From Chitinophagales bacterium (GTDB taxonomy: Bacteria; Bacteroidota; Bacteroidia; Chitinophagales; UBA2359): a DNA stretch of 64,000 nt. The stretch spans positions 1-64,000 of the forward strand of contig JAHDFD010000023.1 of NCBI GenBank assembly GCA_020628375.1. Reading direction: 5' to 3'. Below the pieces are notes generated by a model that was not told the DNA's origin, did no database searches, and saw nothing but the letters and a program-made list of their open reading frames with translations. Shown here one piece after another: positions 1-64,000 of this stretch (positions are counted from its first letter, which is position 1; each line of letters starts with the position of its first letter). The translations under genes were made by a program, and so were the position numbers.

Positions 1-80
1 TGTTTGGTTGGTTGAAAAATAGAGTTAGCGACGAGGCATTGCCTCGTCGCTACTGCTCAAATTATATTTAATGTATAGTG
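1..80. repeat. MITE-like dispersed repeat, copy 1 (truncated by window edge)
   Basis: The first 80 bases match, in reverse complement, the element at 33205-33307 with only a few differences. The copy contains a perfect 12-bp palindrome arm pair (27-38 and 40-51, AGCGACGAGGCA and its complement, one-base loop) and ends in ATGTATAGTG at 71-80, which is one terminal inverted repeat of the complete copy. The other end lies left of the window. The match continues for about five bases past the terminal repeat (GTCTG). Confidence 0.75.
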
Positions 81-116
81 GTCTGGGAATAAACTTATTG
101 TTTTTTATACTAACTA

Positions 117-3100
117 TTACCCAAGCACCAACACAAGGTCTTCCGCTTCAACCATTGTTCCTTCCGAAATATCAAGCGATTCAACAACACCTGCTTCCGG
201 AGCGGTAACCGTTGTTTCCATCTTCATTGCTTCGATGACAAACAAAGGCTGGTTCTTTTCTATTTTCTCACCTTGCTTTACAAATATTTTACTCAATAAG
301 CCCTGTAAAGGCGAGCCTATTTCTTTATCATTTGTTGCACTTGCTTTTTTATGCGAACGATCTTCGGTTTGTGCGTGCAGGTCTTTTACCCTGAGTGTTC
401 TATCCTGACCGTTTAGTTTGAAAGTTACATTTCGGTAACCTTCTTCATTCGGAACAGAAATATAGATAAGCTGTACAATGATATTTTTACCTGCTTCAAT
501 ACTATAAACCGCTTCTTCATACTGCTTCATGCCGAATAAAAATTCTTTGGTAGGCAGTATAGAAACATCACCATACAAAACAAAATGATCGTGGTAACTG
601 CGGAATACTTTCGGATAAAATTTATAAGAAAGAAAATCGCGGAAGCTATCCAACTCATCAAATTCGTTCTTGAACTTCTCAAATTCTTCGTCAAAATCCA
701 CTTGTTCTAAATGCGCGTTTGCCCTTTCTTTAAAAGGCTTTTCATCGCGCATTACAATTTTCTGTAATTTCTTTGGGAAGCCACCATAAGGTTGTCCAAG
801 TTCTCCCCTGAAAAAACTTTTAGTTGACTGAGGAAAATCAATAGCATCCCCACGTTCATAAATGTCTTCTTCACTCAGATTATTTGTAACCATATACAAA
901 GCCAGATCACCTACCACTTTCGATGAAGGAGTAACCTTTATGAGGTTGCCGAACATATCATTTACGGTCGCATAGGTTTTTGCTACTTCCGGCATTCTGT
1001 CTGCCAGGCCCATTGATCGTGCCTGACGTTTAAGATTAGAGTATTGTCCGCCCGGAATTTCATGTTCATAAACATCGGCTGTTCCTGCTCTTAAACCCGA
1101 CTCAAAAGGATAGTAATATTCTCTGATCGCTTCCCAGTAATTAGAAAAATCTCCCAAAGAATTAGCATCGAATTCAGGATCACGCGCTGTTCCTTTGAGC
1201 ATTGCCATTAGCGTATTGAAATTAGGCTGGGAAGTAAGTCCCGACATAGATGCCATTGCTACATCAACCACATCGACACCAGCCTCAACCGCTTTCATAT
1301 AAGTTGCTAATTGTGCTGCACTCGTATCGTGTGTATGTAAGTGAATTGGCAGATCAACCGCTTTTTTAAGTTCTTTAACCAACTTTTCAGCAGCATACGG
1401 TTTTAATAAACCTGCCATATCTTTTATAGCAAGAATATGCGCGCCGGCATCTTCTAATTGTCGTGCCAGATCGAGGTAATATTTCAGCGTGTATTTCTTT
1501 TTGGATTTATCCAGAATATCTCCCGAATAACAAATACAGGCCTCTGCTAAACCCTGTGTTCTTTCTCGTACCGCATTGATACTGATCTTCATATTTTCAA
1601 CCCAGTTAAGGGAATCGAAAATGCGGAAAATATCAACACCTTTCCCTTTGTTCCAGCTTTCTTCAATAAACTTTTCGATCAGGTTATCAGGGTAAGCTGT
1701 ATAGCCAATAGCATTGGAACCACGCAACAACATTTGTAGTAATACATTCGGCATTGCATCACGTAAAAGATCGAGACGTTGCCAGGGACATTCTTTAAGA
1801 AAACGCATTGCCACATCGAAGGTAGCACCTCCCCAGACTTCCATCGAAAATGTTTGTGGATGATTTTTAGCATAGCTTTCAGCAACTGCCAATAGATCTC
1901 TGGTACGGACTCTGGTCGCTAATAAACTCTGATGTGCGTCTCTGAAAGTCGTATCGGTAATTTGTACTTGTTTTTGTTTTTTCAACCATTCTGCGAACTT
2001 AACAGGTCCCAATTTTTGCAGACGTTGTTTTGTTCCTTTCTGGTAGTCGGCAAAGCGATCGAATTGAGGAACTTGTGGTGTTCTGAACACACGACTATCA
2101 TCGATCAAAACAGGATCGACATCTGTATTTCCATTCACACTTACATTGGCAAGAAAACGAAGTGCCTTGGTTGCTCTGTCACGTCGTTTCACATATTCAA
2201 AAACATCGGGGTTCTTTTCTATAAATGAAACACGGGCATCTCCATTTCTGAATATCGGATGTATCAAAATATTCTGAAGGAAACGCGTATTGTCTTTTAC
2301 CCCTCTGATACGATATTCGGCAAGGGTTCTGTTCAATCGTTTACAAGCACCATCCAAATCACGCCCCCATGCAGTTACCTTACAAAGCATAGAATCAAAG
2401 AATGGGGAAATTTGCATTCCCGGATAGGTACTACCTTCATCGATTCTGATACCATAACCACCTGCATTCCTGTAGGCAATGATGCGTCCGTAATCGGGCT
2501 TGAAATTATTAAGGGGATCTTCAGTAGTTATTCTGCACTGAATAGCGAAGCCGTTACAAGGGATTGCCGCCTGTGAGTGTAAGTATTGACTGTCGGCAAG
2601 TGTGTCGCCGGAAGCAATACATATTTGCGCACGAACGATATCGACACCAGTAATTTCTTCGGTAACTGTATGTTCTACCTGTATTCTTGGATTTACTTCA
2701 ATAAAGTATATATTATTCTCTTTATCGACCAAAAACTCAACCGTTCCAGCATTATTATAATTAACCTGACGACATATTTTCAGCGCATATCGGTGCAGAG
2801 CTTTTCTTACTTTATCGGGTAAATTAGGTGCCGGAGCAACTTCTACAATTTTCTGAAAACGTCGTTGAACCGAACAATCACGTTCGTACAAGTGAACCAG
2901 ATTCCCTTCATTATCTCCAATAATCTGTACTTCGATATGCTTGGGATCTTCAACAAATTTTTCTAAAAAAATGGTATCATCACCAAAAGCACGTTTTGCC
3001 TCTCTTCTTGCTTCTAAAAATGCTTTTTTCAATTGTTCATCATCACGACAAACGCGCATTCCTCTACCTCCCCCTCCAGCTGCGGCTTTTACCATTACCG

Positions 3101-3575
3101 GATACGTAATTTTCTGTGCTTCTTCCAGCGCTATTTTTGCAGTGGTTAATTTGCGTTCATTGCTTTGTATTATCGGAACTTTCGCAGCAATTGCTACTTC
3201 TTTTGCTCTGATTTTATCGCCTAGTTGCTGCATTACTTCAGGAGAAGGACCAATAAAGGTGATTCCCTCTTCTCTGCATCGAGTGGCAAAAGTTACATTC
3301 TCCGAAAGAAAGCCATAGCCGGGATGAATTGCATTCACTCCTTTTTGTTTGGCGATCAGGATAATTTCTTCGATATCCAAATAGGGCTTTAGCGGTTCAT
3401 TCTCCATGCCTATCTGATAGGCTTCATCTGCTTTATAACGATGTAAAGAATAACGATCTTCCCATGTATAAATAGCAACGGTTCTAATGCCCATTTCTGT
3501 ACATGCACGTAAAATCCTTATTGCTATTTCGCCTCTGTTGGCAACCAATACCTTTTCAAACGCTTGTTGCTGCAT
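117..3575 (-). CDS. pyc: pyruvate carboxylase
   Basis: Biotin-dependent enzyme that carboxylates pyruvate to oxaloacetate (anaplerosis), cytoplasmic. The single long chain carries all three modules in order: an N-terminal biotin carboxylase with KVLVANRGEIAIRIL and the ATP-grasp glycine loop GGGGRGMR near residue 170; a central carboxyltransferase starting at TDTTFRDAHQSLLATR with the metal-binding HLHTHD; and a C-terminal biotinyl domain with EAMKMET, where the lysine about 34 residues from the end is biotinylated. Length (about 1152 residues) is normal for the one-chain enzyme. A TTG at 3602 would add nine residues (MRSSKKKRK), but the ATG at 3575, preceded by an A-rich leader, is preferred. 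Transcribed alone, divergently from the cyclase pair. Confidence 0.95.
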   Translation of the reverse strand: MQQQAFEKVLVANRGEIAIRILRACTEMGIRTVAIYTWEDRYSLHRYKADEAYQIGMENEPLKPYLDIEEIILIAKQKGVNAIHPGYGFLSENVTFATRCREEGITFIGPSPEVMQQLGDKIRAKEVAIAAKVPIIQSNERKLTTAKIALEEAQKITYPVMVKAAAGGGGRGMRVCRDDEQLKKAFLEARREAKRAFGDDTIFLEKFVEDPKHIEVQIIGDNEGNLVHLYERDCSVQRRFQKIVEVAPAPNLPDKVRKALHRYALKICRQVNYNNAGTVEFLVDKENNIYFIEVNPRIQVEHTVTEEITGVDIVRAQICIASGDTLADSQYLHSQAAIPCNGFAIQCRITTEDPLNNFKPDYGRIIAYRNAGGYGIRIDEGSTYPGMQISPFFDSMLCKVTAWGRDLDGACKRLNRTLAEYRIRGVKDNTRFLQNILIHPIFRNGDARVSFIEKNPDVFEYVKRRDRATKALRFLANVSVNGNTDVDPVLIDDSRVFRTPQVPQFDRFADYQKGTKQRLQKLGPVKFAEWLKKQKQVQITDTTFRDAHQSLLATRVRTRDLLAVAESYAKNHPQTFSMEVWGGATFDVAMRFLKECPWQRLDLLRDAMPNVLLQMLLRGSNAIGYTAYPDNLIEKFIEESWNKGKGVDIFRIFDSLNWVENMKISINAVRERTQGLAEACICYSGDILDKSKKKYTLKYYLDLARQLEDAGAHILAIKDMAGLLKPYAAEKLVKELKKAVDLPIHLHTHDTSAAQLATYMKAVEAGVDVVDVAMASMSGLTSQPNFNTLMAMLKGTARDPEFDANSLGDFSNYWEAIREYYYPFESGLRAGTADVYEHEIPGGQYSNLKRQARSMGLADRMPEVAKTYATVNDMFGNLIKVTPSSKVVGDLALYMVTNNLSEEDIYERGDAIDFPQSTKSFFRGELGQPYGGFPKKLQKIVMRDEKPFKERANAHLEQVDFDEEFEKFKNEFDELDSFRDFLSYKFYPKVFRSYHDHFVLYGDVSILPTKEFLFGMKQYEEAVYSIEAGKNIIVQLIYISVPNEEGYRNVTFKLNGQDRTLRVKDLHAQTEDRSHKKASATNDKEIGSPLQGLLSKIFVKQGEKIEKNQPLFVIEAMKMETTVTAPEAGVVESLDISEGTMVEAEDLVLVLG

Positions 3576-3758
3576 CTTTCTTTTTTTTTTAGAACTTCTC
3601 AAAGGTAATGCCGTTTATATTTTATGAGTAGCAGAAATAAGTATAGAAACAAAATTTTTTACTAATAATTTGAGTGATTTTTTGATTTTTTTTGAATTTG
3701 CAGGTAAATCAATAACTTAATATACTTTTTAATAACGCTTTCCTCTAATAAATTATCT

Positions 3759-3766
3759 TAATTTTG
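3759..3766 (+). promoter_or_regulatory. candidate -7 element (TAATTTTG) for the cyclase pair
   Basis: TAATTTTG matches the Bacteroidota TAnnTTTG -7 consensus and lies 22 bases before the TTG start of the first cyclase. No clean TTG -33 element is seen at the usual spacing. A second weaker candidate, TTG at 3698-3700 with TACTTTTT at 3723-3730, lies just upstream. Confidence 0.35.
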
Positions 3767-3788
3767 ATGCTCACATTCAACTTCTGAA

Positions 3789-5042
3789 TTGAATTTCTTT
3801 ATAAGATTATATAATCACTTTTCCAACATTGGTATTGAACCTGATATGAAGTTCATAGATGTCGCACGGATCAGGCTTATCAATTACTTTTCATTTTTGT
3901 GTTCAGTAATGATATGGGCACTGAATGTCTTGTTTTTCAATACTGGTAATATTTTAGACTTTTTTGTAAGAGCAGGAATTACCTTTTTTCTATTATCACT
4001 GATTTTCCTGAACCATAAAAAGCAATTTAAAACTGCGCAACTGTTATTTAACCTACTAGTTCCTGTATTATGTTGTGGTTTGATCGCTTTGTATGGTTAT
4101 ACCACAAATGGTATGGAAATGTATTTCATGCTTTTTGTTACTATGGGTTTTATTTTTTATGAAGACAGAAGAAAACAACTAATTATTATTCTATGGAATG
4201 TGTTTTGTTTTTCTTTAGGTTGTTTATCAAATTATTACTACGGAAAAGTATTCATTTTTGAAACGAATAAGGTAGCAGAATATATCATGTCTGTATTCGG
4301 TATTGCTTTGGTTACGACAATATGTTATCAGGTCATTAATTCAAATTTCAGATTCAGTCAGCGTATGGACAAAGAAAAAAAACGTTCGGATGATCTTTTA
4401 CTGAATATTCTGCCAACCGAAACAGCTAATGAATTAAAGAAGAATGGAAAAACAAAAGCAAAATTAATTAATCAGGCAACGGTGCTTTTTGTCGATTTTA
4501 TTGATTTTGAAAAAGTTTATAAAGATTTTGCTCCTTCTGTAGTCCTTGATACGCTTAACGAAATTTTCGTTGCATTTGACAAAATAAGTACAGCTTGTGG
4601 TATAGAAAAAATAAAAACTATTGGCAAAGTATATATGGCAGCTGGAGGACTACCGATTCCGAATAAAACCAATGCACATGATGTGGTGAATGCAGCTATT
4701 CAAATGGTTCAATTTGTTGAAGAATACAATGAAAATGTACTAAAAGGTAAAAATATACAACTTAGTTTCAAAATTGGAATTAATACCGGAACCTTAGTTT
4801 CTGGCATAGTAGGTTTAAAGAAGTTTCAATATGACATTTGGGGTGATACCGTAAATATTGCAAGTAGAATTCAGAACATAGGAGACGATGGAAAAATTAC
4901 AATTTCAAAAAGCACCTATGATCTTATTAAAAATGATTTTAAATGTATTTCCAGGAATAAGATGATGGTCAAAGGCAAAGGGGAAATTGAATCATTTACT
5001 GTTGAAGTACAAGATTTATTAACAACAACATACATGCAGTAA
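3789..5042 (+). CDS. membrane class III nucleotide cyclase, C2-like subunit
   Basis: Predicted to take part in making cAMP (or cGMP) from ATP/GTP at the inner membrane. Residues about 30-185 form roughly six hydrophobic helices, followed by LLLNILPTETANELKKNG, a linker typical of bacterial class III cyclases, and a catalytic domain from about 228. Visible residues: first metal Asp D236 (LFVDF), purine-selecting K276 and D349 (YDIWG), transition-state N356 and R360 (TVNIASR). The second metal-binding Asp, normally in GDxY, is replaced by K280 (TIGKVYMAA), so this chain alone should be a poor or inactive homodimer; it resembles the mammalian C2 half. Start is TTG, supported by the aligned N-terminus of its neighbour (MNxFxxxYNxF in both). 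Its stop codon directly abuts the start of the next gene, so the two are translationally linked. Confidence 0.88.
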   Translation: MNFFIRLYNHFSNIGIEPDMKFIDVARIRLINYFSFLCSVMIWALNVLFFNTGNILDFFVRAGITFFLLSLIFLNHKKQFKTAQLLFNLLVPVLCCGLIALYGYTTNGMEMYFMLFVTMGFIFYEDRRKQLIIILWNVFCFSLGCLSNYYYGKVFIFETNKVAEYIMSVFGIALVTTICYQVINSNFRFSQRMDKEKKRSDDLLLNILPTETANELKKNGKTKAKLINQATVLFVDFIDFEKVYKDFAPSVVLDTLNEIFVAFDKISTACGIEKIKTIGKVYMAAGGLPIPNKTNAHDVVNAAIQMVQFVEEYNENVLKGKNIQLSFKIGINTGTLVSGIVGLKKFQYDIWGDTVNIASRIQNIGDDGKITISKSTYDLIKNDFKCISRNKMMVKGKGEIESFTVEVQDLLTTTYMQ

Positions 5043-6299
5043 TTGAACATTTTTAAAAGCATATATAATTTTTTAAAAGCCGCTGTTTCGGTCGGCTGTA
5101 AAGAAGGTATGAACGATCTTGAGAAAGGTCGGATCATCATCATCAACCTATTCAGTTTTTTAGCCTTGCTTGTTTTGGCTTCCCTGATACCTGTAATGAA
5201 TACGATCTCAACGATCGATTTGATCGCGATCTTTGTTTTTCAGGTCATTCTGGTTTGCTTTCCTATTTTGAATGCCTTTGGCAAGTATCGCCTATCTCTA
5301 TTACTCTTTCATATCATAATTCCGATTATCAGTGCCGGATTGATCGTTATTTATGGACCCATTAATAGTGATGAAGCAAATTTTATATTATGTATGGCAC
5401 TTGGTTTCATTGGTTATAAAGAGAAAATCAGACAAGCAGTTATTATAGCCTGGAACTTTTTCTGTTTTACTGCTGCCATTTTTTGCAATTTGGTCTTTGG
5501 TGTTGTTTATCAATATGAAAATACTTTTTTTGAAGACTTTTTTATTGCTTTATACTCAATTCTAATGGTTATTTTCATCGCTCGGTTTATCATCAATAAT
5601 AATTATAAATTCAGTAGAAAGATCAGAAAAGAACAGTTACGAGCTGAAGAACTACTTCATAATATTTTACCAGTCGAAGTTGCAGATGAGTTGAAAGAGA
5701 ACGGAAAAGCTCAAGCAGCTTTTTTTGAAAATGTTAGTGTCTTATTTACCGATTTTGAAGATTTCACCCAAAAGGCAAAAAATCTGGAACCCAGAATATT
5801 GGTTGATACCATCAATGAAATTTTTTCAGCATTCGATCGAATCACAGAAAAATATAAGATAGAAAAAATAAAGACAATAGGTGATGCTTATTTGGCAGTT
5901 TGTGGAGTACCAAAAGCCAATAAAGATCATGCAAAAAATGTAGTACTTGCCGGAATGGAAATGTTGGCTTTCCTTGAACGCCATAAAGAAAAGCAAAAAA
6001 ATTTAGGGCTTCCTTATTTTGAAATGCGGATAGGAATCCATACGGGTCCCATTGTTGCTGGTATTGTTGGTATAAAGAAGTATCAGTACGATGTTTGGGG
6101 AAAAACGGTCAGTACTGCCAACTCAGTAGAAAAAAATGGGATTGCTGGAAAAATATGTATTTCTACCACTACTCACGAACTCATTAAAAATGATTTCGAC
6201 TTTACACCACATATTAGCTTAGAAGTAGAAGATGGAAAACAACTCAATTCGTATATAGTCGAAAGCGTCGATATTTTTCAGAAGGTGGATCGGAATTAA
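5043..6299 (+). CDS. membrane class III nucleotide cyclase, C1-like subunit
   Basis: Paralogue of the preceding gene with the same layout: short N-terminus, about six membrane helices (30-185), LLHNILPVEVADELKENGK linker and a cyclase domain from about 228. Both metal-binding aspartates are present, D237 (LFTDF) and D281 (TIGDAYLAV), as are K277 and D350 (YDVWG). The transition-state Asn and Arg expected seven and eleven residues after D350 are S357 and S361 (TVSTANSVEK), which resembles the C1 half of mammalian adenylyl cyclases (DVTLANHMEAGG). Alone it should not form a competent active site; with the upstream protein it would complete one. The TTG start follows the upstream TAA without a gap. 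Confidence 0.88.
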   Translation: MNIFKSIYNFLKAAVSVGCKEGMNDLEKGRIIIINLFSFLALLVLASLIPVMNTISTIDLIAIFVFQVILVCFPILNAFGKYRLSLLLFHIIIPIISAGLIVIYGPINSDEANFILCMALGFIGYKEKIRQAVIIAWNFFCFTAAIFCNLVFGVVYQYENTFFEDFFIALYSILMVIFIARFIINNNYKFSRKIRKEQLRAEELLHNILPVEVADELKENGKAQAAFFENVSVLFTDFEDFTQKAKNLEPRILVDTINEIFSAFDRITEKYKIEKIKTIGDAYLAVCGVPKANKDHAKNVVLAGMEMLAFLERHKEKQKNLGLPYFEMRIGIHTGPIVAGIVGIKKYQYDVWGKTVSTANSVEKNGIAGKICISTTTHELIKNDFDFTPHISLEVEDGKQLNSYIVESVDIFQKVDRN

Positions 6300-6336
6300 A
6301 ATCTGCCGAATTTATCAATAGAATCCGACAGATTTT
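6298..6336. terminator. hairpin between convergent genes
   Basis: Imperfect inverted repeat: AAATCTGCCGA-type left arm (6298-6309) and TCCGACAGATTT-type right arm (6324-6336), about 10 of 12 pairs. It sits between the converging cyclase operon and the barrel gene and ends near T/A-rich sequence on both strands, as expected for a bidirectional terminator. Confidence 0.55.
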
Positions 6337-6356
6337 ATATTTCAGCTTTTAACTGA

Positions 6357-6956
6357 CTAAAAATTATAAACATAACCAATATTGAATGTATGGTAAAGCA
6401 CCCATATACTTGTGTCAGCCCCGTTAATAACGGCTTTAGGTGTTTTTCCACCAATATTGAAATTATAAGAAAGGTTAAAGCCATTAAAAGAAACTCCTAA
6501 TTCTAAATCGGTTGCCAGACCAGCCCGTTTAGCTCCTGTGATAGTTGATTCATTGCCGGCACCATCAGTAAAAGTAACATCGGGTTCAGCTACACTAGCA
6601 ATACCCAAACCCAAAGCTGCGTAAGGTTTAGTCTTTGATTGGGTAAATGAATACCATCCTTTTGCCATATAAGAATTCAGTCCGTAAAGATTTACTCCGA
6701 ATAAGCCTGTATCACCACTATTTACAGCCCCTACGATTGAGCTTTGAAACTGTACACCCACACCAAGCTGGTTATCGAGTTTATATCCGGCAATTCCATT
6801 AAGGTAAAAACCACCTTTAGCAAAATCAGAAAAATCACCGATCGGTCGGATATAACCAATATTTCCACCAACAAAAACATTATCAAAATCAAATTGAGCC
6901 TGAGCGGAAGTAAGCATAATGATAGTAAGGAATAAAGTAGAGAATAATTTTTTCAT
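6357..6956 (-). CDS. outer membrane beta-barrel protein
   Basis: 199-residue secreted protein. The N-terminus MKKLFSTLFLTIIMLTSAQA is a clear signal peptide ending in AQAQ. The rest alternates polar and aromatic/hydrophobic residues with many glycines and ends in an aromatic residue (TFNIGYVYNF), the pattern of a small eight-strand barrel of the OmpX/OprF-like PF13505/PF13568 groups. It is expected in the outer membrane; substrate or function cannot be inferred. It is a single gene, converging on the cyclase pair. Confidence 0.8.
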   Translation of the reverse strand: MKKLFSTLFLTIIMLTSAQAQFDFDNVFVGGNIGYIRPIGDFSDFAKGGFYLNGIAGYKLDNQLGVGVQFQSSIVGAVNSGDTGLFGVNLYGLNSYMAKGWYSFTQSKTKPYAALGLGIASVAEPDVTFTDGAGNESTITGAKRAGLATDLELGVSFNGFNLSYNFNIGGKTPKAVINGADTSIWVLYHTFNIGYVYNF

Positions 6957-7040
6957 GAATAGAGTTTTGATAAAAAGAAGACAAATTTAAAAAGCTTTAT
7001 TCATATTTTAATATTTATAAAGTAAGCATTGGCAATAACT

Positions 7041-7928
7041 TTAATCTAACACAGGCGTAACGGTAAACCCAGCTTTACGCAATAAATTCACAACTCCTTC
7101 ACTACCACCTAAGTGCCCTGCACCCACACCAAAAAACACTTTATCCTTCTTAGCAAATTCTTCTATTTTAGGAATCCAGTTCTTGTTTCGATCATGTAGC
7201 ATTACATCCATCTCTTCGGGTTCCATAGGGTATAGATCACTATCGAAAAGATCATACAAGGCATTTGCATTTTCGGTTTTATATACTTCCACCATTTTCT
7301 CGTAAAAAGCCAAAGACTCCTCTTTTTTATCGACCATTGTCACAATATCAGCGACTTGTTCTTCGTAAGGAATTTTATCGAATACTGACATTTGAAATGC
7401 AACATCTTCCAAACCAAGAATCTCTTTATTGCTTTTCCCAGCCATAGTTACGAATGTTTGTTCAAAGCTTGCTAGCTGTTCCCCTAACATTTGCATCATC
7501 AGAATTTGCTGGATCATTAGTGGTTTCGATTTGTTGAATAACTTCATATTCATGCCCATTTTGCCTAATTCCTGATCTATAGTCTTATAATCCTCTTCTG
7601 AAAAAAGTTTATCCAGACTTAATGAATCAGGTAATAAAGATAGTTTCATCATTTCCCTCATCATTTTTGGGTCATCCATATCCAATTCAAGAACAAGTAC
7701 TTCTGAATCATCAAATGCTTCCTCCACTTTTTCCTTCAATTCAAAATCCTTTTGTGGAATCAGGTGTATTGTACCAAAAAGATAAGACGGTTTTATGCCT
7801 TTTCCTTCTATCTTGTACAACATAGAATTTGCACTATCTGCTACTTTAGAAGCTGACTTTTGGGTTTTACAGCTAAAAAAGGCAATAATGCTAATGAGTA
7901 AACCAATGATATAGAACTTTAATTTCAT
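7041..7928 (-). CDS. TraB/GumN family lipoprotein
   Basis: 295 residues with a lipoprotein signal (MKLKFYIIGLLISIIAFFSC, lipobox Cys at about residue 20), so probably anchored in the periplasm or outer membrane. The TraB/GumN (TIKI) fold is indicated by PSYLFGTIHL near residue 50 and by the C-terminal GVGAGHLGG followed by VVNLLRKAGFTV. Members include metalloprotease-like Tiki homologues, with the GTIHL histidine and GxGH motif as likely active-site parts. The physiological substrate in bacteria is unknown. Flanked by a terminator shared with tlpA downstream of 8020. Confidence 0.85.
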   Translation of the reverse strand: MKLKFYIIGLLISIIAFFSCKTQKSASKVADSANSMLYKIEGKGIKPSYLFGTIHLIPQKDFELKEKVEEAFDDSEVLVLELDMDDPKMMREMMKLSLLPDSLSLDKLFSEEDYKTIDQELGKMGMNMKLFNKSKPLMIQQILMMQMLGEQLASFEQTFVTMAGKSNKEILGLEDVAFQMSVFDKIPYEEQVADIVTMVDKKEESLAFYEKMVEVYKTENANALYDLFDSDLYPMEPEEMDVMLHDRNKNWIPKIEEFAKKDKVFFGVGAGHLGGSEGVVNLLRKAGFTVTPVLD

Positions 7929-7962
7929 AATCGGATCTTTTTCTGCAATGATAAACTAAAAA

Positions 7963-7992
7963 AGCGGAAACCATTAAATAATGGATTCCGCT
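7963..7992 (-). terminator. hairpin terminator after tlpA-like gene
   Basis: Arms AGCGGAAACCATT (7963-7975) and AATGGATTCCGCT (7980-7992), 12 of 13 pairs with a 4-base loop, followed on the minus strand by a T run. It closes the thioredoxin gene at 8020-8520 and isolates the TraB/GumN gene. Confidence 0.75.
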
Positions 7993-8019
7993 TCTTCTAG
8001 CTTTTCAGGTTTTAAATTA

Positions 8020-8520
8020 TTAATCAGCTAATTCGTAAACTTTATCTTCTAATTCATATTCATCTCCTTCAACATAACCACTATGTTTATAAACGATATT
8101 TCCTTCTGCATCAACAACAAGTGTAAATGGCACGTTCTGAATATTTAAAGCACGCATCAATTCCTGGTTCGTATCCAATAAAACGGTATAATCCCAATTC
8201 TGCCCGTTTACATAAGGCTTAATTTTAGACACGTTTCTTTGATCGTCGATGCTAACTGCTACTACTTCAATATCCATTTCATCGCGCCATTCATCGTACA
8301 GATCTACCAAATTATTCAGTTCTTTTTTACATGGAGAACACCAGGTTGCCCAAAAACTGAAAACAGTTATTTTTCCATCTCTGGCGAAATCGGAAACATT
8401 TACTTTTTTCCCTTCAAGATCGGAAATGGCTACAGATGGAAGTGCGTCCTGCGCTTGTAAATTCACACTGGTAAATACAACTAATAAACAGGCAGTTAAT
8501 AAGTTAAAGAAACGTTTCAT
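8020..8520 (-). CDS. TlpA-like periplasmic thioredoxin
   Basis: 166 residues: signal peptide MKRFFNLLTACLLVVFTSVN ending LQAQ, then a TlpA/ResA-type thioredoxin fold with active site FWATWCSPCKKEL (C61, C64) and the cis-proline region NVPFTLVVD. Likely a periplasmic thiol-disulfide reductase; the partner is not shown by context. It is divergent from the porin-like gene at 8713, whose promoter lies in the shared 192-bp gap. Confidence 0.9.
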   Translation of the reverse strand: MKRFFNLLTACLLVVFTSVNLQAQDALPSVAISDLEGKKVNVSDFARDGKITVFSFWATWCSPCKKELNNLVDLYDEWRDEMDIEVVAVSIDDQRNVSKIKPYVNGQNWDYTVLLDTNQELMRALNIQNVPFTLVVDAEGNIVYKHSGYVEGDEYELEDKVYELAD

Positions 8521-8618
8521 TTTAATTATTTAATATTTTTCAAATTACAAATTCATAAAAAAAGGGAGTGTAAACGACTATTTCAGATATTTCATTTACA
8601 GAAAAGTTTAAGGGAGTA

Positions 8619-8647
8619 TTGTACCCTCAACGTTTTTTTTATCTTTG
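8619..8647 (+). promoter_or_regulatory. Bacteroidota-type promoter for the porin-like gene
   Basis: TTG at 8619-8621, an 18-base spacer and TATCTTTG at 8640-8647 match the phylum consensus TTG-N17-23-TAnnTTTG. The predicted transcript would start near 8654, giving a leader of about 60 bases before the ATG at 8713. This is the best promoter match in the window. Confidence 0.75.
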
Positions 8648-8712
8648 ACACACACTCTTGAGGATATTTTAAAATTAATTAAGAAAACTGCACTTCAAAA
8701 TTATACAATTAG

Positions 8713-10377
8713 ATGAGCATTCATAAGATATTTACGCGCCTATTTTTTGTTTTTGTCGTTCTGTTTGCTGAAAACATTTTCGCCCAGGGTCAGGTTTCGG
8801 GTGATTGGCAGACAGATTTCAATATTCATATTCGTGATGAAAATATTGGTGCATCGGGTAATCAGGTGAACGACAACCTGAAATCTTCTTCAGACAATTG
8901 GCTGAACGTTCGTTATCGTACAGGTAATTTTGAAATGGGTCTTCGCTTCGATATGTTCAACAACTCTTTAACATTTACTGGTACAAGTGAGAGAGATGGG
9001 ATTGGTTTAGGCTTGTGGTATTTGAAAGCGACAATTGAAAAACTTACCATTACGGCAGGGCACTTCTATGACCAACTAGGTAGTGGTGTTACTTTTCGTT
9101 CTTTTGAAAATCGTGGTTTAGGTTTAGATAATGCTTTGGTCGGCATACGTGCTGAATATCAATTGTTGGATAATTTATCTGTGAAAGCTTTTACAGGAAG
9201 ACAAAAAAACATGTCGGCTTTCGTTAATGGTGAATTTGAATTCCTGAACGTTTATAATCCGGTTATTTCAGGAGCAGGCTTAGATGCATTCTTCAGCGTA
9301 AAAGAAAAAGCTACTTTTGCTCCGGGTGTGGCTTTTACCAACAGAGTTATCGACCCCAATGTAACCATGACACAAATTGTCCAGGAAATTAATTCTTATC
9401 CTTTAGAAGATCGTTTCATACCTACCTATAACGCCTATGTATTATCGATTTACAATACATTAAGTGTTGGAAATTGGGGATTTTATACAGAACTAGCAGG
9501 TAAAACCGACGATAATGTCCGTTTTCCCGATGGTTTAATACGTCAGGAGAAAGGTTACCTTGCTTATGGTAGTATTTCTTATTCTCAAAAAGGGTTAGGT
9601 ATTGTTGTTCAAGCTAAAAAAACGCATCGTTTCGGATTCAGAACTTCACCTTTAGAAACCCTGAATGATGGTATGATCAACTTCTTACCACCACAAACCC
9701 GTCAGAATTCTTTACGTTTATTATCGCGTTACAACCATAATACACAGGAAATAGATGAGTTATCGTATCAATTAGATGTTACTTATTCTCCTAAGCGAGG
9801 ACTTTCATTCAATGCCAATTATACTGAAGCAAGAGGTGAATGGAAAAACAAACCGAATAAGCTTTTCTATCGAGAGTTTTATTTAGAATCTACTATAAAG
9901 GTTCCTAAAAAACCATGGAAGTTAATGTTGGGAGTTCAAGCAGTTGATTACAATCAGTTTATTTTTGAACAGAAAGGAAAATACGTGCATACACTTACTC
10001 CATTTTCTGAATTCACCTGGAAATTCGATCGTAAAAAATCGTTGCGAATTGAAGCGCAATATCTGATGACCAAAAGAAACTATCGTTTATTCGGTCAGGA
10101 AGATCCAAACCCCGAAAAAGATCAGGATCTTGCAGATTGGGTTTATGGTTTAGTTGAATTCAATATTGCCCCGCATTGGTCTTTTTCAATATCTGATACT
10201 TATAATTTTGGCGATAAAGATCACTTTTATTCTGCCAATGCTTATTACACCATAAAAACTACGAGGTTTTCATTAGGTTATATTAAAATGAACGAAGGAA
10301 TTATTTGTACAGGAGGTGTTTGTCGTTTCCAACCTGCATTCAGCGGGGTTAAACTAGGCTTTACAACCAGTTTTTAA
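8713..10377 (+). CDS. porin-like outer membrane protein (DUF6029-like)
   Basis: 554 residues with a signal peptide (MSIHKIFTRLFFVFVVLFAE ... IFAQG). The mature part is made of alternating short strands rich in aromatic residues, for example NWLNVRYRTGNFEMGLRFD and repeated YSPKRGLSFNANYTEARG-type strands, ending KLGFTTSF with a terminal Phe, as in outer-membrane barrels. It resembles the uncharacterised DUF6029 group of Bacteroidota. Its strong promoter is at 8619-8647 and it is divergent to the TlpA-like protein. No transported substrate can be inferred. Confidence 0.75.
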   Translation: MSIHKIFTRLFFVFVVLFAENIFAQGQVSGDWQTDFNIHIRDENIGASGNQVNDNLKSSSDNWLNVRYRTGNFEMGLRFDMFNNSLTFTGTSERDGIGLGLWYLKATIEKLTITAGHFYDQLGSGVTFRSFENRGLGLDNALVGIRAEYQLLDNLSVKAFTGRQKNMSAFVNGEFEFLNVYNPVISGAGLDAFFSVKEKATFAPGVAFTNRVIDPNVTMTQIVQEINSYPLEDRFIPTYNAYVLSIYNTLSVGNWGFYTELAGKTDDNVRFPDGLIRQEKGYLAYGSISYSQKGLGIVVQAKKTHRFGFRTSPLETLNDGMINFLPPQTRQNSLRLLSRYNHNTQEIDELSYQLDVTYSPKRGLSFNANYTEARGEWKNKPNKLFYREFYLESTIKVPKKPWKLMLGVQAVDYNQFIFEQKGKYVHTLTPFSEFTWKFDRKKSLRIEAQYLMTKRNYRLFGQEDPNPEKDQDLADWVYGLVEFNIAPHWSFSISDTYNFGDKDHFYSANAYYTIKTTRFSLGYIKMNEGIICTGGVCRFQPAFSGVKLGFTTSF

Positions 10378-10537
10378 TAAGGTTGAAGTAATATTCTGTT
10401 AATTCAGTCTTTAAATTCTATAACATAACTTTAAATGCATACCTGTATTTATTCTGAAATGCCTATATTCACAGAAAAAATCGATTAAGAGTAAACATAT
10501 TTATTTTCGGTTTTGTATAGATAGCAATACTATTTCT

Positions 10538-11836
10538 ATGAAAAATTTAATCCTGCTTTTTCTCAGCGTTTATAGCTTATCTCTGGTAGCTCAGAGTAGT
10601 GTTCCTTCACCGGGTAATACACAGAAGCAAGCTGTTTATATTACCAATGCAACTATTCATACCGCAACTGGTAAGGTAATCAATAATGGTACAATCGGTT
10701 TTGCAGATGGTAAAATAACCAGTATATCTTCAACGAATGATGCACCTGCCAATGCAGAGGTCATAGATGCAACGGGAAAACATATTTATCCGGGCTTTAT
10801 CACTTGCCAGAGTATTCTGGGCCTGGTAGAAGTAAATGCACTTCGTGCAACACGTGATTACAGGGAAGTCGGTACGATGAAACCTCACGTACGTTCTATT
10901 ATTGCTTATAATACCGATTCAAGAATAACACCTACTGTTCGTTCAAATGGAATTTTGATTGCTCAGATCATGCCGCAGGGTGGACGTATTCCGGGCTCAA
11001 GTTCGGTGGTACAACTCGACGCATGGAATTATGAGGACGCATTGATAAAAGAAAACGATGGAATTCAACTGAATTGGCCATCTATGATAAGACGTACAGG
11101 TTGGTGGGCTGAACCGGGTGGGCTAAAACCAAACGATAAATACCAGAAAGATATTGATGAGATAAATAGTTTCTTCAATGAAGCACGTGCTTATTGTAAG
11201 CAAAATGATAAAACGAAAAATCTTAGATTCGAAGCGATGTGTGGTATTTTTGATAAAACCAAAAATGTATATATTTCTGCTAACCACGTAAAAGAGATCG
11301 AGTCGATCATAAGTTTTGCCAAAGAACAGGATATAAATGTGGTACTTTGTGGTGGACGTGATGTTTGGTTACTGACCGATGAATTAAAAGAAGCGAATAT
11401 TTCTGTCATTTTAGATCCTACACACGAATTACCTTACCGAAAGGATGATGATATTGATCTGCCATTCCGTTTACCTAAAATGTTACAGGATGCCGGTGTT
11501 ACGTTTGCTATGACTGCCGGGAATTTCTATGGAGATCAGCGTAATTTACCTTTTACTGCTTCAAAGGCAGTTGCTTATGGTTTATCTCAGGAAGAAGCCC
11601 TTCAATCTATTACCTTAGGACCTGCTAAAATCCTGGGAATAGACGATCGTGTAGGCACATTAGAAGTTGGTAAAGACGCTACTTTGATAATTTCTTCAGG
11701 TGATGCTTTTGATATTTTAAGCAACCATATTGAAGAAGCATTTATTGAAGGGCGTAAGCTTAATTTAGACAATAAGCAAAAGCAACTATATCGTAAATTC
11801 CAGGGGAAATTTGAACAGGAAGTAAAACAACACTAA
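10538..11836 (+). CDS. secreted amidohydrolase-family protein, metal ligands degenerate
   Basis: 432 residues, signal peptide MKNLILLFLSVYSLSLVAQS. The layout is that of imidazolonepropionase/dihydroorotase-like amidohydrolases: an N-terminal urease-alpha-like sandwich (ITNATIHTATGKVINNGTIG), a central barrel, and the C-terminal LGIDDRVGTLEVGKDATLII. However, the usual PGxIDxHxH metal-binding motif reads YPGFITCQSILGL, so the HxH ligands are missing. This variant occurs as a Bacteroidota group and may be non-catalytic or use other ligands. It is followed after 28 bases by a small gene at 11865, probably co-transcribed. Confidence 0.8.
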   Translation: MKNLILLFLSVYSLSLVAQSSVPSPGNTQKQAVYITNATIHTATGKVINNGTIGFADGKITSISSTNDAPANAEVIDATGKHIYPGFITCQSILGLVEVNALRATRDYREVGTMKPHVRSIIAYNTDSRITPTVRSNGILIAQIMPQGGRIPGSSSVVQLDAWNYEDALIKENDGIQLNWPSMIRRTGWWAEPGGLKPNDKYQKDIDEINSFFNEARAYCKQNDKTKNLRFEAMCGIFDKTKNVYISANHVKEIESIISFAKEQDINVVLCGGRDVWLLTDELKEANISVILDPTHELPYRKDDDIDLPFRLPKMLQDAGVTFAMTAGNFYGDQRNLPFTASKAVAYGLSQEEALQSITLGPAKILGIDDRVGTLEVGKDATLIISSGDAFDILSNHIEEAFIEGRKLNLDNKQKQLYRKFQGKFEQEVKQH

Positions 11837-11864
11837 TTCTACTTTTCTATAAACAAGTGCTATT

Positions 11865-12245
11865 TTGACAAGTATTACTTTCAAATTACCAGGCGAACAA
11901 ACAGGTATTAAAGAAACCAAAGGTGTTGCACACTTTCTGGATGATTTGCTGATACTTGAGTTTGAAACACGCGATACCATTTTCGATGTAATTGGTACAG
12001 GCGTAAAAGAATTAAAGTTGAGTACTTCTGAACTTAGTAAGATTGAGTTGGAAAAAGGTTGGTTCTCAACGAGTATTACCGTACTTACCCGAAGTATGAA
12101 AACAATTGAAAGCTTACCCAATCATTGTAGAAAAGGTGCGTCTTTTAGTTTAAGTATCAAAAAGGCTGATCGTGAAGCAGCTGAAAAAGCCATCACAGAA
12201 ATCAATCTTCAAATTGCAGAAGCACGCATAAGAGAACAGGATTAA
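11865..12245 (+). CDS. conserved small protein, unknown function
   Basis: 126 residues with a TTG start; no ATG is available before residue 99. No signal peptide or membrane segment. The protein is a run of short strands (FLDDLLILEFETRDTIFD, GWFSTSITVLTR, GASFSLSIKK) ending in a helix (DREAAEKAITEINLQIAEAR). This strand-then-helix pattern resembles bacterial PH-like domains, but that is only a shape argument. It follows the amidohydrolase-like gene closely and precedes the RND pump by about 100 bases. Confidence 0.65.
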   Translation: MTSITFKLPGEQTGIKETKGVAHFLDDLLILEFETRDTIFDVIGTGVKELKLSTSELSKIELEKGWFSTSITVLTRSMKTIESLPNHCRKGASFSLSIKKADREAAEKAITEINLQIAEARIREQD

Positions 12246-12350
12246 TACAATTTATGTTCTATTATTTCGTGAATATTTTGTCTAATTCCTAATGTCTTTT
12301 TTAATTTTTAAAATCACTCGTAAAGTAACACTACTGAATCATTGTATTTT

Positions 12351-15300
12351 ATGCTGAATAAACTCATACATTGGTCTTTACACAATCGTGTTACTGTTTT
12401 AGTTGGTGCTATTGCGCTAATGGTATTTGGTACTTATATCGCATCAGAAACAGATGTCGATGTTTTTCCCGACCTTACCGCGCCTACGGTGACCATTATT
12501 ACAGAGGCAGAAGGTATGTCGGCACAGGAAGTAGAAATGCTGGTAACCTTCTCTATTGAAACAGCTATTAATGGTACTTCCGGCTTACGTCGTTTACGTT
12601 CCGGTTCAACTATGGGTGTTTCTACCGTATATGCAGAATTTGATTGGGGAACCGATGTTTATCGGGCAAGACAATTAGTGAGTGAGAAGTTAAGCATTAT
12701 CGCAAACGACTTACCAGAAAAAGCCGATAATCCGGTATTAACGCCGATTTCTTCTCTTATGGGAGAAATAATGTACCTCGCCGTTACCAGTACCGACACT
12801 TCAATGAACGGAATGCTCGATGCCCGTACTTATAGTGACTGGCAATTGAGGCCGGCACTATTATCGGTTCAGGGTGTTGCTTCGGTTGTGAACACAGGAG
12901 GAGATGTAAAAGAGTTTCAGGTACTAGTTGACCCGTTTTTACTTCAACAATTTGGCATTACCTTGCACGAAATCCACGATGCCATTGCACATATAGGTGA
13001 AAATGCTTCAGGTGGTATTATTAATCAGTATGGCAAGGAATACATAGTTCAGGGTATTGGAAGAACAACCGAAATTGCTGCCTTAGGTAAAACCTTTATC
13101 TGTTTGAAGGGCGATCAGGCAATTCGACTGAACGATATTGCAGAAATTAAAATAGGCGCTAAAACACCTATCGGACGAGGATCGTATAATGGTGCACCAG
13201 CCGTTATTCTTGCCATTGCCAAACAGCCTCAGGCAAATACCATAGAGTTAACAAAAAGAATAGACAATACACTTGCTAAATTAGCCGTAAATCAACCGGA
13301 GAATATTATAATTTATGACGAGGTTTTTCGTCAGGCGAATTTTATTCAGGCTTCTATCAGTAATTTACAAAAATCTTTACTGGAAGGGGCTGTTTTCGTA
13401 TTGATCGTTCTGATCTTATTTTTAATGAACTGGCGAATTACCTTCATTTCTTTATTGGCAATTCCACTTTCATTTGTTTCAGCAATAATTGTATTGAATT
13501 ATCTGGGCTATAATATCAATACTATGAGTTTAGGTGGTTTAGCCATAGCAATAGGTTCATTAGTAGATGATGCTATTATTGATGTAGAGAATGTATTAAA
13601 ACGTTTACGTGAAAATGCACTATTACCAAAAGCAGATCAGCAGGGATTTATACCAATTATTTATGATGCATCTTTAGAAATCCGCCCTTCGATACTCAAT
13701 GCTACACTTATCATTATCGTGAGTTTTGTTCCTTTATTTTTCCTTTCAGGAATAGAAGGACGTTTATTACAACCATTAGGTATTGCCTTTATCACTTCGC
13801 TTTTGGCGTCGCTTTTGGTAGCTGTTATGGTTACTCCGGTTTTGTGTTATTTTTTACTGAAAAAAGAACATACTGCAACCGAGCACAAAGAACCTTTTCT
13901 ACCTCGCTTATTAAAAAGAATTTATGAGCCGGCACTACGATTCAGTTTAAAATTCCCACGTTTGTTACTTACCGTTGCTTTTCTGTTCTTTGCTTTGTCG
14001 GTTTTATTATCTAGCTATTTCGGAACGAGTTTTTTACCCAAGTTCAATGAAGGAGCATTGAACGTAAGTGTTTCCGGACTTCCGGGCTTATCCTTACACG
14101 AAAGCGATCATATAGCACAAAAGGCTGAAAGAATTCTATTGGAAATACCAGAAGTAGAACAAGTATCGCGTCGTACCGGACGTTCAGAACAAGATGAACA
14201 TGCTTTAGGTAGTAATGTTTCTGAAATTGAGCTACCGTTGAGTATGAAAGATCGCCCTGTCAGCGCGGTTTTATCAGATATTCGTGAACGTTTATCAGTA
14301 TTACCGGGTGTGGTTGTTGAGATCGGGCAGCCTATTTCTCACCGTATCGATCATATTTTGTCCGGAACCCGCGCTAATATCGCCGTAAAAGTTTTTGGTC
14401 AGAGTTTAACAGAAATGTACCGGATCGGAAAAATACTTGAAACAGAACTGGCGAAAATAAATGGCACTGTCGATATTTTTCTGGAACAACAGATCGAAAC
14501 AGCTCAGATACGAATAACACCTCGTCGCGAACGTTTAGCACAACTAGGGATCTCAATGGAGCATTTTAATGAATTTATTGAAATAGCACTAGGTGGAAAA
14601 GTAGCCAATCAATTATATGAACGCGAGAAGAATTTTAATTTACGATTGCGTTTAGATGAACATTTTCGGGATGAGATCGAAGAATTGGCTTCCTTACCAT
14701 TTCAGATCAATGAGCAGCAAAGTATTCCATTGAATGATATTGCAGAAATTGCTTCTTTAAGTACACCTTTTAAAATTAACAGAGAACAGGTTCAACGTAA
14801 ACTAACTATTTCTGCGAATGTTGCAGGAAGAGATTTGGGTAGTGTTGTAGCAGATATAGAAAACAGACTGAGTCAAATGAAATTTCCGGAAGATATACGC
14901 ATTGATCTGGGCGGACAATTTGAAAGTCAGCAACGAGCAAGTCGTTTATTAGCGATTACTTCAATCGGTGCTTTATTCATCATGTTATTCCTTTTATACA
15001 TTGAATTCAAAAACCTGAGTTTATCCTTTATTGTTTTATTAAACTTGCCACTTGCGCTTATTGGTGGAATATGGGCGGTAGCGTTTAGTTCTGGTGTGTT
15101 GAGTATTGCCGGAATTATCGGTTTTATAAGCTTACTGGGAATTGCCACCCGTAATGGAATATTATTGGTAAGCCGTTTCAGGGCATTGGAGCAAGAAGGG
15201 CAACTCAAAGGCATTCCAATGATCGTACAGGGAGCAATGGATAGAATTAATCCGGTTCTAATGACAGCTTTAACCACATCATTAGCTTTAATTCCTATTG

Positions 15301-15434
15301 CACTTTCTCCTAATACAGCAGGAAATGAAATTCAAAGCCCAATGGCTATTGTTATTTTAGGTGGTTTACTTTCTGCAACTATTCTGAATTTATTACTGGT
15401 TCCTGCAGTTTATTATTTATGGAACAGGAAGTAA
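12351..15434 (+). CDS. CzcA/CusA-like RND efflux transporter
   Basis: About 1027 residues, normal for the heavy-metal (HME) branch of RND proton antiporters. N-terminal SLHNRVTVLVGAIALMVFG leads into the first membrane helix; the conserved DVDVFPDLTAPTVTI follows. Two repeats each contain a large periplasmic loop and helices; GLAIAIGSLVDDAIIDVEN carries the aspartates of the proton relay in helix 4, and LLGIATRNGILLVSRFR marks helix 10. An upstream TTG (12342) adds three residues, but the ATG at 12351 fits the family start. No membrane fusion or TolC gene lies beside it, unlike the operon at 35800-42658, so it must use partners encoded elsewhere. Confidence 0.92.
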   Translation: MLNKLIHWSLHNRVTVLVGAIALMVFGTYIASETDVDVFPDLTAPTVTIITEAEGMSAQEVEMLVTFSIETAINGTSGLRRLRSGSTMGVSTVYAEFDWGTDVYRARQLVSEKLSIIANDLPEKADNPVLTPISSLMGEIMYLAVTSTDTSMNGMLDARTYSDWQLRPALLSVQGVASVVNTGGDVKEFQVLVDPFLLQQFGITLHEIHDAIAHIGENASGGIINQYGKEYIVQGIGRTTEIAALGKTFICLKGDQAIRLNDIAEIKIGAKTPIGRGSYNGAPAVILAIAKQPQANTIELTKRIDNTLAKLAVNQPENIIIYDEVFRQANFIQASISNLQKSLLEGAVFVLIVLILFLMNWRITFISLLAIPLSFVSAIIVLNYLGYNINTMSLGGLAIAIGSLVDDAIIDVENVLKRLRENALLPKADQQGFIPIIYDASLEIRPSILNATLIIIVSFVPLFFLSGIEGRLLQPLGIAFITSLLASLLVAVMVTPVLCYFLLKKEHTATEHKEPFLPRLLKRIYEPALRFSLKFPRLLLTVAFLFFALSVLLSSYFGTSFLPKFNEGALNVSVSGLPGLSLHESDHIAQKAERILLEIPEVEQVSRRTGRSEQDEHALGSNVSEIELPLSMKDRPVSAVLSDIRERLSVLPGVVVEIGQPISHRIDHILSGTRANIAVKVFGQSLTEMYRIGKILETELAKINGTVDIFLEQQIETAQIRITPRRERLAQLGISMEHFNEFIEIALGGKVANQLYEREKNFNLRLRLDEHFRDEIEELASLPFQINEQQSIPLNDIAEIASLSTPFKINREQVQRKLTISANVAGRDLGSVVADIENRLSQMKFPEDIRIDLGGQFESQQRASRLLAITSIGALFIMLFLLYIEFKNLSLSFIVLLNLPLALIGGIWAVAFSSGVLSIAGIIGFISLLGIATRNGILLVSRFRALEQEGQLKGIPMIVQGAMDRINPVLMTALTTSLALIPIALSPNTAGNEIQSPMAIVILGGLLSATILNLLLVPAVYYLWNRK

Positions 15435-15499
15435 CTAAATGCTGTGTATCTTAAATAGTCAGAAAAAGTTTCTTGGAAGCTTTATATTTATGTGCTAAA

Positions 15500-15721
15500 A
15501 TGAGTAGAACCTTACGAAAATTACCCTATAAACTTCCTGAATTTACTTATTCATATAAAATTGATAAAGTGGGTAGAGATGGTTTTTCATCCAAACGATC
15601 ACCAGATAGAGAGTGGAAAAAAAGACATAATCGTTTGTTGCGGAAACGGCAAAAAGTGTTACTAAGACAAGGGAAAGAATTTATTATCAATAAAAAGTCG
15701 CACGTGTGGTTCTGGTGGTAA
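15500..15721 (+). CDS. small basic protein, unknown
   Basis: 73 residues from the ATG at 15500 (a TTG at 15473 would add nine). Strongly basic with many Lys/Arg in the second half (DREWKKRHNRLLRKRQKVLL) and a C-terminal WFWW. No known domain recognised. It begins about 65 bases after the RND pump and ends 27 bases before the next gene in the same direction, which supports a real gene, but it could be a chance reading frame. Confidence 0.45.
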   Translation: MSRTLRKLPYKLPEFTYSYKIDKVGRDGFSSKRSPDREWKKRHNRLLRKRQKVLLRQGKEFIINKKSHVWFWW

Positions 15722-15748
15722 ATTCAAAGGATTTAGTATAGAAAATCT

Positions 15749-16213
15749 ATGATCAAGAAGTATATTAAAACACAACAGTTTTTCAACAGAACGCTTAGAA
15801 TTCTGGCTTTTCTTGCTTTGCGAAACTATAATCGACTAACCAAATGGGCAACCAGCCTTTCTGCTAGTTTGAATGTTTTTTTGAATAAACCTAAGCAAGC
15901 AAAAACTGTTGAAGATTTATCGGCAAGATGGCTCGAAATGATGCCACCCGATGGTCAGGAGTTTTTCAAAATTAGTAATGTAGATAAGACAACTGCTTAT
16001 ACAGAAATTCACTTACATTGTCCACTAAGAGGTTCAGGTGATGCAAAGGCATGCTACCATTTAATGAACTACGATCGGAAGTTAATGGAGAAAGTAGGTG
16101 GACAACTCATTGTATTAGAATCGCAATCGAATTCGGGAAAGCCTTATTGTAAATTGGCAATACGTAAAAAAGGTGTTGATACGAGTGATTTAGTTCCGGC
16201 GCATGAAAAGTAA
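15749..16213 (+). CDS. conserved protein, ATC-hydrolase/V4R-like C-terminus (tentative)
   Basis: 154 residues, cytosolic by appearance. The N-terminal half is helical and basic (YIKTQQFFNRTLRILAFLAL), the C-terminal half has IHLHCPLRGSGDAKACYHLM and LIVLESQSNSGKPYCKLAIR, a Cys/His pattern reminiscent of small-molecule or metal-binding V4R and L-2-amino-thiazoline-4-carboxylate hydrolase-like domains. I do not recognise the family with certainty. It converges on the Uma2-family gene; the two stop codons almost touch. Confidence 0.65.
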   Translation: MIKKYIKTQQFFNRTLRILAFLALRNYNRLTKWATSLSASLNVFLNKPKQAKTVEDLSARWLEMMPPDGQEFFKISNVDKTTAYTEIHLHCPLRGSGDAKACYHLMNYDRKLMEKVGGQLIVLESQSNSGKPYCKLAIRKKGVDTSDLVPAHEK

Positions 16214-16214
16214 G

Positions 16215-16796
16215 TTAGTCAGAGTCGAAGGCTAAACCTGTATAGATATCATTGATAGGAATATTCAAATCGAGGGTTGCAATATATAAGCTTTCTTCAA
16301 TATCTCTTGAGCTATTTATTTCCCAAAGTTTTTCACTATGTCTTACAAAAGTTTCAATACAAATTTGTTTTTGATGAATTAGAATATATTCTTTGAAAGA
16401 AGTAAGTTTTTTATATTTCTGAAACTTTTCTGTTCTGTCATAGAGCTCTGTTCCTTCAGAAAGCACCTCTATCACTACTGAAGCGTTTTTAATTCCATGT
16501 TTATCAAAATCACTTATTTCTATACCATTACAAACCACAAAAACATCTGGGTGTAAGATGCATTTTAACTCGTCTATTGCTAAATGGGCATCGCTATTAA
16601 AAGGCTGGCATTGGGTATTCTTTAGTTTATTGGAAAGGGCAACAAATATATTTCCACTTATCATGGCATGCTGGATCGTTCCTCTTGCCATAGAACGAAT
16701 ATTACCATTGAGGTATTCAATTCTTAGTTCTTCAAATTGATATTCTAGTTGATAATATTCTTCTAAAGTGTAATATTTATCCTTTGGAATAATCAT
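16215..16796 (-). CDS. Uma2 family (DUF820) restriction-endonuclease-fold protein
   Basis: 193 residues. The PD-(D/E)XK fold of the Uma2 group is seen in order: start YTLEEYYQLEYQFEELRIEY, then the core LHPDVFVVCNG with the catalytic Asp, VVIEVLSEGTELYDRTEKF with the Glu and Lys, and YKKLTSFKEYILIHQ. Members are common in cyanobacteria and gliding Bacteroidota, often in many copies, and no biological target is known. It is a single gene lying between the convergent 15749 gene and the Nudix gene upstream. Confidence 0.85.
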   Translation of the reverse strand: MIIPKDKYYTLEEYYQLEYQFEELRIEYLNGNIRSMARGTIQHAMISGNIFVALSNKLKNTQCQPFNSDAHLAIDELKCILHPDVFVVCNGIEISDFDKHGIKNASVVIEVLSEGTELYDRTEKFQKYKKLTSFKEYILIHQKQICIETFVRHSEKLWEINSSRDIEESLYIATLDLNIPINDIYTGLAFDSD

Positions 16797-16833
16797 AATT
16801 TAAAAATTGATGGTAATACAAATTTATCAGATT

Positions 16834-17373
16834 TCATTCAAATCCAGCCAAATAATATAAAAAAGCCGTGAGCGAAATGCCATCACAAAATGCTTTACTT
16901 TTAATAAGTTGTTTAATTTCCTCGACGGTCAACCAATGTATTGAAGCCACCTCATCAGTATCAAAATCTTGTTGGACTTTTATTTCTTCTAATTCGCCAT
17001 AAACAATATGAATCATCTGATTCGACATACCATTGGAAGGATTATAGGCATAGACTTCTTTCAGGTTCTTACAAGTATATCCGGTTTCTTCATAAAATTC
17101 TCGTTGTGCAGCTTCAACAGCAGTTTCTCCCTTATCAATTCCTCCTGCAGGTAACTCCCATTCTACTTGTTGTGTGCTGTAACGGAGCGATTTAATAAAA
17201 CAAATTTCTTTCTTTGAATTAATAACAATTATAACTGCCGCTGCCGTTGGATAGTCCAATACATGATATGCTTCTATGACCCTTCCTGAAGGCATTTCTA
17301 CTTTATCGGTGTATAAATTGATCCACTTACTTTCGTAAATCGTTGTTCTTGATAACTTTTTAGGAAGTTTCAT
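16834..17373 (-). CDS. Nudix hydrolase, ADP-ribose pyrophosphatase-like
   Basis: 179 residues. The Nudix box spans residues 77-99 (GGIDKGET...REFYEETGY), matching GX5EX7REUXEEXGU with catalytic glutamates E92, E95 and E96. The N-terminal strands (TTIYESKWINLYTDKVEMPS) and the QVEWELPAGGID stretch are typical of ADP-ribose or nucleoside-diphosphate-sugar pyrophosphatases. It starts 17 bases after the stop of the transporter gene at 17391, so the two may be one operon. The exact substrate is inferred only. Confidence 0.88.
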   Translation of the reverse strand: MKLPKKLSRTTIYESKWINLYTDKVEMPSGRVIEAYHVLDYPTAAAVIIVINSKKEICFIKSLRYSTQQVEWELPAGGIDKGETAVEAAQREFYEETGYTCKNLKEVYAYNPSNGMSNQMIHIVYGELEEIKVQQDFDTDEVASIHWLTVEEIKQLIKSKAFCDGISLTAFLYYLAGFE

Positions 17374-17390
17374 TAATGATTTTTAGCAAT

Positions 17391-19016
17391 TTAACGAAGT
17401 AGAATGAATAAAATTTGTGCAATCACTATTTTAGAAATAAGTGCGATCGGAAACATCATCACATAACCATACATTGGAATGCGGTTATTGGTTCGTGATT
17501 GGGCAAAATCAAGTATTGCCGGTTGATTGGCAACAATGCCTAATAAGAAACTGAAAGGCTTCTTCAAAAATTTATAACCTACCAATAAAATGGAAAATGC
17601 TGTAAGCAAGCTGATAACTGCGCTGGCAATGAATATCCAGAATCCTTTGATCGAAAGGCTTTCAAAAAAGGCATTACCAGAACTAACTCCTATACTTGCT
17701 AAAAGCAATATCAAACCTATTTGCTGAAGGGTTACATTAGCACTATAAGGCAATGCCCAAACAATGGGACCCGTTCTGCGAATCGCGCCTAAGATCAAAC
17801 CAACAATTAAAGGACCTCCGGCATAGCCAAGATTAAAATTCAAACTCGATCCCATTGAGATCTGAACAGTTCCAAGCATTAAGCCCATTCCAATTCCCAA
17901 ACCAAAAGAAAATAGGTTTACCTGACTTGATTTCTGATAAGAATCTCCGAAGAATTTTGATAAGCCACGTAAATCTTCTCGCTTGGCAATAAAGCGGATT
18001 CTGTCGCCTAATTCTAAAACAGTTTCACCCTTTGCCAACATTTCAATATCTCCCCTTCTAATGCGGGTAATAACTGCGTCGTACTGTTTATCTATTTCTA
18101 AAGAAGCAATCGTCTTTCCCACAACTTCAGGATTGGACACGAAGATATTTCTTGCATCGAATAATCGACGATCGTATTCCAAATGAGAATCTGACTCTTT
18201 ACCCAACACTTTTATTGCATCTTCTACACTATCATCACTTCCTGCCAACATAACTATATCGCCCATACGGAAAACAGTATCCCATCTGGTTAAAGAAAAT
18301 TTTTCATTGTGATAAATTCTGCCGAAGGTTACATCCCAGTTATATTTCCGGAATAACTCACGAACAGGAATTTCGCATATTTCAGGATTTGTAATTTCAA
18401 GACTCGTACTAGAAAGTGATTCTTCTACCGGGTATTCTTTTTTCAATAATTGCTTCTCCTTCTTATAATCGATCTTCAGAATTTTTTCCATTAAAAGAAT
18501 AGCAATAATGCCGCCCAAAACGCCCATAGGATAGGAAAAAGTGTAAGCAATTACCACCTCTTCAATGAGCAATTCATTATCAACATCTGTAAGCGTATTA
18601 ATGTAATCTATAACACCTGCTAATGCTGGTGTATTGGTCGTACTTCCTGCGTAGGCTCCGGTAATGGTTGCTGCTGAAAAACCAAATAGAATAGATAATG
18701 CTGCTGCAATTATTCCGGAAAAAATGAGCATTGCTAAAATGAAGCCAAAATCTTTAAGTCCATTTTTCTTATAGCTTTTGAAAAAGGCAGGACCTGAACT
18801 TAAACCAATTGAATAAACAAAAAGAGAAAGCCCTAAAAGCAAGATAATTTCGGGGATTTTCAACTCGGGGCTTAAGCCACCAAACGCCAAGCCAGTAAAA
18901 AGTACTGCGGCTACTCCTAATGAACTTCCTTTATATTTAATACTTCCGATCAAATAACCTAAAGAAGCCACAGTAAAGAGTAGAAGCAAAGGATATTCGA
19001 TTAAGTATTGAACCAT
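17391..19016 (-). CDS. AspT/YidE-type transporter with RCK_C domains
   Basis: 541 residues. Two hydrophobic halves, each of about five helices (1-180 and 370-541), surround a cytosolic centre with two TrkA-C/RCK_C-like domains (about 210-290 and 295-375; for example VFRMGDIVMLAGSDDSVEDA and ELGDRIRFIAKREDLRG). This is the layout of the aspartate:alanine exchanger family, including YidE/YbjL. Signature stretches ITGAYAGSTTNTPALAGVID and PFSFLLGIVANQPAILDFAQ are present. The substrate is not certain. Closely followed by the Nudix gene. Confidence 0.87.
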   Translation of the reverse strand: MVQYLIEYPLLLLFTVASLGYLIGSIKYKGSSLGVAAVLFTGLAFGGLSPELKIPEIILLLGLSLFVYSIGLSSGPAFFKSYKKNGLKDFGFILAMLIFSGIIAAALSILFGFSAATITGAYAGSTTNTPALAGVIDYINTLTDVDNELLIEEVVIAYTFSYPMGVLGGIIAILLMEKILKIDYKKEKQLLKKEYPVEESLSSTSLEITNPEICEIPVRELFRKYNWDVTFGRIYHNEKFSLTRWDTVFRMGDIVMLAGSDDSVEDAIKVLGKESDSHLEYDRRLFDARNIFVSNPEVVGKTIASLEIDKQYDAVITRIRRGDIEMLAKGETVLELGDRIRFIAKREDLRGLSKFFGDSYQKSSQVNLFSFGLGIGMGLMLGTVQISMGSSLNFNLGYAGGPLIVGLILGAIRRTGPIVWALPYSANVTLQQIGLILLLASIGVSSGNAFFESLSIKGFWIFIASAVISLLTAFSILLVGYKFLKKPFSFLLGIVANQPAILDFAQSRTNNRIPMYGYVMMFPIALISKIVIAQILFILLR

Positions 19017-19104
19017 ATTCTGAAATTAAAATACAAAGTTCGGACAGCTTTGATTCAGTTATACTTTTTTCTTTGGAGAAATAGGAAAATAAGTCCTTTA
19101 GGAT

Positions 19105-19173
19105 TTCCATGTTAAAATATTTCCTAAATATGCCGTAATTTAGAAATCAGATCATTGATATTTTAACATGGAA
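19105..19173 (+). promoter_or_regulatory. 16-bp inverted repeat spanning the start codon of the hydroxylase-CDGSH gene
   Basis: TTCCATGTTAAAATAT at 19105-19120 is repeated as its exact reverse complement at 19158-19173, where it contains the ATG at 19168. As RNA the arms would close a 37-base loop and bury the start codon and the ribosome entry region; as DNA it could be a protein-binding site. The left arm also holds an ATG that opens a short reading frame of nine codons. Function is inferred, the repeat itself is directly visible. Confidence 0.5.
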
Positions 19174-20247
19174 TTATTCGGCATTAAAGATTTTGACTCG
19201 ATCCTTGTCTTGGGTATATTGATCTTTTTTGCCTTAATCGAAACGATTTCGGGGCATTTAAAAAATAGTAAACGCAAAGGAAATGACTGGATTCAGGAAG
19301 CGGGTAGTTTCTTTTTACTTTCAGGATTTATAAAACCGGCAACTATATTAACAGTTATCTTTTTAGGCAACACTTTATTTGCTAATACAACACATTTCCT
19401 TTCATCCTGGTCTATTCTTTTATCCCTTCCCTTTTATTTACTGATCGACGATCTATTACAATATTGGTATCATCGTTCTGCACACGAATATACTTTCTTA
19501 TGGAAGTTACACAGACCACATCATCAGGCTGAAGAAATGGGTTATTTTGTATCTTACAGAAATGCTGTTTTATATTATCTGCTCATGCCTAATATATGGT
19601 GGATGGGTATTTGTACTTTTTTAGGTGGTGGATTAGCGGTTGCCATTGGTTTAATTCTCAAACAAATTGTTATTATCAGTTCGCATAGTACTGTAAAATG
19701 GGATGCAGGTATGTATCAACATAATTTCTTTAAGCCTTTTGTTTACCTTTTAGAACGCGTTATTATCACACCTGCTTTTCATCATGGTCATCATGGAAAA
19801 TCGCAAGTAGATGGCATAAGTGAACCTAATGGAAATTATGGCAATATGTTTTCGATCTGGGATCAGCTATTCGGAACAGCAAAGTTTGCACATAAGTTTC
19901 CCAAAGAATATGGTTTACCAATTAACCCAAAAGAAAACTGGCAAGCTCCAATGCTTTACCCACTCGTTCATGCAAAAGAAAACAACAGTGAGCTATCGAA
20001 AGGATTTAAGCACGAGGTAACAAGTAGTAACGATGCAATTATTATTGAATTAGAAAAGGGGAAAAATTATTTGTGGTGTGCTTGCGGGAAAAGTAAATGT
20101 CAACCCTTTTGTGATGGTTCGCATCATGGTTCAAAGTTTAAACCTGTTTTATTTGAAGCCAAAAGGAATGGTAAGGTCAAACTTTGTAATTGTAAAATCA
20201 CTAAAAACCCACCATTTTGTGATAACTCACATGAAGCTTTGAAGTAA
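19168..20247 (+). CDS. fatty acid hydroxylase/sterol desaturase fused to two CDGSH motifs
   Basis: 359 residues, an integral membrane di-iron oxygenase joined to an iron-sulfur tail. The membrane part has the histidine boxes HRSAH (102-106), HRPHH (115-119) and HHGHH (205-209), which ligate the di-iron centre in this superfamily. The C-terminus carries two CDGSH-type [2Fe-2S] motifs: CACGKSKCQPFCDGSH (304-319) and CNCKITKNPPFCDNSH (340-355), each with the three Cys and one His ligands. The tail could pass electrons to the di-iron site or sense redox state; this is inference. Transcribed alone, with an inverted repeat over the start codon. Confidence 0.9.
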   Translation: MELFGIKDFDSILVLGILIFFALIETISGHLKNSKRKGNDWIQEAGSFFLLSGFIKPATILTVIFLGNTLFANTTHFLSSWSILLSLPFYLLIDDLLQYWYHRSAHEYTFLWKLHRPHHQAEEMGYFVSYRNAVLYYLLMPNIWWMGICTFLGGGLAVAIGLILKQIVIISSHSTVKWDAGMYQHNFFKPFVYLLERVIITPAFHHGHHGKSQVDGISEPNGNYGNMFSIWDQLFGTAKFAHKFPKEYGLPINPKENWQAPMLYPLVHAKENNSELSKGFKHEVTSSNDAIIIELEKGKNYLWCACGKSKCQPFCDGSHHGSKFKPVLFEAKRNGKVKLCNCKITKNPPFCDNSHEALK

Positions 20248-20264
20248 TGTATTCCAAAATAATA

Positions 20265-20318
20265 AACCCCAACTCATGTCATAGTGAGCCTCCCGAATCT
20301 ATGACATGAGTTGGGGTT
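20265..20318. terminator. long perfect hairpin between convergent genes
   Basis: Two perfect 20-base arms (20265-20284 and 20299-20318, AACCCCAACTCATGTCATAG and its complement) enclose a 14-base loop. It lies just after the hydroxylase gene and before the end of the phasin-like gene. It is longer than an ordinary terminator and ends in A/T-rich rather than strictly T-run sequence, so a repeat origin is possible. Confidence 0.6.
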
Positions 20319-20449
20319 ATAAAATTGGTTCTTTTGAGTTTTGAAGCTTCCAAAAAAAGAAAACCAGCACACAGTATATTGCGGCTGGCTGTCCTCCTCT
20401 AATTATTCAAAAACTTCATCCGAAGTCGTCATTCAATTGAGTGTTCTAA

Positions 20450-20806
20450 TTACTTAGACGCTTTTGTAGCTTTAGAAACTTTTGCTTTAGGCGCTACCTC
20501 TTTGCTTTGTACAGTTTTTAACTGACGCTCTAATTTAGCAATTCTTTTGCTTAATGCTTGGTAATCAGAGTTTGTAGGGATTTCTAAACGACGAACGATA
20601 GATTCGATCAACTCAGAAGTTCTTTTTTCAAACTCGTTACGCTTGCTTTCTGTTGAGCTTACGAATTCATCAACGATTTTCTTTCCTTCTTCCTGAGGTA
20701 CTTTTCCCTGATCTACTAAATCGTTAACAGTTTTTTGTAATTTTTCAGTTGTAGTTGCTACTAATCCAACTCCTGTGTACAATACTTTTTTTACTAATTC
20801 TTCCAT
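20450..20806 (-). CDS. phasin-like protein
   Basis: 118 residues, almost wholly helical: TTEKLQKTVNDLVDQGKVPQ, then EEGKKIVDEFVSSTESKRNE and a coiled-coil ALSKRIAKLERQLKTVQ, ending in an Ala/Lys-rich tail (APKAKVSKATKASK). This is the pattern of phasin/PhaF-like polyhydroxyalkanoate granule-associated proteins, which are also found in species without PHA synthase. No PHA biosynthesis gene is in the window, so a role at granules is uncertain. Single gene. Confidence 0.75.
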   Translation of the reverse strand: MEELVKKVLYTGVGLVATTTEKLQKTVNDLVDQGKVPQEEGKKIVDEFVSSTESKRNEFEKRTSELIESIVRRLEIPTNSDYQALSKRIAKLERQLKTVQSKEVAPKAKVSKATKASK

Positions 20807-21162
20807 CTTGAAATAAATTTAAATATTTGAACAATTAATTAATATTATCAATTTGATGGTACAAATTTAAGTTCACTATTTACCATTGTTCAAGTTTTAG
20901 CAAAAGTTGGGCTATAATAATTAGCAGAACTATCCTAGGAATATTGCTTTTTACACTTTTATATATACAAGATGGTATAGTAGTATAGTTTTGATAGCAA
21001 AAAATGGTAATTTCTTCAACAAAAGGGACCTTTTCGGCTATTTTTTAACTATACTTCATGGTATAGCCGTCTTTTTGCATTCATTTCGTATAGTTGATAT
21101 AGCTGAACGAACCGTTTTAATACAAACAGATTAAGTAGCTTTGTTAAAATTGATAATTTAAA
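20807..21162. other. 356-bp non-coding gap with alternative hairpins
   Basis: No plausible gene. The stretch holds CGGCTAT (21035-21041) pairing with ATAGCCG (21063-21069), and CTATAC (21049-21054) pairing with GTATAG (21061-21066); the two pairings share bases and exclude each other. A TAnnTTTG element, TAGCTTTG, is at 21136-21143, 20 bases before the inferred TTG start of the acyltransferase. Confidence 0.5.
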
Positions 21163-22211
21163 TTGAAACTTAACTGGAACAGAATAAATATATTTTTGCC
21201 TTCGATTTACTAAGATCTTATGCTATACTTAGTGTAGTGATTTTTCACTTTCCTATCATTTCCGGAAACAAGTTTTTTGAATATTTATATGATTGTCTGC
21301 CCGGAGTTCCTTTGTTTTTTGCACTCAGTGGTTTTTTAATTACCAGAATTTTAATTTCCAATAAAAACAAAAAGAATAAAAAGGTACTTCTGAAAAGGTT
21401 TTATATAAGACGCTTTCTAAGAATATTCCCTATTTATTATTTGACAATTTTCTTTCTGCTTTTTGCTTATAGCTCTTATAAGCCTCAATTCATTTATGAT
21501 CTTTTATACTTATCAAACTTTAAAATTGGTTTTGATGGAAATTATCAGAATACCATAGCTCCACATTTCTGGACCTTAGCCGTAGAAGAACAATTCTATT
21601 TGTTCTGGCCAATAACTGTCATTTTATTCAGTAAAGAGTCGCTTAAACTTACAAGTTTTCTATTATTTATTACAGGTGTTTTCAGTTTAATTGGCAGTTA
21701 TTTTATTTCTCCTTATTGGCTTTTTTTTGTCGATAGAACTATTGGTGGTTTTACCTATATTGGTCTGGGATGCTTTTTAGCTTGTGTTTGTTCAGATGCT
21801 AAAATGCTCAAGCAATTCAATAATAACTTTTATTACCTGACTGCTATTCTAAGCATAATTGGTGTTTCAGGTTTTTATTTTTTGAATACGAATATACTCT
21901 TTACATTCTTCTTCAGCTTTCTGTTAATCGGTTTTTTGATCTTACTTTCTCTGAAACTGAATGCCTACCAGTTAAATAAATATTGGCTATTAAAACCGTT
22001 GGTATTTATTGGTAAAATCAGCTACGGTATTTATGTATTTCACATGTTCATTCCTGACTTATTGAACTATTTCAACTTAACATTTACTGATTACAAGAAA
22101 GTGAGCTTATTCAACCTTGGTGTTTTGATCGTATCGGTTATAGTAGCCTCTTTATCCTGGTTTACGATAGAAAGGTTTTTTATTAATCTGAAAAACAAGT
22201 TTCCTTATTAA
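21163..22211 (+). CDS. acyltransferase 3 (OafA-like) with apparent 5' frameshift
   Basis: Membrane acyltransferase family that O-acylates surface polysaccharides or other glycans. From the GTG at 21237 the frame reads 324 residues with about nine helices, including the conserved VEEQFYLFWPI. The conserved family start is present but out of one frame: TTG at 21163 encodes MKLNWNRINIF, while the downstream frame encodes AFDLLRSYAILSVVIFHFP just before 21237. One extra T in the T5 run at 21193-21197 would join them into MKLNWNRINIFFAFDLLRS. So the gene has a one-base deletion, a sequencing error, or phase variation; otherwise a rare start codon is used. A TAGCTTTG -7 element at 21136 supports the upstream start. 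Confidence 0.8.
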
Positions 22212-22221
22212 TTCAACAATA

Positions 22222-22257
22222 AACGCCCTGACAGGGTTAAGATCCTACCAGGGCGTT
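22222..22257. terminator. bidirectional hairpin terminator
   Basis: AACGCCCTG (22222-22230) pairs with CAGGGCGTT (22249-22257), extended by further imperfect pairs inside. It separates the converging acyltransferase and CBS genes and is followed by T/A-rich sequence. Confidence 0.75.
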
Positions 22258-22282
22258 GGTTATTTATTTTGTATTTTTTGTA

Positions 22283-22954
22283 TCAGATATTCAGATAATG
22301 CATAAGTGCATCGTAATTTTCCTGAAGATCTTCTTGTCCGGTTGTAAGATCTGCCTGAATAATTGCTTCTGCTTCATAGTCGTAACGTTCGAAAGTCGCT
22401 ATCAAACGCATTGTTTCAGGCGTGTTTACTTTTAACAAAACACGTACTTCACTAGCTTCAGCATCATAATCTAAAATACTACTCAGTACCTTCGCTTCGT
22501 TCGATTCTACGATCTGTGCAATTTCTGCCATTGAATATTTAGCAGCAGGCATGACTAAGGCAATTAACCCACCTTTACCATAAAAAGAATACTGATTTGC
22601 CAACGCATTAATAACCATTTGCTGTGTTACCAAGCCCTGATATCTTCCAAGATCATCAACTACGGGTATCGCCGAAAGCTTGTGTTGTTGCATTTTCACC
22701 AATAATTCAAAAACAGAATCATTTTTATAGGCTGTGGTTTCGGCACTATTCCACTCAATTACTTCTAACTGTTCATAAAGATCTTCCTGATCTAAAACCT
22801 GATATTCTGAAATAATGCTCTGAAGAAATCCTTCTTCATTCACATAAGCCAAATGTTGTATATGTTGCTCGCCCATCCATTCTAATGCCTGAATAAAGGT
22901 ATTGTTGGGCTTCAATGCCGGAATTGTTTTATTAAGGAGCGTCTGTGCTATCAT
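22283..22954 (-). CDS. CBS domain pair protein
   Basis: 223 residues. Two CBS domains fill the N-terminal half (about 1-60, ending YVNEEGFLQSIISEYQVL, and 65-125, containing LVKMQQHKLSAIPVVDDLGRYQG). The rest (MAEIAQIVESNEAKVLSSIL and VRVLLKVNTPETMRLIATFE) looks like an ACT-like regulatory region. It most likely binds adenosine nucleotides and regulates something unknown; no enzyme is fused or adjacent. A similar stand-alone protein is common in Bacteroidota. Confidence 0.82.
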   Translation of the reverse strand: MIAQTLLNKTIPALKPNNTFIQALEWMGEQHIQHLAYVNEEGFLQSIISEYQVLDQEDLYEQLEVIEWNSAETTAYKNDSVFELLVKMQQHKLSAIPVVDDLGRYQGLVTQQMVINALANQYSFYGKGGLIALVMPAAKYSMAEIAQIVESNEAKVLSSILDYDAEASEVRVLLKVNTPETMRLIATFERYDYEAEAIIQADLTTGQEDLQENYDALMHYLNI

Positions 22955-23050
22955 ACTTCAAAAATTTAGTGCGTTAATCTTAGAACACTTGTAAATACCA
23001 AAAGTTAAAAAACCAACGCAGTTTCAGGTGATATTTTTTAATCTGTTAAG

Positions 23051-23806
23051 TTACAAACTTTGCAGAAATTTCTCCAATATACGATTAAAAGTTTGAGGAT
23101 GTTCCATCATTGGAGCATGACCACAATTTTTTAACATAAATAATTCTGAATTCGGTAATAAGTCGTCAAATTTTTCACCAACAAAAGCAGGTGTAACCTT
23201 GTCTTCCTTTCCCCATATTAGCAAGCTCGGCATAGTTAGCTTGTGTAAATGCGCTTCCATATTCTGACGAATAGCTGACTTGGCAGTCAACACCACATTA
23301 ATCGCTTTCTTACGATCGTTTACAGTCGAAAAAACTTCGTCGATCAATGCTTTACTTGCAACATCAGGATCAAAAAAGACTTCCTGTGTTTTTTTAGTAA
23401 TATAATCGTAGTCTCCTCTTCTTGGAAACCCATCTCCTAATGCACTCTCATACAAACCAGAGCTTCCGGTAAGCGTAAGGCTTTTTACTTTTTCTGAATG
23501 ATGTAAGCAGAAAAGCAGGGAAATGTGTCCACCTAAAGAATTGCCTACCAAATTTAGATTATCTAATTGCTTGAAATTCACAAAATCAACGATAAAATCT
23601 TTTAAGGCTAATACAGAAATTTCTTCTCGTGGTAATTCATATAAAGGAAGCATGGGAATAACCACCTTGTATTTTTCAGAAAAGTGCTCAATCAAAACAG
23701 AGAAATTACTGAGCGCTCCGAATAAACCATGTAATAATAATATTACCTCACCTTCGCCTTGCTCAACGTATTTGAACTTCTCTTCTTCTATAATCTGAAA
23801 ATCCAT
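23051..23806 (-). CDS. alpha/beta hydrolase
   Basis: 251 residues, cytosolic, no signal peptide. Oxyanion-hole HGLFG at residues 26-30, nucleophile elbow GNSLGG with S90, acid region LLIWGKEDKVTPAF, and catalytic His in LKNCGHAPMMEHP near the C-terminus. The layout matches esterases and C-C bond hydrolases of the MhpC/BphD type, but the substrate cannot be assigned. It follows the flavoprotein gene at 23892 by 85 bases in the same direction and may be read with it. Confidence 0.85.
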   Translation of the reverse strand: MDFQIIEEEKFKYVEQGEGEVILLLHGLFGALSNFSVLIEHFSEKYKVVIPMLPLYELPREEISVLALKDFIVDFVNFKQLDNLNLVGNSLGGHISLLFCLHHSEKVKSLTLTGSSGLYESALGDGFPRRGDYDYITKKTQEVFFDPDVASKALIDEVFSTVNDRKKAINVVLTAKSAIRQNMEAHLHKLTMPSLLIWGKEDKVTPAFVGEKFDDLLPNSELFMLKNCGHAPMMEHPQTFNRILEKFLQSL

Positions 23807-23891
23807 GCTTTCTTTTTTAGCGAATGCAAAGGTAGGTTATTGATATTTGTCAATTACATTATTCTTCAATATTTGAATAAGCACCATCTTC

Positions 23892-24566
23892 TTACTCATA
23901 AAAAACCGACATATCCTTTAGCCCCTTTCTTTCAAGTTCAGGAACCTGACAATCTTCGGCAGGATAGCCGACTGGAATAAGCAAGAAAGGCTTTTCATTT
24001 ACTGGACGATTCAACACCTTTATCAAGAAATTCATAGGACTTGGGGTATGTGTTAAAGAACACAAACCGGCATTATGAATAGCTGCCAATAGAAAACCGG
24101 CCGCTAAACCAACCGATTCATTTACATAATAATTTTTGCTCTTATTACCATCTGCATCCAGGTCATACGATTTTTTGAATACCACAATTACCCAGGGTAC
24201 TGTTTCAATAAATGGCTTATTCCAGTCAGTATTGAAAGGTGAAAGGTCTTCTAACCATTCATCGCTCATTCTACCATGATAATTTTCGTATTCTTCTTTT
24301 TCAGCTGCTTCCCGCATTTGCTTTTTAATATCAGGATTGCTCACTGCACAAAATGTCCATGGTTGCTTGTGTGCACCTGAAGGTGCAGAAGATGCCGTTC
24401 TAATAATGTTTTCTATAACTTCTTTAGGAACAGGTTTATCTGAAAAATGTCTGATAGAACGACGCTTATCCATTAACTCATAAAATGCTTTTGATCGTTG
24501 CAAACTTTCTTCTTCAGAAAAATCGGCAGTTTGATATGGAATGAATTTATGTTCTACTTCACTCAT
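23892..24566 (-). CDS. iodotyrosine deiodinase-like nitroreductase
   Basis: 224 residues of the FMN nitroreductase fold. FMN-binding stretches are RRSIRHFSDKPVP (35-47), SSAPSGAHKQPWTF (59-72) and LLIPVGYP. The iodotyrosine deiodinase signature is complete: E92, Y96 and K117 occur with the spacing of the three substrate-lid residues of vertebrate and bacterial IYD enzymes (E, +4 Y, +21 K), and the lid-region and C-terminal stretches (EEYENYHGRMSDEW; NYYVNESVGLAAGFLLAAIHN) follow the same family. It probably performs reductive dehalogenation of halotyrosines, or a related reduction. An alpha/beta hydrolase follows downstream. Confidence 0.85.
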   Translation of the reverse strand: MSEVEHKFIPYQTADFSEEESLQRSKAFYELMDKRRSIRHFSDKPVPKEVIENIIRTASSAPSGAHKQPWTFCAVSNPDIKKQMREAAEKEEYENYHGRMSDEWLEDLSPFNTDWNKPFIETVPWVIVVFKKSYDLDADGNKSKNYYVNESVGLAAGFLLAAIHNAGLCSLTHTPSPMNFLIKVLNRPVNEKPFLLIPVGYPAEDCQVPELERKGLKDMSVFYE

Positions 24567-24767
24567 CTTACTATAATTAAATTAGCACAAAGTTCACACA
24601 TCTTTTAATATATATAGAGTGCCATAAAGACAATTCTGTATTTAATGTAGGATATTTAATAAATATATGGAATTCTGAATAACAATATTCAACTTAAAAA
24701 TAGAAAAAATAATTTTTTTTGAAATTGCTTGTAACAAAATCGCAGGCTCAATCGTCATGCTTTTGAA

Positions 24768-25259
24768 ATGACTGCTGAAGAGTTCAAATATCAAATTCTA
24801 CCATTAAAGCAAATGTTTTTCCGCTTTGCTTTAAGTATTGTCAAAAGTGCAGAAGTTGCAGAAGATATAGTACAGGATGTATTATTAAAAATGTGGCAGA
24901 AAGCAGATGAGGTAGAAAACCATAAAGCTTGGGGAATGCGTTTGATCCGCAACCTTTCGCTTGATAAATTAAAAGCTTCGCAGGCGAAAGTGGTTGGAAT
25001 CGCTGATGGTTTCAGTATGGAAACATCCATGCCGAGCCCGTTGGATAATACAATAGGAAAAAACATTTCTTCTTTGTTACAGAAAGCACTCGATAACCTG
25101 AATGAACAACAGCGAATGTGTTGGCAATTAAGGGAAATAGAATCGTATAGTTATCAGGAAATTGCCGATACCTGTAATTTAACTTTAGATCAGGTAAGAG
25201 TCAATATATTCAGAGCAAGAAAAAGTTTACAGCAACAATTACAAGTATTAAGATCATGA
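24768..25259 (+). CDS. ECF RNA polymerase sigma factor
   Basis: 163 residues with sigma-70 region 2 (FALSIVKSAEVAEDIVQDVL, about residues 20-40, and NHKAWGMRLIRNLSLDKLKA) and region 4 (LNEQQRMCWQLREIESYSYQEIADTCNLT...RVNIFRARKSLQQQL). It is the first gene of a four-gene set with 25256, 25812 and 26399; the stop overlaps the next start (ATGA, 25256-25259), so the two are translationally coupled. In Bacteroidota such sigma genes commonly sit beside a small membrane protein and DUF4252 genes. Confidence 0.93.
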   Translation: MTAEEFKYQILPLKQMFFRFALSIVKSAEVAEDIVQDVLLKMWQKADEVENHKAWGMRLIRNLSLDKLKASQAKVVGIADGFSMETSMPSPLDNTIGKNISSLLQKALDNLNEQQRMCWQLREIESYSYQEIADTCNLTLDQVRVNIFRARKSLQQQLQVLRS

Positions 25260-25744
25260 ACAGAGCACAAATAGACATATTACTGGAGAAATACTGGAAC
25301 GCTGAGACCTCATTGGCAGATGAGCAGACTTTGAAAGAATATTTTTCTTACAATGAAGTGCCGGAGGATTTGAAAATGTATCAGGATTTTTTCGCAGAAG
25401 TGCAAGAACAACAAATTCCTGTATTGAGTGATGACTTTGATGAAAAGATCATGACTCAGATAGAAAAAGAGAAAGTAGTAAAGCTTAATAATAGTCAACT
25501 ACGAACACGATTCTGGCAAATTGCTGCAATATTTCTTATTGTTATTGGAACAAGCTTATTCATTATTTCAGATATAGATACTAACTCGAGTGCGCTTTCT
25601 AAAGCCGAATATGCTGAAGCCGAGAAAGCATACACAGAAACTAAATTGGCATTGGGTCTTGTTTCCCGAAAACTTAAAAAAGGGCAACGGCCGCTTATTC
25701 AACTCGGAAAGTTCAATCAGAATTTTCAGATGAAATTCAAATAA
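25256..25744 (+). CDS. membrane protein coupled to ECF sigma factor, putative anti-sigma factor
   Basis: 162 residues. An N-terminal cytosolic part of about 80 residues, acidic (ETSLADEQTLKEYFSYNEVP), then one membrane helix RTRFWQIAAIFLIVIGTSLF, then a C-terminal part of about 50 residues. There is no visible zinc-anti-sigma HxxxCxxC motif. Its single-span topology and 4-base overlap with the sigma gene suggest it holds or tunes the sigma factor, which is inference from context. Followed after 67 bases by the first DUF4252 gene. Confidence 0.72.
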   Translation: MNRAQIDILLEKYWNAETSLADEQTLKEYFSYNEVPEDLKMYQDFFAEVQEQQIPVLSDDFDEKIMTQIEKEKVVKLNNSQLRTRFWQIAAIFLIVIGTSLFIISDIDTNSSALSKAEYAEAEKAYTETKLALGLVSRKLKKGQRPLIQLGKFNQNFQMKFK

Positions 25745-25811
25745 AATTACTTAAGTACTTATAAACCCAAGAATTGCAATTCTATTTAAAACAAATTTAA
25801 AATTTACCGAT

Positions 25812-26333
25812 ATGAAAAATTTATGGCTTTTAATTACCCTGTTCTTTACCTTGAATATGACTGCTCAAAGTGATGTTTCAGGAAACCCACTGATGTCAAA
25901 GTATGGAGGTTCAGATGATTTCACAACCATTAACATCAGTCCTAAGATGTTTCAGTTAATTGCTAAATCTGGTATTGCAGACGAAGACCCTGAGGTTGGA
26001 GAAGTAATCAACAATATTAGCAGTCTGAGCATATTAGTTTATGACAACGAGGATAAGGCACCTCGTTCAAGAGCACTCTACGACGAAGCTTTTTCAAGTC
26101 TTGTTAACAATAGTTTTGAAGAACTGATGACGGTAAAAGATGGCTCCGACAATGTAAGATTCATGATACGTGAAAATGGCAACCTGATCGAACAGTTACT
26201 ACTTTTAGTTGGCAGTGAAGATGAATTCGTAATGATCGACATTTCAGGCAATATTGATCTGGAACAAATTTCCAAGCTTTCAAAATCGATGGATGTTGAT
26301 GGATTCGAACACCTTGAAAAATTAGGTGAGTAA
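25812..26333 (+). CDS. DUF4252 secreted protein
   Basis: 173 residues with a signal peptide (MKNLWLLITLFFTLNMTAQS). The mature part follows the DUF4252 pattern: short early region NPLMSKYGGSDDFTTINISP, a middle helix-strand section (SSLSILVYDNED) and EELMTVKDGSDNVRFMIREN with the conserved EELM-x-V/I-KDG. It is paralogous to the next gene. DUF4252 proteins of Bacteroidota have no established function but often sit with ECF sigma genes, as here. Confidence 0.85.
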   Translation: MKNLWLLITLFFTLNMTAQSDVSGNPLMSKYGGSDDFTTINISPKMFQLIAKSGIADEDPEVGEVINNISSLSILVYDNEDKAPRSRALYDEAFSSLVNNSFEELMTVKDGSDNVRFMIRENGNLIEQLLLLVGSEDEFVMIDISGNIDLEQISKLSKSMDVDGFEHLEKLGE

Positions 26334-26398
26334 AATTAGATAACTAAAGTTCAAGGCTTTTATTCAATAAAGGTCTTGAGCTTTTAAAACACATTAAA

Positions 26399-26896
26399 AT
26401 GAAAAGATATATACTTTGTTTATTGTTAATATGCTTTAGTGTTTCACTTGCAGCACAAGGCGATTTAAGCGCGAATTCACTATTCCGTAAATACAAGCGC
26501 AATACCGATATGCGTGGCGCAACCATTCCTGGTTTTTTAATAAAAATGGGAAGCTGGTTTGTAGATGCCGATGAAGACCCTGAACTCAAACAAATGCTTA
26601 GTAAGGTAGGCGGTATTCGTTTTTTGGTGAGCGAAGGCAGCGACCAGAAACAAAATGAATTTCTGAATGAAATGAGCCATACACTTTCGCCTGAGTATGA
26701 AGAATTAATGACCATTAAGGATGGGGAAGATAATTTCATTATCAGAATAAAAGAGAACAAGGGCAACGTGCAGGAATTGGTGATGCTCGGACAATCAGAT
26801 GAAGATGCGATGTATATTGTTGTTCATGGAAACTTCCCGATAGAAGAAATTGGTACTTTGGTGCATGGAATAACCGAAGGTGATTTTATTGATTAG
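26399..26896 (+). CDS. DUF4252 secreted protein, second copy
   Basis: 165 residues, signal peptide MKRYILCLLLICFSVSLAAQ. Shares with its neighbour the blocks DxxxNSLFRKYKRN, EDPELKQMLSKVGGIRFLV and EYEELMTIKDGEDNFIIRIK. The pair could be envelope factors controlled by the upstream sigma factor. The gene ends at a strong terminator, which closes the sigma cluster. Confidence 0.85.
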   Translation: MKRYILCLLLICFSVSLAAQGDLSANSLFRKYKRNTDMRGATIPGFLIKMGSWFVDADEDPELKQMLSKVGGIRFLVSEGSDQKQNEFLNEMSHTLSPEYEELMTIKDGEDNFIIRIKENKGNVQELVMLGQSDEDAMYIVVHGNFPIEEIGTLVHGITEGDFID

Positions 26897-26918
26897 AGTC
26901 GTTTATAACTGTAGGCTA

Positions 26919-26956
26919 AACCCCTGTGAGCGTTTGTTTAAATGCTCACAGGGGTT
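26919..26956. terminator. bidirectional terminator between sigma cluster and cdsA
   Basis: Perfect 13-base arms AACCCCTGTGAGC (26919-26931) and its complement (26944-26956) around a 12-base loop, followed by a T run on the plus strand. The right arm ends one base before the final codon of cdsA, so it also serves that gene on the other strand. Confidence 0.85.
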
Positions 26957-27793
26957 TTATTTATTCAAAATAGAAAGTATAAGATAAACGTAAGGCATAG
27001 CAAAAATTACTGCATCAAAACGATCGAGAATACCTCCATGACCTGGGAAAAAGTTACCTGTATCCTTTACTTTCATCTGTCGCTTGAACATAGATTCTAT
27101 CAAATCGCCCAAGATACCAAAAACGGATGTAACCAATGCTATTAAAGCCCATTCCCAAGCACTATAATAGCTTAGTAATAACGAAGCAATAAATGCCATA
27201 AATTGTGTTGACAATACTCCACCAATTGTTCCTTCCCATGTTTTATTCGGAGAAATTTTAGGCGACATTGGTGTTTTACCAAACAAGTTTCCAAAGAAAT
27301 AAGCACCGCTATCTTGCGCCCAGATCAAAATAAAAAAGGCCACTAAGGTGAGGGGCTGAAATTCGTCGTTCAAATGTGCAATAAAGCTAGAGGCTGACAA
27401 AGGAATCGTAATCCATAGGATTCCCAAAGTATTAATACCTATTCTTCCCAACTGATTAGGTGGTTCGGTACGCAATGCTTTTATAAAGAAAATAAGCTGA
27501 AGCGGAATAATCGCCTGAAGCCAATCGAGTTCAATAAGGTTTGCACCATATAAAGACAGTAATAAGAAAACAGCTGTTCCAATAGTAATGGTGAATAATT
27601 TTTCGGTCCACTGTCGATTCGGAATATTATTCGGCGATTTGGCAGTCATTTCCTGAAACTCATACAAGCCCATTACATTCACAATTCCAAAGATCAGTAT
27701 AAGTGTATAAGGACTGATATAAATACAAGTCATTACCACTATAATAAAGACTATCCCTGTTGTCAATCTTACCCAAATATCACTCATTAACAT
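26957..27793 (-). CDS. cdsA: phosphatidate cytidylyltransferase
   Basis: Makes CDP-diacylglycerol from phosphatidate and CTP, the branch point of phospholipid synthesis, in the inner membrane. About 278 residues with some eight hydrophobic helices. The family signature is complete near the C-terminus: SMFKRQMKVKDTGNFFPGHG followed by GILDRFDA; also SPNKTWEGTIGG. A TTG at 27811 would add six residues; the ATG codons at 27793 or 27787 (MSDIWVRL) are likelier starts. The gene stands alone here, not beside the usual ftsH/LUD neighbours. Confidence 0.93.
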   Translation of the reverse strand: MLMSDIWVRLTTGIVFIIVVMTCIYISPYTLILIFGIVNVMGLYEFQEMTAKSPNNIPNRQWTEKLFTITIGTAVFLLLSLYGANLIELDWLQAIIPLQLIFFIKALRTEPPNQLGRIGINTLGILWITIPLSASSFIAHLNDEFQPLTLVAFFILIWAQDSGAYFFGNLFGKTPMSPKISPNKTWEGTIGGVLSTQFMAFIASLLLSYYSAWEWALIALVTSVFGILGDLIESMFKRQMKVKDTGNFFPGHGGILDRFDAVIFAMPYVYLILSILNK

Positions 27794-27914
27794 TAAATCT
27801 TTTCGTAGCAATCAAATATAATGGGATTTGTTTAAGGAAATAGATGTTTTAGTCCTTAATAGTTGTTTTTTAAACTTTTAGGAATAAGTACCCCAATTAG
27901 ACTTTTATAAATTC

Positions 27915-28532
27915 TTAAAGTGTTTTTAGAACAGCCAACAAAGTTTCGGCTTTCAAGCGAACTCTATAATTAGGGTTCACATATTGAAACTGAACAATTC
28001 CATCTTTTACAACGAAAATAGCGGGAACAGGTAAGCCATGATGTTCTTCACCACTCCATGCTTCAAGATCCAGTTTATAATCGTTTTTATATTTATTGAA
28101 AAGTTCATCACCAACCTTCCAATCCAAGCCAAAGGCGGTAATTGCTGCCAATTCTGCATCTGAATAAACAGTGATCTCACTTTCAGAACGAGCGGTCGAT
28201 TCTTCCAATTTTTCAACCGCATCAACGGTAATCCCCATCATTTTGAATCCAAGTGCTTCTACTTCTGTTTTTATATCGTTCAATTCGGCAAGATGTTGGG
28301 TACAATAGCCACACCATGCGCCTCTGTAAAAGATTAAAACACTTGCCTGTTCTTTAGTTACTTCTGACAATAACAGCGATTTATTATCTTGATCTGCAAC
28401 TGTAACCTCAGGAACGTTCTCTCCGACTTTTAATGGGCAAACATCGAACATATCGTTTTGAGCAGAAAGAATGTTCCCACAAGAAAACAAAGTAAATACT
28501 AAAAAGAAAAGATGTTTCATATTAAGATTCAT
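27915..28532 (-). CDS. secreted AhpC/TSA-type peroxiredoxin-like protein
   Basis: About 205 residues with a signal peptide (MKHLFFLVFTLFSCGNILSA from the second ATG at 28520). Thioredoxin-fold active site FYRGAWCGYCTQHLAEL with C74 and C77 arranged as CxxC, as in the AhpC/TSA-like group that uses a thioredoxin-type pair, followed by DAELAAITAFGLDWKV and the cis-proline stretch PVPAIFVV. Probably a periplasmic peroxide or thiol reductase. ATG codons at 28532 and 28520 both fit. Confidence 0.83.
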   Translation of the reverse strand: MNLNMKHLFFLVFTLFSCGNILSAQNDMFDVCPLKVGENVPEVTVADQDNKSLLLSEVTKEQASVLIFYRGAWCGYCTQHLAELNDIKTEVEALGFKMMGITVDAVEKLEESTARSESEITVYSDAELAAITAFGLDWKVGDELFNKYKNDYKLDLEAWSGEEHHGLPVPAIFVVKDGIVQFQYVNPNYRVRLKAETLLAVLKTL

Positions 28533-28634
28533 TTGGAAATTTTAAACACAAGCTAATTACAAAGTAATATCAAAATTGTTTTATGGAGTTGGGCTATACG
28601 CTATAAAATAGTAATTAGAGTATGTTTATTCTAC

Positions 28635-29516
28635 TCACTTACTTATCAAAGCAACACCGGCAAATATGAGTACAGAAGCGGCTAAATGTTCCCATTGCAA
28701 GCCATACTTCCCACTTAAAACAGCGATAATACTGGCAATGATCGGCTGGGTATAAATATATATACTTACTACGGAAGGCTGCACTCGCTTGATCGCAAAT
28801 ATATTCAACAAATAAGTGAAAAAAGTAGCGAAAATGACCACATAGCCTATTGCCCACCAAGCATTCAACGGAATTGTACTGAATGATTGTTCACTGAGTG
28901 CCGGATAGTATAAGGGGAATAGAAACAAAAGTGCTATTCCAAATAATAGGCGCAGTACAGTAAATGGCTGATATTTTGTCATTATTGGTTTCACGATCAC
29001 CAAGTACAAAGCATAAGAACTCGCATTCAAAAAAATCATCAAATCGCCTAACAAGCTAGAAGCACCCGGTGTTTGACTCGTTCGAATAACCAATAAAGCA
29101 GCTCCTAAAGCACCTAATATAACACCTGATATTTTCAGGCTATTTAATTTTTCTTTCAGGAAGAAAGCTGAAAATATCAATACCAGAATTGGCACTGTAA
29201 TCATAATGAGTGAAGCGTTAATAGGACTGGTTAGCGATAGACCTTTAATGAATAACGCAACATTGGCAGAAGTACCCAAAAAAGAACAAGCAATTATTCG
29301 TGGAATGTCTTCCCTATCAATTTTTTCCTTTTCAAGAAAAAACTGATATAGCAAGCTAAAAAGCAAAAATGCACCTACTACTCTTACACCAACTAAGGCA
29401 AAAGCCGACAAATACTCAGGAGTTGCTTCTTTTACAACTACATAGTTAATCCCATAAAAAAGATTAACAAAAACAAGTGCCAGATGTGCTTTTAAATTGA
29501 AGCCGTTTGCTTGCAT
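28635..29516 (-). CDS. EamA/DMT superfamily transporter
   Basis: 293 residues with about ten membrane helices in two homologous EamA halves (about 10-145 and 155-290; LVFVNLFYGINYVVVKEATP and LMIFLNASSYALYLVIVKPI start them). Drug/metabolite exporters of this family move amino acids, metabolites or dyes; the substrate is unknown. Neighbours give no clue. An AGAGTATGTTTA motif, shared with other places in this window, lies immediately after its stop codon (28617-28628). Confidence 0.88.
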   Translation of the reverse strand: MQANGFNLKAHLALVFVNLFYGINYVVVKEATPEYLSAFALVGVRVVGAFLLFSLLYQFFLEKEKIDREDIPRIIACSFLGTSANVALFIKGLSLTSPINASLIMITVPILVLIFSAFFLKEKLNSLKISGVILGALGAALLVIRTSQTPGASSLLGDLMIFLNASSYALYLVIVKPIMTKYQPFTVLRLLFGIALLFLFPLYYPALSEQSFSTIPLNAWWAIGYVVIFATFFTYLLNIFAIKRVQPSVVSIYIYTQPIIASIIAVLSGKYGLQWEHLAASVLIFAGVALISK

Positions 29517-29546
29517 ATTCTCAAAATGGCTGCAAAAGTAGGTTGA

Positions 29547-30599
29547 TTACAGTCTAAAATTTTCATATTCTGCTGTGTAAAGAAAATCATTCTCTTTTCT
29601 GATATGTTTTATACATTCAAATTTAGCATGCGCTTCCTGTTTGGTAATTACAGGAAAACCATAATGCGTATTTTTATATTTAAAAGCATCTTTTCCTTTT
29701 TCAAGCTGTCGTTTCCGAACGAACTCTTTATGTTCTTCGATTCGTTTTTTAATCAATTCATTCAGAAAGCTACTTCCGAATATCAGATTTTTATCGATGG
29801 TTGGATACAGGCTTTTATCCATTTCTATACCTATGCTATTCCGATTGCTGGCAATAGCTGCAAGCGTAGTTGTACCAGTTCCTAAAAAGGGATCCATTAC
29901 TGTATCTCCTTTCACCGAAAACATATTAATTAGTCGGTAGGGTAATTCAAAAGGGTAAGCTGCCGAACGTTTCCTCGTTCCCGGATCGGCAATCGTTTGT
30001 CGAGTACCACGTAAATCCCAAATATCTGAAAACCAAAGATTCCGTTCTTCCCAAAAATAGGCACTTTCTCTGCGGTTTTGTTTATTGGTTTCTTTAGAAA
30101 AAATTCGCTTCCCTCCTTTTCTGAAAACTAAAATATACTCATGTTCTAAAGTAACATAAGCCCCCGGAGGATACATTCCCGAACCCATGAACTTATTCGG
30201 TGCATTGGTTGCTTTTCGCCATAAAATATTGGGCATATTGCTAAAACCCATGTGCAGGAAAGTCTGAATAATACGTGTATGGTTGGAAAACAGTTGAAAC
30301 TCGCCATTCAGGGTTCGTGTTGCATCTCCGATATTGATACAGGCAAAGCCTCCCGGCTTCAATACTCTGTTACATTCATGCCAAACACCATCGAGCAATT
30401 TATGCATACGTTCAAACGCCTGAGTACCATAACCATTTTCAAGAAATTCGGCAATTACATTATCCTGAGCAGCCATCATTGCATCCCACATTTCGATCAT
30501 AGGATACGGCGGTGAAGTTACAAGCAGGTCAACACTGTGTTTTTCAAGATGACTTATCTTGGCCGCATTATCGAGTATGAGTTGATGTTGGCTTGTCAT
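29547..30599 (-). CDS. solitary beta-class DNA methyltransferase (probable N4-cytosine or N6-adenine)
   Basis: 350 residues. Catalytic motif IV TSPPY (28-32) is near the N-terminus and the AdoMet-binding motif I VMDPFLGTGTTTLAA follows near residue 240, the order of beta-class amino-methyltransferases. TSPPY is more usual for N4-cytosine enzymes. Motif-like stretches CNRVLKPGGFACINIGD and EHEYILVFRKG match the same group. No restriction endonuclease gene adjoins it: EamA lies downstream and unrelated short sequences upstream. It may be an orphan regulatory methylase or the relic of a restriction-modification system. Recognition sequence cannot be read from the protein. Confidence 0.85.
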   Translation of the reverse strand: MTSQHQLILDNAAKISHLEKHSVDLLVTSPPYPMIEMWDAMMAAQDNVIAEFLENGYGTQAFERMHKLLDGVWHECNRVLKPGGFACINIGDATRTLNGEFQLFSNHTRIIQTFLHMGFSNMPNILWRKATNAPNKFMGSGMYPPGAYVTLEHEYILVFRKGGKRIFSKETNKQNRRESAYFWEERNLWFSDIWDLRGTRQTIADPGTRKRSAAYPFELPYRLINMFSVKGDTVMDPFLGTGTTTLAAIASNRNSIGIEMDKSLYPTIDKNLIFGSSFLNELIKKRIEEHKEFVRKRQLEKGKDAFKYKNTHYGFPVITKQEAHAKFECIKHIRKENDFLYTAEYENFRL

Positions 30600-30682
30600 A
30601 TTCGGGTAAAGATAATAATATAGATTTAATCAATTTTTGTCTAAAGATAAATTCGTATATTATACTTTCTCAAAAAACAAAT

Positions 30683-30769
30683 ATGCATATCAGGAAAGCA
30701 AAAAAGGAAGATGTAAAAGCCATTGTGGCAATGCTTGCGGATGATAAAATACGATTTATACTAAATTAA
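30683..30769 (+). pseudogene. 5' fragment of a GNAT acetyltransferase gene
   Basis: The reading frame encodes MHIRKAKKEDVKAIVAMLAD followed by DK and then unrelated codons and a stop (28 residues in all). The visible part matches the N-terminus of small GNAT acetyltransferases (family pattern IRxAxxEDxxAIVxMLADDxLG), whose full length would be about 150 residues. The homology stops just before the inverted-repeat element at 30773-30916, which suggests the gene was interrupted or deleted there. Confidence 0.6.
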
Positions 30770-30772
30770 CTC

Positions 30773-30916
30773 AAGTTGCGATGTATAATGACATTTTTGT
30801 ACATGGACGACTGTTTAACAGACCACAGACCACAAAACCTTACTCTTTACGATTGTAATGTTTTTTTGTGAACAGTGAACTATTTTATTGTTGACAGTTG
30901 TGATTTATCGCAACTT
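30773..30916. repeat. small inverted-repeat element (MITE-like)
   Basis: AAGTTGCGAT (30773-30782) and its exact complement (30907-30916) bound a 144-bp segment, with further A/T-rich similarity outside both arms (AATTAA). It separates the truncated GNAT gene from the lipoprotein gene starting at 30935, and no protein is encoded inside. No second copy was seen in the window, so element status is inferred from structure only. Confidence 0.45.
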
Positions 30917-30934
30917 AAATTAAATTACTTCATT

Positions 30935-32068
30935 ATGAAAACTCAACTACTACTACTTTTTACCCTTATTATTTTCTGTGCTTGTAATAATAAATTTCCA
31001 AAAAATGCCAACAAAGGGAAATCATTTGACCTTGAACAGAAAACAGATGAATTAGCCCAAAGGTACCTTGAATTAGGTCGTTTTAATGGTAATATTCTGA
31101 TTGCTGAAAAAGGACAAATTCAATACAATAAAAACTTTGGGTTTGCCAAACATCAAACGGGTGAACGCTTCAGTGAAAAAACTACATTTAAAATTGGTAA
31201 ACTCTCAAAGCTTTTTATCAATGAATTATTAGAAAGTTGGATCGAAGAAGGTATGTTCAAACCCAAAGACTCACTCTCTAATTACCTTGAAGTTTATAAC
31301 GAAACAATGTTAATAGAGGATTTACTGGGTAATGATAATGAACAAAATGGTTTACTGAACTTATTTATTGAAGCTATTTCGGAAAATAATTTTGATAATT
31401 TATTCAGTGATTTTTGTGCAGCATCTTTATTAGAAAATACCTGGTTTGAACAAGCAAAAGGTAATTCTTTGGCTACCGGACATTTATATCGTTATAATGG
31501 TCATGATATTGAATGGTCTGAATCTCCTTTAAGTCAACACCCTGTTTCCTTTACAACAGACATTAAAGCCAGTGCGCTTGATGTATTGAAAATTATTGAA
31601 CGATCAGAAAATAAGCTATACGAAATAAGCGGCTATTTAGCCGATGATGGTTTTAGTTATGCGCTGGAAAGTAATGAGTCGTTCGTTATATTGGTATTGA
31701 GTAATAACAGACATCCTGTTGGGACAGAAATAATCGAATATATAAAAGCTATTCGGAATAATGAAGCTTATTCATTGCCTTTAAAACGAGCAGTCGTTCA
31801 GCTTTCAGATAGCAAATTGTTGAAGGAATATGCTGGAACTTATAAAGTAAGCCCTGATTTTAATTTAGAAATACTTACTGAAAATGATAAGTTATATGCC
31901 AAGATGGGACCTAATAAAATGCAATTATTTCCTCAATCAGATAATCAATTTTTTATGAAAAATACAGATGCTGCCATTCGTTTTCTAAGAAATGAAAACG
32001 GAAAAGTTGATAAAGCCATGATGCTTGATGGCTTTATAGAAGGCAATGAGATCAGTAAGATAAAGTAA
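30935..32068 (+). CDS. beta-lactamase-family-like lipoprotein lacking the catalytic serine
   Basis: About 377 residues from the ATG at 30935 (an earlier in-frame GTG at 30875 lies inside the repeat element and would hide the signal). Lipoprotein signal MKTQLLLLFTLIIFCAC with lipobox Cys 17. The next 100 residues follow class C beta-lactamase/penicillin-binding-like proteins (GRFNGNILIAEKGQIQYNKN, then KTTFKIGKLSKLF), but the SxxK nucleophile position reads KLSK (K89-K92), so the serine is gone. The middle region with YxN is also not recognisable, while a C-terminal barrel-like part (EYAGTYKVSPDFNLEILTEN) remains. Likely a non-catalytic, perhaps ligand-binding, derivative. Confidence 0.75.
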   Translation: MKTQLLLLFTLIIFCACNNKFPKNANKGKSFDLEQKTDELAQRYLELGRFNGNILIAEKGQIQYNKNFGFAKHQTGERFSEKTTFKIGKLSKLFINELLESWIEEGMFKPKDSLSNYLEVYNETMLIEDLLGNDNEQNGLLNLFIEAISENNFDNLFSDFCAASLLENTWFEQAKGNSLATGHLYRYNGHDIEWSESPLSQHPVSFTTDIKASALDVLKIIERSENKLYEISGYLADDGFSYALESNESFVILVLSNNRHPVGTEIIEYIKAIRNNEAYSLPLKRAVVQLSDSKLLKEYAGTYKVSPDFNLEILTENDKLYAKMGPNKMQLFPQSDNQFFMKNTDAAIRFLRNENGKVDKAMMLDGFIEGNEISKIK

Positions 32069-32080
32069 TCCTAAACAAGC

Positions 32081-32764
32081 TTACAAAACCAAAGCTTCAG
32101 CTGCTTTTTTTATTTCTTCGTTAATGAGTTCGCTAACCTGTTCGGCGTAGCGTAATACTAAGGTATGCGCACCACCATCTATACGCACAAAATCTCCTTT
32201 AATGAAATTGATCGGGAAGATCAGATCGTTACGACCATGAATGTGCAGAATATTCTGATCGTATTCTGTTCTATCCCATTTGATCACCTGTCCGACTGCC
32301 CATTTGTAAAAATCATCGTCGGTGCTTTCTACCATCGATAAGTACACCTCGAACTCTTCGTAACTCATTTTCCCCACAAATGGACTCGCTACAATTGCTC
32401 CCCACTTGAAAAGTTTTGCCGGCATAATATTATGTACCGGAATCATATTCTGCAAGGTTACCCAAAACGGGCGTTCATCGCGATTTTTGATACTCGATAA
32501 AAGAATCAGTTTTTTCATTGGCACAATATCGTTGATCTCTGCTGCTAATATGCCTCCGAATGAAAGCCCAACCAATATGCTATTTTCTTTTATATTGAAC
32601 TCATCGATCATTCGCTGTGCGTAAGCACGTAAGCTTTCATTCTTTTCTGGTTTGAAAACATTACAGAAATGGCGGTTAGCTCCTTTAATATCGAGCATAT
32701 AAAAAACACGCTCATCTACGCCCAAACCGGGTAAGAAATAAATATCGGGTTTATTGGCATTCAT
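32081..32764 (-). CDS. alpha/beta hydrolase
   Basis: 227 residues, cytosolic. Oxyanion region FLPGLGVDERVF (10-21), nucleophile elbow GLSFGG with S68, acid region HIHGRNDLIFPINF and a C-terminal IDGGAHTLVLRYAEQVSELI where the His completes the triad. Similar small hydrolases act on esters or thioesters; substrate unknown. Converges on the lipoprotein gene with a 12-base gap. Confidence 0.82.
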   Translation of the reverse strand: MNANKPDIYFLPGLGVDERVFYMLDIKGANRHFCNVFKPEKNESLRAYAQRMIDEFNIKENSILVGLSFGGILAAEINDIVPMKKLILLSSIKNRDERPFWVTLQNMIPVHNIMPAKLFKWGAIVASPFVGKMSYEEFEVYLSMVESTDDDFYKWAVGQVIKWDRTEYDQNILHIHGRNDLIFPINFIKGDFVRIDGGAHTLVLRYAEQVSELINEEIKKAAEALVL

Positions 32765-33344
32765 ATTCTTATAACAAATTATTACTTCTATAGTTGTAAA
32801 GTCAATATAATGGGGAACGCAAAGTTAGGTAATATTTAGCTCCTATAATTATACCAATTATTTTCTAATGGATTTTAAGAAAAGTTGATTTGATACACAC
32901 CTCAAATTCCTCATTCATTTTTACTTTCTCTAACGGAGTGTCCCTTTGCAAACCAAGCAACTTTGTATAAAATATAATTCACAAGCAAAGGACATTGACG
33001 TTCTTGTCAAAAGAACAATGATTTTGGTAGTTTTTGTAGCTGAGGTTAGCTTGTAAGGAAAAGTGTTAATGTTCCACTAATGTCAACTTTGATAGACATA
33101 GCAGAGGAAAATCCTATATACTTTAGATTTCAAACGTTTTATTTGTGATGTTTGTGTTTAATGTGAATCAAAGACTCTAAATATTTCTATAGTTAGTTGC
33201 AGACCACTATACATCTAATATAATTTGAACAGTAGCGACGAGGCAATGCCTCGTCGCTAACTCTATTTTTCAACCAACCAAACAGTTTTAAAGTAAAATG
33301 TATAGTGATGAGAGTTAGTTGACATGTTTATTAAACTTCCATAT
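32765..33344. other. 580-bp non-coding gap holding a MITE-like element
   Basis: No plausible gene. It contains an imperfect inverted repeat (TGTCCCTTTGC with GCAAAGGACA, about 32939-32993), a stretch at 33099-33120 that resembles 63055-63075 (GACxxAGCAGAGGAAAA), and the complete element 33205-33307. It marks one side of the accessory-looking gene at 33345. Confidence 0.6.
33205..33307. repeat. MITE-like dispersed repeat, complete copy
   Basis: A 103-bp element bounded by perfect 10-bp terminal inverted repeats CACTATACAT (33205-33214) and ATGTATAGTG (33298-33307). Its centre is a palindrome with 12-bp arms (33234-33245 and 33247-33258) and a one-base loop. The copy at positions 1-80 is the same sequence in the opposite orientation. 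Small size, terminal repeats and non-coding content fit a MITE; no transposase that could move it is present in the window. Confidence 0.75.
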
Positions 33345-35027
33345 CTAATCAAAAGCTTTTTCCAAAGTACTTACTTTATCCTTCTTTATTTTACTATAAA
33401 TAAACCAATTAAAGTATTTCACCATTTCTGGTAAAATTTGTGAAAGCTTTATTTCAGAATATTCATTTACATTATTTTTATGAAGCTTAGCATTTCTATA
33501 TTCATATGTTTCCTTAGCTATTGAGAAATAATATTCATTCCATATTGATTCATTCTTTTTTGAAAAAAGATTATCAATCACTTTTATGATTTCTAAAACT
33601 GCTGGGCTTTTGATACTTTTTTTATTCTTGTTTAAGAATTTATAAAATTCATTTTCATTATCAATAATATCGTATGAAATATCTAAACCTGTTTTTGAAG
33701 ACGAAACATTAAAAGGATGAAAAATATTGGATAACATTTGTTTTAAATATCGACGAACAGCGATTCTATTTTTAGTTTGGATTTTAGCAAAAGTTGATTG
33801 AATATTTGATTTAATTAAGGCCTCTAAAAAAATCCAGTATAAAGTGATGCTTTTATTATACTGCGCTTCCCATAATTTAGGTAAGTGAAATAAGTATTCA
33901 TCCTTTGCTTCTGTAGAAATTTCTGAAAGAACAGATATCATGTTGACATCATATTTATCTTGAGATAAATATTCTATATTAAGAAATGAATAAGAAAACC
34001 CACTAAATTCTTTTAAAGTTTCACAATACAAATAGTTTGACTTTTCCAAGTAAATATGTTCATTTGAGTTTGTACATTTTAATTTAAATTCAAGTAATTC
34101 TTTATTGATTATCTCAATTGCTTTTGAAACTGCAACTTTTTCATCAATATATTTCAATTTAATAAAGCATAAAATATGTTTTTTTCCTCTAAAAAAAATT
34201 TCTTTGACTTTCTTTTTATTGAATTCGTTAATAAACCCCTTTGTCAACATACTTTTTTTAACGCTACTACATATTTTATGTTTATAAGATAAAAACGTAA
34301 CATTATTTACTTTATAACAGAAATCACTTTCATCTCCTCCTACTGGGAAACAATTGTTAATTTTAAAGAAAAAGTATTGTTCTTTGAATCTTATTACTTC
34401 TTTTAATTTATAAAATTGATCCCGAAACAAACCTGATTCAGTTTCAACAATTATTTTATCCTGAAATATTTTTTTTAGTGATTCTTTTGAGTAGCCATCA
34501 AGTCTTAAATCAGCAACAAGTAAACTAGTTAATCTGTTTATATCCTTTTTATGGAATCTTAATTTATGCTTACATATTACAAATGAATATATACCATCAA
34601 CTAGTATATTTCTGAAGTTTTCTAGTAAGTCTCTCTTAACTAACTCTAAAACATTTTTAAACTCGTAAGTTTTGATTACCGTAAGTGATTGCCAAACTAT
34701 TGAGTTATTCGAGTTTACACTTCTTGATTTTTCATTAAAATGTCTCTCAACCAAAGGTTTCAAATCATTAAATGTTTCAAATGACTCTCTTAAATCTTCT
34801 ATAAATGGACGTAATTGATTTAAATGATTATCAATATATTGATTACATTTTTTAGGGTTATTCTTTAGCTGAAAGAGTATTTTATCAACTAAAGATAAAG
34901 GTGTATCTAAAGGATAAATTGGAAGAAAACCTATAATTTCATTTACAAAACTAAAATACTCCACGAAATAATTCATCTTTTCCCCTAAATTAGGATTGAG
35001 TTCATTATACATAAAATGTAATTTCAT
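33345..35027 (-). CDS. large AT-rich protein with C-terminal HEPN-like RX4H motif
   Basis: 560 residues, no signal peptide or membrane helix, rich in Lys, Asn, Ile and Phe; codon use is visibly more AT-biased than in neighbouring genes. The first 350 residues show mixed helices and strands with no recognised domain. The C-terminal about 180 residues are helical (ITLYWIFLEALIKSNIQSTF; TKNRIAVRRYLKQMLSN) and end with ETYEYRNAKLHKN, where R511 and H516 form the RX4H motif of HEPN ribonucleases. Large proteins of this type (ApeA-like and others) act in phage defence or abortive infection, so a defence role is plausible but unproven. It is flanked by mobile-looking repeats on both sides. Confidence 0.6.
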   Translation of the reverse strand: MKLHFMYNELNPNLGEKMNYFVEYFSFVNEIIGFLPIYPLDTPLSLVDKILFQLKNNPKKCNQYIDNHLNQLRPFIEDLRESFETFNDLKPLVERHFNEKSRSVNSNNSIVWQSLTVIKTYEFKNVLELVKRDLLENFRNILVDGIYSFVICKHKLRFHKKDINRLTSLLVADLRLDGYSKESLKKIFQDKIIVETESGLFRDQFYKLKEVIRFKEQYFFFKINNCFPVGGDESDFCYKVNNVTFLSYKHKICSSVKKSMLTKGFINEFNKKKVKEIFFRGKKHILCFIKLKYIDEKVAVSKAIEIINKELLEFKLKCTNSNEHIYLEKSNYLYCETLKEFSGFSYSFLNIEYLSQDKYDVNMISVLSEISTEAKDEYLFHLPKLWEAQYNKSITLYWIFLEALIKSNIQSTFAKIQTKNRIAVRRYLKQMLSNIFHPFNVSSSKTGLDISYDIIDNENEFYKFLNKNKKSIKSPAVLEIIKVIDNLFSKKNESIWNEYYFSIAKETYEYRNAKLHKNNVNEYSEIKLSQILPEMVKYFNWFIYSKIKKDKVSTLEKAFD

Positions 35028-35292
35028 GATTCTACAAACTGGAATATATATAAAATAGTTCTTTTATTCAAAATTCTGTTTCGTTTCACAAAAAGTGCCT
35101 CTCTATTGCTTAATATAGACTGCTTGAAAATGGAAAAGCTGTTCAAAAGGGAGAATTTGTGAAGCAATAGAATACCGCAAAACGTATGTCTATTGCTTGC
35201 GGGTCAGGAGACCAGCAAGGAGATGGGAATCTAATACTCCCTGTAATTTATAGATTCTTCACTTCAACTTCGCAAAGCTTCGTTTCGTTTTG

Positions 35293-35457
35293 AATGACCA
35301 GAACAGATGTTGCATTGGCTATAAAAACCAGCGTATTTCTTTATTCAAAGTCAACTAGCTTCGATATTTAATCAAATGAAAAACCTATCAGGTCAAATCC
35401 TAAAAAACGATACCATAAATTACAGTAATCCCTTTTATTACAAAGACCTGATAGGTT
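35293..35457. repeat. 165-bp direct repeat, copy A
   Basis: Matches 35603-35767 at an offset of 310 bases with four mismatches (about 97.6% identical by my count). The right half contains AACCTATCAGGTC and its complement about 60 bases apart (35381-35457), so each copy may fold into a long hairpin. Confidence 0.8.
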
Positions 35458-35602
35458 GAAGGTAATTCTGCCCCACGTTGGTTATTGCACTACAGCCTTT
35501 TCTTTGTTAGTTTCTATGAAATAATTCGAGTAACAGAGTAACATTATCAAGTTGTTAAGTTTATGGCTAATTGAACGGGTTGAAGATTTCAGCATTCGCC
35601 AA

Positions 35603-35767
35603 AATGACCAGAACAGATGTTGCATTGGCTATAAAAAACAGTGTATTTCTTTATTCAAAGTCAACTAGCTTCGATATTTGATCAAATGAAAAACCTATCA
35701 GGTCAAATCCTAAAAAACGATACCATAAATTACAGTAATCCCTTTTATTACAAAAACCTGATAGGTT
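35603..35767. repeat. 165-bp direct repeat, copy B
   Basis: Second copy of the repeat at 35293-35457, same orientation, 145 bases downstream. It ends 33 bases before the final codon of the RND gene on the minus strand, where its CCTGATAGGTT arm and the paired AACCTATCAGGT could act as the terminator of the efflux operon. Confidence 0.8.
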
Positions 35768-35799
35768 AGAGATAGAATGATTATTTAGCTATTCTTGTA

Positions 35800-38700
35800 T
35801 TATCTGTTAACCCCTTTCCCAAATAATGCAAACTGAAATCTGTCGATCAGTAAGTACATAACCGGAACCATAATCAGTGTTAAGAAAGTAGCGAAGGTTA
35901 AACCAAAAATAACCGTCCATGCCATTGCTCCCCAGAAAGCTACGGTATCACCTCCCATATAAATATTCGGGTCGAAATTGTTCAATAAACCAAAGAAATC
36001 GATATTCAAACCAATCGCCATAGGAATCAAGCCCAGAATAGTCGTGATCGCCGTTAATAAAACCGGACGTAAACGGGTTGAACCACCTCTTACAATCGCA
36101 TCTACGACCTGAGCTTTGGTCTGACGAACATCGTCAGGTAAATTAAGTTCCTCGCGCTGACGTTTACGCACCAAATTCGTGTAATCGATCAATACGATTG
36201 CATTGTTTACAACAACCCCGGCAAGGGAGATAATTCCAATACCTGTCATTAGAATAACAACATCCATTTGTGCGAAGAAATAGCCCAAGAATACACCAAT
36301 GGTACTGAATACCACCGTTAAAACTATAAGGAATGGCATAGCTATGGAATTGAACTGCATTACGATTATCAGGAATATCAGGAATACCGCGATCAACATG
36401 GCATTCATCAAAAAGTTAGCAACGCTCGCATTTTCTTCCTCCTGCCCGGTGAACTTTATGGTATAACCATCAGGAACTTCATAATTATCCATTACAGATT
36501 TCAATTCATTAACCAATTCACCACCATTATATCCTTCTAATAAATTTGAATATAAGGTTACCATACGTTCCTGATCTTTACGACGAACAGAACCTAAGGT
36601 AGAACTCAACTCGGTAGTTGCTATTGTTGAAACCGGAATCTGCATATAACGCCCCATGTTCTGATTCATGAAAGATATTTGTTGATTCAGAACTGTTTCC
36701 GGATCGTAGCGTTGTTCCTGATTAAAGCGTAACATGATCGGGTATTCATCTTCACCCTGCTTGAATTTAGAAACTTCTTTTCCGAAAATAGCTGTACGTA
36801 TATCACCTGCCACCTGAGCGGTTGATAAACCAAATTCTCGTACCTGCGCACGATCTAATTTCACCAATAATTCTGGCTTATCCAGATCAACATCCAGCTT
36901 TAAGTCTTCATAACCAACAACACCCGATTCATCCAAAAAGGTTTTTACTTTTTGTGCCTCATCAATTAGTTCTTCAAAATCACCATCACCAGTAATTTCA
37001 ATATTTATCGGCGGACTTTGTGGTGGCCCATTGGCTTCTTTTCCAAGCGTTATCGTTATTTCATCATTAAAATCAGAAGTTGCTTCTCTGATCTCTTCCA
37101 TGAGTTTATTGGTAGAAACACCTCTTCTCAACTGGAACTCTTCAAAGAAAACTGAAATCCTTGCTCGATTTGGAGTATTTCGACTATCGGCACGTTGTGG
37201 ATCGCCAGCACCCTGACCAACATTCGCCATTACTGCCTCGACCATATAATCGTAAGGTTCCAGAATTTCCAGGACTCTGTTTTCCAACTCATTTGCCAAT
37301 TTATTGGTTTTCTCTACGTCGGTTCCTATAGGAAATTCAGCATACACATAAACTTGTAAAGGTTCATTATCAGGCAATAGTGTTCCTCTTTCAAACAAAG
37401 GACCAACGATGGTTGACATTACAAACATCAACAATGCAATCGTCCCACCAAAGAAAGCCAATGGCATAAAACTCCAAAGCGAAAAACGCAATACTTTTTC
37501 GTAGCCTTTTTCGAGTGCCGGCATTGCATATTTATTAAACAAACGGGTTAACGGCGCGAACAAATAATTCTGAATCAGAATAAGGGCTGCAATAATCGCC
37601 ATAAGCGATCCCAGCCAAGTAATTTTTGCCTGATATGCAGCAATACTTAATATTGCAAAAATGGCAAAATAGATCAGTATTTTAAGGTGTGCTGTTTTCT
37701 CTCCTTCTTTTTCAACTTTCATAAAAGTAGCACACAGTACGGGGTTTACCACTAATCCTACAAATAAAGAAGAAGCCAAAACCAAAATCAGGGTAATGGG
37801 AAGATACTTCATAAACTCACCCCAGATATCGTTCCAGAAAAGTAGTGGTAAAAAGGCTGCTAAGGTTGTAGCTGTTGAAGCAATAATTGGCATAGCTACC
37901 TCTCCTACGCCTTCCTTTGCCGCTTGCTTTGGTGGCACTCCTTCTTCCATGAGTCGGTAAATATTTTCGACGACTACAATTCCGTTATCTACCAACATTC
38001 CAAGTGCGAGAATGAGTGAAAATAATACCATCATATTCATGGTTACGCCCATGAATCCGAGCATCATAAAACCCATTAACATGGAAAGTGGAATTGCCAC
38101 ACCTACAAAAAGGGCATTTCTGAAACCTAAAAAGAATAATAATACTAAGGTTACTAATATTACCCCTGAGATAATTGAATTCTCAAGGCTATCAACCATC
38201 ATTCGCGTTTGCTTAGAAGTATCATTGATCAATCTTACTTCTAAATTCTGCGGAAAAGTATTGATCTCTGCATCTTCGATTATTGCTTTTATTTTATCGG
38301 AAGCATCGAGTAGGTTAGAACCAGTTCTTTTAAGAACATCTAAGGATACAACAGGCATTTTATTCGTTCGGGCATAACTAGCTGTTTCTTCGTATCCATA
38401 AGTTACGCTTGCTATATCTTTCAGGTAAACATTCCCTCCACGATTCTTTATAAGAATGTCCTTTATTTCGTTTACATTCTTGAATTCTCCTAATATGCGG
38501 ACATTTCTTCGCATGCCACCTTCAAGTAAATCACCACCTGAAATGGTCATATTTTCACGTCCGATTGCTTGTTCTATATCGTATAAACTTACCTGACGTG
38601 CCGACATCGCATGACTGTTCACATTGATCGATACTTCTTTTTTCTGTACTCCCCGTATATCGACTTGCTTAATTTCAGGTAATTTCTCTATTCTTTCCTG

Positions 38701-39327
38701 AAGGAATTCAGCATATTCGTTCAATAGATCGATATCATCAAAACCTGAAAGATTGATATTGAGTACCGGCATCAGGTTAGGATCGAATTCTTTCACCATC
38801 GGTTCTCTATCCAGATCGGTTGGTAAAGTTGCTTTATCAATGGCATCTTTTACGTCGATCATTGCCTTATCGGCAGGAATATCCATTCTGAATTTCACTT
38901 CTATACTTGAGAAATCCTGAATAGAGGTTGAAACGATCTCATCTACTCCTGAAATGGCACCTAGTTCTTTTTCCAATGGTCGGGTAATCAGGTTTTCCAT
39001 ATCGAGTGGCGAGTTACCCGGATATACTGTTGAAACGAAAAACTGCGGAATTTTTATCTCCGGAAAGTTTTCTTTAGGCATAGAACTATATGCCGACCAA
39101 CCCATAACTACAATCAGGAAAATAATAACGAAAATACTCGTTGCATTATCGATCGAAAGATTGGAAACAGGGAAATAACGTACAATACGGCTTTTGGTAT
39201 CTCTGTTATTGCCTTCTTCAACGAGCACTTTTTTATCTTCTCGCTTTACTTCTCTTACCGTTTCTTCCTCAACAGCAATTCCATTAGTATTTTCTATTTC
39301 CGGGTTTATGTCTTTTATTTCTTCCAT
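35800..39327 (-). CDS. RND efflux transporter (HAE1/AcrB-like)
   Basis: 1175 residues, last gene of a tetR-tolC-MFP-RND operon. After an unusual charged N-terminal extension of about 50 residues (EIKDINPEIENTNGIAVEEE), the first helix NATSIFVIIFLIVVMGWSAY is followed by KENFPEIKIPQFFVSTVYPG, the usual entry to the porter domain. Helix 4 has ALGMLVDNGIVVVENIYR with the proton-relay Asp, and helix 10 has LAGVVVNNAIVLIDYTN. It should export drugs, detergents or other amphiphiles through the TolC protein encoded upstream. An extra hydrophobic stretch near 560-600 (LIYFAIFAILSIAAYQAKIT) is a lineage feature. Confidence 0.93.
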   Translation of the reverse strand: MEEIKDINPEIENTNGIAVEEETVREVKREDKKVLVEEGNNRDTKSRIVRYFPVSNLSIDNATSIFVIIFLIVVMGWSAYSSMPKENFPEIKIPQFFVSTVYPGNSPLDMENLITRPLEKELGAISGVDEIVSTSIQDFSSIEVKFRMDIPADKAMIDVKDAIDKATLPTDLDREPMVKEFDPNLMPVLNINLSGFDDIDLLNEYAEFLQERIEKLPEIKQVDIRGVQKKEVSINVNSHAMSARQVSLYDIEQAIGRENMTISGGDLLEGGMRRNVRILGEFKNVNEIKDILIKNRGGNVYLKDIASVTYGYEETASYARTNKMPVVSLDVLKRTGSNLLDASDKIKAIIEDAEINTFPQNLEVRLINDTSKQTRMMVDSLENSIISGVILVTLVLLFFLGFRNALFVGVAIPLSMLMGFMMLGFMGVTMNMMVLFSLILALGMLVDNGIVVVENIYRLMEEGVPPKQAAKEGVGEVAMPIIASTATTLAAFLPLLFWNDIWGEFMKYLPITLILVLASSLFVGLVVNPVLCATFMKVEKEGEKTAHLKILIYFAIFAILSIAAYQAKITWLGSLMAIIAALILIQNYLFAPLTRLFNKYAMPALEKGYEKVLRFSLWSFMPLAFFGGTIALLMFVMSTIVGPLFERGTLLPDNEPLQVYVYAEFPIGTDVEKTNKLANELENRVLEILEPYDYMVEAVMANVGQGAGDPQRADSRNTPNRARISVFFEEFQLRRGVSTNKLMEEIREATSDFNDEITITLGKEANGPPQSPPINIEITGDGDFEELIDEAQKVKTFLDESGVVGYEDLKLDVDLDKPELLVKLDRAQVREFGLSTAQVAGDIRTAIFGKEVSKFKQGEDEYPIMLRFNQEQRYDPETVLNQQISFMNQNMGRYMQIPVSTIATTELSSTLGSVRRKDQERMVTLYSNLLEGYNGGELVNELKSVMDNYEVPDGYTIKFTGQEEENASVANFLMNAMLIAVFLIFLIIVMQFNSIAMPFLIVLTVVFSTIGVFLGYFFAQMDVVILMTGIGIISLAGVVVNNAIVLIDYTNLVRKRQREELNLPDDVRQTKAQVVDAIVRGGSTRLRPVLLTAITTILGLIPMAIGLNIDFFGLLNNFDPNIYMGGDTVAFWGAMAWTVIFGLTFATFLTLIMVPVMYLLIDRFQFALFGKGVNR

Positions 39328-39363
39328 AACCTATTTGTTTTTTGGAATTAAGCATTCAAGTAC

Positions 39364-40515
39364 TTACTGTACTTTAACCAAATCACCGTCTTTCACTGCT
39401 GACCTACCTTCTGCAATAATTATTTCTTTTCCTTCTAAACCAGATTCTACTATTGTTTGTCCGTTTGAAGAACGACCGATCTCGATTCTTACTTTTCTCG
39501 CAATTGTATTATCACGATCTTTTTTCACAATAAATACGTAATCACCTTTTGTATCTTGTTTGATCAGATTTGTAGGAATGGTTACTGCATTTTCTTTCTC
39601 ATACTCTTTGAGCTTTAACATGGTAGTCATGTTCGGCTTTAATTTTCCACCTTTATTCGATACATCTGCTTCGATCGAGAAAGTTCTGTTCATAGGGTTC
39701 ATCATTGCTCCGATCTTAGAAACCCTTGCTGTCGTTTCATATTCAATAGCAGGAATTTCTACTGCGATCCTTTGTCCTTTTTTAACTGATTTCAAATAAT
39801 TCTCAGCAATATTCGCCACTATTTGTACCCTACTCAAATCGAACATAGTTACTACGGGCATTCCGGGGCCTGCCAGTTCTCCCTGCTTTATATTCACCAT
39901 TTCTACAACACCTGTTGCCGGAGAGTAAACATTTGTTTTTCCTAAATTCACCTGTACAGACGCCAGCTTTTTTTCAAGACCTTCAACATTGTTTTTCGCC
40001 TGAAGATATTCCAATTCAGCACCGATACCCTGCGCCCACAAACGCGCTCTACGTTCATAAACATCGCGTGCCAATGCCAAGCCGGTTTCGATCTCAGCAA
40101 TGCCTGAAGTAATTTGTGAATCATCAAGTTTAGCGATCAGATCACCTTTTCTTACATAATCTCCTTCTGAAACATTTAAGCTGAGTACACGACCACCTAA
40201 TTCAGAAGAAGCAACGAAAGTACCTTTGGTGGCAATACTGCCCTGTACCTCTATAAATTCCTGATAATTTTCTACTCTTGAAGTATCTACTGTTATTTTC
40301 AATACTTTAGGCTTTTTCTTTGCTTGTGGATCTTCTTTTTCGATCTTTTGTTCCAGTTCAGCAATTTCTTTTTTAAGTTTATTGAACTCAACTTTTTGCA
40401 TTTTGAGCCATTCTTTTTTACCCTCTAAAGTTGAAAGGTCGGGTTTTTCTTCACCTCCACACCCTACTATAAATAATGTAAAAATTAAAGTTGTAAGTAT
40501 TGTTAGTTTGTTCAT
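39364..40515 (-). CDS. RND membrane fusion protein (periplasmic adaptor lipoprotein)
   Basis: 383 residues with lipoprotein signal MNKLTILTTLIFTLFIVGC (Cys 19). After a coiled-coil (KKEWLKMQKVEFNKLKKEIA), the adaptor layout follows: barrel-sandwich half VLSLNVSEGDYVRKGDLIAK near residue 112, helical hairpin, second half SPATGVVEMVNIKQGELAGP, beta-barrel and membrane-proximal part ending in GLEGKEIIIAEGRSAVKDGD. It links the RND pump with TolC. 36 bases separate it from the RND gene and 59 from the TolC gene, consistent with one transcript. Confidence 0.93.
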   Translation of the reverse strand: MNKLTILTTLIFTLFIVGCGGEEKPDLSTLEGKKEWLKMQKVEFNKLKKEIAELEQKIEKEDPQAKKKPKVLKITVDTSRVENYQEFIEVQGSIATKGTFVASSELGGRVLSLNVSEGDYVRKGDLIAKLDDSQITSGIAEIETGLALARDVYERRARLWAQGIGAELEYLQAKNNVEGLEKKLASVQVNLGKTNVYSPATGVVEMVNIKQGELAGPGMPVVTMFDLSRVQIVANIAENYLKSVKKGQRIAVEIPAIEYETTARVSKIGAMMNPMNRTFSIEADVSNKGGKLKPNMTTMLKLKEYEKENAVTIPTNLIKQDTKGDYVFIVKKDRDNTIARKVRIEIGRSSNGQTIVESGLEGKEIIIAEGRSAVKDGDLVKVQ

Positions 40516-40574
40516 TTTATTGCGTTTTCATTTGTTATCACCCATCGAGCATCTTCCATTAACGATAATCAATC

Positions 40575-42038
40575 TTAGTATTTCCCCATTGCCTTATTCA
40601 GGTCGGCTTTTGCAACAACCAGGTCATATAAAGTTTGAATGTACGATTGTTGTGTTTGGAATAAGGAAGATTCGGCTTGTGTTAGTTCGAGGCTACTTCC
40701 AACACCTTCATTATATTTTATTAAGGCTACATCGTAAATTTTCTGAGCCAATTCTAAATTCCCTTTTTGGTTCTTTACTGCTTCCTGCGAATTGGTATAG
40801 CTGATACTTGCGTTTTTATACTCCAATTGATAAATCTGTTTCAAGTATTCTTTGCCTAGCTTGATTCTTTCTGTATTTACCTTTCGCTGTGCTACCTGAT
40901 ATTTGGTTTGGAATCCATCGAAAATAGGTACTGAAACGAACAAGCCTATGGTTGTAGCCGGAAACCATTTATTCTGAAAAAGGCGAAAATCATTTGCCTG
41001 ATATTGCCACTGGTGTGTTGCGTACAAAGCTACTGTTGGATAACGTTGCGACTTAAGTCGTTTCTCATCAATTTCATTCAATTGTTCCTGAATGCCGAGT
41101 ACTTCGTAATCTTTGCGATAATCTTCTAAATTTTCTGGACTAATAAGTGTAATCTCTTCATTAATAAAGTCGTTTAACTCATTACTCAGTTCAATTTCAT
41201 TACGCACATCGTAACCCATTTGAAATTTGAGTAATTCGCGTGCTAAAGTTGCCAATCTTACTACGCTTTCCTGCTGAATTTTTAAATTCGATAAAGAAAG
41301 GTCGATTCTATCGACTTCCAGCTTTTCTATAAATCCGTTTATATAGAGTTGTTCTAACTCATTTCGTAGTTTACTTAGGTTAGTTATATTCTTATCAAGG
41401 ATTTTATCATTCTCATCGGCGATCAGGCAGTTATAATAAGCTTTGATTACTCTGTCTGTAATGTCACTTGTTCCTGCTTCTTTTTGCTTTTCCGATAATT
41501 CGACATACATTTTTGCGGCTTGTAATCCGTATAAATACGAGCCACTGAACAACAACTGATTCAATTCGAATGAAGGCGTAATATTATGCCTTTGTACAAA
41601 AGTTGCTTCTTGTTCTTCTCCCGGAATAATTCCACCTTCGGGGGTAATCAATGTAGCACCAAAAAAATTACCATTCTGGTCAGAAAGGGGCATTCCGTTT
41701 TCGCTTACAACTAAACCTGATTGTGGTGAAAAATCGCCTGGAAAAATAGTTTTAGGTCTTACTGCCCATAATTGATAATTGGCAGAAAAGTCTAATTTGG
41801 GTAATCCTGTAGCAACCAACTCTCCTACCCTTGCTTTTGCTTCCAGAATATTCAGGTCTGCCTGAATACCTTCAACATTGTGTGTTAAAGCATAATCTAT
41901 TGCTTCCTGAAGACTGAAAGTGCTTTTAGTAGATTGCATTACTTCATCTACTGTTGTTTTTTCAACTGCTGTGCTATCTTCCTGTGCAACGGCACTCAGA
42001 GAAACAAAGAATAAAATATATAGTAGCTTTTTTTTCAC
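40575..42038 (-). CDS. TolC family outer membrane efflux protein
   Basis: 487 residues, signal peptide MKKKLLYILFFVSLSAVAQE. Two TolC/OEP repeats are visible, each with long helices; markers are SLQEAIDYALTHNVEGIQAD near the N-terminus and KYNEGVGSSLELTQAESSLF near the C-terminus. It forms the outer-membrane exit duct for the pump. The start codon is GTG and overlaps the tetR stop by one base (TAGTG), so the two genes are translationally coupled. Confidence 0.93.
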   Translation of the reverse strand: MKKKLLYILFFVSLSAVAQEDSTAVEKTTVDEVMQSTKSTFSLQEAIDYALTHNVEGIQADLNILEAKARVGELVATGLPKLDFSANYQLWAVRPKTIFPGDFSPQSGLVVSENGMPLSDQNGNFFGATLITPEGGIIPGEEQEATFVQRHNITPSFELNQLLFSGSYLYGLQAAKMYVELSEKQKEAGTSDITDRVIKAYYNCLIADENDKILDKNITNLSKLRNELEQLYINGFIEKLEVDRIDLSLSNLKIQQESVVRLATLARELLKFQMGYDVRNEIELSNELNDFINEEITLISPENLEDYRKDYEVLGIQEQLNEIDEKRLKSQRYPTVALYATHQWQYQANDFRLFQNKWFPATTIGLFVSVPIFDGFQTKYQVAQRKVNTERIKLGKEYLKQIYQLEYKNASISYTNSQEAVKNQKGNLELAQKIYDVALIKYNEGVGSSLELTQAESSLFQTQQSYIQTLYDLVVAKADLNKAMGKY

Positions 42039-42658
42039 TAGGCGCTTGTTTTGTTTTGATTTAAAGAATTCAGGTATTGATTGAAGTAAGTTTCTCCTGT
42101 TTCGCTTGCTACACCATGAATATGGTATTTCAATAACTCGATATAAACATCGGCTTTACTGAAGTAGGCTGGAAAAACATTAATATCGATAATAGAATCA
42201 ATTTTAGATACATATAATCTGGTAATAATTTCTATATTGAAATCATTACGATACCAGCCTTGTTCAATTCCTTTCTCTAGATTTGTTTGAATAGTCGAAG
42301 CGATAAAAAGTTTGTGTTCTTCGAATAATTCCCATGTTTGTGGATATAATCTTTTCAGATCATAAGCTCCTGTGGGATTTACCTGACGTAAGTGCTTTAT
42401 TACATATCGTCCTATTTCTACAAATTCTTCGATAGCATTTTTGTCAACATCTGTAATTTCGTCAATCGCCTCTTTTTCCATTTCTATATAGAACTCAATG
42501 GCTTTGTGCACCATATCTGCTTTATTCTCGAAATGCAGATATAGTGTTTTTTTAGAAATACCCAATTCCTGTGCTATTTGCTGCATGGTTACTGAACGTA
42601 CCCCTAAACGCATGATGGAGGGAATGATCCGTGCTAATATTTTCTGATCTTCATTCAT
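42038..42658 (-). CDS. TetR family regulator of the efflux operon
   Basis: 206 residues. N-terminal helix-turn-helix MQQIAQELGISKKTLYLHFE (24-43) is the TetR/AcrR pattern; the C-terminal part is the ligand-binding helical domain. It is the first gene of the operon and lies next to nested inverted repeats (42661-42719), so it most likely represses its own promoter and thereby the pump; the ligand is unknown. The ATG at 42658 is five to ten bases from the predicted transcription start. Confidence 0.92.
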   Translation of the reverse strand: MNEDQKILARIIPSIMRLGVRSVTMQQIAQELGISKKTLYLHFENKADMVHKAIEFYIEMEKEAIDEITDVDKNAIEEFVEIGRYVIKHLRQVNPTGAYDLKRLYPQTWELFEEHKLFIASTIQTNLEKGIEQGWYRNDFNIEIITRLYVSKIDSIIDINVFPAYFSKADVYIELLKYHIHGVASETGETYFNQYLNSLNQNKTSA

Positions 42659-42660
42659 AA

Positions 42661-42719
42661 AACTTTCGCAAAGTTATTCCATATAAACTTAGGAAACTTT
42701 AAAAAGTTTCAAAGTTTCC
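42661..42719 (-). promoter_or_regulatory. operator and promoter of the tetR-efflux operon
   Basis: Three symmetric elements occur together: AACTTTCGCAAAGTT (42661-42675), GAAACTTTAAAAAGTTTC (42693-42710) and a further half-site AAAGTTTCC (42711-42719), so GGAAACTTT is repeated inverted. A minus-strand TAACTTTG (42669-42676) matches the -7 consensus and overlaps the first symmetric element. This arrangement is typical of a TetR operator blocking its own promoter. Confidence 0.65.
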
Positions 42720-42892
42720 ATAAAAAAATTGTTAAAACTTTTTTCGTATTTGTATCGTTTAAGAGGTAAAAACTACAAAATGGCAGCTATATCATTGTTT
42801 ATCAAGACTTTTAATACAGCGTTTTTTCTCGAGAAGAGTATTGTTGTAGAAGAAATTCTTGATCTATGTATTTAGAGTATGTTTAAAAAGAA

Positions 42893-42923
42893 AATCCCGA
42901 CAAGAAAAAATCTTATCGGGATT
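42893..42923. terminator. hairpin terminator after the ECF sigma gene
   Basis: AATCCCGACAAGA (42893-42905) and TCTTATCGGGATT (42911-42923) pair at 12 of 13 positions around a 5-base A loop. On the minus strand a T-rich stretch follows, so it probably ends the sigma-factor transcript. Confidence 0.75.
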
Positions 42924-42951
42924 CATAATATTTTATTAAAAATAGAATTGC

Positions 42952-43500
42952 CTACTTAGTACTAGGTGCATCTCCACAATTCTTATCATCTTCATATACT
43001 TTCAGCTTCTCTTTCAAGTCTTTTCTAGCAAAGAAAATACGGCTTTTAACTGTACCTAATGGTAAGTCTAAGTCTTCTGCAATTTCCTGATATTTGAAAC
43101 CTTTGTAGTGCATCATAAAAGGAATTCTATATTCATCGTTCAATTCTACGATCGCTTGCATAATGTCTTCCATCATGAAGTTCGACTCTGAACGGTTTGC
43201 GACTGTACTTTTTGAAGAGTTAGCATTGATATAGTAAAGATTATCGGTTGTATCAATAATTGTTTTACGTTTAACTCTTCTTCTATAACCATTAATAAAA
43301 ATATTCTTCATTATGGTAAAAAGCCAGGCTTTCAGGTTAGTTCCTTCCCTAAACTTATCTTCATTTGTTAATGCACGGTATATCGTTTCTTGAACAAGAT
43401 CATTAGCATCTTCAACATCTTGAGTTAAATTAATTGCAAAAGGTTTAAGGTTCGAAGAGAGACCAACAACAGTTGAGGTAAAATCTTTAATTATAGCCAT
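42952..43500 (-). CDS. ECF RNA polymerase sigma factor
   Basis: 182 residues with region 2 (LTQDVEDANDLVQETIYRAL, about 25-45, and LKAWLFTIMKNIFINGYRRR) and region 4 (LNDEYRIPFMMHYKGFKYQE, IAEDLDLPLGTVKSRIFFAR). It stands alone with no anti-sigma neighbour: this conserved stand-alone ECF gene is widespread in Bacteroidota. Monocistronic, with a terminator at 42893-42923. Confidence 0.93.
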   Translation of the reverse strand: MAIIKDFTSTVVGLSSNLKPFAINLTQDVEDANDLVQETIYRALTNEDKFREGTNLKAWLFTIMKNIFINGYRRRVKRKTIIDTTDNLYYINANSSKSTVANRSESNFMMEDIMQAIVELNDEYRIPFMMHYKGFKYQEIAEDLDLPLGTVKSRIFFARKDLKEKLKVYEDDKNCGDAPSTK

Positions 43501-43615
43501 TACAAGTAATTTTGTTTAAACTTCTGCTAATATAACTTAAACAAGTTAAACTACCCACCTTTTTGTGTAATTTTAGCAAATAAATATTAAACAAAGTGTT
43601 TTTGCTTACTTTTTT

Positions 43616-43660
43616 CCCCTTACACCTTCAAGGATTTAAAGTCCTTGAAGGTGTAAGGGG
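43616..43660. repeat. long perfect hairpin upstream of sigma gene
   Basis: CCCCTTACACCTTCAAGGA (43616-43634) and its exact complement (43642-43660) form 19-bp arms with a 7-base loop. It lies between the sigma gene and the serS terminator, on the sigma-factor promoter side, and could be a repeat or an additional terminator. Confidence 0.6.
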
Positions 43661-43669
43661 GGAACAAAA

Positions 43670-43700
43670 AAGACCGATTCACTTTTTGTGAATCGGTCTT
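43670..43700 (-). terminator. serS terminator
   Basis: AAGACCGATTCAC (43670-43682) and its exact complement (43688-43700) with a 5-base loop; read on the minus strand the stem is followed by a run of six T, a classic intrinsic terminator just after serS. Confidence 0.9.
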
Positions 43701-43723
43701 GAAAATTTTAGGTCAGTAAATAA

Positions 43724-44998
43724 TTAGCTGATAATATCACATCCCATATATGGGCGAAGTACATCAGGTACTACAATACCTTCAGGTGTTTGGTTATTTT
43801 CTAAAAGTGCAGCAATAATTCTTGGTAATGCCATTGCACTTCCATTTAAGGTATGTACCAAACGTGTTTTTCCGGTTTGTTTATCTTTAAAACGCGTTTT
43901 TAATCTGTTCGATTGAAACACTTCAAAGTTAGAAACCGAGCTTACTTCCAACCAACGATTTTGTCCGGCAGAAAATACCTCAAAATCATAAGTTAAAGCT
44001 GAAGCGAAAGTAATATCACCTCCACATAAACGCAAAATACGATAAGGTAGATCCAATGCACTTAGTAATGATGCTACATGCTCCATCATATCGTCTAATA
44101 CTTCATAGGATTTATCGGGATGAACGATCTGAACGATCTCTACTTTTTCGAATTGATGAACACGATTCAAACCACGCACATCTTTACCATAAGAACCTGC
44201 TTCACGTCTGAAACATTGTGAATGACCAGCCATTTTAAGGGGTAAATCTTCTTCTTTCAATATCTCATCACGAACGATATTGGTAATCGGTACTTCGGCA
44301 GTCGGAATTAAAAACAGATCATCATCTGTTACATGATACATCTGTCCTTCTTTATCGGGCAACTGTCCGGTTCCGAAGGCACTTTCTTTATTTACCATTA
44401 AAGGCGGGATGTATTCGGTATAACCTGCCTCAACAGCACGATCGAGGAAAAATGCCACTAAAGCACGTTGAAGTTTAGCTCCTTTTCCGTAGAAAACCGG
44501 AAAGCCTGAACCCGTTAATTTATTTCCGTATTCCAGGCTCATTAATCCGTATTTCTCCAGTAATTCCCAGTGTGGTAAAGCATCGTCTGAAAGCTTAGGT
44601 TTTTCACCGTCTTCTCTAACTACTTTATTATCTTTATCTGAGTTTCCACAAGGAACACATTCGTGTGGAATATTAGGCAATAACACTAATTCATCGGTCA
44701 ACATGCCTTCAATTTCCTTCATTTTCTCTTCCAGCAGTTTGCTTTGTTCTTTCAAACCTACTGTTTTTGCTTTAGCAATTTCGGCTTCATCTCTTTTACC
44801 TTCTTTATAAAGCATTCCTATTTCCTTGGATAGCTTATTGGACTCTGCTAAAACACCATCTAGACGAGTTTGTAAAGCTCTACGCTCTACATCGTGTTCA
44901 ATAATTCTGTCGATAATTTCACTTGCATCGAAGTTTTTAATTGCAAGTCGTTCTTTTACAAATTCCGCTTTTTCGCGGATTAAAGTTATCGGTAACAT
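43724..44998 (-). CDS. serS: serine-tRNA ligase
   Basis: 424 residues, the usual length. N-terminal coiled-coil arm (residues about 30-105, containing LDGVLAESNKLSKEIGMLYK), then the class II catalytic core with motif 2 FRREAGSYGKDVRGLNRVHQ and motif 3 GSAMALPRIIAALLEN. It charges tRNA-Ser (and precursor for selenocysteine where present) in the cytosol. It ends at a strong terminator; the rho gene lies upstream and is separated by its own hairpin. Confidence 0.97.
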   Translation of the reverse strand: MLPITLIREKAEFVKERLAIKNFDASEIIDRIIEHDVERRALQTRLDGVLAESNKLSKEIGMLYKEGKRDEAEIAKAKTVGLKEQSKLLEEKMKEIEGMLTDELVLLPNIPHECVPCGNSDKDNKVVREDGEKPKLSDDALPHWELLEKYGLMSLEYGNKLTGSGFPVFYGKGAKLQRALVAFFLDRAVEAGYTEYIPPLMVNKESAFGTGQLPDKEGQMYHVTDDDLFLIPTAEVPITNIVRDEILKEEDLPLKMAGHSQCFRREAGSYGKDVRGLNRVHQFEKVEIVQIVHPDKSYEVLDDMMEHVASLLSALDLPYRILRLCGGDITFASALTYDFEVFSAGQNRWLEVSSVSNFEVFQSNRLKTRFKDKQTGKTRLVHTLNGSAMALPRIIAALLENNQTPEGIVVPDVLRPYMGCDIIS

Positions 44999-45020
44999 AG
45001 TTTAAAAGAGTTTTGAGTTA

Positions 45021-45058
45021 TGGGTTATGAGTTATTCTTACTCATAATTCATAACCCA
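45021..45058 (-). terminator. hairpin between rho and serS
   Basis: TGGGTTATGAGTTA (45021-45034) and TAATTCATAACCCA (45045-45058) pair at 13 of 14 positions. It lies 11 bases after the end of rho on the minus strand and should end that transcript. Confidence 0.7.
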
Positions 45059-45068
45059 TATCTTTAAT

Positions 45069-46631
45069 TTAACCATTCATTGAAATAAGGAACTCAGCAT
45101 TACTTTTTGTTCCTTTCATATTTTGCTTAATGAATTGCATTGCTTCTTCGGTATTCATATCGCCCATGTGCTTTCTAAGAATCCACATTCTATTCATTGC
45201 ATCTTCTCCTAACAAAATATCTTCGCGTCGCGTTCCGGATTCGATAATATTTACTGACGGATAGATACGTCTGTTTGATAAACGACGATCTAACTTCAGC
45301 TCCATATTACCGGTTCCTTTGAACTCTTCAAAGATCACTTCATCCATTTTCGAGCCAGTATCTATCAAAGCTGTTGCTAAAATCGTTAATGAACCACCAT
45401 TTTCGATATTACGTGCTGCTCCGAAGAACTTTTTGGGCTTGTGTAATGCACTTGATTCTACACCACCGGAAAGTACTTTACCAGATGAAGGTGCAACAGT
45501 ATTGTGTGCACGTGCCAATCGGGTAATCGAATCTAGAAGAATAACTACATCGTGTCCGCACTCAACCAAACGCTTTGCTTTTTCAAGGGCAATATTTGCC
45601 ACCTTAACATGACGGTCAGCAGGTTCATCAAAAGTTGAAGCTAATACTTCTGCATTAACACTTCTTGCCATATCGGTAACCTCTTCCGGACGTTCATCGA
45701 TCAATAAAATGATCATATAAACTTCAGGATGGTTTTCAGCAATTGCGTTTGCAACATCTTTTAATAAGAATGTTTTACCTGTTTTCGGTTGTGCAACGAT
45801 CAACCCACGCTGACCTTTTCCAATTGGAGAAAACAAATCAATAATCCTAGTTGTAAGTTTATTGTTTCTAGTTTCCAGATTGAACTTTTCGGTTGGGAAC
45901 AATGGTGTCAAATAATCGAAAGGAATTCTATCTCTTAGTTCTTTTGGTTCACGCCCATTGATCGTTTCCACACGTAATAAGGCAAAGTATTTTTCACCTT
46001 CCTTTGGAGGGCGGATCATACCAGCCACCATATCACCTGTTTTCAAACCAAATAATTTAATCTGTGAAGGTGATACATACACATCATCTGGTGAAGAAAG
46101 GTAATCGTAATCGGCTGAGCGAAGGAATCCGTAGCCTTCCTGCATCATTTCCAGTACACCATGCCCTGGTACTACACCATCGAATTCCAGATCGAATATT
46201 TTATCGCGTTCCTGTGCATTTGCTCTGCGTTCGTCGCGTTTAGCTTTTCGTTCTTTATAATTGTTATCACGTTCGCGAGTATCACGATTATCACGTTCGC
46301 GACCACCATTATCTCTTTCACGCCCTTTTCCATTGCTTTCTTTAGGGGTGTTTTCTTTTTCATCAGACTTTTCAGTTTCCTGCTTAGTTTCAACAGTCGC
46401 TTTTTCGTCTTTATTATTGATACGTTTTCTTTTACGTTTATTGGGGTCTTCTTTCTCTTTTACCTTCTCAGTTGGTTTTTCTTCTACTTCACTGAAAAGA
46501 TCCTGAACTTCAAGAATACGTTGGATTAAGTCTCCTTTTTTAATACGTTTGTAGCTTTTCAATCCTGCAGATTCCGCAATATCGTGCAGTTCAGTGAGCA
46601 ACATGTCTTTTAGTTGCGCTTCGGTGTACAT
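45069..46631 (-). CDS. rho: transcription termination factor Rho
   Basis: 520 residues, longer than the about 420 of E. coli Rho because of a charged insertion. Order: Rho N-terminal helices ([20 protein letters not shown]), a low-complexity Glu/Lys/Arg/Asn stretch from about 50 to 145 ([20 protein letters not shown]), the RNA-binding OB fold [20 protein letters not shown], and the ATPase with Walker [14 protein letters not shown] and the Walker B aspartate of [17 protein letters not shown]. It unwinds RNA-DNA hybrids to stop transcription. The insertion is the Bacteroidota form; its function is not settled. Single-gene transcript. Confidence 0.96.
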
Positions 46632-46878
46632 AAATATATAAGTTTGATTAAAATGGGGTTTGAAAAATTTAGTAAATTATAAAGGGAATTTATAAGTTGA
46701 ACTACATAAGAATTGCCAGAATTGGCGTATGTAGCTTGCCTTGTTTTAAAAGACGGTGCAAGTTTACAGCATTTTATTAATACTTCCAAGTATAAATACA
46801 GAATATGATAAATTTATAAGAATGCCTGGAATTTCTCTTATTAATTTTCAGTTATATTAACAAACATTTCTGCATAAA

Positions 46879-47436
46879 ATGAAATTAGTGATAATTTTCG
46901 GACCATCTGCGGTGGGTAAAATGAGTGTTGGAGAAGCATTGGCTAAAATTACGGGTATGAAATTATATCACAATCATATCTCTATCGAAGCTGTGCGTCC
47001 GATCTTTGATTTTGGTACGCCTTCTTTTAATAAGTTAGTTACGCTTTTCCGTATGGAAACGATGAAAGAAGTAGTTAAAAGCGATCTTAACGGATTAATT
47101 TTTACTTTTGTTTGGGCTTTGGATTCGTCTTCTGATGTTGAATATGTAAACCGGATCGCAAATATTTTTGAGTCGGAAGGAAAGGAAGTGTTCTATGTGG
47201 AATTAGAAGCAAGCTTGGAAACACGATTGGTTAGAAATACACATGAAAAGCGCTTATTGGAAAAACCTTCAAAACGTGATACTGATACTTCTGAACGCAT
47301 TCTATATGCTGAAAGAAAGTACCAATTAAATACCAAGCCCGGTGAATTTGATCGAGCTAATTATTTAAAGATCAATAATGAGCATTTAAGTCCTGAAAAT
47401 GTAGCAGAACAGATAAAAGTATTTTTTAAGTGGTAA
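46879..47436 (+). CDS. P-loop kinase-like protein
   Basis: 185 residues with Walker A GPSAVGKMSVG near the N-terminus (residues 8-18) and a GLIFTFVWALDSSSDVEYVN stretch where a Walker-B-like motif falls; RDTDTSERILYAERKYQLNT follows. The size and start (KLVIIFGPSAVGK) resemble shikimate/gluconate-kinase-like AAA_33-type ATPases of unknown substrate. It precedes the 475-residue gene by 21 bases in the same direction and may share its transcript. Confidence 0.75.
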   Translation: MKLVIIFGPSAVGKMSVGEALAKITGMKLYHNHISIEAVRPIFDFGTPSFNKLVTLFRMETMKEVVKSDLNGLIFTFVWALDSSSDVEYVNRIANIFESEGKEVFYVELEASLETRLVRNTHEKRLLEKPSKRDTDTSERILYAERKYQLNTKPGEFDRANYLKINNEHLSPENVAEQIKVFFKW

Positions 47437-47457
47437 TATTTTTGCTATCTTGTTTTC

Positions 47458-48885
47458 ATGAAGAATAGTAAGCTTATTACATTTCTTAAAACGCTTTCCT
47501 CAGCCGAAATGAAAGAATGGGGAAAATACATCGAAGCCAATTATAGTAAAAAAGCTGAAGATGCACTAGCTCTTTTTGATTATTTGAAAAAGTACCACCC
47601 AGAGTTTGAAGATAAATTTATCGAGAAAGAGCGGATTGCCAGAAAAATTTATAAAAACGATACAAATGCTATCAAGAAGATCGATAATATCATGTATAAG
47701 TTCTGGAATTTTCTGGAAGGTTATATTATTCAAAAGGAGTTAGAGGATAGCCAAAAGTTACAAGATTTTCTTCTATTAAAAGCTTTAAAAAACCGAAAAC
47801 TCGATAAGTACTTTTTCAAAAAGGTTGATGAATTAGAAAACGATTGGAAAGGTAATAATTATCGCGGAGCGGATCATATTTTCGACCTGTACAAACTAAA
47901 AAAAATAAGAATATCGCACCCTAATTATGTAGATAGAACGAGTACTTCTTTTAATACTAAAAGTCTGATCAAAGAAATCGAACAGCTTTACTTAGCAGTT
48001 AAATTACGCTTATCGCTGAGCGATTTCATGGCACATGGCTATATCAAGGATACTAAAGAAAAGTCTTTTGAATTACTCTCATTAGATTATCTGAACGAAT
48101 TTGTATCTGAAAATAATGAGACACATAATATTCATGTAAATATTTATAATGGCCTGCATAATGCTTACAGTGGTAAAGCAGATTCTTACGAACGTTTAAC
48201 AGAACTAAAAAAAGATCTATTCAACCATTATGATTCTTTTACTTATGATGAACAACATGATATAGCTGATAACTTATCGAATTTATTCTTTTTAAAATAT
48301 AGAACCGGAACACTCGAAGCGATCAACGATTTGTTTGAGCTGAACAAATTTTTGGTTGATAATAACGTCATTAACCACGAAGGTTATATCGTTGCACATA
48401 CTTTTCAGAATATCGTAAACGTGGCTTGTGGTGCGCAACAAACCGAATGGGCAGAACAGTTTATTGAAGAAAAGCAACATTTCTTAGAAGAGAATTTCAA
48501 AGAAGATATCGTTGCTTTATCAAAGTCTTCTGTTTATTTAAAGACCAAAGAGTACGAAAAAGTATTGGATGCTTTAGCCACTATTAAATTCAAGAACGTA
48601 TTTAACAGTGCATTTGCCAGAGCCATACAATTAATTGCCTATTTTGAATTGGATGATTACGAAGAGTTATTCATTAATCACCATAAGTCCTTCAGTTTAT
48701 TTCTACTTCGTAATAAAACCCTTTCAGAAGAACATAAACGATCATTCAGTAATTTTATTCATTTCACAAAACGCTTATTTGAAAGTAAGTACACCAGAAA
48801 TACGGATAACCAAGCATTAAGGGCAGAAGTTATTGCTTGTAAACAAATTGTATATCAATCGTGGTTATTGGAAAAGGTGACATAA
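47458..48885 (+). CDS. conserved helical protein, unknown function
   Basis: 475 residues, no signal peptide or membrane helix, almost wholly helical with repeated helix pairs (FLKTLSSAEMKEWGKYIEAN, DALALFDYLKKYHPEFEDKF, LEDSQKLQDFLLLKALKNRK) resembling TPR-like solenoids. A similar Bacteroidota family begins with the same Leu-rich SxxEMKxxxKYI pattern. Function unknown. Closely downstream of the P-loop protein; terminator at 48888-48918. Confidence 0.75.
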   Translation: MKNSKLITFLKTLSSAEMKEWGKYIEANYSKKAEDALALFDYLKKYHPEFEDKFIEKERIARKIYKNDTNAIKKIDNIMYKFWNFLEGYIIQKELEDSQKLQDFLLLKALKNRKLDKYFFKKVDELENDWKGNNYRGADHIFDLYKLKKIRISHPNYVDRTSTSFNTKSLIKEIEQLYLAVKLRLSLSDFMAHGYIKDTKEKSFELLSLDYLNEFVSENNETHNIHVNIYNGLHNAYSGKADSYERLTELKKDLFNHYDSFTYDEQHDIADNLSNLFFLKYRTGTLEAINDLFELNKFLVDNNVINHEGYIVAHTFQNIVNVACGAQQTEWAEQFIEEKQHFLEENFKEDIVALSKSSVYLKTKEYEKVLDALATIKFKNVFNSAFARAIQLIAYFELDDYEELFINHHKSFSLFLLRNKTLSEEHKRSFSNFIHFTKRLFESKYTRNTDNQALRAEVIACKQIVYQSWLLEKVT

Positions 48886-48887
48886 TA

Positions 48888-48918
48888 AAAAGGCTGTCTC
48901 AAAAATAGACAGCCTTTT
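48888..48918 (+). terminator. intrinsic terminator
   Basis: AAAAGGCTGTCT (48888-48899) and its exact complement (48907-48918) with a 7-base loop, followed by T/A. It ends the 46879-48885 transcript and is followed by the convergent lipoprotein gene. Confidence 0.85.
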
Positions 48919-48977
48919 AAAAATAGTGTTCTTTCAAATTTTCATAGAAATACTGGTAGCATAAAGATTCAAAATCA

Positions 48978-49730
48978 TTAAAGCGCCGCTTCTTGTATTA
49001 ATAAACCTTTGTTAGGCTCAGGTATTATTTGCAGGAAACCAGTGGTTGTTCCACCTCCACCAACTTCATTACCATGAATACCGGGATAAGCTCCTGTTTT
49101 AGTATTTCCTTCAGTCGTATTCGCTTTTTTAATCGCGCCGGGATAAGCGCAGATGTCGAGCGGAAAAGCAAATCCCAAATACTTCTTATAACAGCTATAT
49201 ACATTTTCACTGATTACATCATCTTCCTCTAACGATTTATTCGACTGAATTGTAAAACTATAGTTTTCTGTTACAGATCCACCACCTTTTACATTAAGTA
49301 ATGTAGAATAATGCAGCAATATATTGAATTCAATATTCTTACTTCCAAGAACGCAGTGTGGAACCTGAAAGTCTATGCAATCTGTAAATGATTCATCCAC
49401 ATCTGTTACAGCTAGCATACAAGAATATCCTTCTTCCTCGTACGAATCGTAATATTGTATGTTTATGTCAATATCATCTAAAACATAACCACTATTGGGA
49501 TTCGGAATATGAAATAACGTTGCATCATTATATTCTAATCCTTGTTCGTAATCTCCCAGATACAAACCTAAGGTACCTTTAGTTGCATTAGCCGTTTTAC
49601 ATTCATCAATGAATATTTCCCATTTTGTAATTTTTCCGCCTGCATCTAATTCAGGTATTTGTTGTTTTTCACAAGCAGAAAATATGAACAAGGTAGTAAT
49701 AGCGAGTAAAGTAAGTAATTTGCTTTTCAT
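48978..49730 (-). CDS. lipoprotein, paralogue of 49808 (unknown function)
   Basis: 250 residues, lipoprotein signal LLALTITTLFIFSAC with the lipobox Cys 20, then a shared block with the next gene: KQQIPELDAGGKITKWEIFI, ATKGTLGLYLGDY and, at the end, GGGGTTTGFLQIIPEPNKG followed by LLIQEAAL. The middle contains several Cys and strand-rich stretches. Unknown function; the pair probably arose by tandem duplication, and these are two genes facing the OsmC gene region. Confidence 0.7.
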   Translation of the reverse strand: MKSKLLTLLAITTLFIFSACEKQQIPELDAGGKITKWEIFIDECKTANATKGTLGLYLGDYEQGLEYNDATLFHIPNPNSGYVLDDIDINIQYYDSYEEEGYSCMLAVTDVDESFTDCIDFQVPHCVLGSKNIEFNILLHYSTLLNVKGGGSVTENYSFTIQSNKSLEEDDVISENVYSCYKKYLGFAFPLDICAYPGAIKKANTTEGNTKTGAYPGIHGNEVGGGGTTTGFLQIIPEPNKGLLIQEAAL

Positions 49731-49807
49731 GAGTTTGTTGGGTTAAATTATAATACGAAGATAATAATTTGTAGCGCAACTAATCTAATCAAAGACGTTT
49801 AACTCTA

Positions 49808-50503
49808 TCAAAATGCTTCTTGTAAAAGAAAAGTTTTATTCGGTTCTGGTATTATTTGTAAGAAACTTGTGGTAGTTCCACCGCCATTGCCAATAATTCC
49901 TGGTATATCATTATTAGAATTCTGGGTACTTGCCGGGTTACTTGTACACAATGGTAAATTTGAACCCATTACAGTCTTTAAGCATGCATAAACATCTTCG
50001 CTAATAATATCATCACCAGATAGTGATTTTTGAGTTTCAAACTGAAATTCGAAAATCTCATCCACGTAAGTTAAATACTTACCACTTCTATCTCTATAGG
50101 TGACAACAGCTTCAATATTGACAATATAAGTACCACATGCAGGCAAATCAAATGAGGTACAATAATCAAAATCTTCATTTACTACAAAGTTATCTTCACA
50201 AGGATCATTCAGTAGATTAGGATAAGTAACTGACAATTCAATATTATATATTTCTGTATTAATATTTTGGTAGTTATCTATAAAAAATAATTCCGCATAA
50301 GTAGAATTAGTGCCATCATAGCTACCTATAAATAATCCAATTGTACCATTAGTTGCTTCGGCAATATCACATTCATCAATTAGGATAATATCTCCTTTTG
50401 TTATTTTTCCTCCTGCATATATTTCAGGCATCTGTTGTTTTTCACAAGCGGTAAATACAATTAAGGTAAAGATGGTAAACACTGAAAAGAAATACTTTTT
50501 CAT
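49808..50503 (-). CDS. lipoprotein, paralogue of 48978 (unknown function)
   Basis: 231 residues, signal and lipobox TIFTLIVFTAC (Cys 20). Shared blocks with its neighbour: EKQQMPEIYAGGKITKGDII, EATNGTIGLFIGSYDG and the ending GGGTTTSFLQIIPEPNKTFL. It lies upstream of its paralogue on the same strand, 77 bases apart. The conserved ends and variable middle would suit a surface-exposed, diversifying pair; this is inference. Confidence 0.7.
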   Translation of the reverse strand: MKKYFFSVFTIFTLIVFTACEKQQMPEIYAGGKITKGDIILIDECDIAEATNGTIGLFIGSYDGTNSTYAELFFIDNYQNINTEIYNIELSVTYPNLLNDPCEDNFVVNEDFDYCTSFDLPACGTYIVNIEAVVTYRDRSGKYLTYVDEIFEFQFETQKSLSGDDIISEDVYACLKTVMGSNLPLCTSNPASTQNSNNDIPGIIGNGGGTTTSFLQIIPEPNKTFLLQEAF

Positions 50504-50956
50504 AAGGCTAAAAAGTTTAAAGTTGAAAAATTAAAATTTTTGTTGTTGTTCACTACATTTACTTATGCTGCAAAGGTCCAGGTAAGTAATGCTGTAAGTT
50601 CTATTTTATTAGTAATCATCTTTTTGAATTTTAAGAGTTATTAAATTTTTTCGATCGATGATTCAAAATTACCAGGAGCTTATCCCGTTTTAAACTTCAT
50701 TTTTTCCCTTTTTCCTTATCATTTTTTTTATTTTTCTCAACTCATAAAAACCACAAACAACTAATAATCAACACATTACAAAAAGCAATACTTCTTTTAT
50801 TTTCCTAGCCAAAATCTTTGTTTTTTCAACAAAAAATGAGTGATTAATTATAAGACCTTATAGTATTCCTCTTAAAAAGCCTTTGAAATAGTGGTTTATG
50901 ATGAATATAGTATGACAGACATGGCAAAAACTTCCAATAAAAAGTAATTTTGCTCT
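50504..50956. other. 453-bp non-coding gap
   Basis: No plausible gene; the plus strand is T-rich (50700-50760 and 50820-50860), the only short frames are under 20 codons. A TAATTTTG (50945-50952) just before the OsmC start resembles a -7 element, which would make that message almost leaderless; no -33 TTG is seen. Confidence 0.5.
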
Positions 50957-51337
50957 ATGGTAAAAGCAATTACACACGATTCATATACTACAGAATTATC
51001 GAGTGGTAAACATTTGATATTGGCAGATGAACCATTAAGTCTTGGTGGAAAGGATACAGGAATGGAACCCGGACAATTACTTTGTGCTTCATTGGCTTCC
51101 TGTACCAATATTACGCTACGTATGTATATCAATAGAAAAGAATGGGAAGTAACAAGTATAGAAACCAGCGTTGATTTCAAGGAGAATGAGTCTGGTGAAA
51201 AAGCTTTGATCCGTCAAATCAAGTTCAATGGGAGTTTAGATGAAAAACAATTGACGAGACTTATGAATATAGCTGATAAATGTCCTGTCCATAAAATGCT
51301 TGAAAAGGGAATGGACATTCAAACAGAAATGGTCTGA
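50957..51337 (+). CDS. OsmC/Ohr family peroxide reductase
   Basis: 126 residues. The family's two catalytic cysteines are present: SLASCTNITLRMYINRK and DKCPVHKMLEKGMDI, with GMEPGQLLCASL before the first. Such proteins reduce organic hydroperoxides with thiols. The size and cysteines suggest OsmC-like rather than Ohr. Monocistronic, ending before a terminator at 51438-51468. Confidence 0.88.
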   Translation: MVKAITHDSYTTELSSGKHLILADEPLSLGGKDTGMEPGQLLCASLASCTNITLRMYINRKEWEVTSIETSVDFKENESGEKALIRQIKFNGSLDEKQLTRLMNIADKCPVHKMLEKGMDIQTEMV

Positions 51338-51437
51338 CAATTCATTATTGATGTAAAATGAATGATCTTTAAAATAGAAAAACAACTAGTCAGGAGTTCC
51401 AGCTATTTATAAAATTTGAAAAATTCAATTAAAAGAA

Positions 51438-51468
51438 AAAGCCTTGAAGACAAAATCTTCAAGGCTTT
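51438..51468. terminator. intrinsic terminator
   Basis: AAAGCCTTGAAGA (51438-51450) and its exact complement (51456-51468) with loop CAAAA. Shared by the converging OsmC gene and the PpiD-like gene. Confidence 0.85.
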
Positions 51469-51497
51469 AATTTTAATACAATTAAGTGCTAAAACTC

Positions 51498-53606
51498 TTA
51501 CTGTGCAACTGGCTGTTGCTGTGTAAAAGTAATTCTTTCTAAACGCGCATCAGATACGTCCGCATTTTTAAATAATGCTTCTGTTGAATAGAACTCAACA
51601 CCATTCTGAGCTTTTGTACGTTCTGTTTGCTGGAAGCTTGCCATATCAGCAATATCGGTTACTGCCATGCTTGTATTCTTTACTAAGAACACCCCTTGAT
51701 CACCGGCGAAAGGTTTTGACACTTCCCCTTCTTTTAGTGAAAAAGCGGCAGCAATCACTTTAGGCTCACGTCCTAAATCTCCGGTAGAGATAAAGTTATA
51801 TTTCAATCCTTCTGCATTTCCAACGGTAGTGCTGAACTGGCTTGCAATTGCATTCAGATCAGAACCATTGATCTGGCTCATAATTTTTTCAGCTTTCTTT
51901 TGATTCTTTACAGCACTTTCTAAACGATCTCTTACATCATCAACATTTGGCATTCCAGCATCTTTTTTATCTGTTAAAATACAAACAGCATATTTATCGC
52001 CAAGATCAAGTACTTCTGAAACATCATCTTTATCGGCAGTGAATGCCCAATTCAATAAAGTTTCACTTGCTCCTAATGTTCCAATAGCAGTCGATTCTCT
52101 TGTAAAATCGCCTGAATTCTGAATTGTTAAACCTAATTGCTCAGCTGCACCACGTAATTTTGTAGCCGTGTTATTGCGTCCTGCAAACTCACTAGCTTTA
52201 CGATAAGTTTCTCCTGTTGTTTCCTCGCTTGCCTCAATAGCACGGCTTAACTCAGCGAATTTAACCACTTGTTTAGTTGGAGTTGATTTGTCTAAACGAA
52301 CCAAGTGCCATCCGAAACGTGTTTTAACTGTTCCTAATTCTCCTTGCTTCATTCCGTAGAATATTAAATCGTTAAATGGTTTTACCATTCTCCCTTGTGT
52401 AACTTTTCCTAAATCGCCACCTTGACCGCTATTAGATCCATCTTCAGAGAATGCAGAAGCAGCTGCATCAAAATCGTAACCATTTTCGATAGCTGTTTTC
52501 AAACTATCTATCGTCTTCTTAGCAGCAGTATCATCAGCACCCGCTTCAACTTTACGTAAAATATGACGCGCTTCTACTGTATCCGAAACAAAAGTTTTAT
52601 CAACTACTTTAATAGTCTTGTAAACGTTATTATCTAAGAATGTAGGAATGATCGTTCCGGCAGCAGCAGCAAATATTTCATCTGCTTTAGGATTTCCTGT
52701 TAAGTCAGTTTTTGAAACATAAGTATCGGTATAAGGTGTTTCAGAGTTAAGACTCAGGAAAGAAGCCAAGTCTGCATCTCCGGTTGTTCTAAAATCTTCA
52801 GCTAAATCATCTACAAAACCTTTAGTGGCAGCAATATCCTGATCAGAAGCATCCAGATCGAATACAACGTAATCAACTGCACGGCTTTCATCTTGCTCAA
52901 ATTCAGCCTTATTGTCATTCAGGTAAGCTCTTAAGTCGCTATCTGAAATTTGTACCTCATCATCTTTAATTTGTGTATAAGGAATTTTCACATACTCAAT
53001 TGCAGCAGTTCCGTTTTCAACATTTTTAGTTTCTGCTAAAAATTTAGGAACATACATTGCTTGTCCAATTAGGCTATTGTATTTTTTACGCTTCGCATCT
53101 TTACGTACAAAATTTTTGAAAATGTTCCAAGACTTAGCTCTTCCCATTTCACCTGTAGATCTGATCTCATCTAAATAAGCACGCACTTTGTCTGGGCTAT
53201 AAACACCATTATCCTGAAATGTTGGTTCATTTTTAATAGAAGGATGTGGATCAGCACCATATAATAATTCCTGCATTTCATCACCAGTAACAGAAATACC
53301 TAACTTTTCATATTCCTGATCTGCAAGAATATCTTTTACGTAATTGTTGTACGCTGAATTTTTTGCCTGAATGCGCGTAGCGTCTGTAACTTCTTGTCCA
53401 TTACGCTGTGCATTGCTTAAAGTCTGATCTACTCTTCGCGCGTATTCTCTAGCATCTAATTGTACACCATTCACTTCCCCAACAGAGTTCGCTACAGCAC
53501 CATTTCCGGCACCGGTTGCATCCATCAACAAAAAGCATAGAATTGCCAGTGCTATCACGAACACTAGCAAGCCGGTCATTTGTCGAATTCTTCCTATAAC
53601 AGCCAT
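51498..53606 (-). CDS. PpiD-like periplasmic peptidyl-prolyl isomerase
   Basis: 702 residues anchored by a single N-terminal helix, LLVFVIALAILCFLLMDATG, the rest periplasmic. SurA-like chaperone helices (ARRVDQTLSNAQRNGQEVTD), then a parvulin domain at about 340-440 containing ARHILRKVEAGADDTAAKK and GGDLGKVTQGRMVKPFNDL plus ELGTVKTRFGWHLVRLD, then further domains. It helps outer-membrane and secreted proteins fold at the membrane exit. Monocistronic. Confidence 0.9.
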   Translation of the reverse strand: MAVIGRIRQMTGLLVFVIALAILCFLLMDATGAGNGAVANSVGEVNGVQLDAREYARRVDQTLSNAQRNGQEVTDATRIQAKNSAYNNYVKDILADQEYEKLGISVTGDEMQELLYGADPHPSIKNEPTFQDNGVYSPDKVRAYLDEIRSTGEMGRAKSWNIFKNFVRKDAKRKKYNSLIGQAMYVPKFLAETKNVENGTAAIEYVKIPYTQIKDDEVQISDSDLRAYLNDNKAEFEQDESRAVDYVVFDLDASDQDIAATKGFVDDLAEDFRTTGDADLASFLSLNSETPYTDTYVSKTDLTGNPKADEIFAAAAGTIIPTFLDNNVYKTIKVVDKTFVSDTVEARHILRKVEAGADDTAAKKTIDSLKTAIENGYDFDAAASAFSEDGSNSGQGGDLGKVTQGRMVKPFNDLIFYGMKQGELGTVKTRFGWHLVRLDKSTPTKQVVKFAELSRAIEASEETTGETYRKASEFAGRNNTATKLRGAAEQLGLTIQNSGDFTRESTAIGTLGASETLLNWAFTADKDDVSEVLDLGDKYAVCILTDKKDAGMPNVDDVRDRLESAVKNQKKAEKIMSQINGSDLNAIASQFSTTVGNAEGLKYNFISTGDLGREPKVIAAAFSLKEGEVSKPFAGDQGVFLVKNTSMAVTDIADMASFQQTERTKAQNGVEFYSTEALFKNADVSDARLERITFTQQQPVAQ

Positions 53607-53880
53607 AGTTATAAATTGTAATTTTTGCTAAAACAGCAATTTTGTTAATCGAATAATAGAATTAATTTGCAGTTAAGATGGTACTTAAATTTTGTGCCAA
53701 ATCTTAATTATTAATCCCTTACTTTCTTTTTCTTTAAAAAATTGTTCAAAAAAGGTCTGCAAAAATAGCAATTTTTCAGATAAGAAGTGACGATTTAACG
53801 CTAAGTAATTTTTGGACAAATAACTATGAGTTAATGTAAATTGCAGAAATGCATCAAAAAACAGGTTATTATTTGGAAAA

Positions 53881-55131
53881 TCATGGCACTTTTACCACCA
53901 AAATAGAAAGGTCATCGGGCTGGCTTTTACCCGCTGAAAAAAGCTCAATTTCTTTCATCAGCCCATCAAGGGTTTCCTGTGCAGAAAGCTTATTTTCTGA
54001 AAATTGTTTAAGGCAAATAGTTGGATCGAAAAATGTACCTTTCGGACATTGGATATCGGTAAGCCCATCGGTGTAAAGTACAAGGTATTCGTTTTTGCGT
54101 AACTGCATTTGCCCTTCATCTAAAAAAGGAAGGCTTTCGTTTACACCTAGCATTATAGAACCTTCGTACATTTCGGTTAAAACTCCATTACGCAAATGAT
54201 AAAGAGGTGCATGACCTGCATTTACATAACGAAGAGAATAATCCTTCTTATTATACACTGCTATAAGTGTGGTAATAAAACGATCACCGCTGGTAATTTC
54301 AAATAATCGCTTATTCAAATACTGGATCAATCGTTTAAGATCGAAACGCATTTCGCTACTTGCACGTAAAGTAGCCTGAAAGTTTGCCATTAACAAAGCA
54401 GCTGAAACGTTTTTACCGGATACATCTGCAATACAGATCAGATATTCATCTTCAGAAATTGGAAAAATATCGTAATAATCACCACCTACTTCAGCATAAG
54501 GTTGATAATACGAGGCAATATCCAGATACTCTTTATCGGGAAATGTGCTAGGCACAAGCATAGACTGAACTTCTTCAGCTAGTTCTAGTTCTTTACTGAA
54601 ACGTGCCTGCTCAAGCTGCCTTTTGAAAAGCCGTTTGTTTTCAACGGCAGAAATGATAATATTCGTAATCGTTATCACGAAATTATCAGAAGGGTTGTCG
54701 GTCGTATAGCCTTCTCTGAATTCGTCCATCAGAACGAATGCCAGAAACTGCTCTTTGTGTCTTACGGGTATAATCCACTTCAAGGCTTCCGGAGCCTCTA
54801 AATTATTATTTTCTATACGAGTTATTTTTCTGAAAGCTGCCCAATCCTGATTAACTTTCAATAACTCTGCGTCTTTCTCTTTTATACCCTGTTTATATAG
54901 TATATTCCAATCTTCATCTTTATACAGAACCACTATTGAAGAAACCTGATAAAGGGCACGAAGTGTAAATTGATAAATTCTGAAAAGGTTTTCGATGGAG
55001 GCATTGTTATTTATCGCCTGTGTTAATTCTAACAAGGCATTTATTTCCATTTGCTTTGCACTTAGTAAATTACCGAGTTCTTCAGCTGTTGGATTATTAG
55101 CATTAGGTTCTATTTTTTGGTTAGATGCCAA
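53881..55131 (-). CDS. SpoIIE-type PP2C phosphatase with N-terminal GAF-like domain
   Basis: 416 residues. A helical start, a GAF-like sensor (about 40-180, TLRALYQVSSIVVLYKDEDW) and a PP2C/SpoIIE phosphatase domain from about 200: LELAEEVQSMLVPSTFP, then EVGGDYYDIFPISEDEYLIC with metal-binding aspartates, CIADVSGKNVSAALLMANFQ and LVLYTDGLTDIQCPKG. Such enzymes dephosphorylate anti-anti-sigma partners and control stress responses; no STAS/kinase partner is adjacent. TTG start; the first in-frame ATG is well inside. Confidence 0.87.
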   Translation of the reverse strand: MASNQKIEPNANNPTAEELGNLLSAKQMEINALLELTQAINNNASIENLFRIYQFTLRALYQVSSIVVLYKDEDWNILYKQGIKEKDAELLKVNQDWAAFRKITRIENNNLEAPEALKWIIPVRHKEQFLAFVLMDEFREGYTTDNPSDNFVITITNIIISAVENKRLFKRQLEQARFSKELELAEEVQSMLVPSTFPDKEYLDIASYYQPYAEVGGDYYDIFPISEDEYLICIADVSGKNVSAALLMANFQATLRASSEMRFDLKRLIQYLNKRLFEITSGDRFITTLIAVYNKKDYSLRYVNAGHAPLYHLRNGVLTEMYEGSIMLGVNESLPFLDEGQMQLRKNEYLVLYTDGLTDIQCPKGTFFDPTICLKQFSENKLSAQETLDGLMKEIELFSAGKSQPDDLSILVVKVP

Positions 55132-55248
55132 AAGAATTTATCGAATATTGTTACTACAAAGTAAGCAAATAAAATAGGGAAGCCCAAAATTCATACCAAT
55201 TTTTTAACATGAACTTTGGGCTCTTAATAGCTTTTTGTTAATTTTTTA

Positions 55249-55620
55249 TTATTCGATCAGTTCTACATCATAAACAAAGTAATCAGTATCACCCTGCCAG
55301 AAGAAAGCCTTTATTTTTTGTTTGTAGCTCACTTTTATTTGCTTTCCTTCGTAATTCTGAAGCTCTTCGAAAACCGCAGGATTATCTTTCGGAACAGAGA
55401 ACTCCCAGTAATCTTTGGAAACAATGGCACTCATATCACCTCCGTTAATTCCTCCAAGATTCATTTGTCCTTCGAGTGTTTTGAATACCATTCCCTTTTT
55501 CGATATTTTTACTAGATAACCTGCTCTTGTACCTTCGCTGTAAGTAATGTTACAGTAAAAGTAGTATCCGGCAAAAAGTACTGTTGACAGTAATAATACA
55601 ATTAATATAAACCGTTTCAT
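55249..55620 (-). CDS. small membrane-anchored protein of Bacteroidota
   Basis: 123 residues. N-terminal membrane segment MKRFILIVLLLSTVLFAGYY, then a strand-rich domain (TRAGYLVKISKKGMVFKTLE, DYWEFSVPKDNPAVFEELQN, QIKVSYKQKIKAFFWQGDTD). Proteins with this pattern are sometimes named as 6-phosphogluconate dehydrogenases in databases, but no dehydrogenase fold or active site is present, so that name is misleading. Unknown function; single gene. Confidence 0.65.
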   Translation of the reverse strand: MKRFILIVLLLSTVLFAGYYFYCNITYSEGTRAGYLVKISKKGMVFKTLEGQMNLGGINGGDMSAIVSKDYWEFSVPKDNPAVFEELQNYEGKQIKVSYKQKIKAFFWQGDTDYFVYDVELIE

Positions 55621-55731
55621 ATTTTTAATTTCTTTTAATCTGAATGTGCTTTAAAGCTCTTAAATACTTATATACTTTGAGTGTATGTTTAAATTTAAAT
55701 GTTTCTGTTTAAAAATACGTTCCATTATTAC

Positions 55732-56199
55732 TCATATAATTTTCCCCTTAGCTTCCCGAAGCATTTCCATGTGTGGTATGCCATCTTCAAGATATTCTTT
55801 TCCAGTCGGAATAAATTCAAATGAACGATAGAATTTTTCCAGATAACATTGCGCCGAAATTCTAATAGGTACATTGCCATAAATATCAATTATTGCATTA
55901 ATAGAATGCTCCATCAAAGCAATTCCAACTCCTAAACGACGTACACTTTTAGCAGTAATTACTCTACCGATCGATACCTCTTCATAACTAATGCCGGGTT
56001 GAACCAAACGGGTATATGCAATTAACCGTCCTTGTTCATCATACCCCATTACATGATGAGACTGTTGGTCTTTACCATCGCAATCTAAATAAGGACAATC
56101 TTGTTCTACCACAAAAACCTCTTGACGCAATACAACAAAATCATATAATTCGTCAATGCTTAGCTCTTTGAACTCCTTAATGATCCATTTTATTTTCAT
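55732..56199 (-). CDS. ElaA-like GNAT acetyltransferase
   Basis: 155 residues of the ElaA group of N-acetyltransferases: start KEFKELSIDELYDFVVLRQE with VFVVEQDCPYLDCDGKD, the acetyl-CoA region SIGRVITAKSVRRLGVGIAL, and FYRSFEFIPTGKEYLEDGIP near the end. The transfer substrate is unknown. It lies 36 bases downstream of the tryptophan dioxygenase gene (56236-57183) and may share its transcript. Confidence 0.85.
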   Translation of the reverse strand: MKIKWIIKEFKELSIDELYDFVVLRQEVFVVEQDCPYLDCDGKDQQSHHVMGYDEQGRLIAYTRLVQPGISYEEVSIGRVITAKSVRRLGVGIALMEHSINAIIDIYGNVPIRISAQCYLEKFYRSFEFIPTGKEYLEDGIPHMEMLREAKGKII

Positions 56200-56235
56200 C
56201 GTTATTTTCTGTTAAGCAGTAATTCAAACACTAAA

Positions 56236-57183
56236 TCAAATAAAGTCCGATTCGATTTTTCTACCCCAGTTTTCCCTTTCTTCATCGGTCCATAATTCAG
56301 GAAAAAAATAGATATGTTGGTTTTTAGGTGGTAAATACTGCTGCCAATTGGTACCTCCTGTTGCTTCTATATCTTTGGGGTTTCGTTGTAAATGGCGCGC
56401 TGCTGCTTTATAGTGTGATAATGGCCAAAGTACATTGGCTCTTACATCGTAGGCTCGCAACATTTCCTGTAAGTCTTTATCTTGTTTTTCTTCTTCAGAA
56501 AGTTGGGTATATTTCTTCCAAATATTCTTATGGTAAAAATCACGGATCAGGTGAATAAGTTCTTTACTATATTTTTTCTCAAACTGTTTCAGTGTAAGCG
56601 TCTTCTTTCCTGTAGCTAGCTCTGTTGCTCCGGTTTTCCAGTAAACATGGTCGTAAAGCTCAATTTCGTCGGTGCTTTTTTCAAGCTGTTTACGGTTATT
56701 TATATTCACCAGGTTAATGATCGGTGTAGAACTCAATTCTATTTTACGATATTGTACCGACTGAAAGCCACTTGAAGGTAATAGCGACATTCTGAATTTT
56801 AAAAACTGCTTGTGATCCAATACATCATACATTACCTTGAATGAATCGATAAGCGTATCGAAATATACATTGATACGTTTCAGATAATGCTTCATGCGCT
56901 CGGCAGAAATTTGCGTTGTATCGGCAATACTATTGATCGCCTGAAGAATAAGATTGAAGTATAATTCTGTTATTTGATGATAAACTATGAATATCTTTTC
57001 ATCTTCAAAAGACGTTTCAGTATCCTGCAGGCTTAGCAAAGTATCTAAATGAATATAATCCCAATAAGTCAGATAATCGGCATAGATCAATCCATCAAGA
57101 TAAGAAGTCATATCTTGACCCATTGCCGAATATTTTTCCTCCAATTTTTTCAGTCGCGCAATTATTTCCGGGCTTAATTCCAT
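56236..57183 (-). CDS. tryptophan 2,3-dioxygenase
   Basis: Haem enzyme that opens tryptophan to N-formylkynurenine, first step of the kynurenine pathway. 315 residues. Family blocks: YLTYWDYIHLDTLLSLQDTE, then FIVYHQITELYFNLILQAIN with the conserved HQ, and near the C-terminus the haem-ligand region ARHLQRNPKDIEATGGTNW. Length and blocks match the Bacteroidota form. It is followed by the acetyltransferase gene and preceded by the EF-hand gene, all minus strand. Confidence 0.93.
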   Translation of the reverse strand: MELSPEIIARLKKLEEKYSAMGQDMTSYLDGLIYADYLTYWDYIHLDTLLSLQDTETSFEDEKIFIVYHQITELYFNLILQAINSIADTTQISAERMKHYLKRINVYFDTLIDSFKVMYDVLDHKQFLKFRMSLLPSSGFQSVQYRKIELSSTPIINLVNINNRKQLEKSTDEIELYDHVYWKTGATELATGKKTLTLKQFEKKYSKELIHLIRDFYHKNIWKKYTQLSEEEKQDKDLQEMLRAYDVRANVLWPLSHYKAAARHLQRNPKDIEATGGTNWQQYLPPKNQHIYFFPELWTDEERENWGRKIESDFI

Positions 57184-57215
57184 TCGTTATTCGATTTTTT
57201 ATTAGAAAAAACAGC

Positions 57216-57881
57216 TTATATCGCTTTTTTAAATTTAGGATTTTTATTCAAATACTTAATATGTAATTGTCTGAGTATTTTAAATTCTTCAGAGGCTCCT
57301 TTACCCATTTGCGGTTGCTTATACCACTCTATTGCTTTTCTGGGATTTGATGCAAAGTAATAAATGTTATTGGAAAAAGCACGAATTAAGGTTCTGTGTT
57401 TTTCTACCCATTCTTTATCTTCGAAAATTTCTTCTACGATCTGATCGTTCTTACGTAACCATACATTATTCTGTAAAAGTTGTTTTAACAAACCTGCATT
57501 GCGCTTTAAGTACGCTTTATTATTCAGTTGTTCTTCACCAAAAGCCTTGGTCAATTTATCCAATTGCTCCCTCCAGAATTTTTGCATAAATAGCTGTTCT
57601 TCTGTAAAATGTTGAATTAACTCGCGTTGATTCAAGCTATTACTTTGATCGATATCGGTTTTTTTGAAATTACTTTGATTCAGATAAAAAAGAAAATTTG
57701 TTCTTCTGGGTACGATTTCATTTAACTGAAGCTCGCCATCGTTGTTTCTATCAGAAACTTTAATGCGGGTGTCATTGTACCATTCTATCGACTCTGCATT
57801 CCACGCTTGTGCACTGCATATTTCAGTACATGCAAAAACAAACAAGAAGGCAATTAGTAGGTTTAGGCTATTTTTTATCAT
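57216..57881 (-). CDS. secreted EF-hand protein
   Basis: About 221 residues from the ATG at 57881 (a TTG at 57902 would add seven). Signal peptide MIKNSLNLLIAFLFVFACTE ending SAQ. One complete calcium loop, DRNNDGELQLNEI (near residue 44), and a degenerate one, DIDQSNSLNQREL, form an EF-hand pair; the rest is helical with many Asn and Lys. Likely a periplasmic or surface calcium-dependent protein. It precedes the tryptophan dioxygenase gene by about 30 bases on the same strand. Confidence 0.72.
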   Translation of the reverse strand: MIKNSLNLLIAFLFVFACTEICSAQAWNAESIEWYNDTRIKVSDRNNDGELQLNEIVPRRTNFLFYLNQSNFKKTDIDQSNSLNQRELIQHFTEEQLFMQKFWREQLDKLTKAFGEEQLNNKAYLKRNAGLLKQLLQNNVWLRKNDQIVEEIFEDKEWVEKHRTLIRAFSNNIYYFASNPRKAIEWYKQPQMGKGASEEFKILRQLHIKYLNKNPKFKKAI

Positions 57882-58224
57882 AATTATAGCCCAAAAGTAC
57901 AACTTTTTTCAGCTATGATTGAAACCGTATTCATAGTAGCTCTTAAGAGTATGTTTAAATTTCTATCAACTGAAAAACAATATTTTATGAACCTGATGTT
58001 GAAAAATCGCATTTATTTAGCTCACTAAACGCATACAATTTTTCTTATTCAGAACCACAAACTATTGATTTTCAATTTAAAATAATTTTTAAACATACTC
58101 TAATATGAAATTTATCGTACAAATCTTTGACCACTTCGGCAATACGATCGGCTTAGACTTCTAACAAAAACTTCTTTAGAAGCTATCCGATAACTGATTT
58201 TTATAATTTATAAAGTTTTATCGA
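57882..58224. other. 343-bp non-coding gap with a MITE-like element
   Basis: Contains the 156-bp inverted-repeat element 57946-58101. Beyond it, the plus strand has a 19-codon frame starting at 58105 (MKFIVQIFDHFGNTIGLDF), most likely a chance or residual frame. No gene is supported. Confidence 0.6.
57946..58101. repeat. MITE-like element with AGAGTATGTTTAAA termini
   Basis: Perfect 14-bp terminal inverted repeats AGAGTATGTTTAAA (57946-57959) and its complement (58088-58101) bound a 156-bp non-coding element. The same 14 bases stand alone at 42874-42887, a 12-base match at 28617-28628 and a degenerate one near 55679-55692, so a family of short elements or solo ends is likely in this genome. 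Confidence 0.6.
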
Positions 58225-58500
58225 CTAACAAGGAAAGCGCATTAGACAAACTCTCAGCCGCCTTGTTAGTGTTTCACTCTTCAAACATTCTAAAGGACTT
58301 ATATTGTCAAGCGCAGGTATCGAAGACTGCATCCAGGCGATACTACCTTGTCCAAGATGAAAGTGGATTACTTGCGCTAAGTCTTTATCATTGTTACATA
58401 ATTCGAGTAAGGTTTTATCGATCAACTCTTCTGTTTCAAATACCTTAACATATTGTTCCCAACGTTCATCACCCTCATAATATCTTTCCAGGCATTTCAT
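58225..58500 (-). CDS. small DUF2384 (MbcA/ParS-like) protein
   Basis: 91 residues from the ATG at 58500 (TTG at 58521 adds seven). The C-terminal SSIPALDNISPLECLKSETL followed by RLRVCLMRFP resembles the toxin-binding domain of Xre/MbcA/ParS antitoxins (pattern WxxxPxPALxxxxPLExLxSxxxxRRxxxxLxRxP). No Xre helix-turn-helix and no RES or other toxin gene adjoins it. It follows a membrane-anchored gene on the same strand. Could be a relic of a toxin-antitoxin pair or a stand-alone regulator. Confidence 0.55.
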   Translation of the reverse strand: MKCLERYYEGDERWEQYVKVFETEELIDKTLLELCNNDKDLAQVIHFHLGQGSIAWMQSSIPALDNISPLECLKSETLTRRLRVCLMRFPC

Positions 58501-58517
58501 TTTCAAATTGTTTACTT

Positions 58518-58892
58518 TCAATGAAGAAATTCATATCTCGCCCCCGTTTTTTGTAAGATATATTGATGATACCCATCACAATTATAACAATCAAAAGAAT
58601 CGGCTTCAAGATTTATAATTTCATTATTACTGAATATTTTAAGATTCACATCACAAGGAGATCCTTCTTCCGGAACACCTATATTACCCTCAATATGGCT
58701 ATCAGAATGAGCATAGAGCATTGTTCGTTCATCACAAACTGAGATTTCAAGGCTATCTATTTCTATATTTAACTCATTTATGAAATCAAAATGATGTCCC
58801 CAATTATAAGGAATATTTCTTAATAATAATAGCAAAAATCCAATACCCAATGCTACAATTACCACAAAAATCAACAGCACTTTTTTTAGCAT
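58518..58892 (-). CDS. membrane-anchored protein, unknown function
   Basis: 124 residues: membrane anchor KKVLLIFVVIVALGIGFLLL near the N-terminus, then an extracytoplasmic strand-rich part with several Cys (CDER, CDVN, CYNC). Function unknown. It is upstream of the DUF2384-like gene and probably on the same transcript, with a gap of 17 bases from its stop to the preferred start. Confidence 0.5.
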   Translation of the reverse strand: MLKKVLLIFVVIVALGIGFLLLLLRNIPYNWGHHFDFINELNIEIDSLEISVCDERTMLYAHSDSHIEGNIGVPEEGSPCDVNLKIFSNNEIINLEADSFDCYNCDGYHQYILQKTGARYEFLH

Positions 58893-58990
58893 AATTAACT
58901 TTAATATCGAAGTATAAGCACAACTATTAACACTAAAGATGTGGGAATAATCTAGATAAGTCGAATTTTTTTGGCATAGTGCTTGGTTTA

Positions 58991-58998
58991 CTTTTGTT
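58991..58998 (+). promoter_or_regulatory. candidate -7 element TACTTTTG
   Basis: TACTTTTG matches TAnnTTTG and a TTG at 58973-58975 lies upstream with a 15-base spacer, slightly short for the consensus. It sits 32 bases before the start of the thioredoxin-fold gene at 59030. Confidence 0.5.
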
Positions 58999-59029
58999 GA
59001 GAGTAAAGTAATTAGCCAAAATTTAAGTT

Positions 59030-60346
59030 ATGAAATCCAAGTATTTCTTAAGGCCCGCCATAGGGTTCCTGATGTTTTTATTATTAGGAACTGCGAGCAT
59101 ACTTGCCAATCAAAATGCAAACACTAGTGCTGTAAGTTATTATTCTGGTAACTGGGAAGCTGCAAAAGATGAAGCACGCCGTACAGGGAAATCTATTTTT
59201 GTAAAGTTATGGGCAGATTGGTGCGTAAACTGCAAAGTAATGGATGAACATGTTTTCACAGACCCACAGGTTTCTGAGTTTTACAATGAGAATTTCATTA
59301 ACTATTCACTGAATTACGATTCTGATGAAGGAGAGGTTTTTGCCAGAACACATGGTGTTCAGTTTTTACCTGACTTTTTCTTTTTCGATTCTAAAGCAAA
59401 TTTGGTATTACGTGCTACCGATAGCAAGTCAACAACTCAAATGCTCGATCTTGGATACAAAGCAGTTGGTTCTAAAGGTAGTCCGCTATACAATGCAATA
59501 GAAGCTAAAGGAACTACTTATACAAAGAAAGAAAGCAGCCCAAAAGTTTATCATTCAAGTACAACCAATCATGTTGGTACTTACAGAGAAAATTTGAACA
59601 TCTATGAAGCAGGATATGATAAAAAAGCATTCCTGAGGAATTTTGCTGTTCAGAGCAAACAAATGGGAAAAGATTTTGAAGGTATAGCAAAACGTTATGT
59701 AAAAAAGGCTAAGTGGACAAGAGAAGATTGGAACAGTCCGGAAAATCAGCAATTTTTATTTGAATTTGTAGATGCTCCAGAAGCTAAACCAATGAAGTTA
59801 GTGCTAAAAAACAAAGAGGCTTTGAAAGAAAATTATGGGCGTTATAATGTAGAAGCCAGATTCAAACATGGTATCAGAAATTATGTATTAGATGCTTCTA
59901 TGCGAAAGGATAAGAAAGTTTTAAAACGAAGTTTGCGCTTAATTGGTAAAGCTAACTTACTGAAAAGTGGCGAGTTCAAACATGAAGCAAGATTGAGCTT
60001 TTACGAAAATGCTCATGATTGGAAAAAGTATGCTAGTGAAATTAATCACTACACTAAAAGCTTTGAAGGATTAGATCCTGTAAAATTGAATATAGCTGCA
60101 TGGAATATTTATAATAATAGCAGTAAAAAGCGTTTGATCAGAAAAGCTATTAAATGGTGCAAGACTTCTATGGCTATTTCTCCCCAATACTATAATCACG
60201 AAACTTATGCTCACTTACTTCATAAGCTTGGTAAAGATAAAAAAGCTAAAAGTGCAGTATTACGTGCTTTAGTAATGGCTAATAGAGAAGGAAAAGTAAA
60301 TACTCGTGCAGAGCAATTAGCCCAGGATATAGATGCAAAAAATTAA
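59030..60346 (+). CDS. secreted thioredoxin-fold protein with helical C-terminal region
   Basis: 438 residues. Signal peptide MKSKYFLRPAIGFLMFLLLG, then a thioredoxin-like domain with KLWADWCVNCKVMDEHVFTD (C65, C68) like the C-terminal domain of DsbD, and VQFLPDFFFFDSKANLVL as the cis-Pro part. After residue about 180 come helical pairs (KSAVLRALVMANREGKVNTR) resembling TPR repeats. Likely a periplasmic thiol protein assisting another secreted protein; partner unknown. Monocistronic, terminator at 60371-60407. Confidence 0.83.
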   Translation: MKSKYFLRPAIGFLMFLLLGTASILANQNANTSAVSYYSGNWEAAKDEARRTGKSIFVKLWADWCVNCKVMDEHVFTDPQVSEFYNENFINYSLNYDSDEGEVFARTHGVQFLPDFFFFDSKANLVLRATDSKSTTQMLDLGYKAVGSKGSPLYNAIEAKGTTYTKKESSPKVYHSSTTNHVGTYRENLNIYEAGYDKKAFLRNFAVQSKQMGKDFEGIAKRYVKKAKWTREDWNSPENQQFLFEFVDAPEAKPMKLVLKNKEALKENYGRYNVEARFKHGIRNYVLDASMRKDKKVLKRSLRLIGKANLLKSGEFKHEARLSFYENAHDWKKYASEINHYTKSFEGLDPVKLNIAAWNIYNNSSKKRLIRKAIKWCKTSMAISPQYYNHETYAHLLHKLGKDKKAKSAVLRALVMANREGKVNTRAEQLAQDIDAKN

Positions 60347-60370
60347 AATACATCTTGTAAATACTACAAA

Positions 60371-60407
60371 AAAAGCAGCCTTGAAATTAAATTTCAAGGC
60401 TGCTTTT
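60371..60407. terminator. intrinsic terminator
   Basis: AAAAGCAGCCTTGAAATT (60371-60388) and its exact complement (60390-60407) around one base; shared by the converging 59030 and 60433 genes. Confidence 0.85.
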
Positions 60408-60432
60408 TACTTATATAGAAATGTTAATTCTT

Positions 60433-61146
60433 TTACTCTTTACTTCCACAAACATCATTGTACTTATTTACGATTTCACTAAATTGTCTCCATGGAGCTT
60501 CCATGTATTCTTTTACTACTTCCGGGCAATCAGCAAAATAGGCTTCAAACTCTTTACGGAAATTCTTTTTGGTGAATCTAACCGCCGTTTCTCCGTCTTT
60601 ACTCAAATAGTAAGATTTATCATCGCCACCAGCTACCTGAATTCCACCAAATCCAATACCAGCAGTTTCCATTGCGAATGGATCGTGATATACTTTTAAC
60701 TTACCACAATTCATAGGATTCAGTAACTGCATTAATAAAGTCATTTCTTTTTTCTTTACAATCACATTTGCTTTTTCAAAATAGGCATAACCGTCTTTCA
60801 TACGATCTTTGTCAACCGGTCCCTTCTTCCATTGTTGAGCATCATTCAAAAAATCACTTGCCTTAGCGAATTTATCCCAACCACTTTGCGGGAAATAAGC
60901 AAAATCGATTGTTTCAATATCGTACGTTTTCTTAGAACCATCTACCATAATGCGTATTTCTTCGATCAAGCCACGCTTTTTATCTAGTTTCTTCACAGTA
61001 CCTTCGATCTCATTACCATCTGCCATAGTAAGATAGGTTGGTTTTTTATGTGAAATCGTTTCAAAAGGACGTAGAAAATCTTGTGCATTTAAGCTTCCTG
61101 TGATCAGTAGGAAAAGTACAATCAAAAATGGGTTAAAATTTTTCAT
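60433..61146 (-). CDS. secreted protein of unknown function (Bacteroidota)
   Basis: 237 residues from the ATG at 61146, which opens the signal peptide MKNFNPFLIVLFLLITGSLN (ending AQ); the longer frame from 61230 adds 28 residues that are not a signal. The mature part has strand-rich stretches (RGLIEEIRIMVDGSKKTYDI, ETAGIGFGGIQVAGGDD) and a C-terminal CPEVVKEYMEAPWRQFSEIV. No known domain recognised; similar uncharacterised secreted proteins exist in the phylum. Confidence 0.65.
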   Translation of the reverse strand: MKNFNPFLIVLFLLITGSLNAQDFLRPFETISHKKPTYLTMADGNEIEGTVKKLDKKRGLIEEIRIMVDGSKKTYDIETIDFAYFPQSGWDKFAKASDFLNDAQQWKKGPVDKDRMKDGYAYFEKANVIVKKKEMTLLMQLLNPMNCGKLKVYHDPFAMETAGIGFGGIQVAGGDDKSYYLSKDGETAVRFTKKNFRKEFEAYFADCPEVVKEYMEAPWRQFSEIVNKYNDVCGSKE

Positions 61147-61313
61147 AAATATAAATTGTATTAACTTCAGAATGTAAAGGTAAAATAATTTACAAAAAAC
61201 AAAATATAAAGTCCAATAAGCTTTCTGCACCTGAAAATGCTAATAAATAAAAAAGGTGATAAGCTCAATTGAACTTATCACCCTTATATTTTTAATCGGA
61301 ATATTTTCTGAAT

Positions 61314-62453
61314 TTACTTCAGCAAACTTCTTGAAATTACAATACGCTGAATTTCGGAAGTACCTTCATAGATTTGGGTAATCTTAGCATCGCGCATCAA
61401 ACGCTCAACATGATATTCTTTTACGAAACCATAACCACCATGTACCTGCACTGCTTCGGTACTCACTTTCATAGCTGTTTCTGAAGCGAATACTTTTGCC
61501 ATCGCACTCGACTGATCGTAAGGTAAACCATGATCTTTTTCGTATGCAGCTTTGAGGCACAATAAACGAGCTGCTTCAATTTCTGTAGCCATATCAGCCA
61601 ACTTGAATGCAATTGCCTGATGATGGCTGATCGGTCTGCCAAATGCTTCGCGTTCTTTTGAATAAGCCGTTGCCAACTCAAATGCACCTGAAGCAATACC
61701 CAATGCCTGCGAAGCGATTCCAATACGTCCACCTGAAAGCGTTTTCATCGCAAACTTGAAACCAAAACCATCTTCACCAATTCTGTTTGCTATTGGCACT
61801 TTAACATCTGAAAACATTACTGAACAAGTATCAGATGAACGAATACCTAATTTATCTTCTTTAACACCAGTTGTAACACCCGGAGTATCTGCTTCGACGA
61901 TAAAGCAGTTAATTCCACGATGCCCTTTGTCTCTGTCAGTGTGTGCTATTACCAGATATATACCGGCCATCTTTCCATTCGTGATCCAATTCTTAGTACC
62001 ATTTATTACATAATGATCTCCATCTAAAATAGCAGTAGTACGTTGTTGGGTAGCATCACTTCCCGCTTCCGGTTCAGATAAACAAAATGCCCCGATCATT
62101 TCACCGCTTGCCAGTTTCTTTAAGTATTTATCCTTTTGTTCTTTATTCCCAAAGGTTTCAAGACCCCAACAAACCAATGAGTTATTCACCGACATGATAA
62201 CAGAACACGAATTATCTACTTTAGAAATTTCTTCCATTGCCAAAACGTAAGAAATGGTATCCATTCCTCCACCTCCGTATTCCGGACTTACCATCATTCC
62301 CAAGAAACCAAGTTCGCCCATTCTTTTAACGCCTTCTGTTGGATATGCCATTGCATTATCACGCTCAATAACCCCCGGCTTTAATTCGTTTTGGGCAAAT
62401 TCACGAGCGGCTTTTTGGATCATCAGATGTTCTTCGGTAAGTTGAAAATTCAT
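61314..62453 (-). CDS. acyl-CoA dehydrogenase
   Basis: Flavoenzyme that introduces the alpha-beta double bond in acyl-CoA (fatty acid or branched-chain amino acid oxidation). 379 residues, the usual length. N-terminal ENFQLTEEHLMIQKAAREFA-type helix, AFCLSEPEAGSDA (FAD contact), the C-terminal helical domain with HGGYGFVKEYHVERLMRDAK and YEGTSEIQRIVI with the catalytic Glu. Short-chain or butyryl-like specificity is suggested by similarity to this subgroup but not established. Single gene. Confidence 0.95.
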   Translation of the reverse strand: MNFQLTEEHLMIQKAAREFAQNELKPGVIERDNAMAYPTEGVKRMGELGFLGMMVSPEYGGGGMDTISYVLAMEEISKVDNSCSVIMSVNNSLVCWGLETFGNKEQKDKYLKKLASGEMIGAFCLSEPEAGSDATQQRTTAILDGDHYVINGTKNWITNGKMAGIYLVIAHTDRDKGHRGINCFIVEADTPGVTTGVKEDKLGIRSSDTCSVMFSDVKVPIANRIGEDGFGFKFAMKTLSGGRIGIASQALGIASGAFELATAYSKEREAFGRPISHHQAIAFKLADMATEIEAARLLCLKAAYEKDHGLPYDQSSAMAKVFASETAMKVSTEAVQVHGGYGFVKEYHVERLMRDAKITQIYEGTSEIQRIVISRSLLK

Positions 62454-62657
62454 TTTACTTGTTGTTAATCATTAGTATTCTATAAAACACATATCTATGT
62501 GTTCTTTTAAAGGACTGCAAATATAGAATGTTTTAAAAGGAAATATGTTTGAAGAAATAAATAAAAAAGGCACATACTTAAGTATATGCCTCAAAATAAA
62601 AAAATGAAACGAATTGACATGCACATAGAAATAGTGCAATAATAGAAATTCTCAAAA

Positions 62658-62894
62658 CTACCTCTTACCGAGTATCAATCGATAAAGGAACACAAGTACT
62701 ACTGCACCTGCCACCGAGGTCACTAATGTACCAACCGTTGTATTGCCTGCGGAAATATCCAGCATATCAAATACCCAGGCTCCAGCCCAGCCACCAAAAA
62801 TACCTAAAACTATATTTCTGAGAATACCATAACCGGTACCATTCATAATTTGTCCTGCGATCCAACCTGCAATACCTCCAACTATAATGCTCAT
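62658..62894 (-). CDS. GlsB/YeaQ/YmgE-type small membrane protein
   Basis: 78 residues from the ATG at 62894 (an earlier TTG at 62924 would add ten). Three hydrophobic segments with glycine motifs SIIVGGIAGWIAGQIMNG, ILRNIVLGIFGGWAGAWVF and VTSVAGAVVLVFLYRLIL, the layout of transglycosylase-associated/stress-response family PF04226. Function in stress tolerance is suggested for the family only. Monocistronic. Confidence 0.88.
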   Translation of the reverse strand: MSIIVGGIAGWIAGQIMNGTGYGILRNIVLGIFGGWAGAWVFDMLDISAGNTTVGTLVTSVAGAVVLVFLYRLILGKR

Positions 62895-63046
62895 TGTAAC
62901 AATTTTGATTTCTAATAATATCAATGCTGGTTTTAGAAAATAAGTTCCAATGTGTTCCCTTTTACCATTAAACTATTGGTGGTAATGCAGAAGCAAGGCT
63001 GAAAGTTATTTTGATTAAAATCAGAAAATTTCAGCTAAATATCTGC

Positions 63047-63109
63047 TGGTCGGGAGACGCAGCAGAGGAAAAAACCTGTTTTGGTTTGGGACGCACAGTC
63101 TCCTGACCA
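63047..63109. repeat. hairpin-like inverted repeat
   Basis: TGGTCGGGAGAC (63047-63058) and GTCTCCTGACCA (63098-63109) pair at 11 of 12 positions across a 39-base loop. The left arm resembles 35203-35215 (GGTCAGGAGAC), and the loop's AGCAGAGGAAAA resembles 33103-33115, so it may belong to a degenerate repeat family. Confidence 0.45.
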
Positions 63110-63188
63110 AAACCTACACAACCTTATATTTGAGTCACTGCCAAACTATTAACTCACATTAACTTGCATATAACTTAGATAAATGACA

Positions 63189-63842
63189 TTAAAGATCTAA
63201 TTCAAATGCTTCATCTACCATATAAACAATAACCTCTTGTGGGTTGAAACCTGTGTGTTCTGCCTCAAAAAATGGATGTTGATGACTTTTACCTGAAAGT
63301 TGAATTAACTGTTTGATCGGTTCCTTTGCCCTGCTCGACCTTATATGAGCAAAAGCCTTGGCAAGACTTGTAAAAACCTGTGAAATATTGACCATTACTA
63401 TTAGTATGGGTGCTGAACTGGCAAATTCTATAGCACCTGCTTGTTTATTGCTCAATAATATTAGACCATTCTGAGCAACCACTCCTTCACATCGTACTAC
63501 TGCTGCTGAAATATTGTACGGATTTTTTCCGATCTTGCATTCAGTAAACCCTATTTCCTGCCAATATTCATACAACTCCTTATCCCAACAATAAACGAAC
63601 TTCCATTTTTTCTTGCGACTTAAATGTACTACTTCATTAAAGAATTCTTCAGCTGATTCTGTATATTGAAAATGTCCGCCATTAAAAACAAACTGATTTG
63701 CAAACTCAACTACATTGTCATCATCAAAATGCGATTGCCACTCAAAAGGAAGCGTTTCCTGAAAAGGCTTAGGCAGTTTCTTGGCACTCGCCCGCCTTAT
63801 GTTCTTCAGCATTGTGAGTCTTTTGGGATTATTGGATTTCAT
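63189..63842 (-). CDS. LUD/LutC-like domain protein
   Basis: 217 residues from the ATG at 63842. Pattern of the LUD (LutC/YkgG) fold: KKWKFVYCWDKELYEYWQEI, CEGVVAQNGLILLSNKQAGA, SAPILIVMVNISQVFTSLAK and a basic helical N-terminus. Such proteins take part in lactate utilisation, but the Bacteroidota stand-alone form, without LutA/LutB neighbours, has no proven role. It lies upstream of the truncated secreted protein gene on the same strand, from 63905. Confidence 0.75.
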   Translation of the reverse strand: MKSNNPKRLTMLKNIRRASAKKLPKPFQETLPFEWQSHFDDDNVVEFANQFVFNGGHFQYTESAEEFFNEVVHLSRKKKWKFVYCWDKELYEYWQEIGFTECKIGKNPYNISAAVVRCEGVVAQNGLILLSNKQAGAIEFASSAPILIVMVNISQVFTSLAKAFAHIRSSRAKEPIKQLIQLSGKSHQHPFFEAEHTGFNPQEVIVYMVDEAFELDL

Positions 63843-63904
63843 CAACCCCTAAAGTAATTGAGGTTATTGAAAAATCCCACTTTATTTACGAGTATATTTA
63901 TAAA

Positions 63905-64000
63905 TCATTCTAAAATAAAACTACCCAATTCACTTTTAAGAACACCCGATTTAGTTGTGTATTCAAGTTCATAAGTATAAATACCATTATTAAATGATTG
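63905..64000 (-). CDS. 3' end of a secreted protein (possible T9SS-type C-terminal domain), partial
   Basis: Reverse-strand reading from the window edge: QSFNNGIYTYELEYTTKSGV then LKSELGSFILE and stop (31 residues visible). The motif NGIYTYELxY...SGVLKSELGxFxL resembles the C-terminal domains of type IX secretion cargo of gliding-motility-associated type, which end G-x-Y-x-Y...G-x-F/I-x-L. The rest of the gene lies to the right of the window, so the assignment is tentative. Confidence 0.5.
   Translation of the reverse strand, partial: QSFNNGIYTYELEYTTKSGVLKSELGSFILE

Follow-up and report, generated by a model that had tools for sequence, protein, structure and literature searches.

The gene at positions 23892-24566 on the minus strand of the analysed window, a 64,000-nucleotide stretch of a Chitinophagales bacterium genome, almost certainly encodes an ordinary bacterial iodotyrosine deiodinase (IYD) of 224 amino acids with the FMN-dependent nitroreductase fold. 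This assignment draws on homology, on a predicted model and on the conservation of the lid residues, of T174 and of the FMN-contact positions, from which we infer the activity: by analogy to its characterised relatives, the predicted flavin enzyme very probably dehalogenates tyrosines that carry iodine, bromine or chlorine. The reading frame is intact, running from an ATG at 24566 to a stop codon that ends at 23892 without an internal stop, while the plus strand of the same interval, read in a single frame, contains many stops. The original prediction, that of a bacterial IYD homologue whose lid triad is complete, had placed the ORF exactly within these bounds, leaving its strand unstated, and is strongly supported by the PDB matches, the fold and the conservation of the triad described below.

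Pfam assigns the protein to the family Nitroreductase (PF00881) with 80.2 bits against a cut-off of 23.5. A sequence search of the PDB returned 5ko7, 5ko8 and 5krd as top match (E 8.7e-97), whose titles describe the iodotyrosine deiodinase of Haliscomenobacter hydrossis with FMN, mono-iodotyrosine and 2-iodophenol, respectively. The next matches were IYD from human and mouse (E 5e-62 to 3e-61), then 6pz0 (E 1.4e-27). Judged by their entry titles, the first six distinct PDB sequences matched are all IYD entries, and the earliest non-IYD match appears at E 2.4e-12. Identity amounts to 64 % over 216 residues with the H. hydrossis chain 5ko7 and to 47 % over 211 residues with human IYD. None of the NCBIfam equivalogs reached its cut-off with the protein, the top one being BluB, 5,6-dimethylbenzimidazole synthase (TIGR02476), whose 68.1 bits against a cut-off of 150 place the protein outside that family.

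For the comparison of structures, which had been proposed as a check of the lid loop, an AlphaFold2 monomer model was generated from a 30-sequence alignment made up of the query and of 29 IYD loci taken from the 80 analysed in named genomes (mean pLDDT 89.4, pTM 0.85). In this model the lid segment, residues 86-120 (24207-24311, minus strand; bounds chosen for display), comprises the end of helix 78-96, a loop and helix 102-111. The model superposes best on the substrate-bound chain 5ko8_B containing FMN and mono-iodotyrosine, with a TM-score of 0.92 on the query at 1.6 Å. IYD entries fill ranks 1-25 of the structure search, and the non-IYD entries at ranks 26-50 reach TM-scores of at most 0.67, except for BluB (2isj) with 0.73.

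The H. hydrossis enzyme is thus the closest known system, sharing 64 % identity, the fold, the E/Y/K triad, the T at the position of T174 and its bacterial origin, and ordinary sequence divergence is the only difference that we found between the two. Vertebrate IYD, or DEHAL1 (human 4ttb and 4ttc; mouse 3gb5, 3gfd and 3gh8), belongs to the same fold family with the same residue spacing and Thr, but carries an N-terminal membrane anchor, whereas the ORF described here starts about five residues ahead of the shared core and therefore has no space for an N-terminal membrane segment. The entry 6pz0, which we take to derive from Thermotoga neapolitana and which was solved with L-tyrosine, is likewise labelled as IYD and adopts the same fold (TM 0.73-0.75), but is only 31 % identical and has a shorter chain. 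BluB shares the nitroreductase fold and FMN with the window protein at a TM-score of 0.73, its TIGR02476 score lying below cut-off.

Alignment to the IYD chains of H. hydrossis and human, combined with a reading of the codons, locates the lid triad at E92 (24291-24293), Y96 (24279-24281) and K117 (24216-24218), all on the minus strand. The spacing of 4 and 21 residues is that of both chains, so that these residues are placed as originally claimed, with the spacing of the vertebrate and bacterial enzymes; we take their human counterparts to be E157, Y161 and K182. The codon of T174 lies at 24045-24047 (minus strand), and this residue presumably corresponds to human Thr239 beside the flavin N5, a number that occurs in the title of PDB entry 5yak. 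R35, R36 and R39, which we assume to be FMN-contact positions, are likewise present and identical in both templates.

To be counted as IYD-like, a locus had to exceed 40 % identity over more than 150 aligned residues, which applied to 122 of 129 loci, the other seven being weak nitroreductase matches. All 122 IYD-like loci, representing 115 distinct proteins of which seven occur twice, contain E-Y-K as well as the T at position 174. They comprise 80 loci from a pattern scan of named genomes, 13 from the family and 29 from the phylum; since the scan used short peptides, two of which lie inside the lid, the 80 named loci may be biased towards the triad, while the remaining 42 were obtained by homology searches without lid patterns and include the seven proteins that repeat among the 80. 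At the edge of the clade, E-Y-K is kept in 10/10 of the most distant IYD-like matches from the phylum (46-51 % identity), compared with 0/10 for the full triad among non-IYD nitroreductases from the phylum at 24-27 % identity, and T occupies position 174 in 10/10 of the former and 1/10 of the latter. The full triad is also lacking in all seven weak paralogues (17-23 % identity, aligned with MAFFT), three of which have E-Y-R and two x-Y-K at these columns; with long gaps in the lid alignment and these partial patterns, this second control is weak and the ten nitroreductases provide the better one. The original prediction had named coincidental lid residues as a possible refutation. Set against 0/10 and 0/7 for the other proteins, the counts of 122/122 and 10/10 within the clade show that the lid triad is more than chance. 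Three of the seven weak paralogues, short proteins of 201-217 amino acids from genomes of the family (L017, L018 and L019), are those with E-Y-R in the gappy alignment and could, judged by this pattern, represent a separate subgroup whose lid is similar.

Two other identities of the enzyme have to be weighed. That it is a generic nitroreductase or BluB-type enzyme with lid residues resembling IYD by coincidence is scarcely credible to us: the Pfam label, the sub-threshold BluB match and the E-Y-R found in 3/7 weak paralogues, which shows that elements of the pattern can turn up beyond the IYD clade although the alignment is poor, are outweighed by a BluB score of 68, far short of the cut-off of 150, by the absence of the full triad from all 17 other nitroreductases checked and by a structure ranking whose first 25 entries are all IYD. 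A more serious alternative, which we nevertheless consider unlikely, is an IYD-fold flavoenzyme that has some other phenolic or tyrosine-like compound as its true substrate and deiodinates only as a side activity. The triad binds the amino-acid zwitterion rather than the halogen, an IYD was solved with plain L-tyrosine (6pz0), and the conserved residues would be compatible with a different natural substrate; the gene is moreover widespread in the phylum and lacks a constant neighbour, with the most frequent neighbour family present at 18/91 loci, and a Trp_halogenase match was not found in its own genome, which is 69 % complete. Against this alternative stand the 64 % identity to an enzyme whose crystal structure contains iodotyrosine, as well as the retention of both the triad and T174 in every clade member checked, and we prefer the assignment as iodotyrosine deiodinase.

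Characterised IYDs are domain-swapped homodimers with two active sites, in which reduced FMN dehalogenates halotyrosine, the lid triad holds the zwitterion and closes over the flavin with the lid, and a Thr at the flavin N5 favours a one-electron path. By analogy, the enzyme described here would bind FMN as a homodimer and place the halotyrosine zwitterion on the flavin, held by E92, Y96 and K117, upon which the lid would close. T174 at the flavin N5 may favour one-electron steps, and the reduced FMN would then exchange iodine, bromine or chlorine for hydrogen to yield tyrosine and halide; dimerisation, electron donor, substrate range and the activity itself are all transferred from the known enzymes. 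As to its role, our guess is the salvage or removal of halotyrosines set free from halogenated proteins. Tentatively, and with more doubt than conviction, we suggest that the widespread IYD of Bacteroidota serves for house-cleaning and not chiefly for iodide salvage, clearing tyrosine that carries chlorine or bromine, or else a related phenolic amino acid. If so, such compounds, taken up from degraded protein, would be cleared in order to protect translation or to serve as food for the cell. Besides the missing halogenase match, the search of the organism's own genome returned only a partial match to 4-hydroxyphenylpyruvate dioxygenase (29.5 bits against a cut-off of 277), and in the search for animal-type haem peroxidase the control itself gave no match; at 69 % genome completeness, the absences of halogenase and tyrosine catabolism carry little weight.

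The distribution of the gene was assessed in a phylum sample of 394 genomes with a completeness of at least 80 %, which includes the window's own genome regardless of completeness. Members of the IYD clade, with E-values of 3.2e-56 or lower, occur in 115/394 genomes, own genome counted, and are separated from the other matches, which among the matches listed lie at E 1.9e-14 or worse, the one exception being the second fragment of a split match in genome G181. At a threshold of E 0.001, 290/394 genomes match, many of them through other nitroreductases. Within the family, 14/20 genomes carry IYD, again with the own genome counted. The named genomes contain at least 567 confirmed relatives, and 79 of the 80 analysed bear names that we take, from general knowledge, to be those of Bacteroidota, including Saprospiraceae, Cyclobacteriaceae, Flavobacterium, Pontibacter, Fulvivirga, Hymenobacter, Lewinella and Saprospira grandis. 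An iodinated or chlorinated tyrosine substrate had been put forward as a real ecological clue; a clue it is, but a weak one, because carriage in 115/394 genomes of the phylum and 14/20 of the family says little about this organism in particular.

The remaining named locus, L096, is titled Rickettsiales and encodes a Bacteroidota-like IYD (67 %) beside a neighbour family common to Cyclobacteriaceae and Flammeovirgaceae records, so that a mislabelled or mixed bin is more likely than transfer. Four matches of the IYD clade have in-frame stops or are partial: G290 (L103) contains one TAA, G325 (L107) one TGA and G170 two TAG and one TAA, and the fourth is the split match in G181. The stops in the first three perhaps reflect decaying copies or alignments overrunning the stop codon.

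Downstream of IYD, an alpha/beta hydrolase (23051-23806, minus strand) and a CBS-domain protein (22283-22954, minus strand), both recognised by Pfam, follow on the same strand; of the 25 out of 28 NCBIfam families listed, none reached its cut-off with the hydrolase. The original prediction regarded the hydrolase as a possible member of the IYD pathway and proposed their co-occurrence as a check, and one could imagine that the hydrolase releases halotyrosine bound as an ester or amide. Both genes lie on one strand with a gap of 85 bases in which no terminator-like site was found, and the second genome of the genus (L004/L132) preserves the order IYD-hydrolase-CBS. We nonetheless consider a common pathway very improbable. 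The adjacency set comprised 93 IYD loci besides the own one, 13 from the family with flanks of about 1.5 kb and 80 from named genomes with flanks of up to 6 kb, shorter at contig ends, five proteins being common to both groups. An orthologue of the hydrolase (87 %) stands beside IYD in 1/93 of these loci, L004 of the same genus, and was not found within the flanks of the other 92, two of which carry merely distant hydrolases with 28 % and 21 % identity. Hydrolase orthologues (E 2.4e-82 or better) are present in 15/20 family genomes, and on the proposed check of co-occurrence 13/20 contain both genes; in 11 of these 13 draft assemblies, though, they lie on separate contigs, and each gene also occurs without the other among the family drafts, the hydrolase in 2/20 and IYD in 1/20.

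The more regular partner of the hydrolase is the CBS-domain gene, found near it in 13/15 loci with the own and the same-genus locus counted. Directly upstream of the hydrolase, in the gap to IYD, lies a promoter-like motif of Bacteroidetes type, TTG-N16-TACCTTTG (23827-23853, minus strand). Such motifs occur within 150 bases upstream of 4/48 chosen genes, IYD not being among the four, whereas 300 random draws gave 0.84 on average and 4 at most. A strong terminator-like hairpin of 14 pairs (22222-22257, minus strand) is located 3' of the CBS gene and plausibly marks the end of a hydrolase-CBS transcript. Adjacency in 93 loci, co-occurrence in 20 family genomes and the neighbourhood of the hydrolase led us to reject a general link between IYD and the hydrolase, and the plainest reading is that IYD adjoins an older hydrolase-CBS pair in the window's genus only. 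Clustering of neighbouring ORFs of at least 90 amino acids, up to four per side within the flanks, did not reveal a universal IYD partner in the 91 loci considered; L034 and L039 were left out because their IYD ORF fell outside the set of ORFs selected for clustering. The top neighbour families occur in 18, 12, 12 and 11 of the 91 loci, mostly in Saprospiraceae records, and on reading their sequences resemble a short-chain dehydrogenase, two components of ABC transporters and a protein of the NRDE type.

Bacterial IYD is already in print, as seen from published passages and a reference list: the list in PMC8076288 names a thesis from 2017 about the H. hydrossis enzyme and a 2014 item appears in PMC13078365, while passages of PMC3930498 and PMC7538488 deal with a nematode homologue and plant nitroreductases. 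Our literature search combining IYD with Bacteroidetes, halotyrosine, Thermotoga or chlorotyrosine did not find a paper, bacterial IYD work being met as titles in reference lists. The present analysis extends a characterised family by one well-supported member, and its counts show IYD to be common in the phylum. As every clade member checked has the full triad, which all 17 other nitroreductases compared lack, the triad offers a possible annotation rule, which could serve because both Pfam and the PDB molecule name label such proteins as nitroreductase.

Several further features were observed in the window. Divergent from IYD, an ECF sigma factor (NF058625, above cut-off) and a downstream ORF, for which a family match was not found in Pfam or NCBIfam, occupy 24768-25744 on the plus strand, and this region is followed by two small, related and secreted-looking ORFs (25812-26333 and 26399-26896) that are 26 % alike. 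Judged by reading its sequence, the ORF at 56236-57183 (minus strand) encodes a putative tryptophan 2,3-dioxygenase. At 19168-20247 on the plus strand, a fatty-acid hydroxylase domain is fused to C-terminal CDGSH iron-binding zinc-finger repeats in two stretches, a pairing that looks unusual.

Follow-up and report, generated by a model that had tools for sequence, protein, structure and literature searches.

The 560-residue gene described here is the founding member, in this work, of an unnamed protein family of Bacteroidota, and its product is predicted to be a single-protein HEPN ribonuclease. The gene lies in a 64,000-nucleotide stretch of DNA from a Chitinophagales bacterium (contig JAHDFD010000023.1), which is called the window below, and it has about 23 relatives in Bacteroidota. 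We consider it likely that the protein is a single-gene antiphage effector of the abortive-infection type, in which an N-terminal and middle part is joined to a C-terminal HEPN RNase, and the family is probably an unmodelled HEPN family that constitutes a single-gene defence system. The chances appear to us evenly balanced for the more specific proposal that this is an uncatalogued single-protein HEPN immune family of Bacteroidota, whose N-terminal part of ~360 residues, made up of the helical domain and a beta/alpha module, acts as a sensor of a new kind and activates the RNase upon phage infection. An abortive-infection role had been suggested in an earlier note made from the sequence alone; an active site under selection, the accessory nature of the gene, the defence genes found beside its relatives and the lack of a partner gene speak for this suggestion, while the outcome of the Foldseek search, which returned no significant HEPN match, speaks against it.

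The open reading frame and its R511-N-A-K-L-H516 motif are present exactly as the earlier note gave them, and the gene is, as was also claimed there, more AT-rich than its neighbours: its GC content is 24.5%, against 36.0 ± 2.6% for the 48 remaining genes of the window (z = -4.4), and no other long gene there is as rich in AT. The claim that no other domain is recognisable in the protein also holds, the best Pfam match (E=0.25) being spurious and the PADLOC and NCBIfam scans giving no match. When 16 members of the family were scanned against the same three libraries, no HEPN or other convincing family match was obtained; the search against HEPN families that had been proposed as a check came out negative, with no HEPN Pfam model matching any of the 16 members, and PADLOC produced just three isolated weak matches, each to a single member. 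A sequence search of the PDB with the family profile returned noise only. The window copy lacks, in-frame, a segment of ~27 residues containing FPxP that is kept in nearly all relatives, and because of this absence it may be altered in function.

The assignment to HEPN RNases begins with the motif. The RN-x3-H signature is found in 22 of the 22 members that reach the site, among 23 distinct members, the 23rd (L026) ending at a contig edge before it. Among members whose pairwise identity has a median of 22%, such conservation is, judging from the alignment, far beyond chance, and R, N and H are three of the few invariant positions of the family. HEPN RNases are defined by an R-x4-6-H motif with a polar residue following the R (PMC3710099), a pattern to which the RN-x3-H of the family conforms, and the survey of the superfamily describes R, N and H as catalytic in these enzymes (PMC3710099). 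The same survey reports a conserved acidic residue upstream of the motif, often within E-x3-[KR] (PMC3710099). E402 would be this residue: it is invariant in 23/23 members, but the x3-[KR] follows it in some members only. The HEPN RNase motif proposed earlier thus appears to be a strongly selected active site of the HEPN type. The coordinates of these and other features are collected in Table 1.

Table 1. Features of the 560-residue gene and its surroundings, in window coordinates
Feature	Position	Strand	Basis
Predicted single-protein HEPN ribonuclease gene, 560 aa	33345..35027	-	Intact ORF, ~23 homologues, 24.5% GC
Helical N-terminal domain, residues 1-210; conserved K17, F21, K49, Q53, C152, H159	34398..35027	-	AF2 model and alignment
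Middle beta/alpha region, residues 215-347, candidate sensing or regulatory part	33987..34385	-	Secondary structure, full-length AF2 model
Predicted HEPN domain, residues 366-560, C-terminal and all-helical	33345..33932	-	AF2 segment model; W398, E402, R511, N512, H516
Second invariant motif, codons W398-I-F-L-E402	33822..33836	-	W and E in 23/23
RN-x3-H HEPN active-site motif (predicted), codons R511-N-A-K-L-H516	33480..33497	-	22/22 relatives reaching the site
MITE-like element, 113 bp, terminal inverted repeats	33200..33312	.	Dispersed genome copies, target duplication
172-bp direct repeat, copy 1, between HEPN gene and RND gene	35293..35464	.	Only two copies in genome
172-bp direct repeat, copy 2, 96% identical to copy 1	35603..35774	.	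Only two copies in genome
Solitary DNA methyltransferase (N6_N4_Mtase)	29547-30599	-	Family match

The defence context of the family is supplied by the relatives. The genes adjoining them include those for a type IIG restriction enzyme (L022), an Avs2-like STAND protein whose N-terminus is that of HsdR (L030), an nSTAND3/nitrilase protein (L017), an AriA/OLD-type ATPase (L036), a ThsA-type SIR2 protein (L028), YhcG (L023) and a Bro-N protein (L024), and an AbiEii gene (L025) and a type I HsdR gene (L032) are found near two more. PADLOC matched 5 of 10 near neighbours, a set picked by hand, and 2 of 10 distal size-matched genes, mostly large ones taken from the same loci; of the two distal matches, one is a real HsdR and the other a false positive, DNA polymerase I. 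The enrichment of defence genes beside the relatives is suggestive and, on these numbers, not significant. In two near-identical genomes, the HEPN gene is preceded, at a distance of 20 bp, by a gene for a 1343-aa protein (L021:5949-9980 and L014:5047-9078); this protein has no match in Pfam or PADLOC and is possibly the product of another unmodelled defence gene. In the window, the gene does not sit in a defence island: its neighbours there are ordinary metabolic and efflux genes, and no recognised defence gene stands beside it. The solitary methyltransferase that had been noticed in the neighbourhood is present, and no restriction partner was seen for it; its orthologues are found in the same genus (76% identity) and in two members of the taxonomic family (54-61%), with weak matches or none elsewhere.

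No adjacent gene family recurs beside ~19 relatives, and for this reason the gene looks solo, with no obligatory partner. The same observation weighs on the alternative that the protein is a HEPN toxin belonging to an addiction module or a toxin-antitoxin pair, in which the small antitoxin, protein or RNA, has escaped recognition and defence is a secondary effect. HEPN toxins are common in toxin-antitoxin systems (PMC3710099), and one relative does lie near an AbiEii-type gene; a recurring neighbour is nevertheless missing, proteins of 560-617 aa are far larger than minimal HEPN toxins, and the conserved N-terminal two-thirds would fit built-in regulation. We therefore regard this alternative as unlikely, if the best placed of those considered.

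The distribution of the family is patchy, as the check for presence or absence in related genomes made clear. The gene is found in 1 of the 20 genomes of the window's own taxonomic family, in 10 of 398 genomes of the order by profile search and in 4 of 395 genomes of the phylum; six-frame searches of the order found the family in 8 genomes, that of the window included. Single-sequence scans of viral contigs and genome contigs with the 560-aa protein gave no relatives, and neither did direct tblastn against plasmids and phages. With an alignment or profile as the query, 16 loci were recovered across the genome collection, in Chitinophaga, Flavobacterium, Neolewinella, Aequorivita, Saprospiraceae and others, and the alignment query also found one member on a predicted viral contig (L037), equal in length and search score to the copy of Chitinophaga rhizosphaerae (L029). 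The members of the family are 560-617 aa in size, and in one relative (L017/G392) the gene is interrupted by a frameshift or stop. In each of the 19 loci long enough for the comparison, the GC content of the gene is below that of DNA at a distance greater than 3 kb, by a median of 8.6 points. The patchy low-GC distribution and the broken relative are marks of a mobile accessory gene and support the view that it moves horizontally. Two distantly related proteins, L135 in G340 with 638 aa and the motif RNMEVH and L134 in G242 with 622 aa and RNLHFH, suggest a second, broader subfamily. A Bacteroidota-type member adjoining a DUF2911 gene was also found on contig CAKZMZ010000606.1 (L024), labelled Thalassobius (Alphaproteobacteria), which is probably mis-binned.

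It could also be proposed that the protein is an accessory HEPN RNase serving cellular RNA processing or the stress response rather than defence, as the metabolic and efflux genes around the window copy would allow. The absence of the gene from the other 19 genomes of the family, its rarity in the order and phylum, its low GC in every locus and the defence genes beside many relatives all run against such a role, which we hold to be improbable.

The full-length AF2 model, built from a 15-row alignment, has a mean pLDDT of 80.4 and a pTM of 0.81, and the C-terminal segment 366-560 modelled alone is all-helical with a mean pLDDT of 90.4. In the full-length model, R511 and H516 lie towards the end of a helix spanning residues 490-517, which is followed by a helix at 522-550. 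Foldseek searches with the whole-chain and C-terminal-domain models returned no significant match to HEPN or other proteins, Csm6 HEPN structures appearing among the noise at E of 5-7, so that the structure prediction proposed as a check gave a confident all-helical C-terminal domain and no significant HEPN match. We infer the HEPN fold of this domain, a four-helix bundle in the superfamily, from the motif, its placement, its conservation and the confident helical model. The further alternative that RN-x3-H serves another purpose than a HEPN active site, the protein being an all-helical one of another fold in which RN...H is kept, e.g., for ligand binding, agrees with the failure of Foldseek to find a solved HEPN protein and of HEPN Pfam models to match any of 16 members, and it is the least probable of the alternatives, given that the motif spacing and the polar residue after R fit the HEPN definition (PMC3710099), that the model places the motif between two long helices, that the upstream acidic residue is invariant and that R, N and H belong to the few positions that never vary.

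Among known systems, Tha, ApeA and DS-11 would be the closest to the family in logic. Tha (PMC11087260) and the CBS-HEPN protein DS-11 (PMC13092281) are established cases of the single-protein logic. Tha-1 of Staphylococcus phage 80alpha is a proven single-gene HEPN defence RNase with the motif R265NSIMH270 (PMC11087260). In hhalign comparisons calibrated against 127 neighbouring control proteins, it was the best match outside the family, a weak one (P=0.0073), aligned in register at its RNSIMH motif over 27-29 columns around the motif only; no similarity to Tha-1 was found outside this region of ~27 columns, and thus no full-length homology. Like Tha, the family consists of single proteins with an unrecognised N-terminal part and a C-terminal HEPN-type RN-x3-H, and several members carry RNSIMH, RNSMIH or RNSMMH. 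Unlike Tha, which has 301 aa, its members have 560-617 aa, and whereas the Tha gene is carried by a phage and overlapped by an antisense inhibitor, such an arrangement was not seen for the window gene. ApeA (HEPN_Apea, PF18739) shares the logic of a single-protein HEPN defence with a large N-terminal domain. At a threshold of E<=1, its model nevertheless matched none of the 16 members, and it found nothing in genome G000; hhalign against two proteins of the ApeA model stayed at noise level, and the ApeA N-terminal domain is mostly beta strands (PMC3710099) whereas residues 1-210 here are all helical in the model. DS-11, compared by description, also combines a regulatory domain and a HEPN nuclease within one protein (PMC13092281), and it is set apart, again by description, by its CBS domain, none having been detected in the family with Pfam. 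The lactococcal abortive-infection (Abi) proteins AbiF/AbiD, AbiJ, AbiU2 and the C-terminal domain of AbiA likewise contain HEPN, some of them acting solo and with varied N-terminal domains (PMC3710099), but their Pfam and PADLOC models match none of the 16 members scanned.

HEPN RNases act as dimers and cut RNA without a metal ion. By analogy with other HEPN proteins, the dimer of the window protein would be held inactive by its N-terminal part until residues 1-346, i.e., the helical domain and the beta/alpha region, sense a phage component or an infection signal. RNA of the host, the phage or both, plausibly tRNA or mRNA, would then be cleaved by the pair of RN-x3-H motifs where the subunits meet, and translation and phage growth would be halted. 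As in abortive infection generally, the arrest or death of infected cells would protect the population. RNase activity, dimerisation, autoinhibition, the infection trigger and growth arrest are all transferred here from those proteins. If the proposal is true, an uncatalogued family of immune RNases, with an N-terminal sensing part that looks unlike those of known HEPN systems, has been missed by profile-based tools, which have no Pfam, NCBIfam or PADLOC model for it, in a phylum where defence systems have been sampled less thoroughly. Two catalytic residues and homologues that include some in cultured Chitinophaga and Flavobacterium make the family easy to test.

The repeats flanking the gene are weaker evidence than the earlier note took them to be, and neither kind shows the gene to be mobile. 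The direct repeats exist; they measure 172 bp rather than 165 bp, and instead of bounding the gene both lie on its 5' side. Each contains the inverted pair AACCTATCAGGT / ACCTGATAGGTT, and they are tandem-like and unique to this intergenic space. As ends of a gene-carrying element they were rejected because neither lies on the 3' side and the genome contains no further copy. In an empty-site comparison with a same-genus genome, the hydrolase orthologue was found to have unrelated DNA upstream. The MITE-like element on the 3' side of the gene is real and slightly longer than the 33205-33307 first assigned to it. It has a palindromic core, GCGACGAGGCATTGCCTCGTCGC, and is bracketed by a 9-bp target duplication, AGTTAGTTG (33191-33199 / 33313-33321); as a self-contained, dispersed element with its own target duplication, it was rejected as the mover of the gene. 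About 30 related copies are present in the same genome, one of them 100% identical and with its own 9-bp duplication, and the MITE family is accordingly young. The start of this contig (C7:1-85) is itself a MITE copy, several other contigs carry copies within a few hundred bases of their first base, and the element may be a cause of breaks in the assembly.
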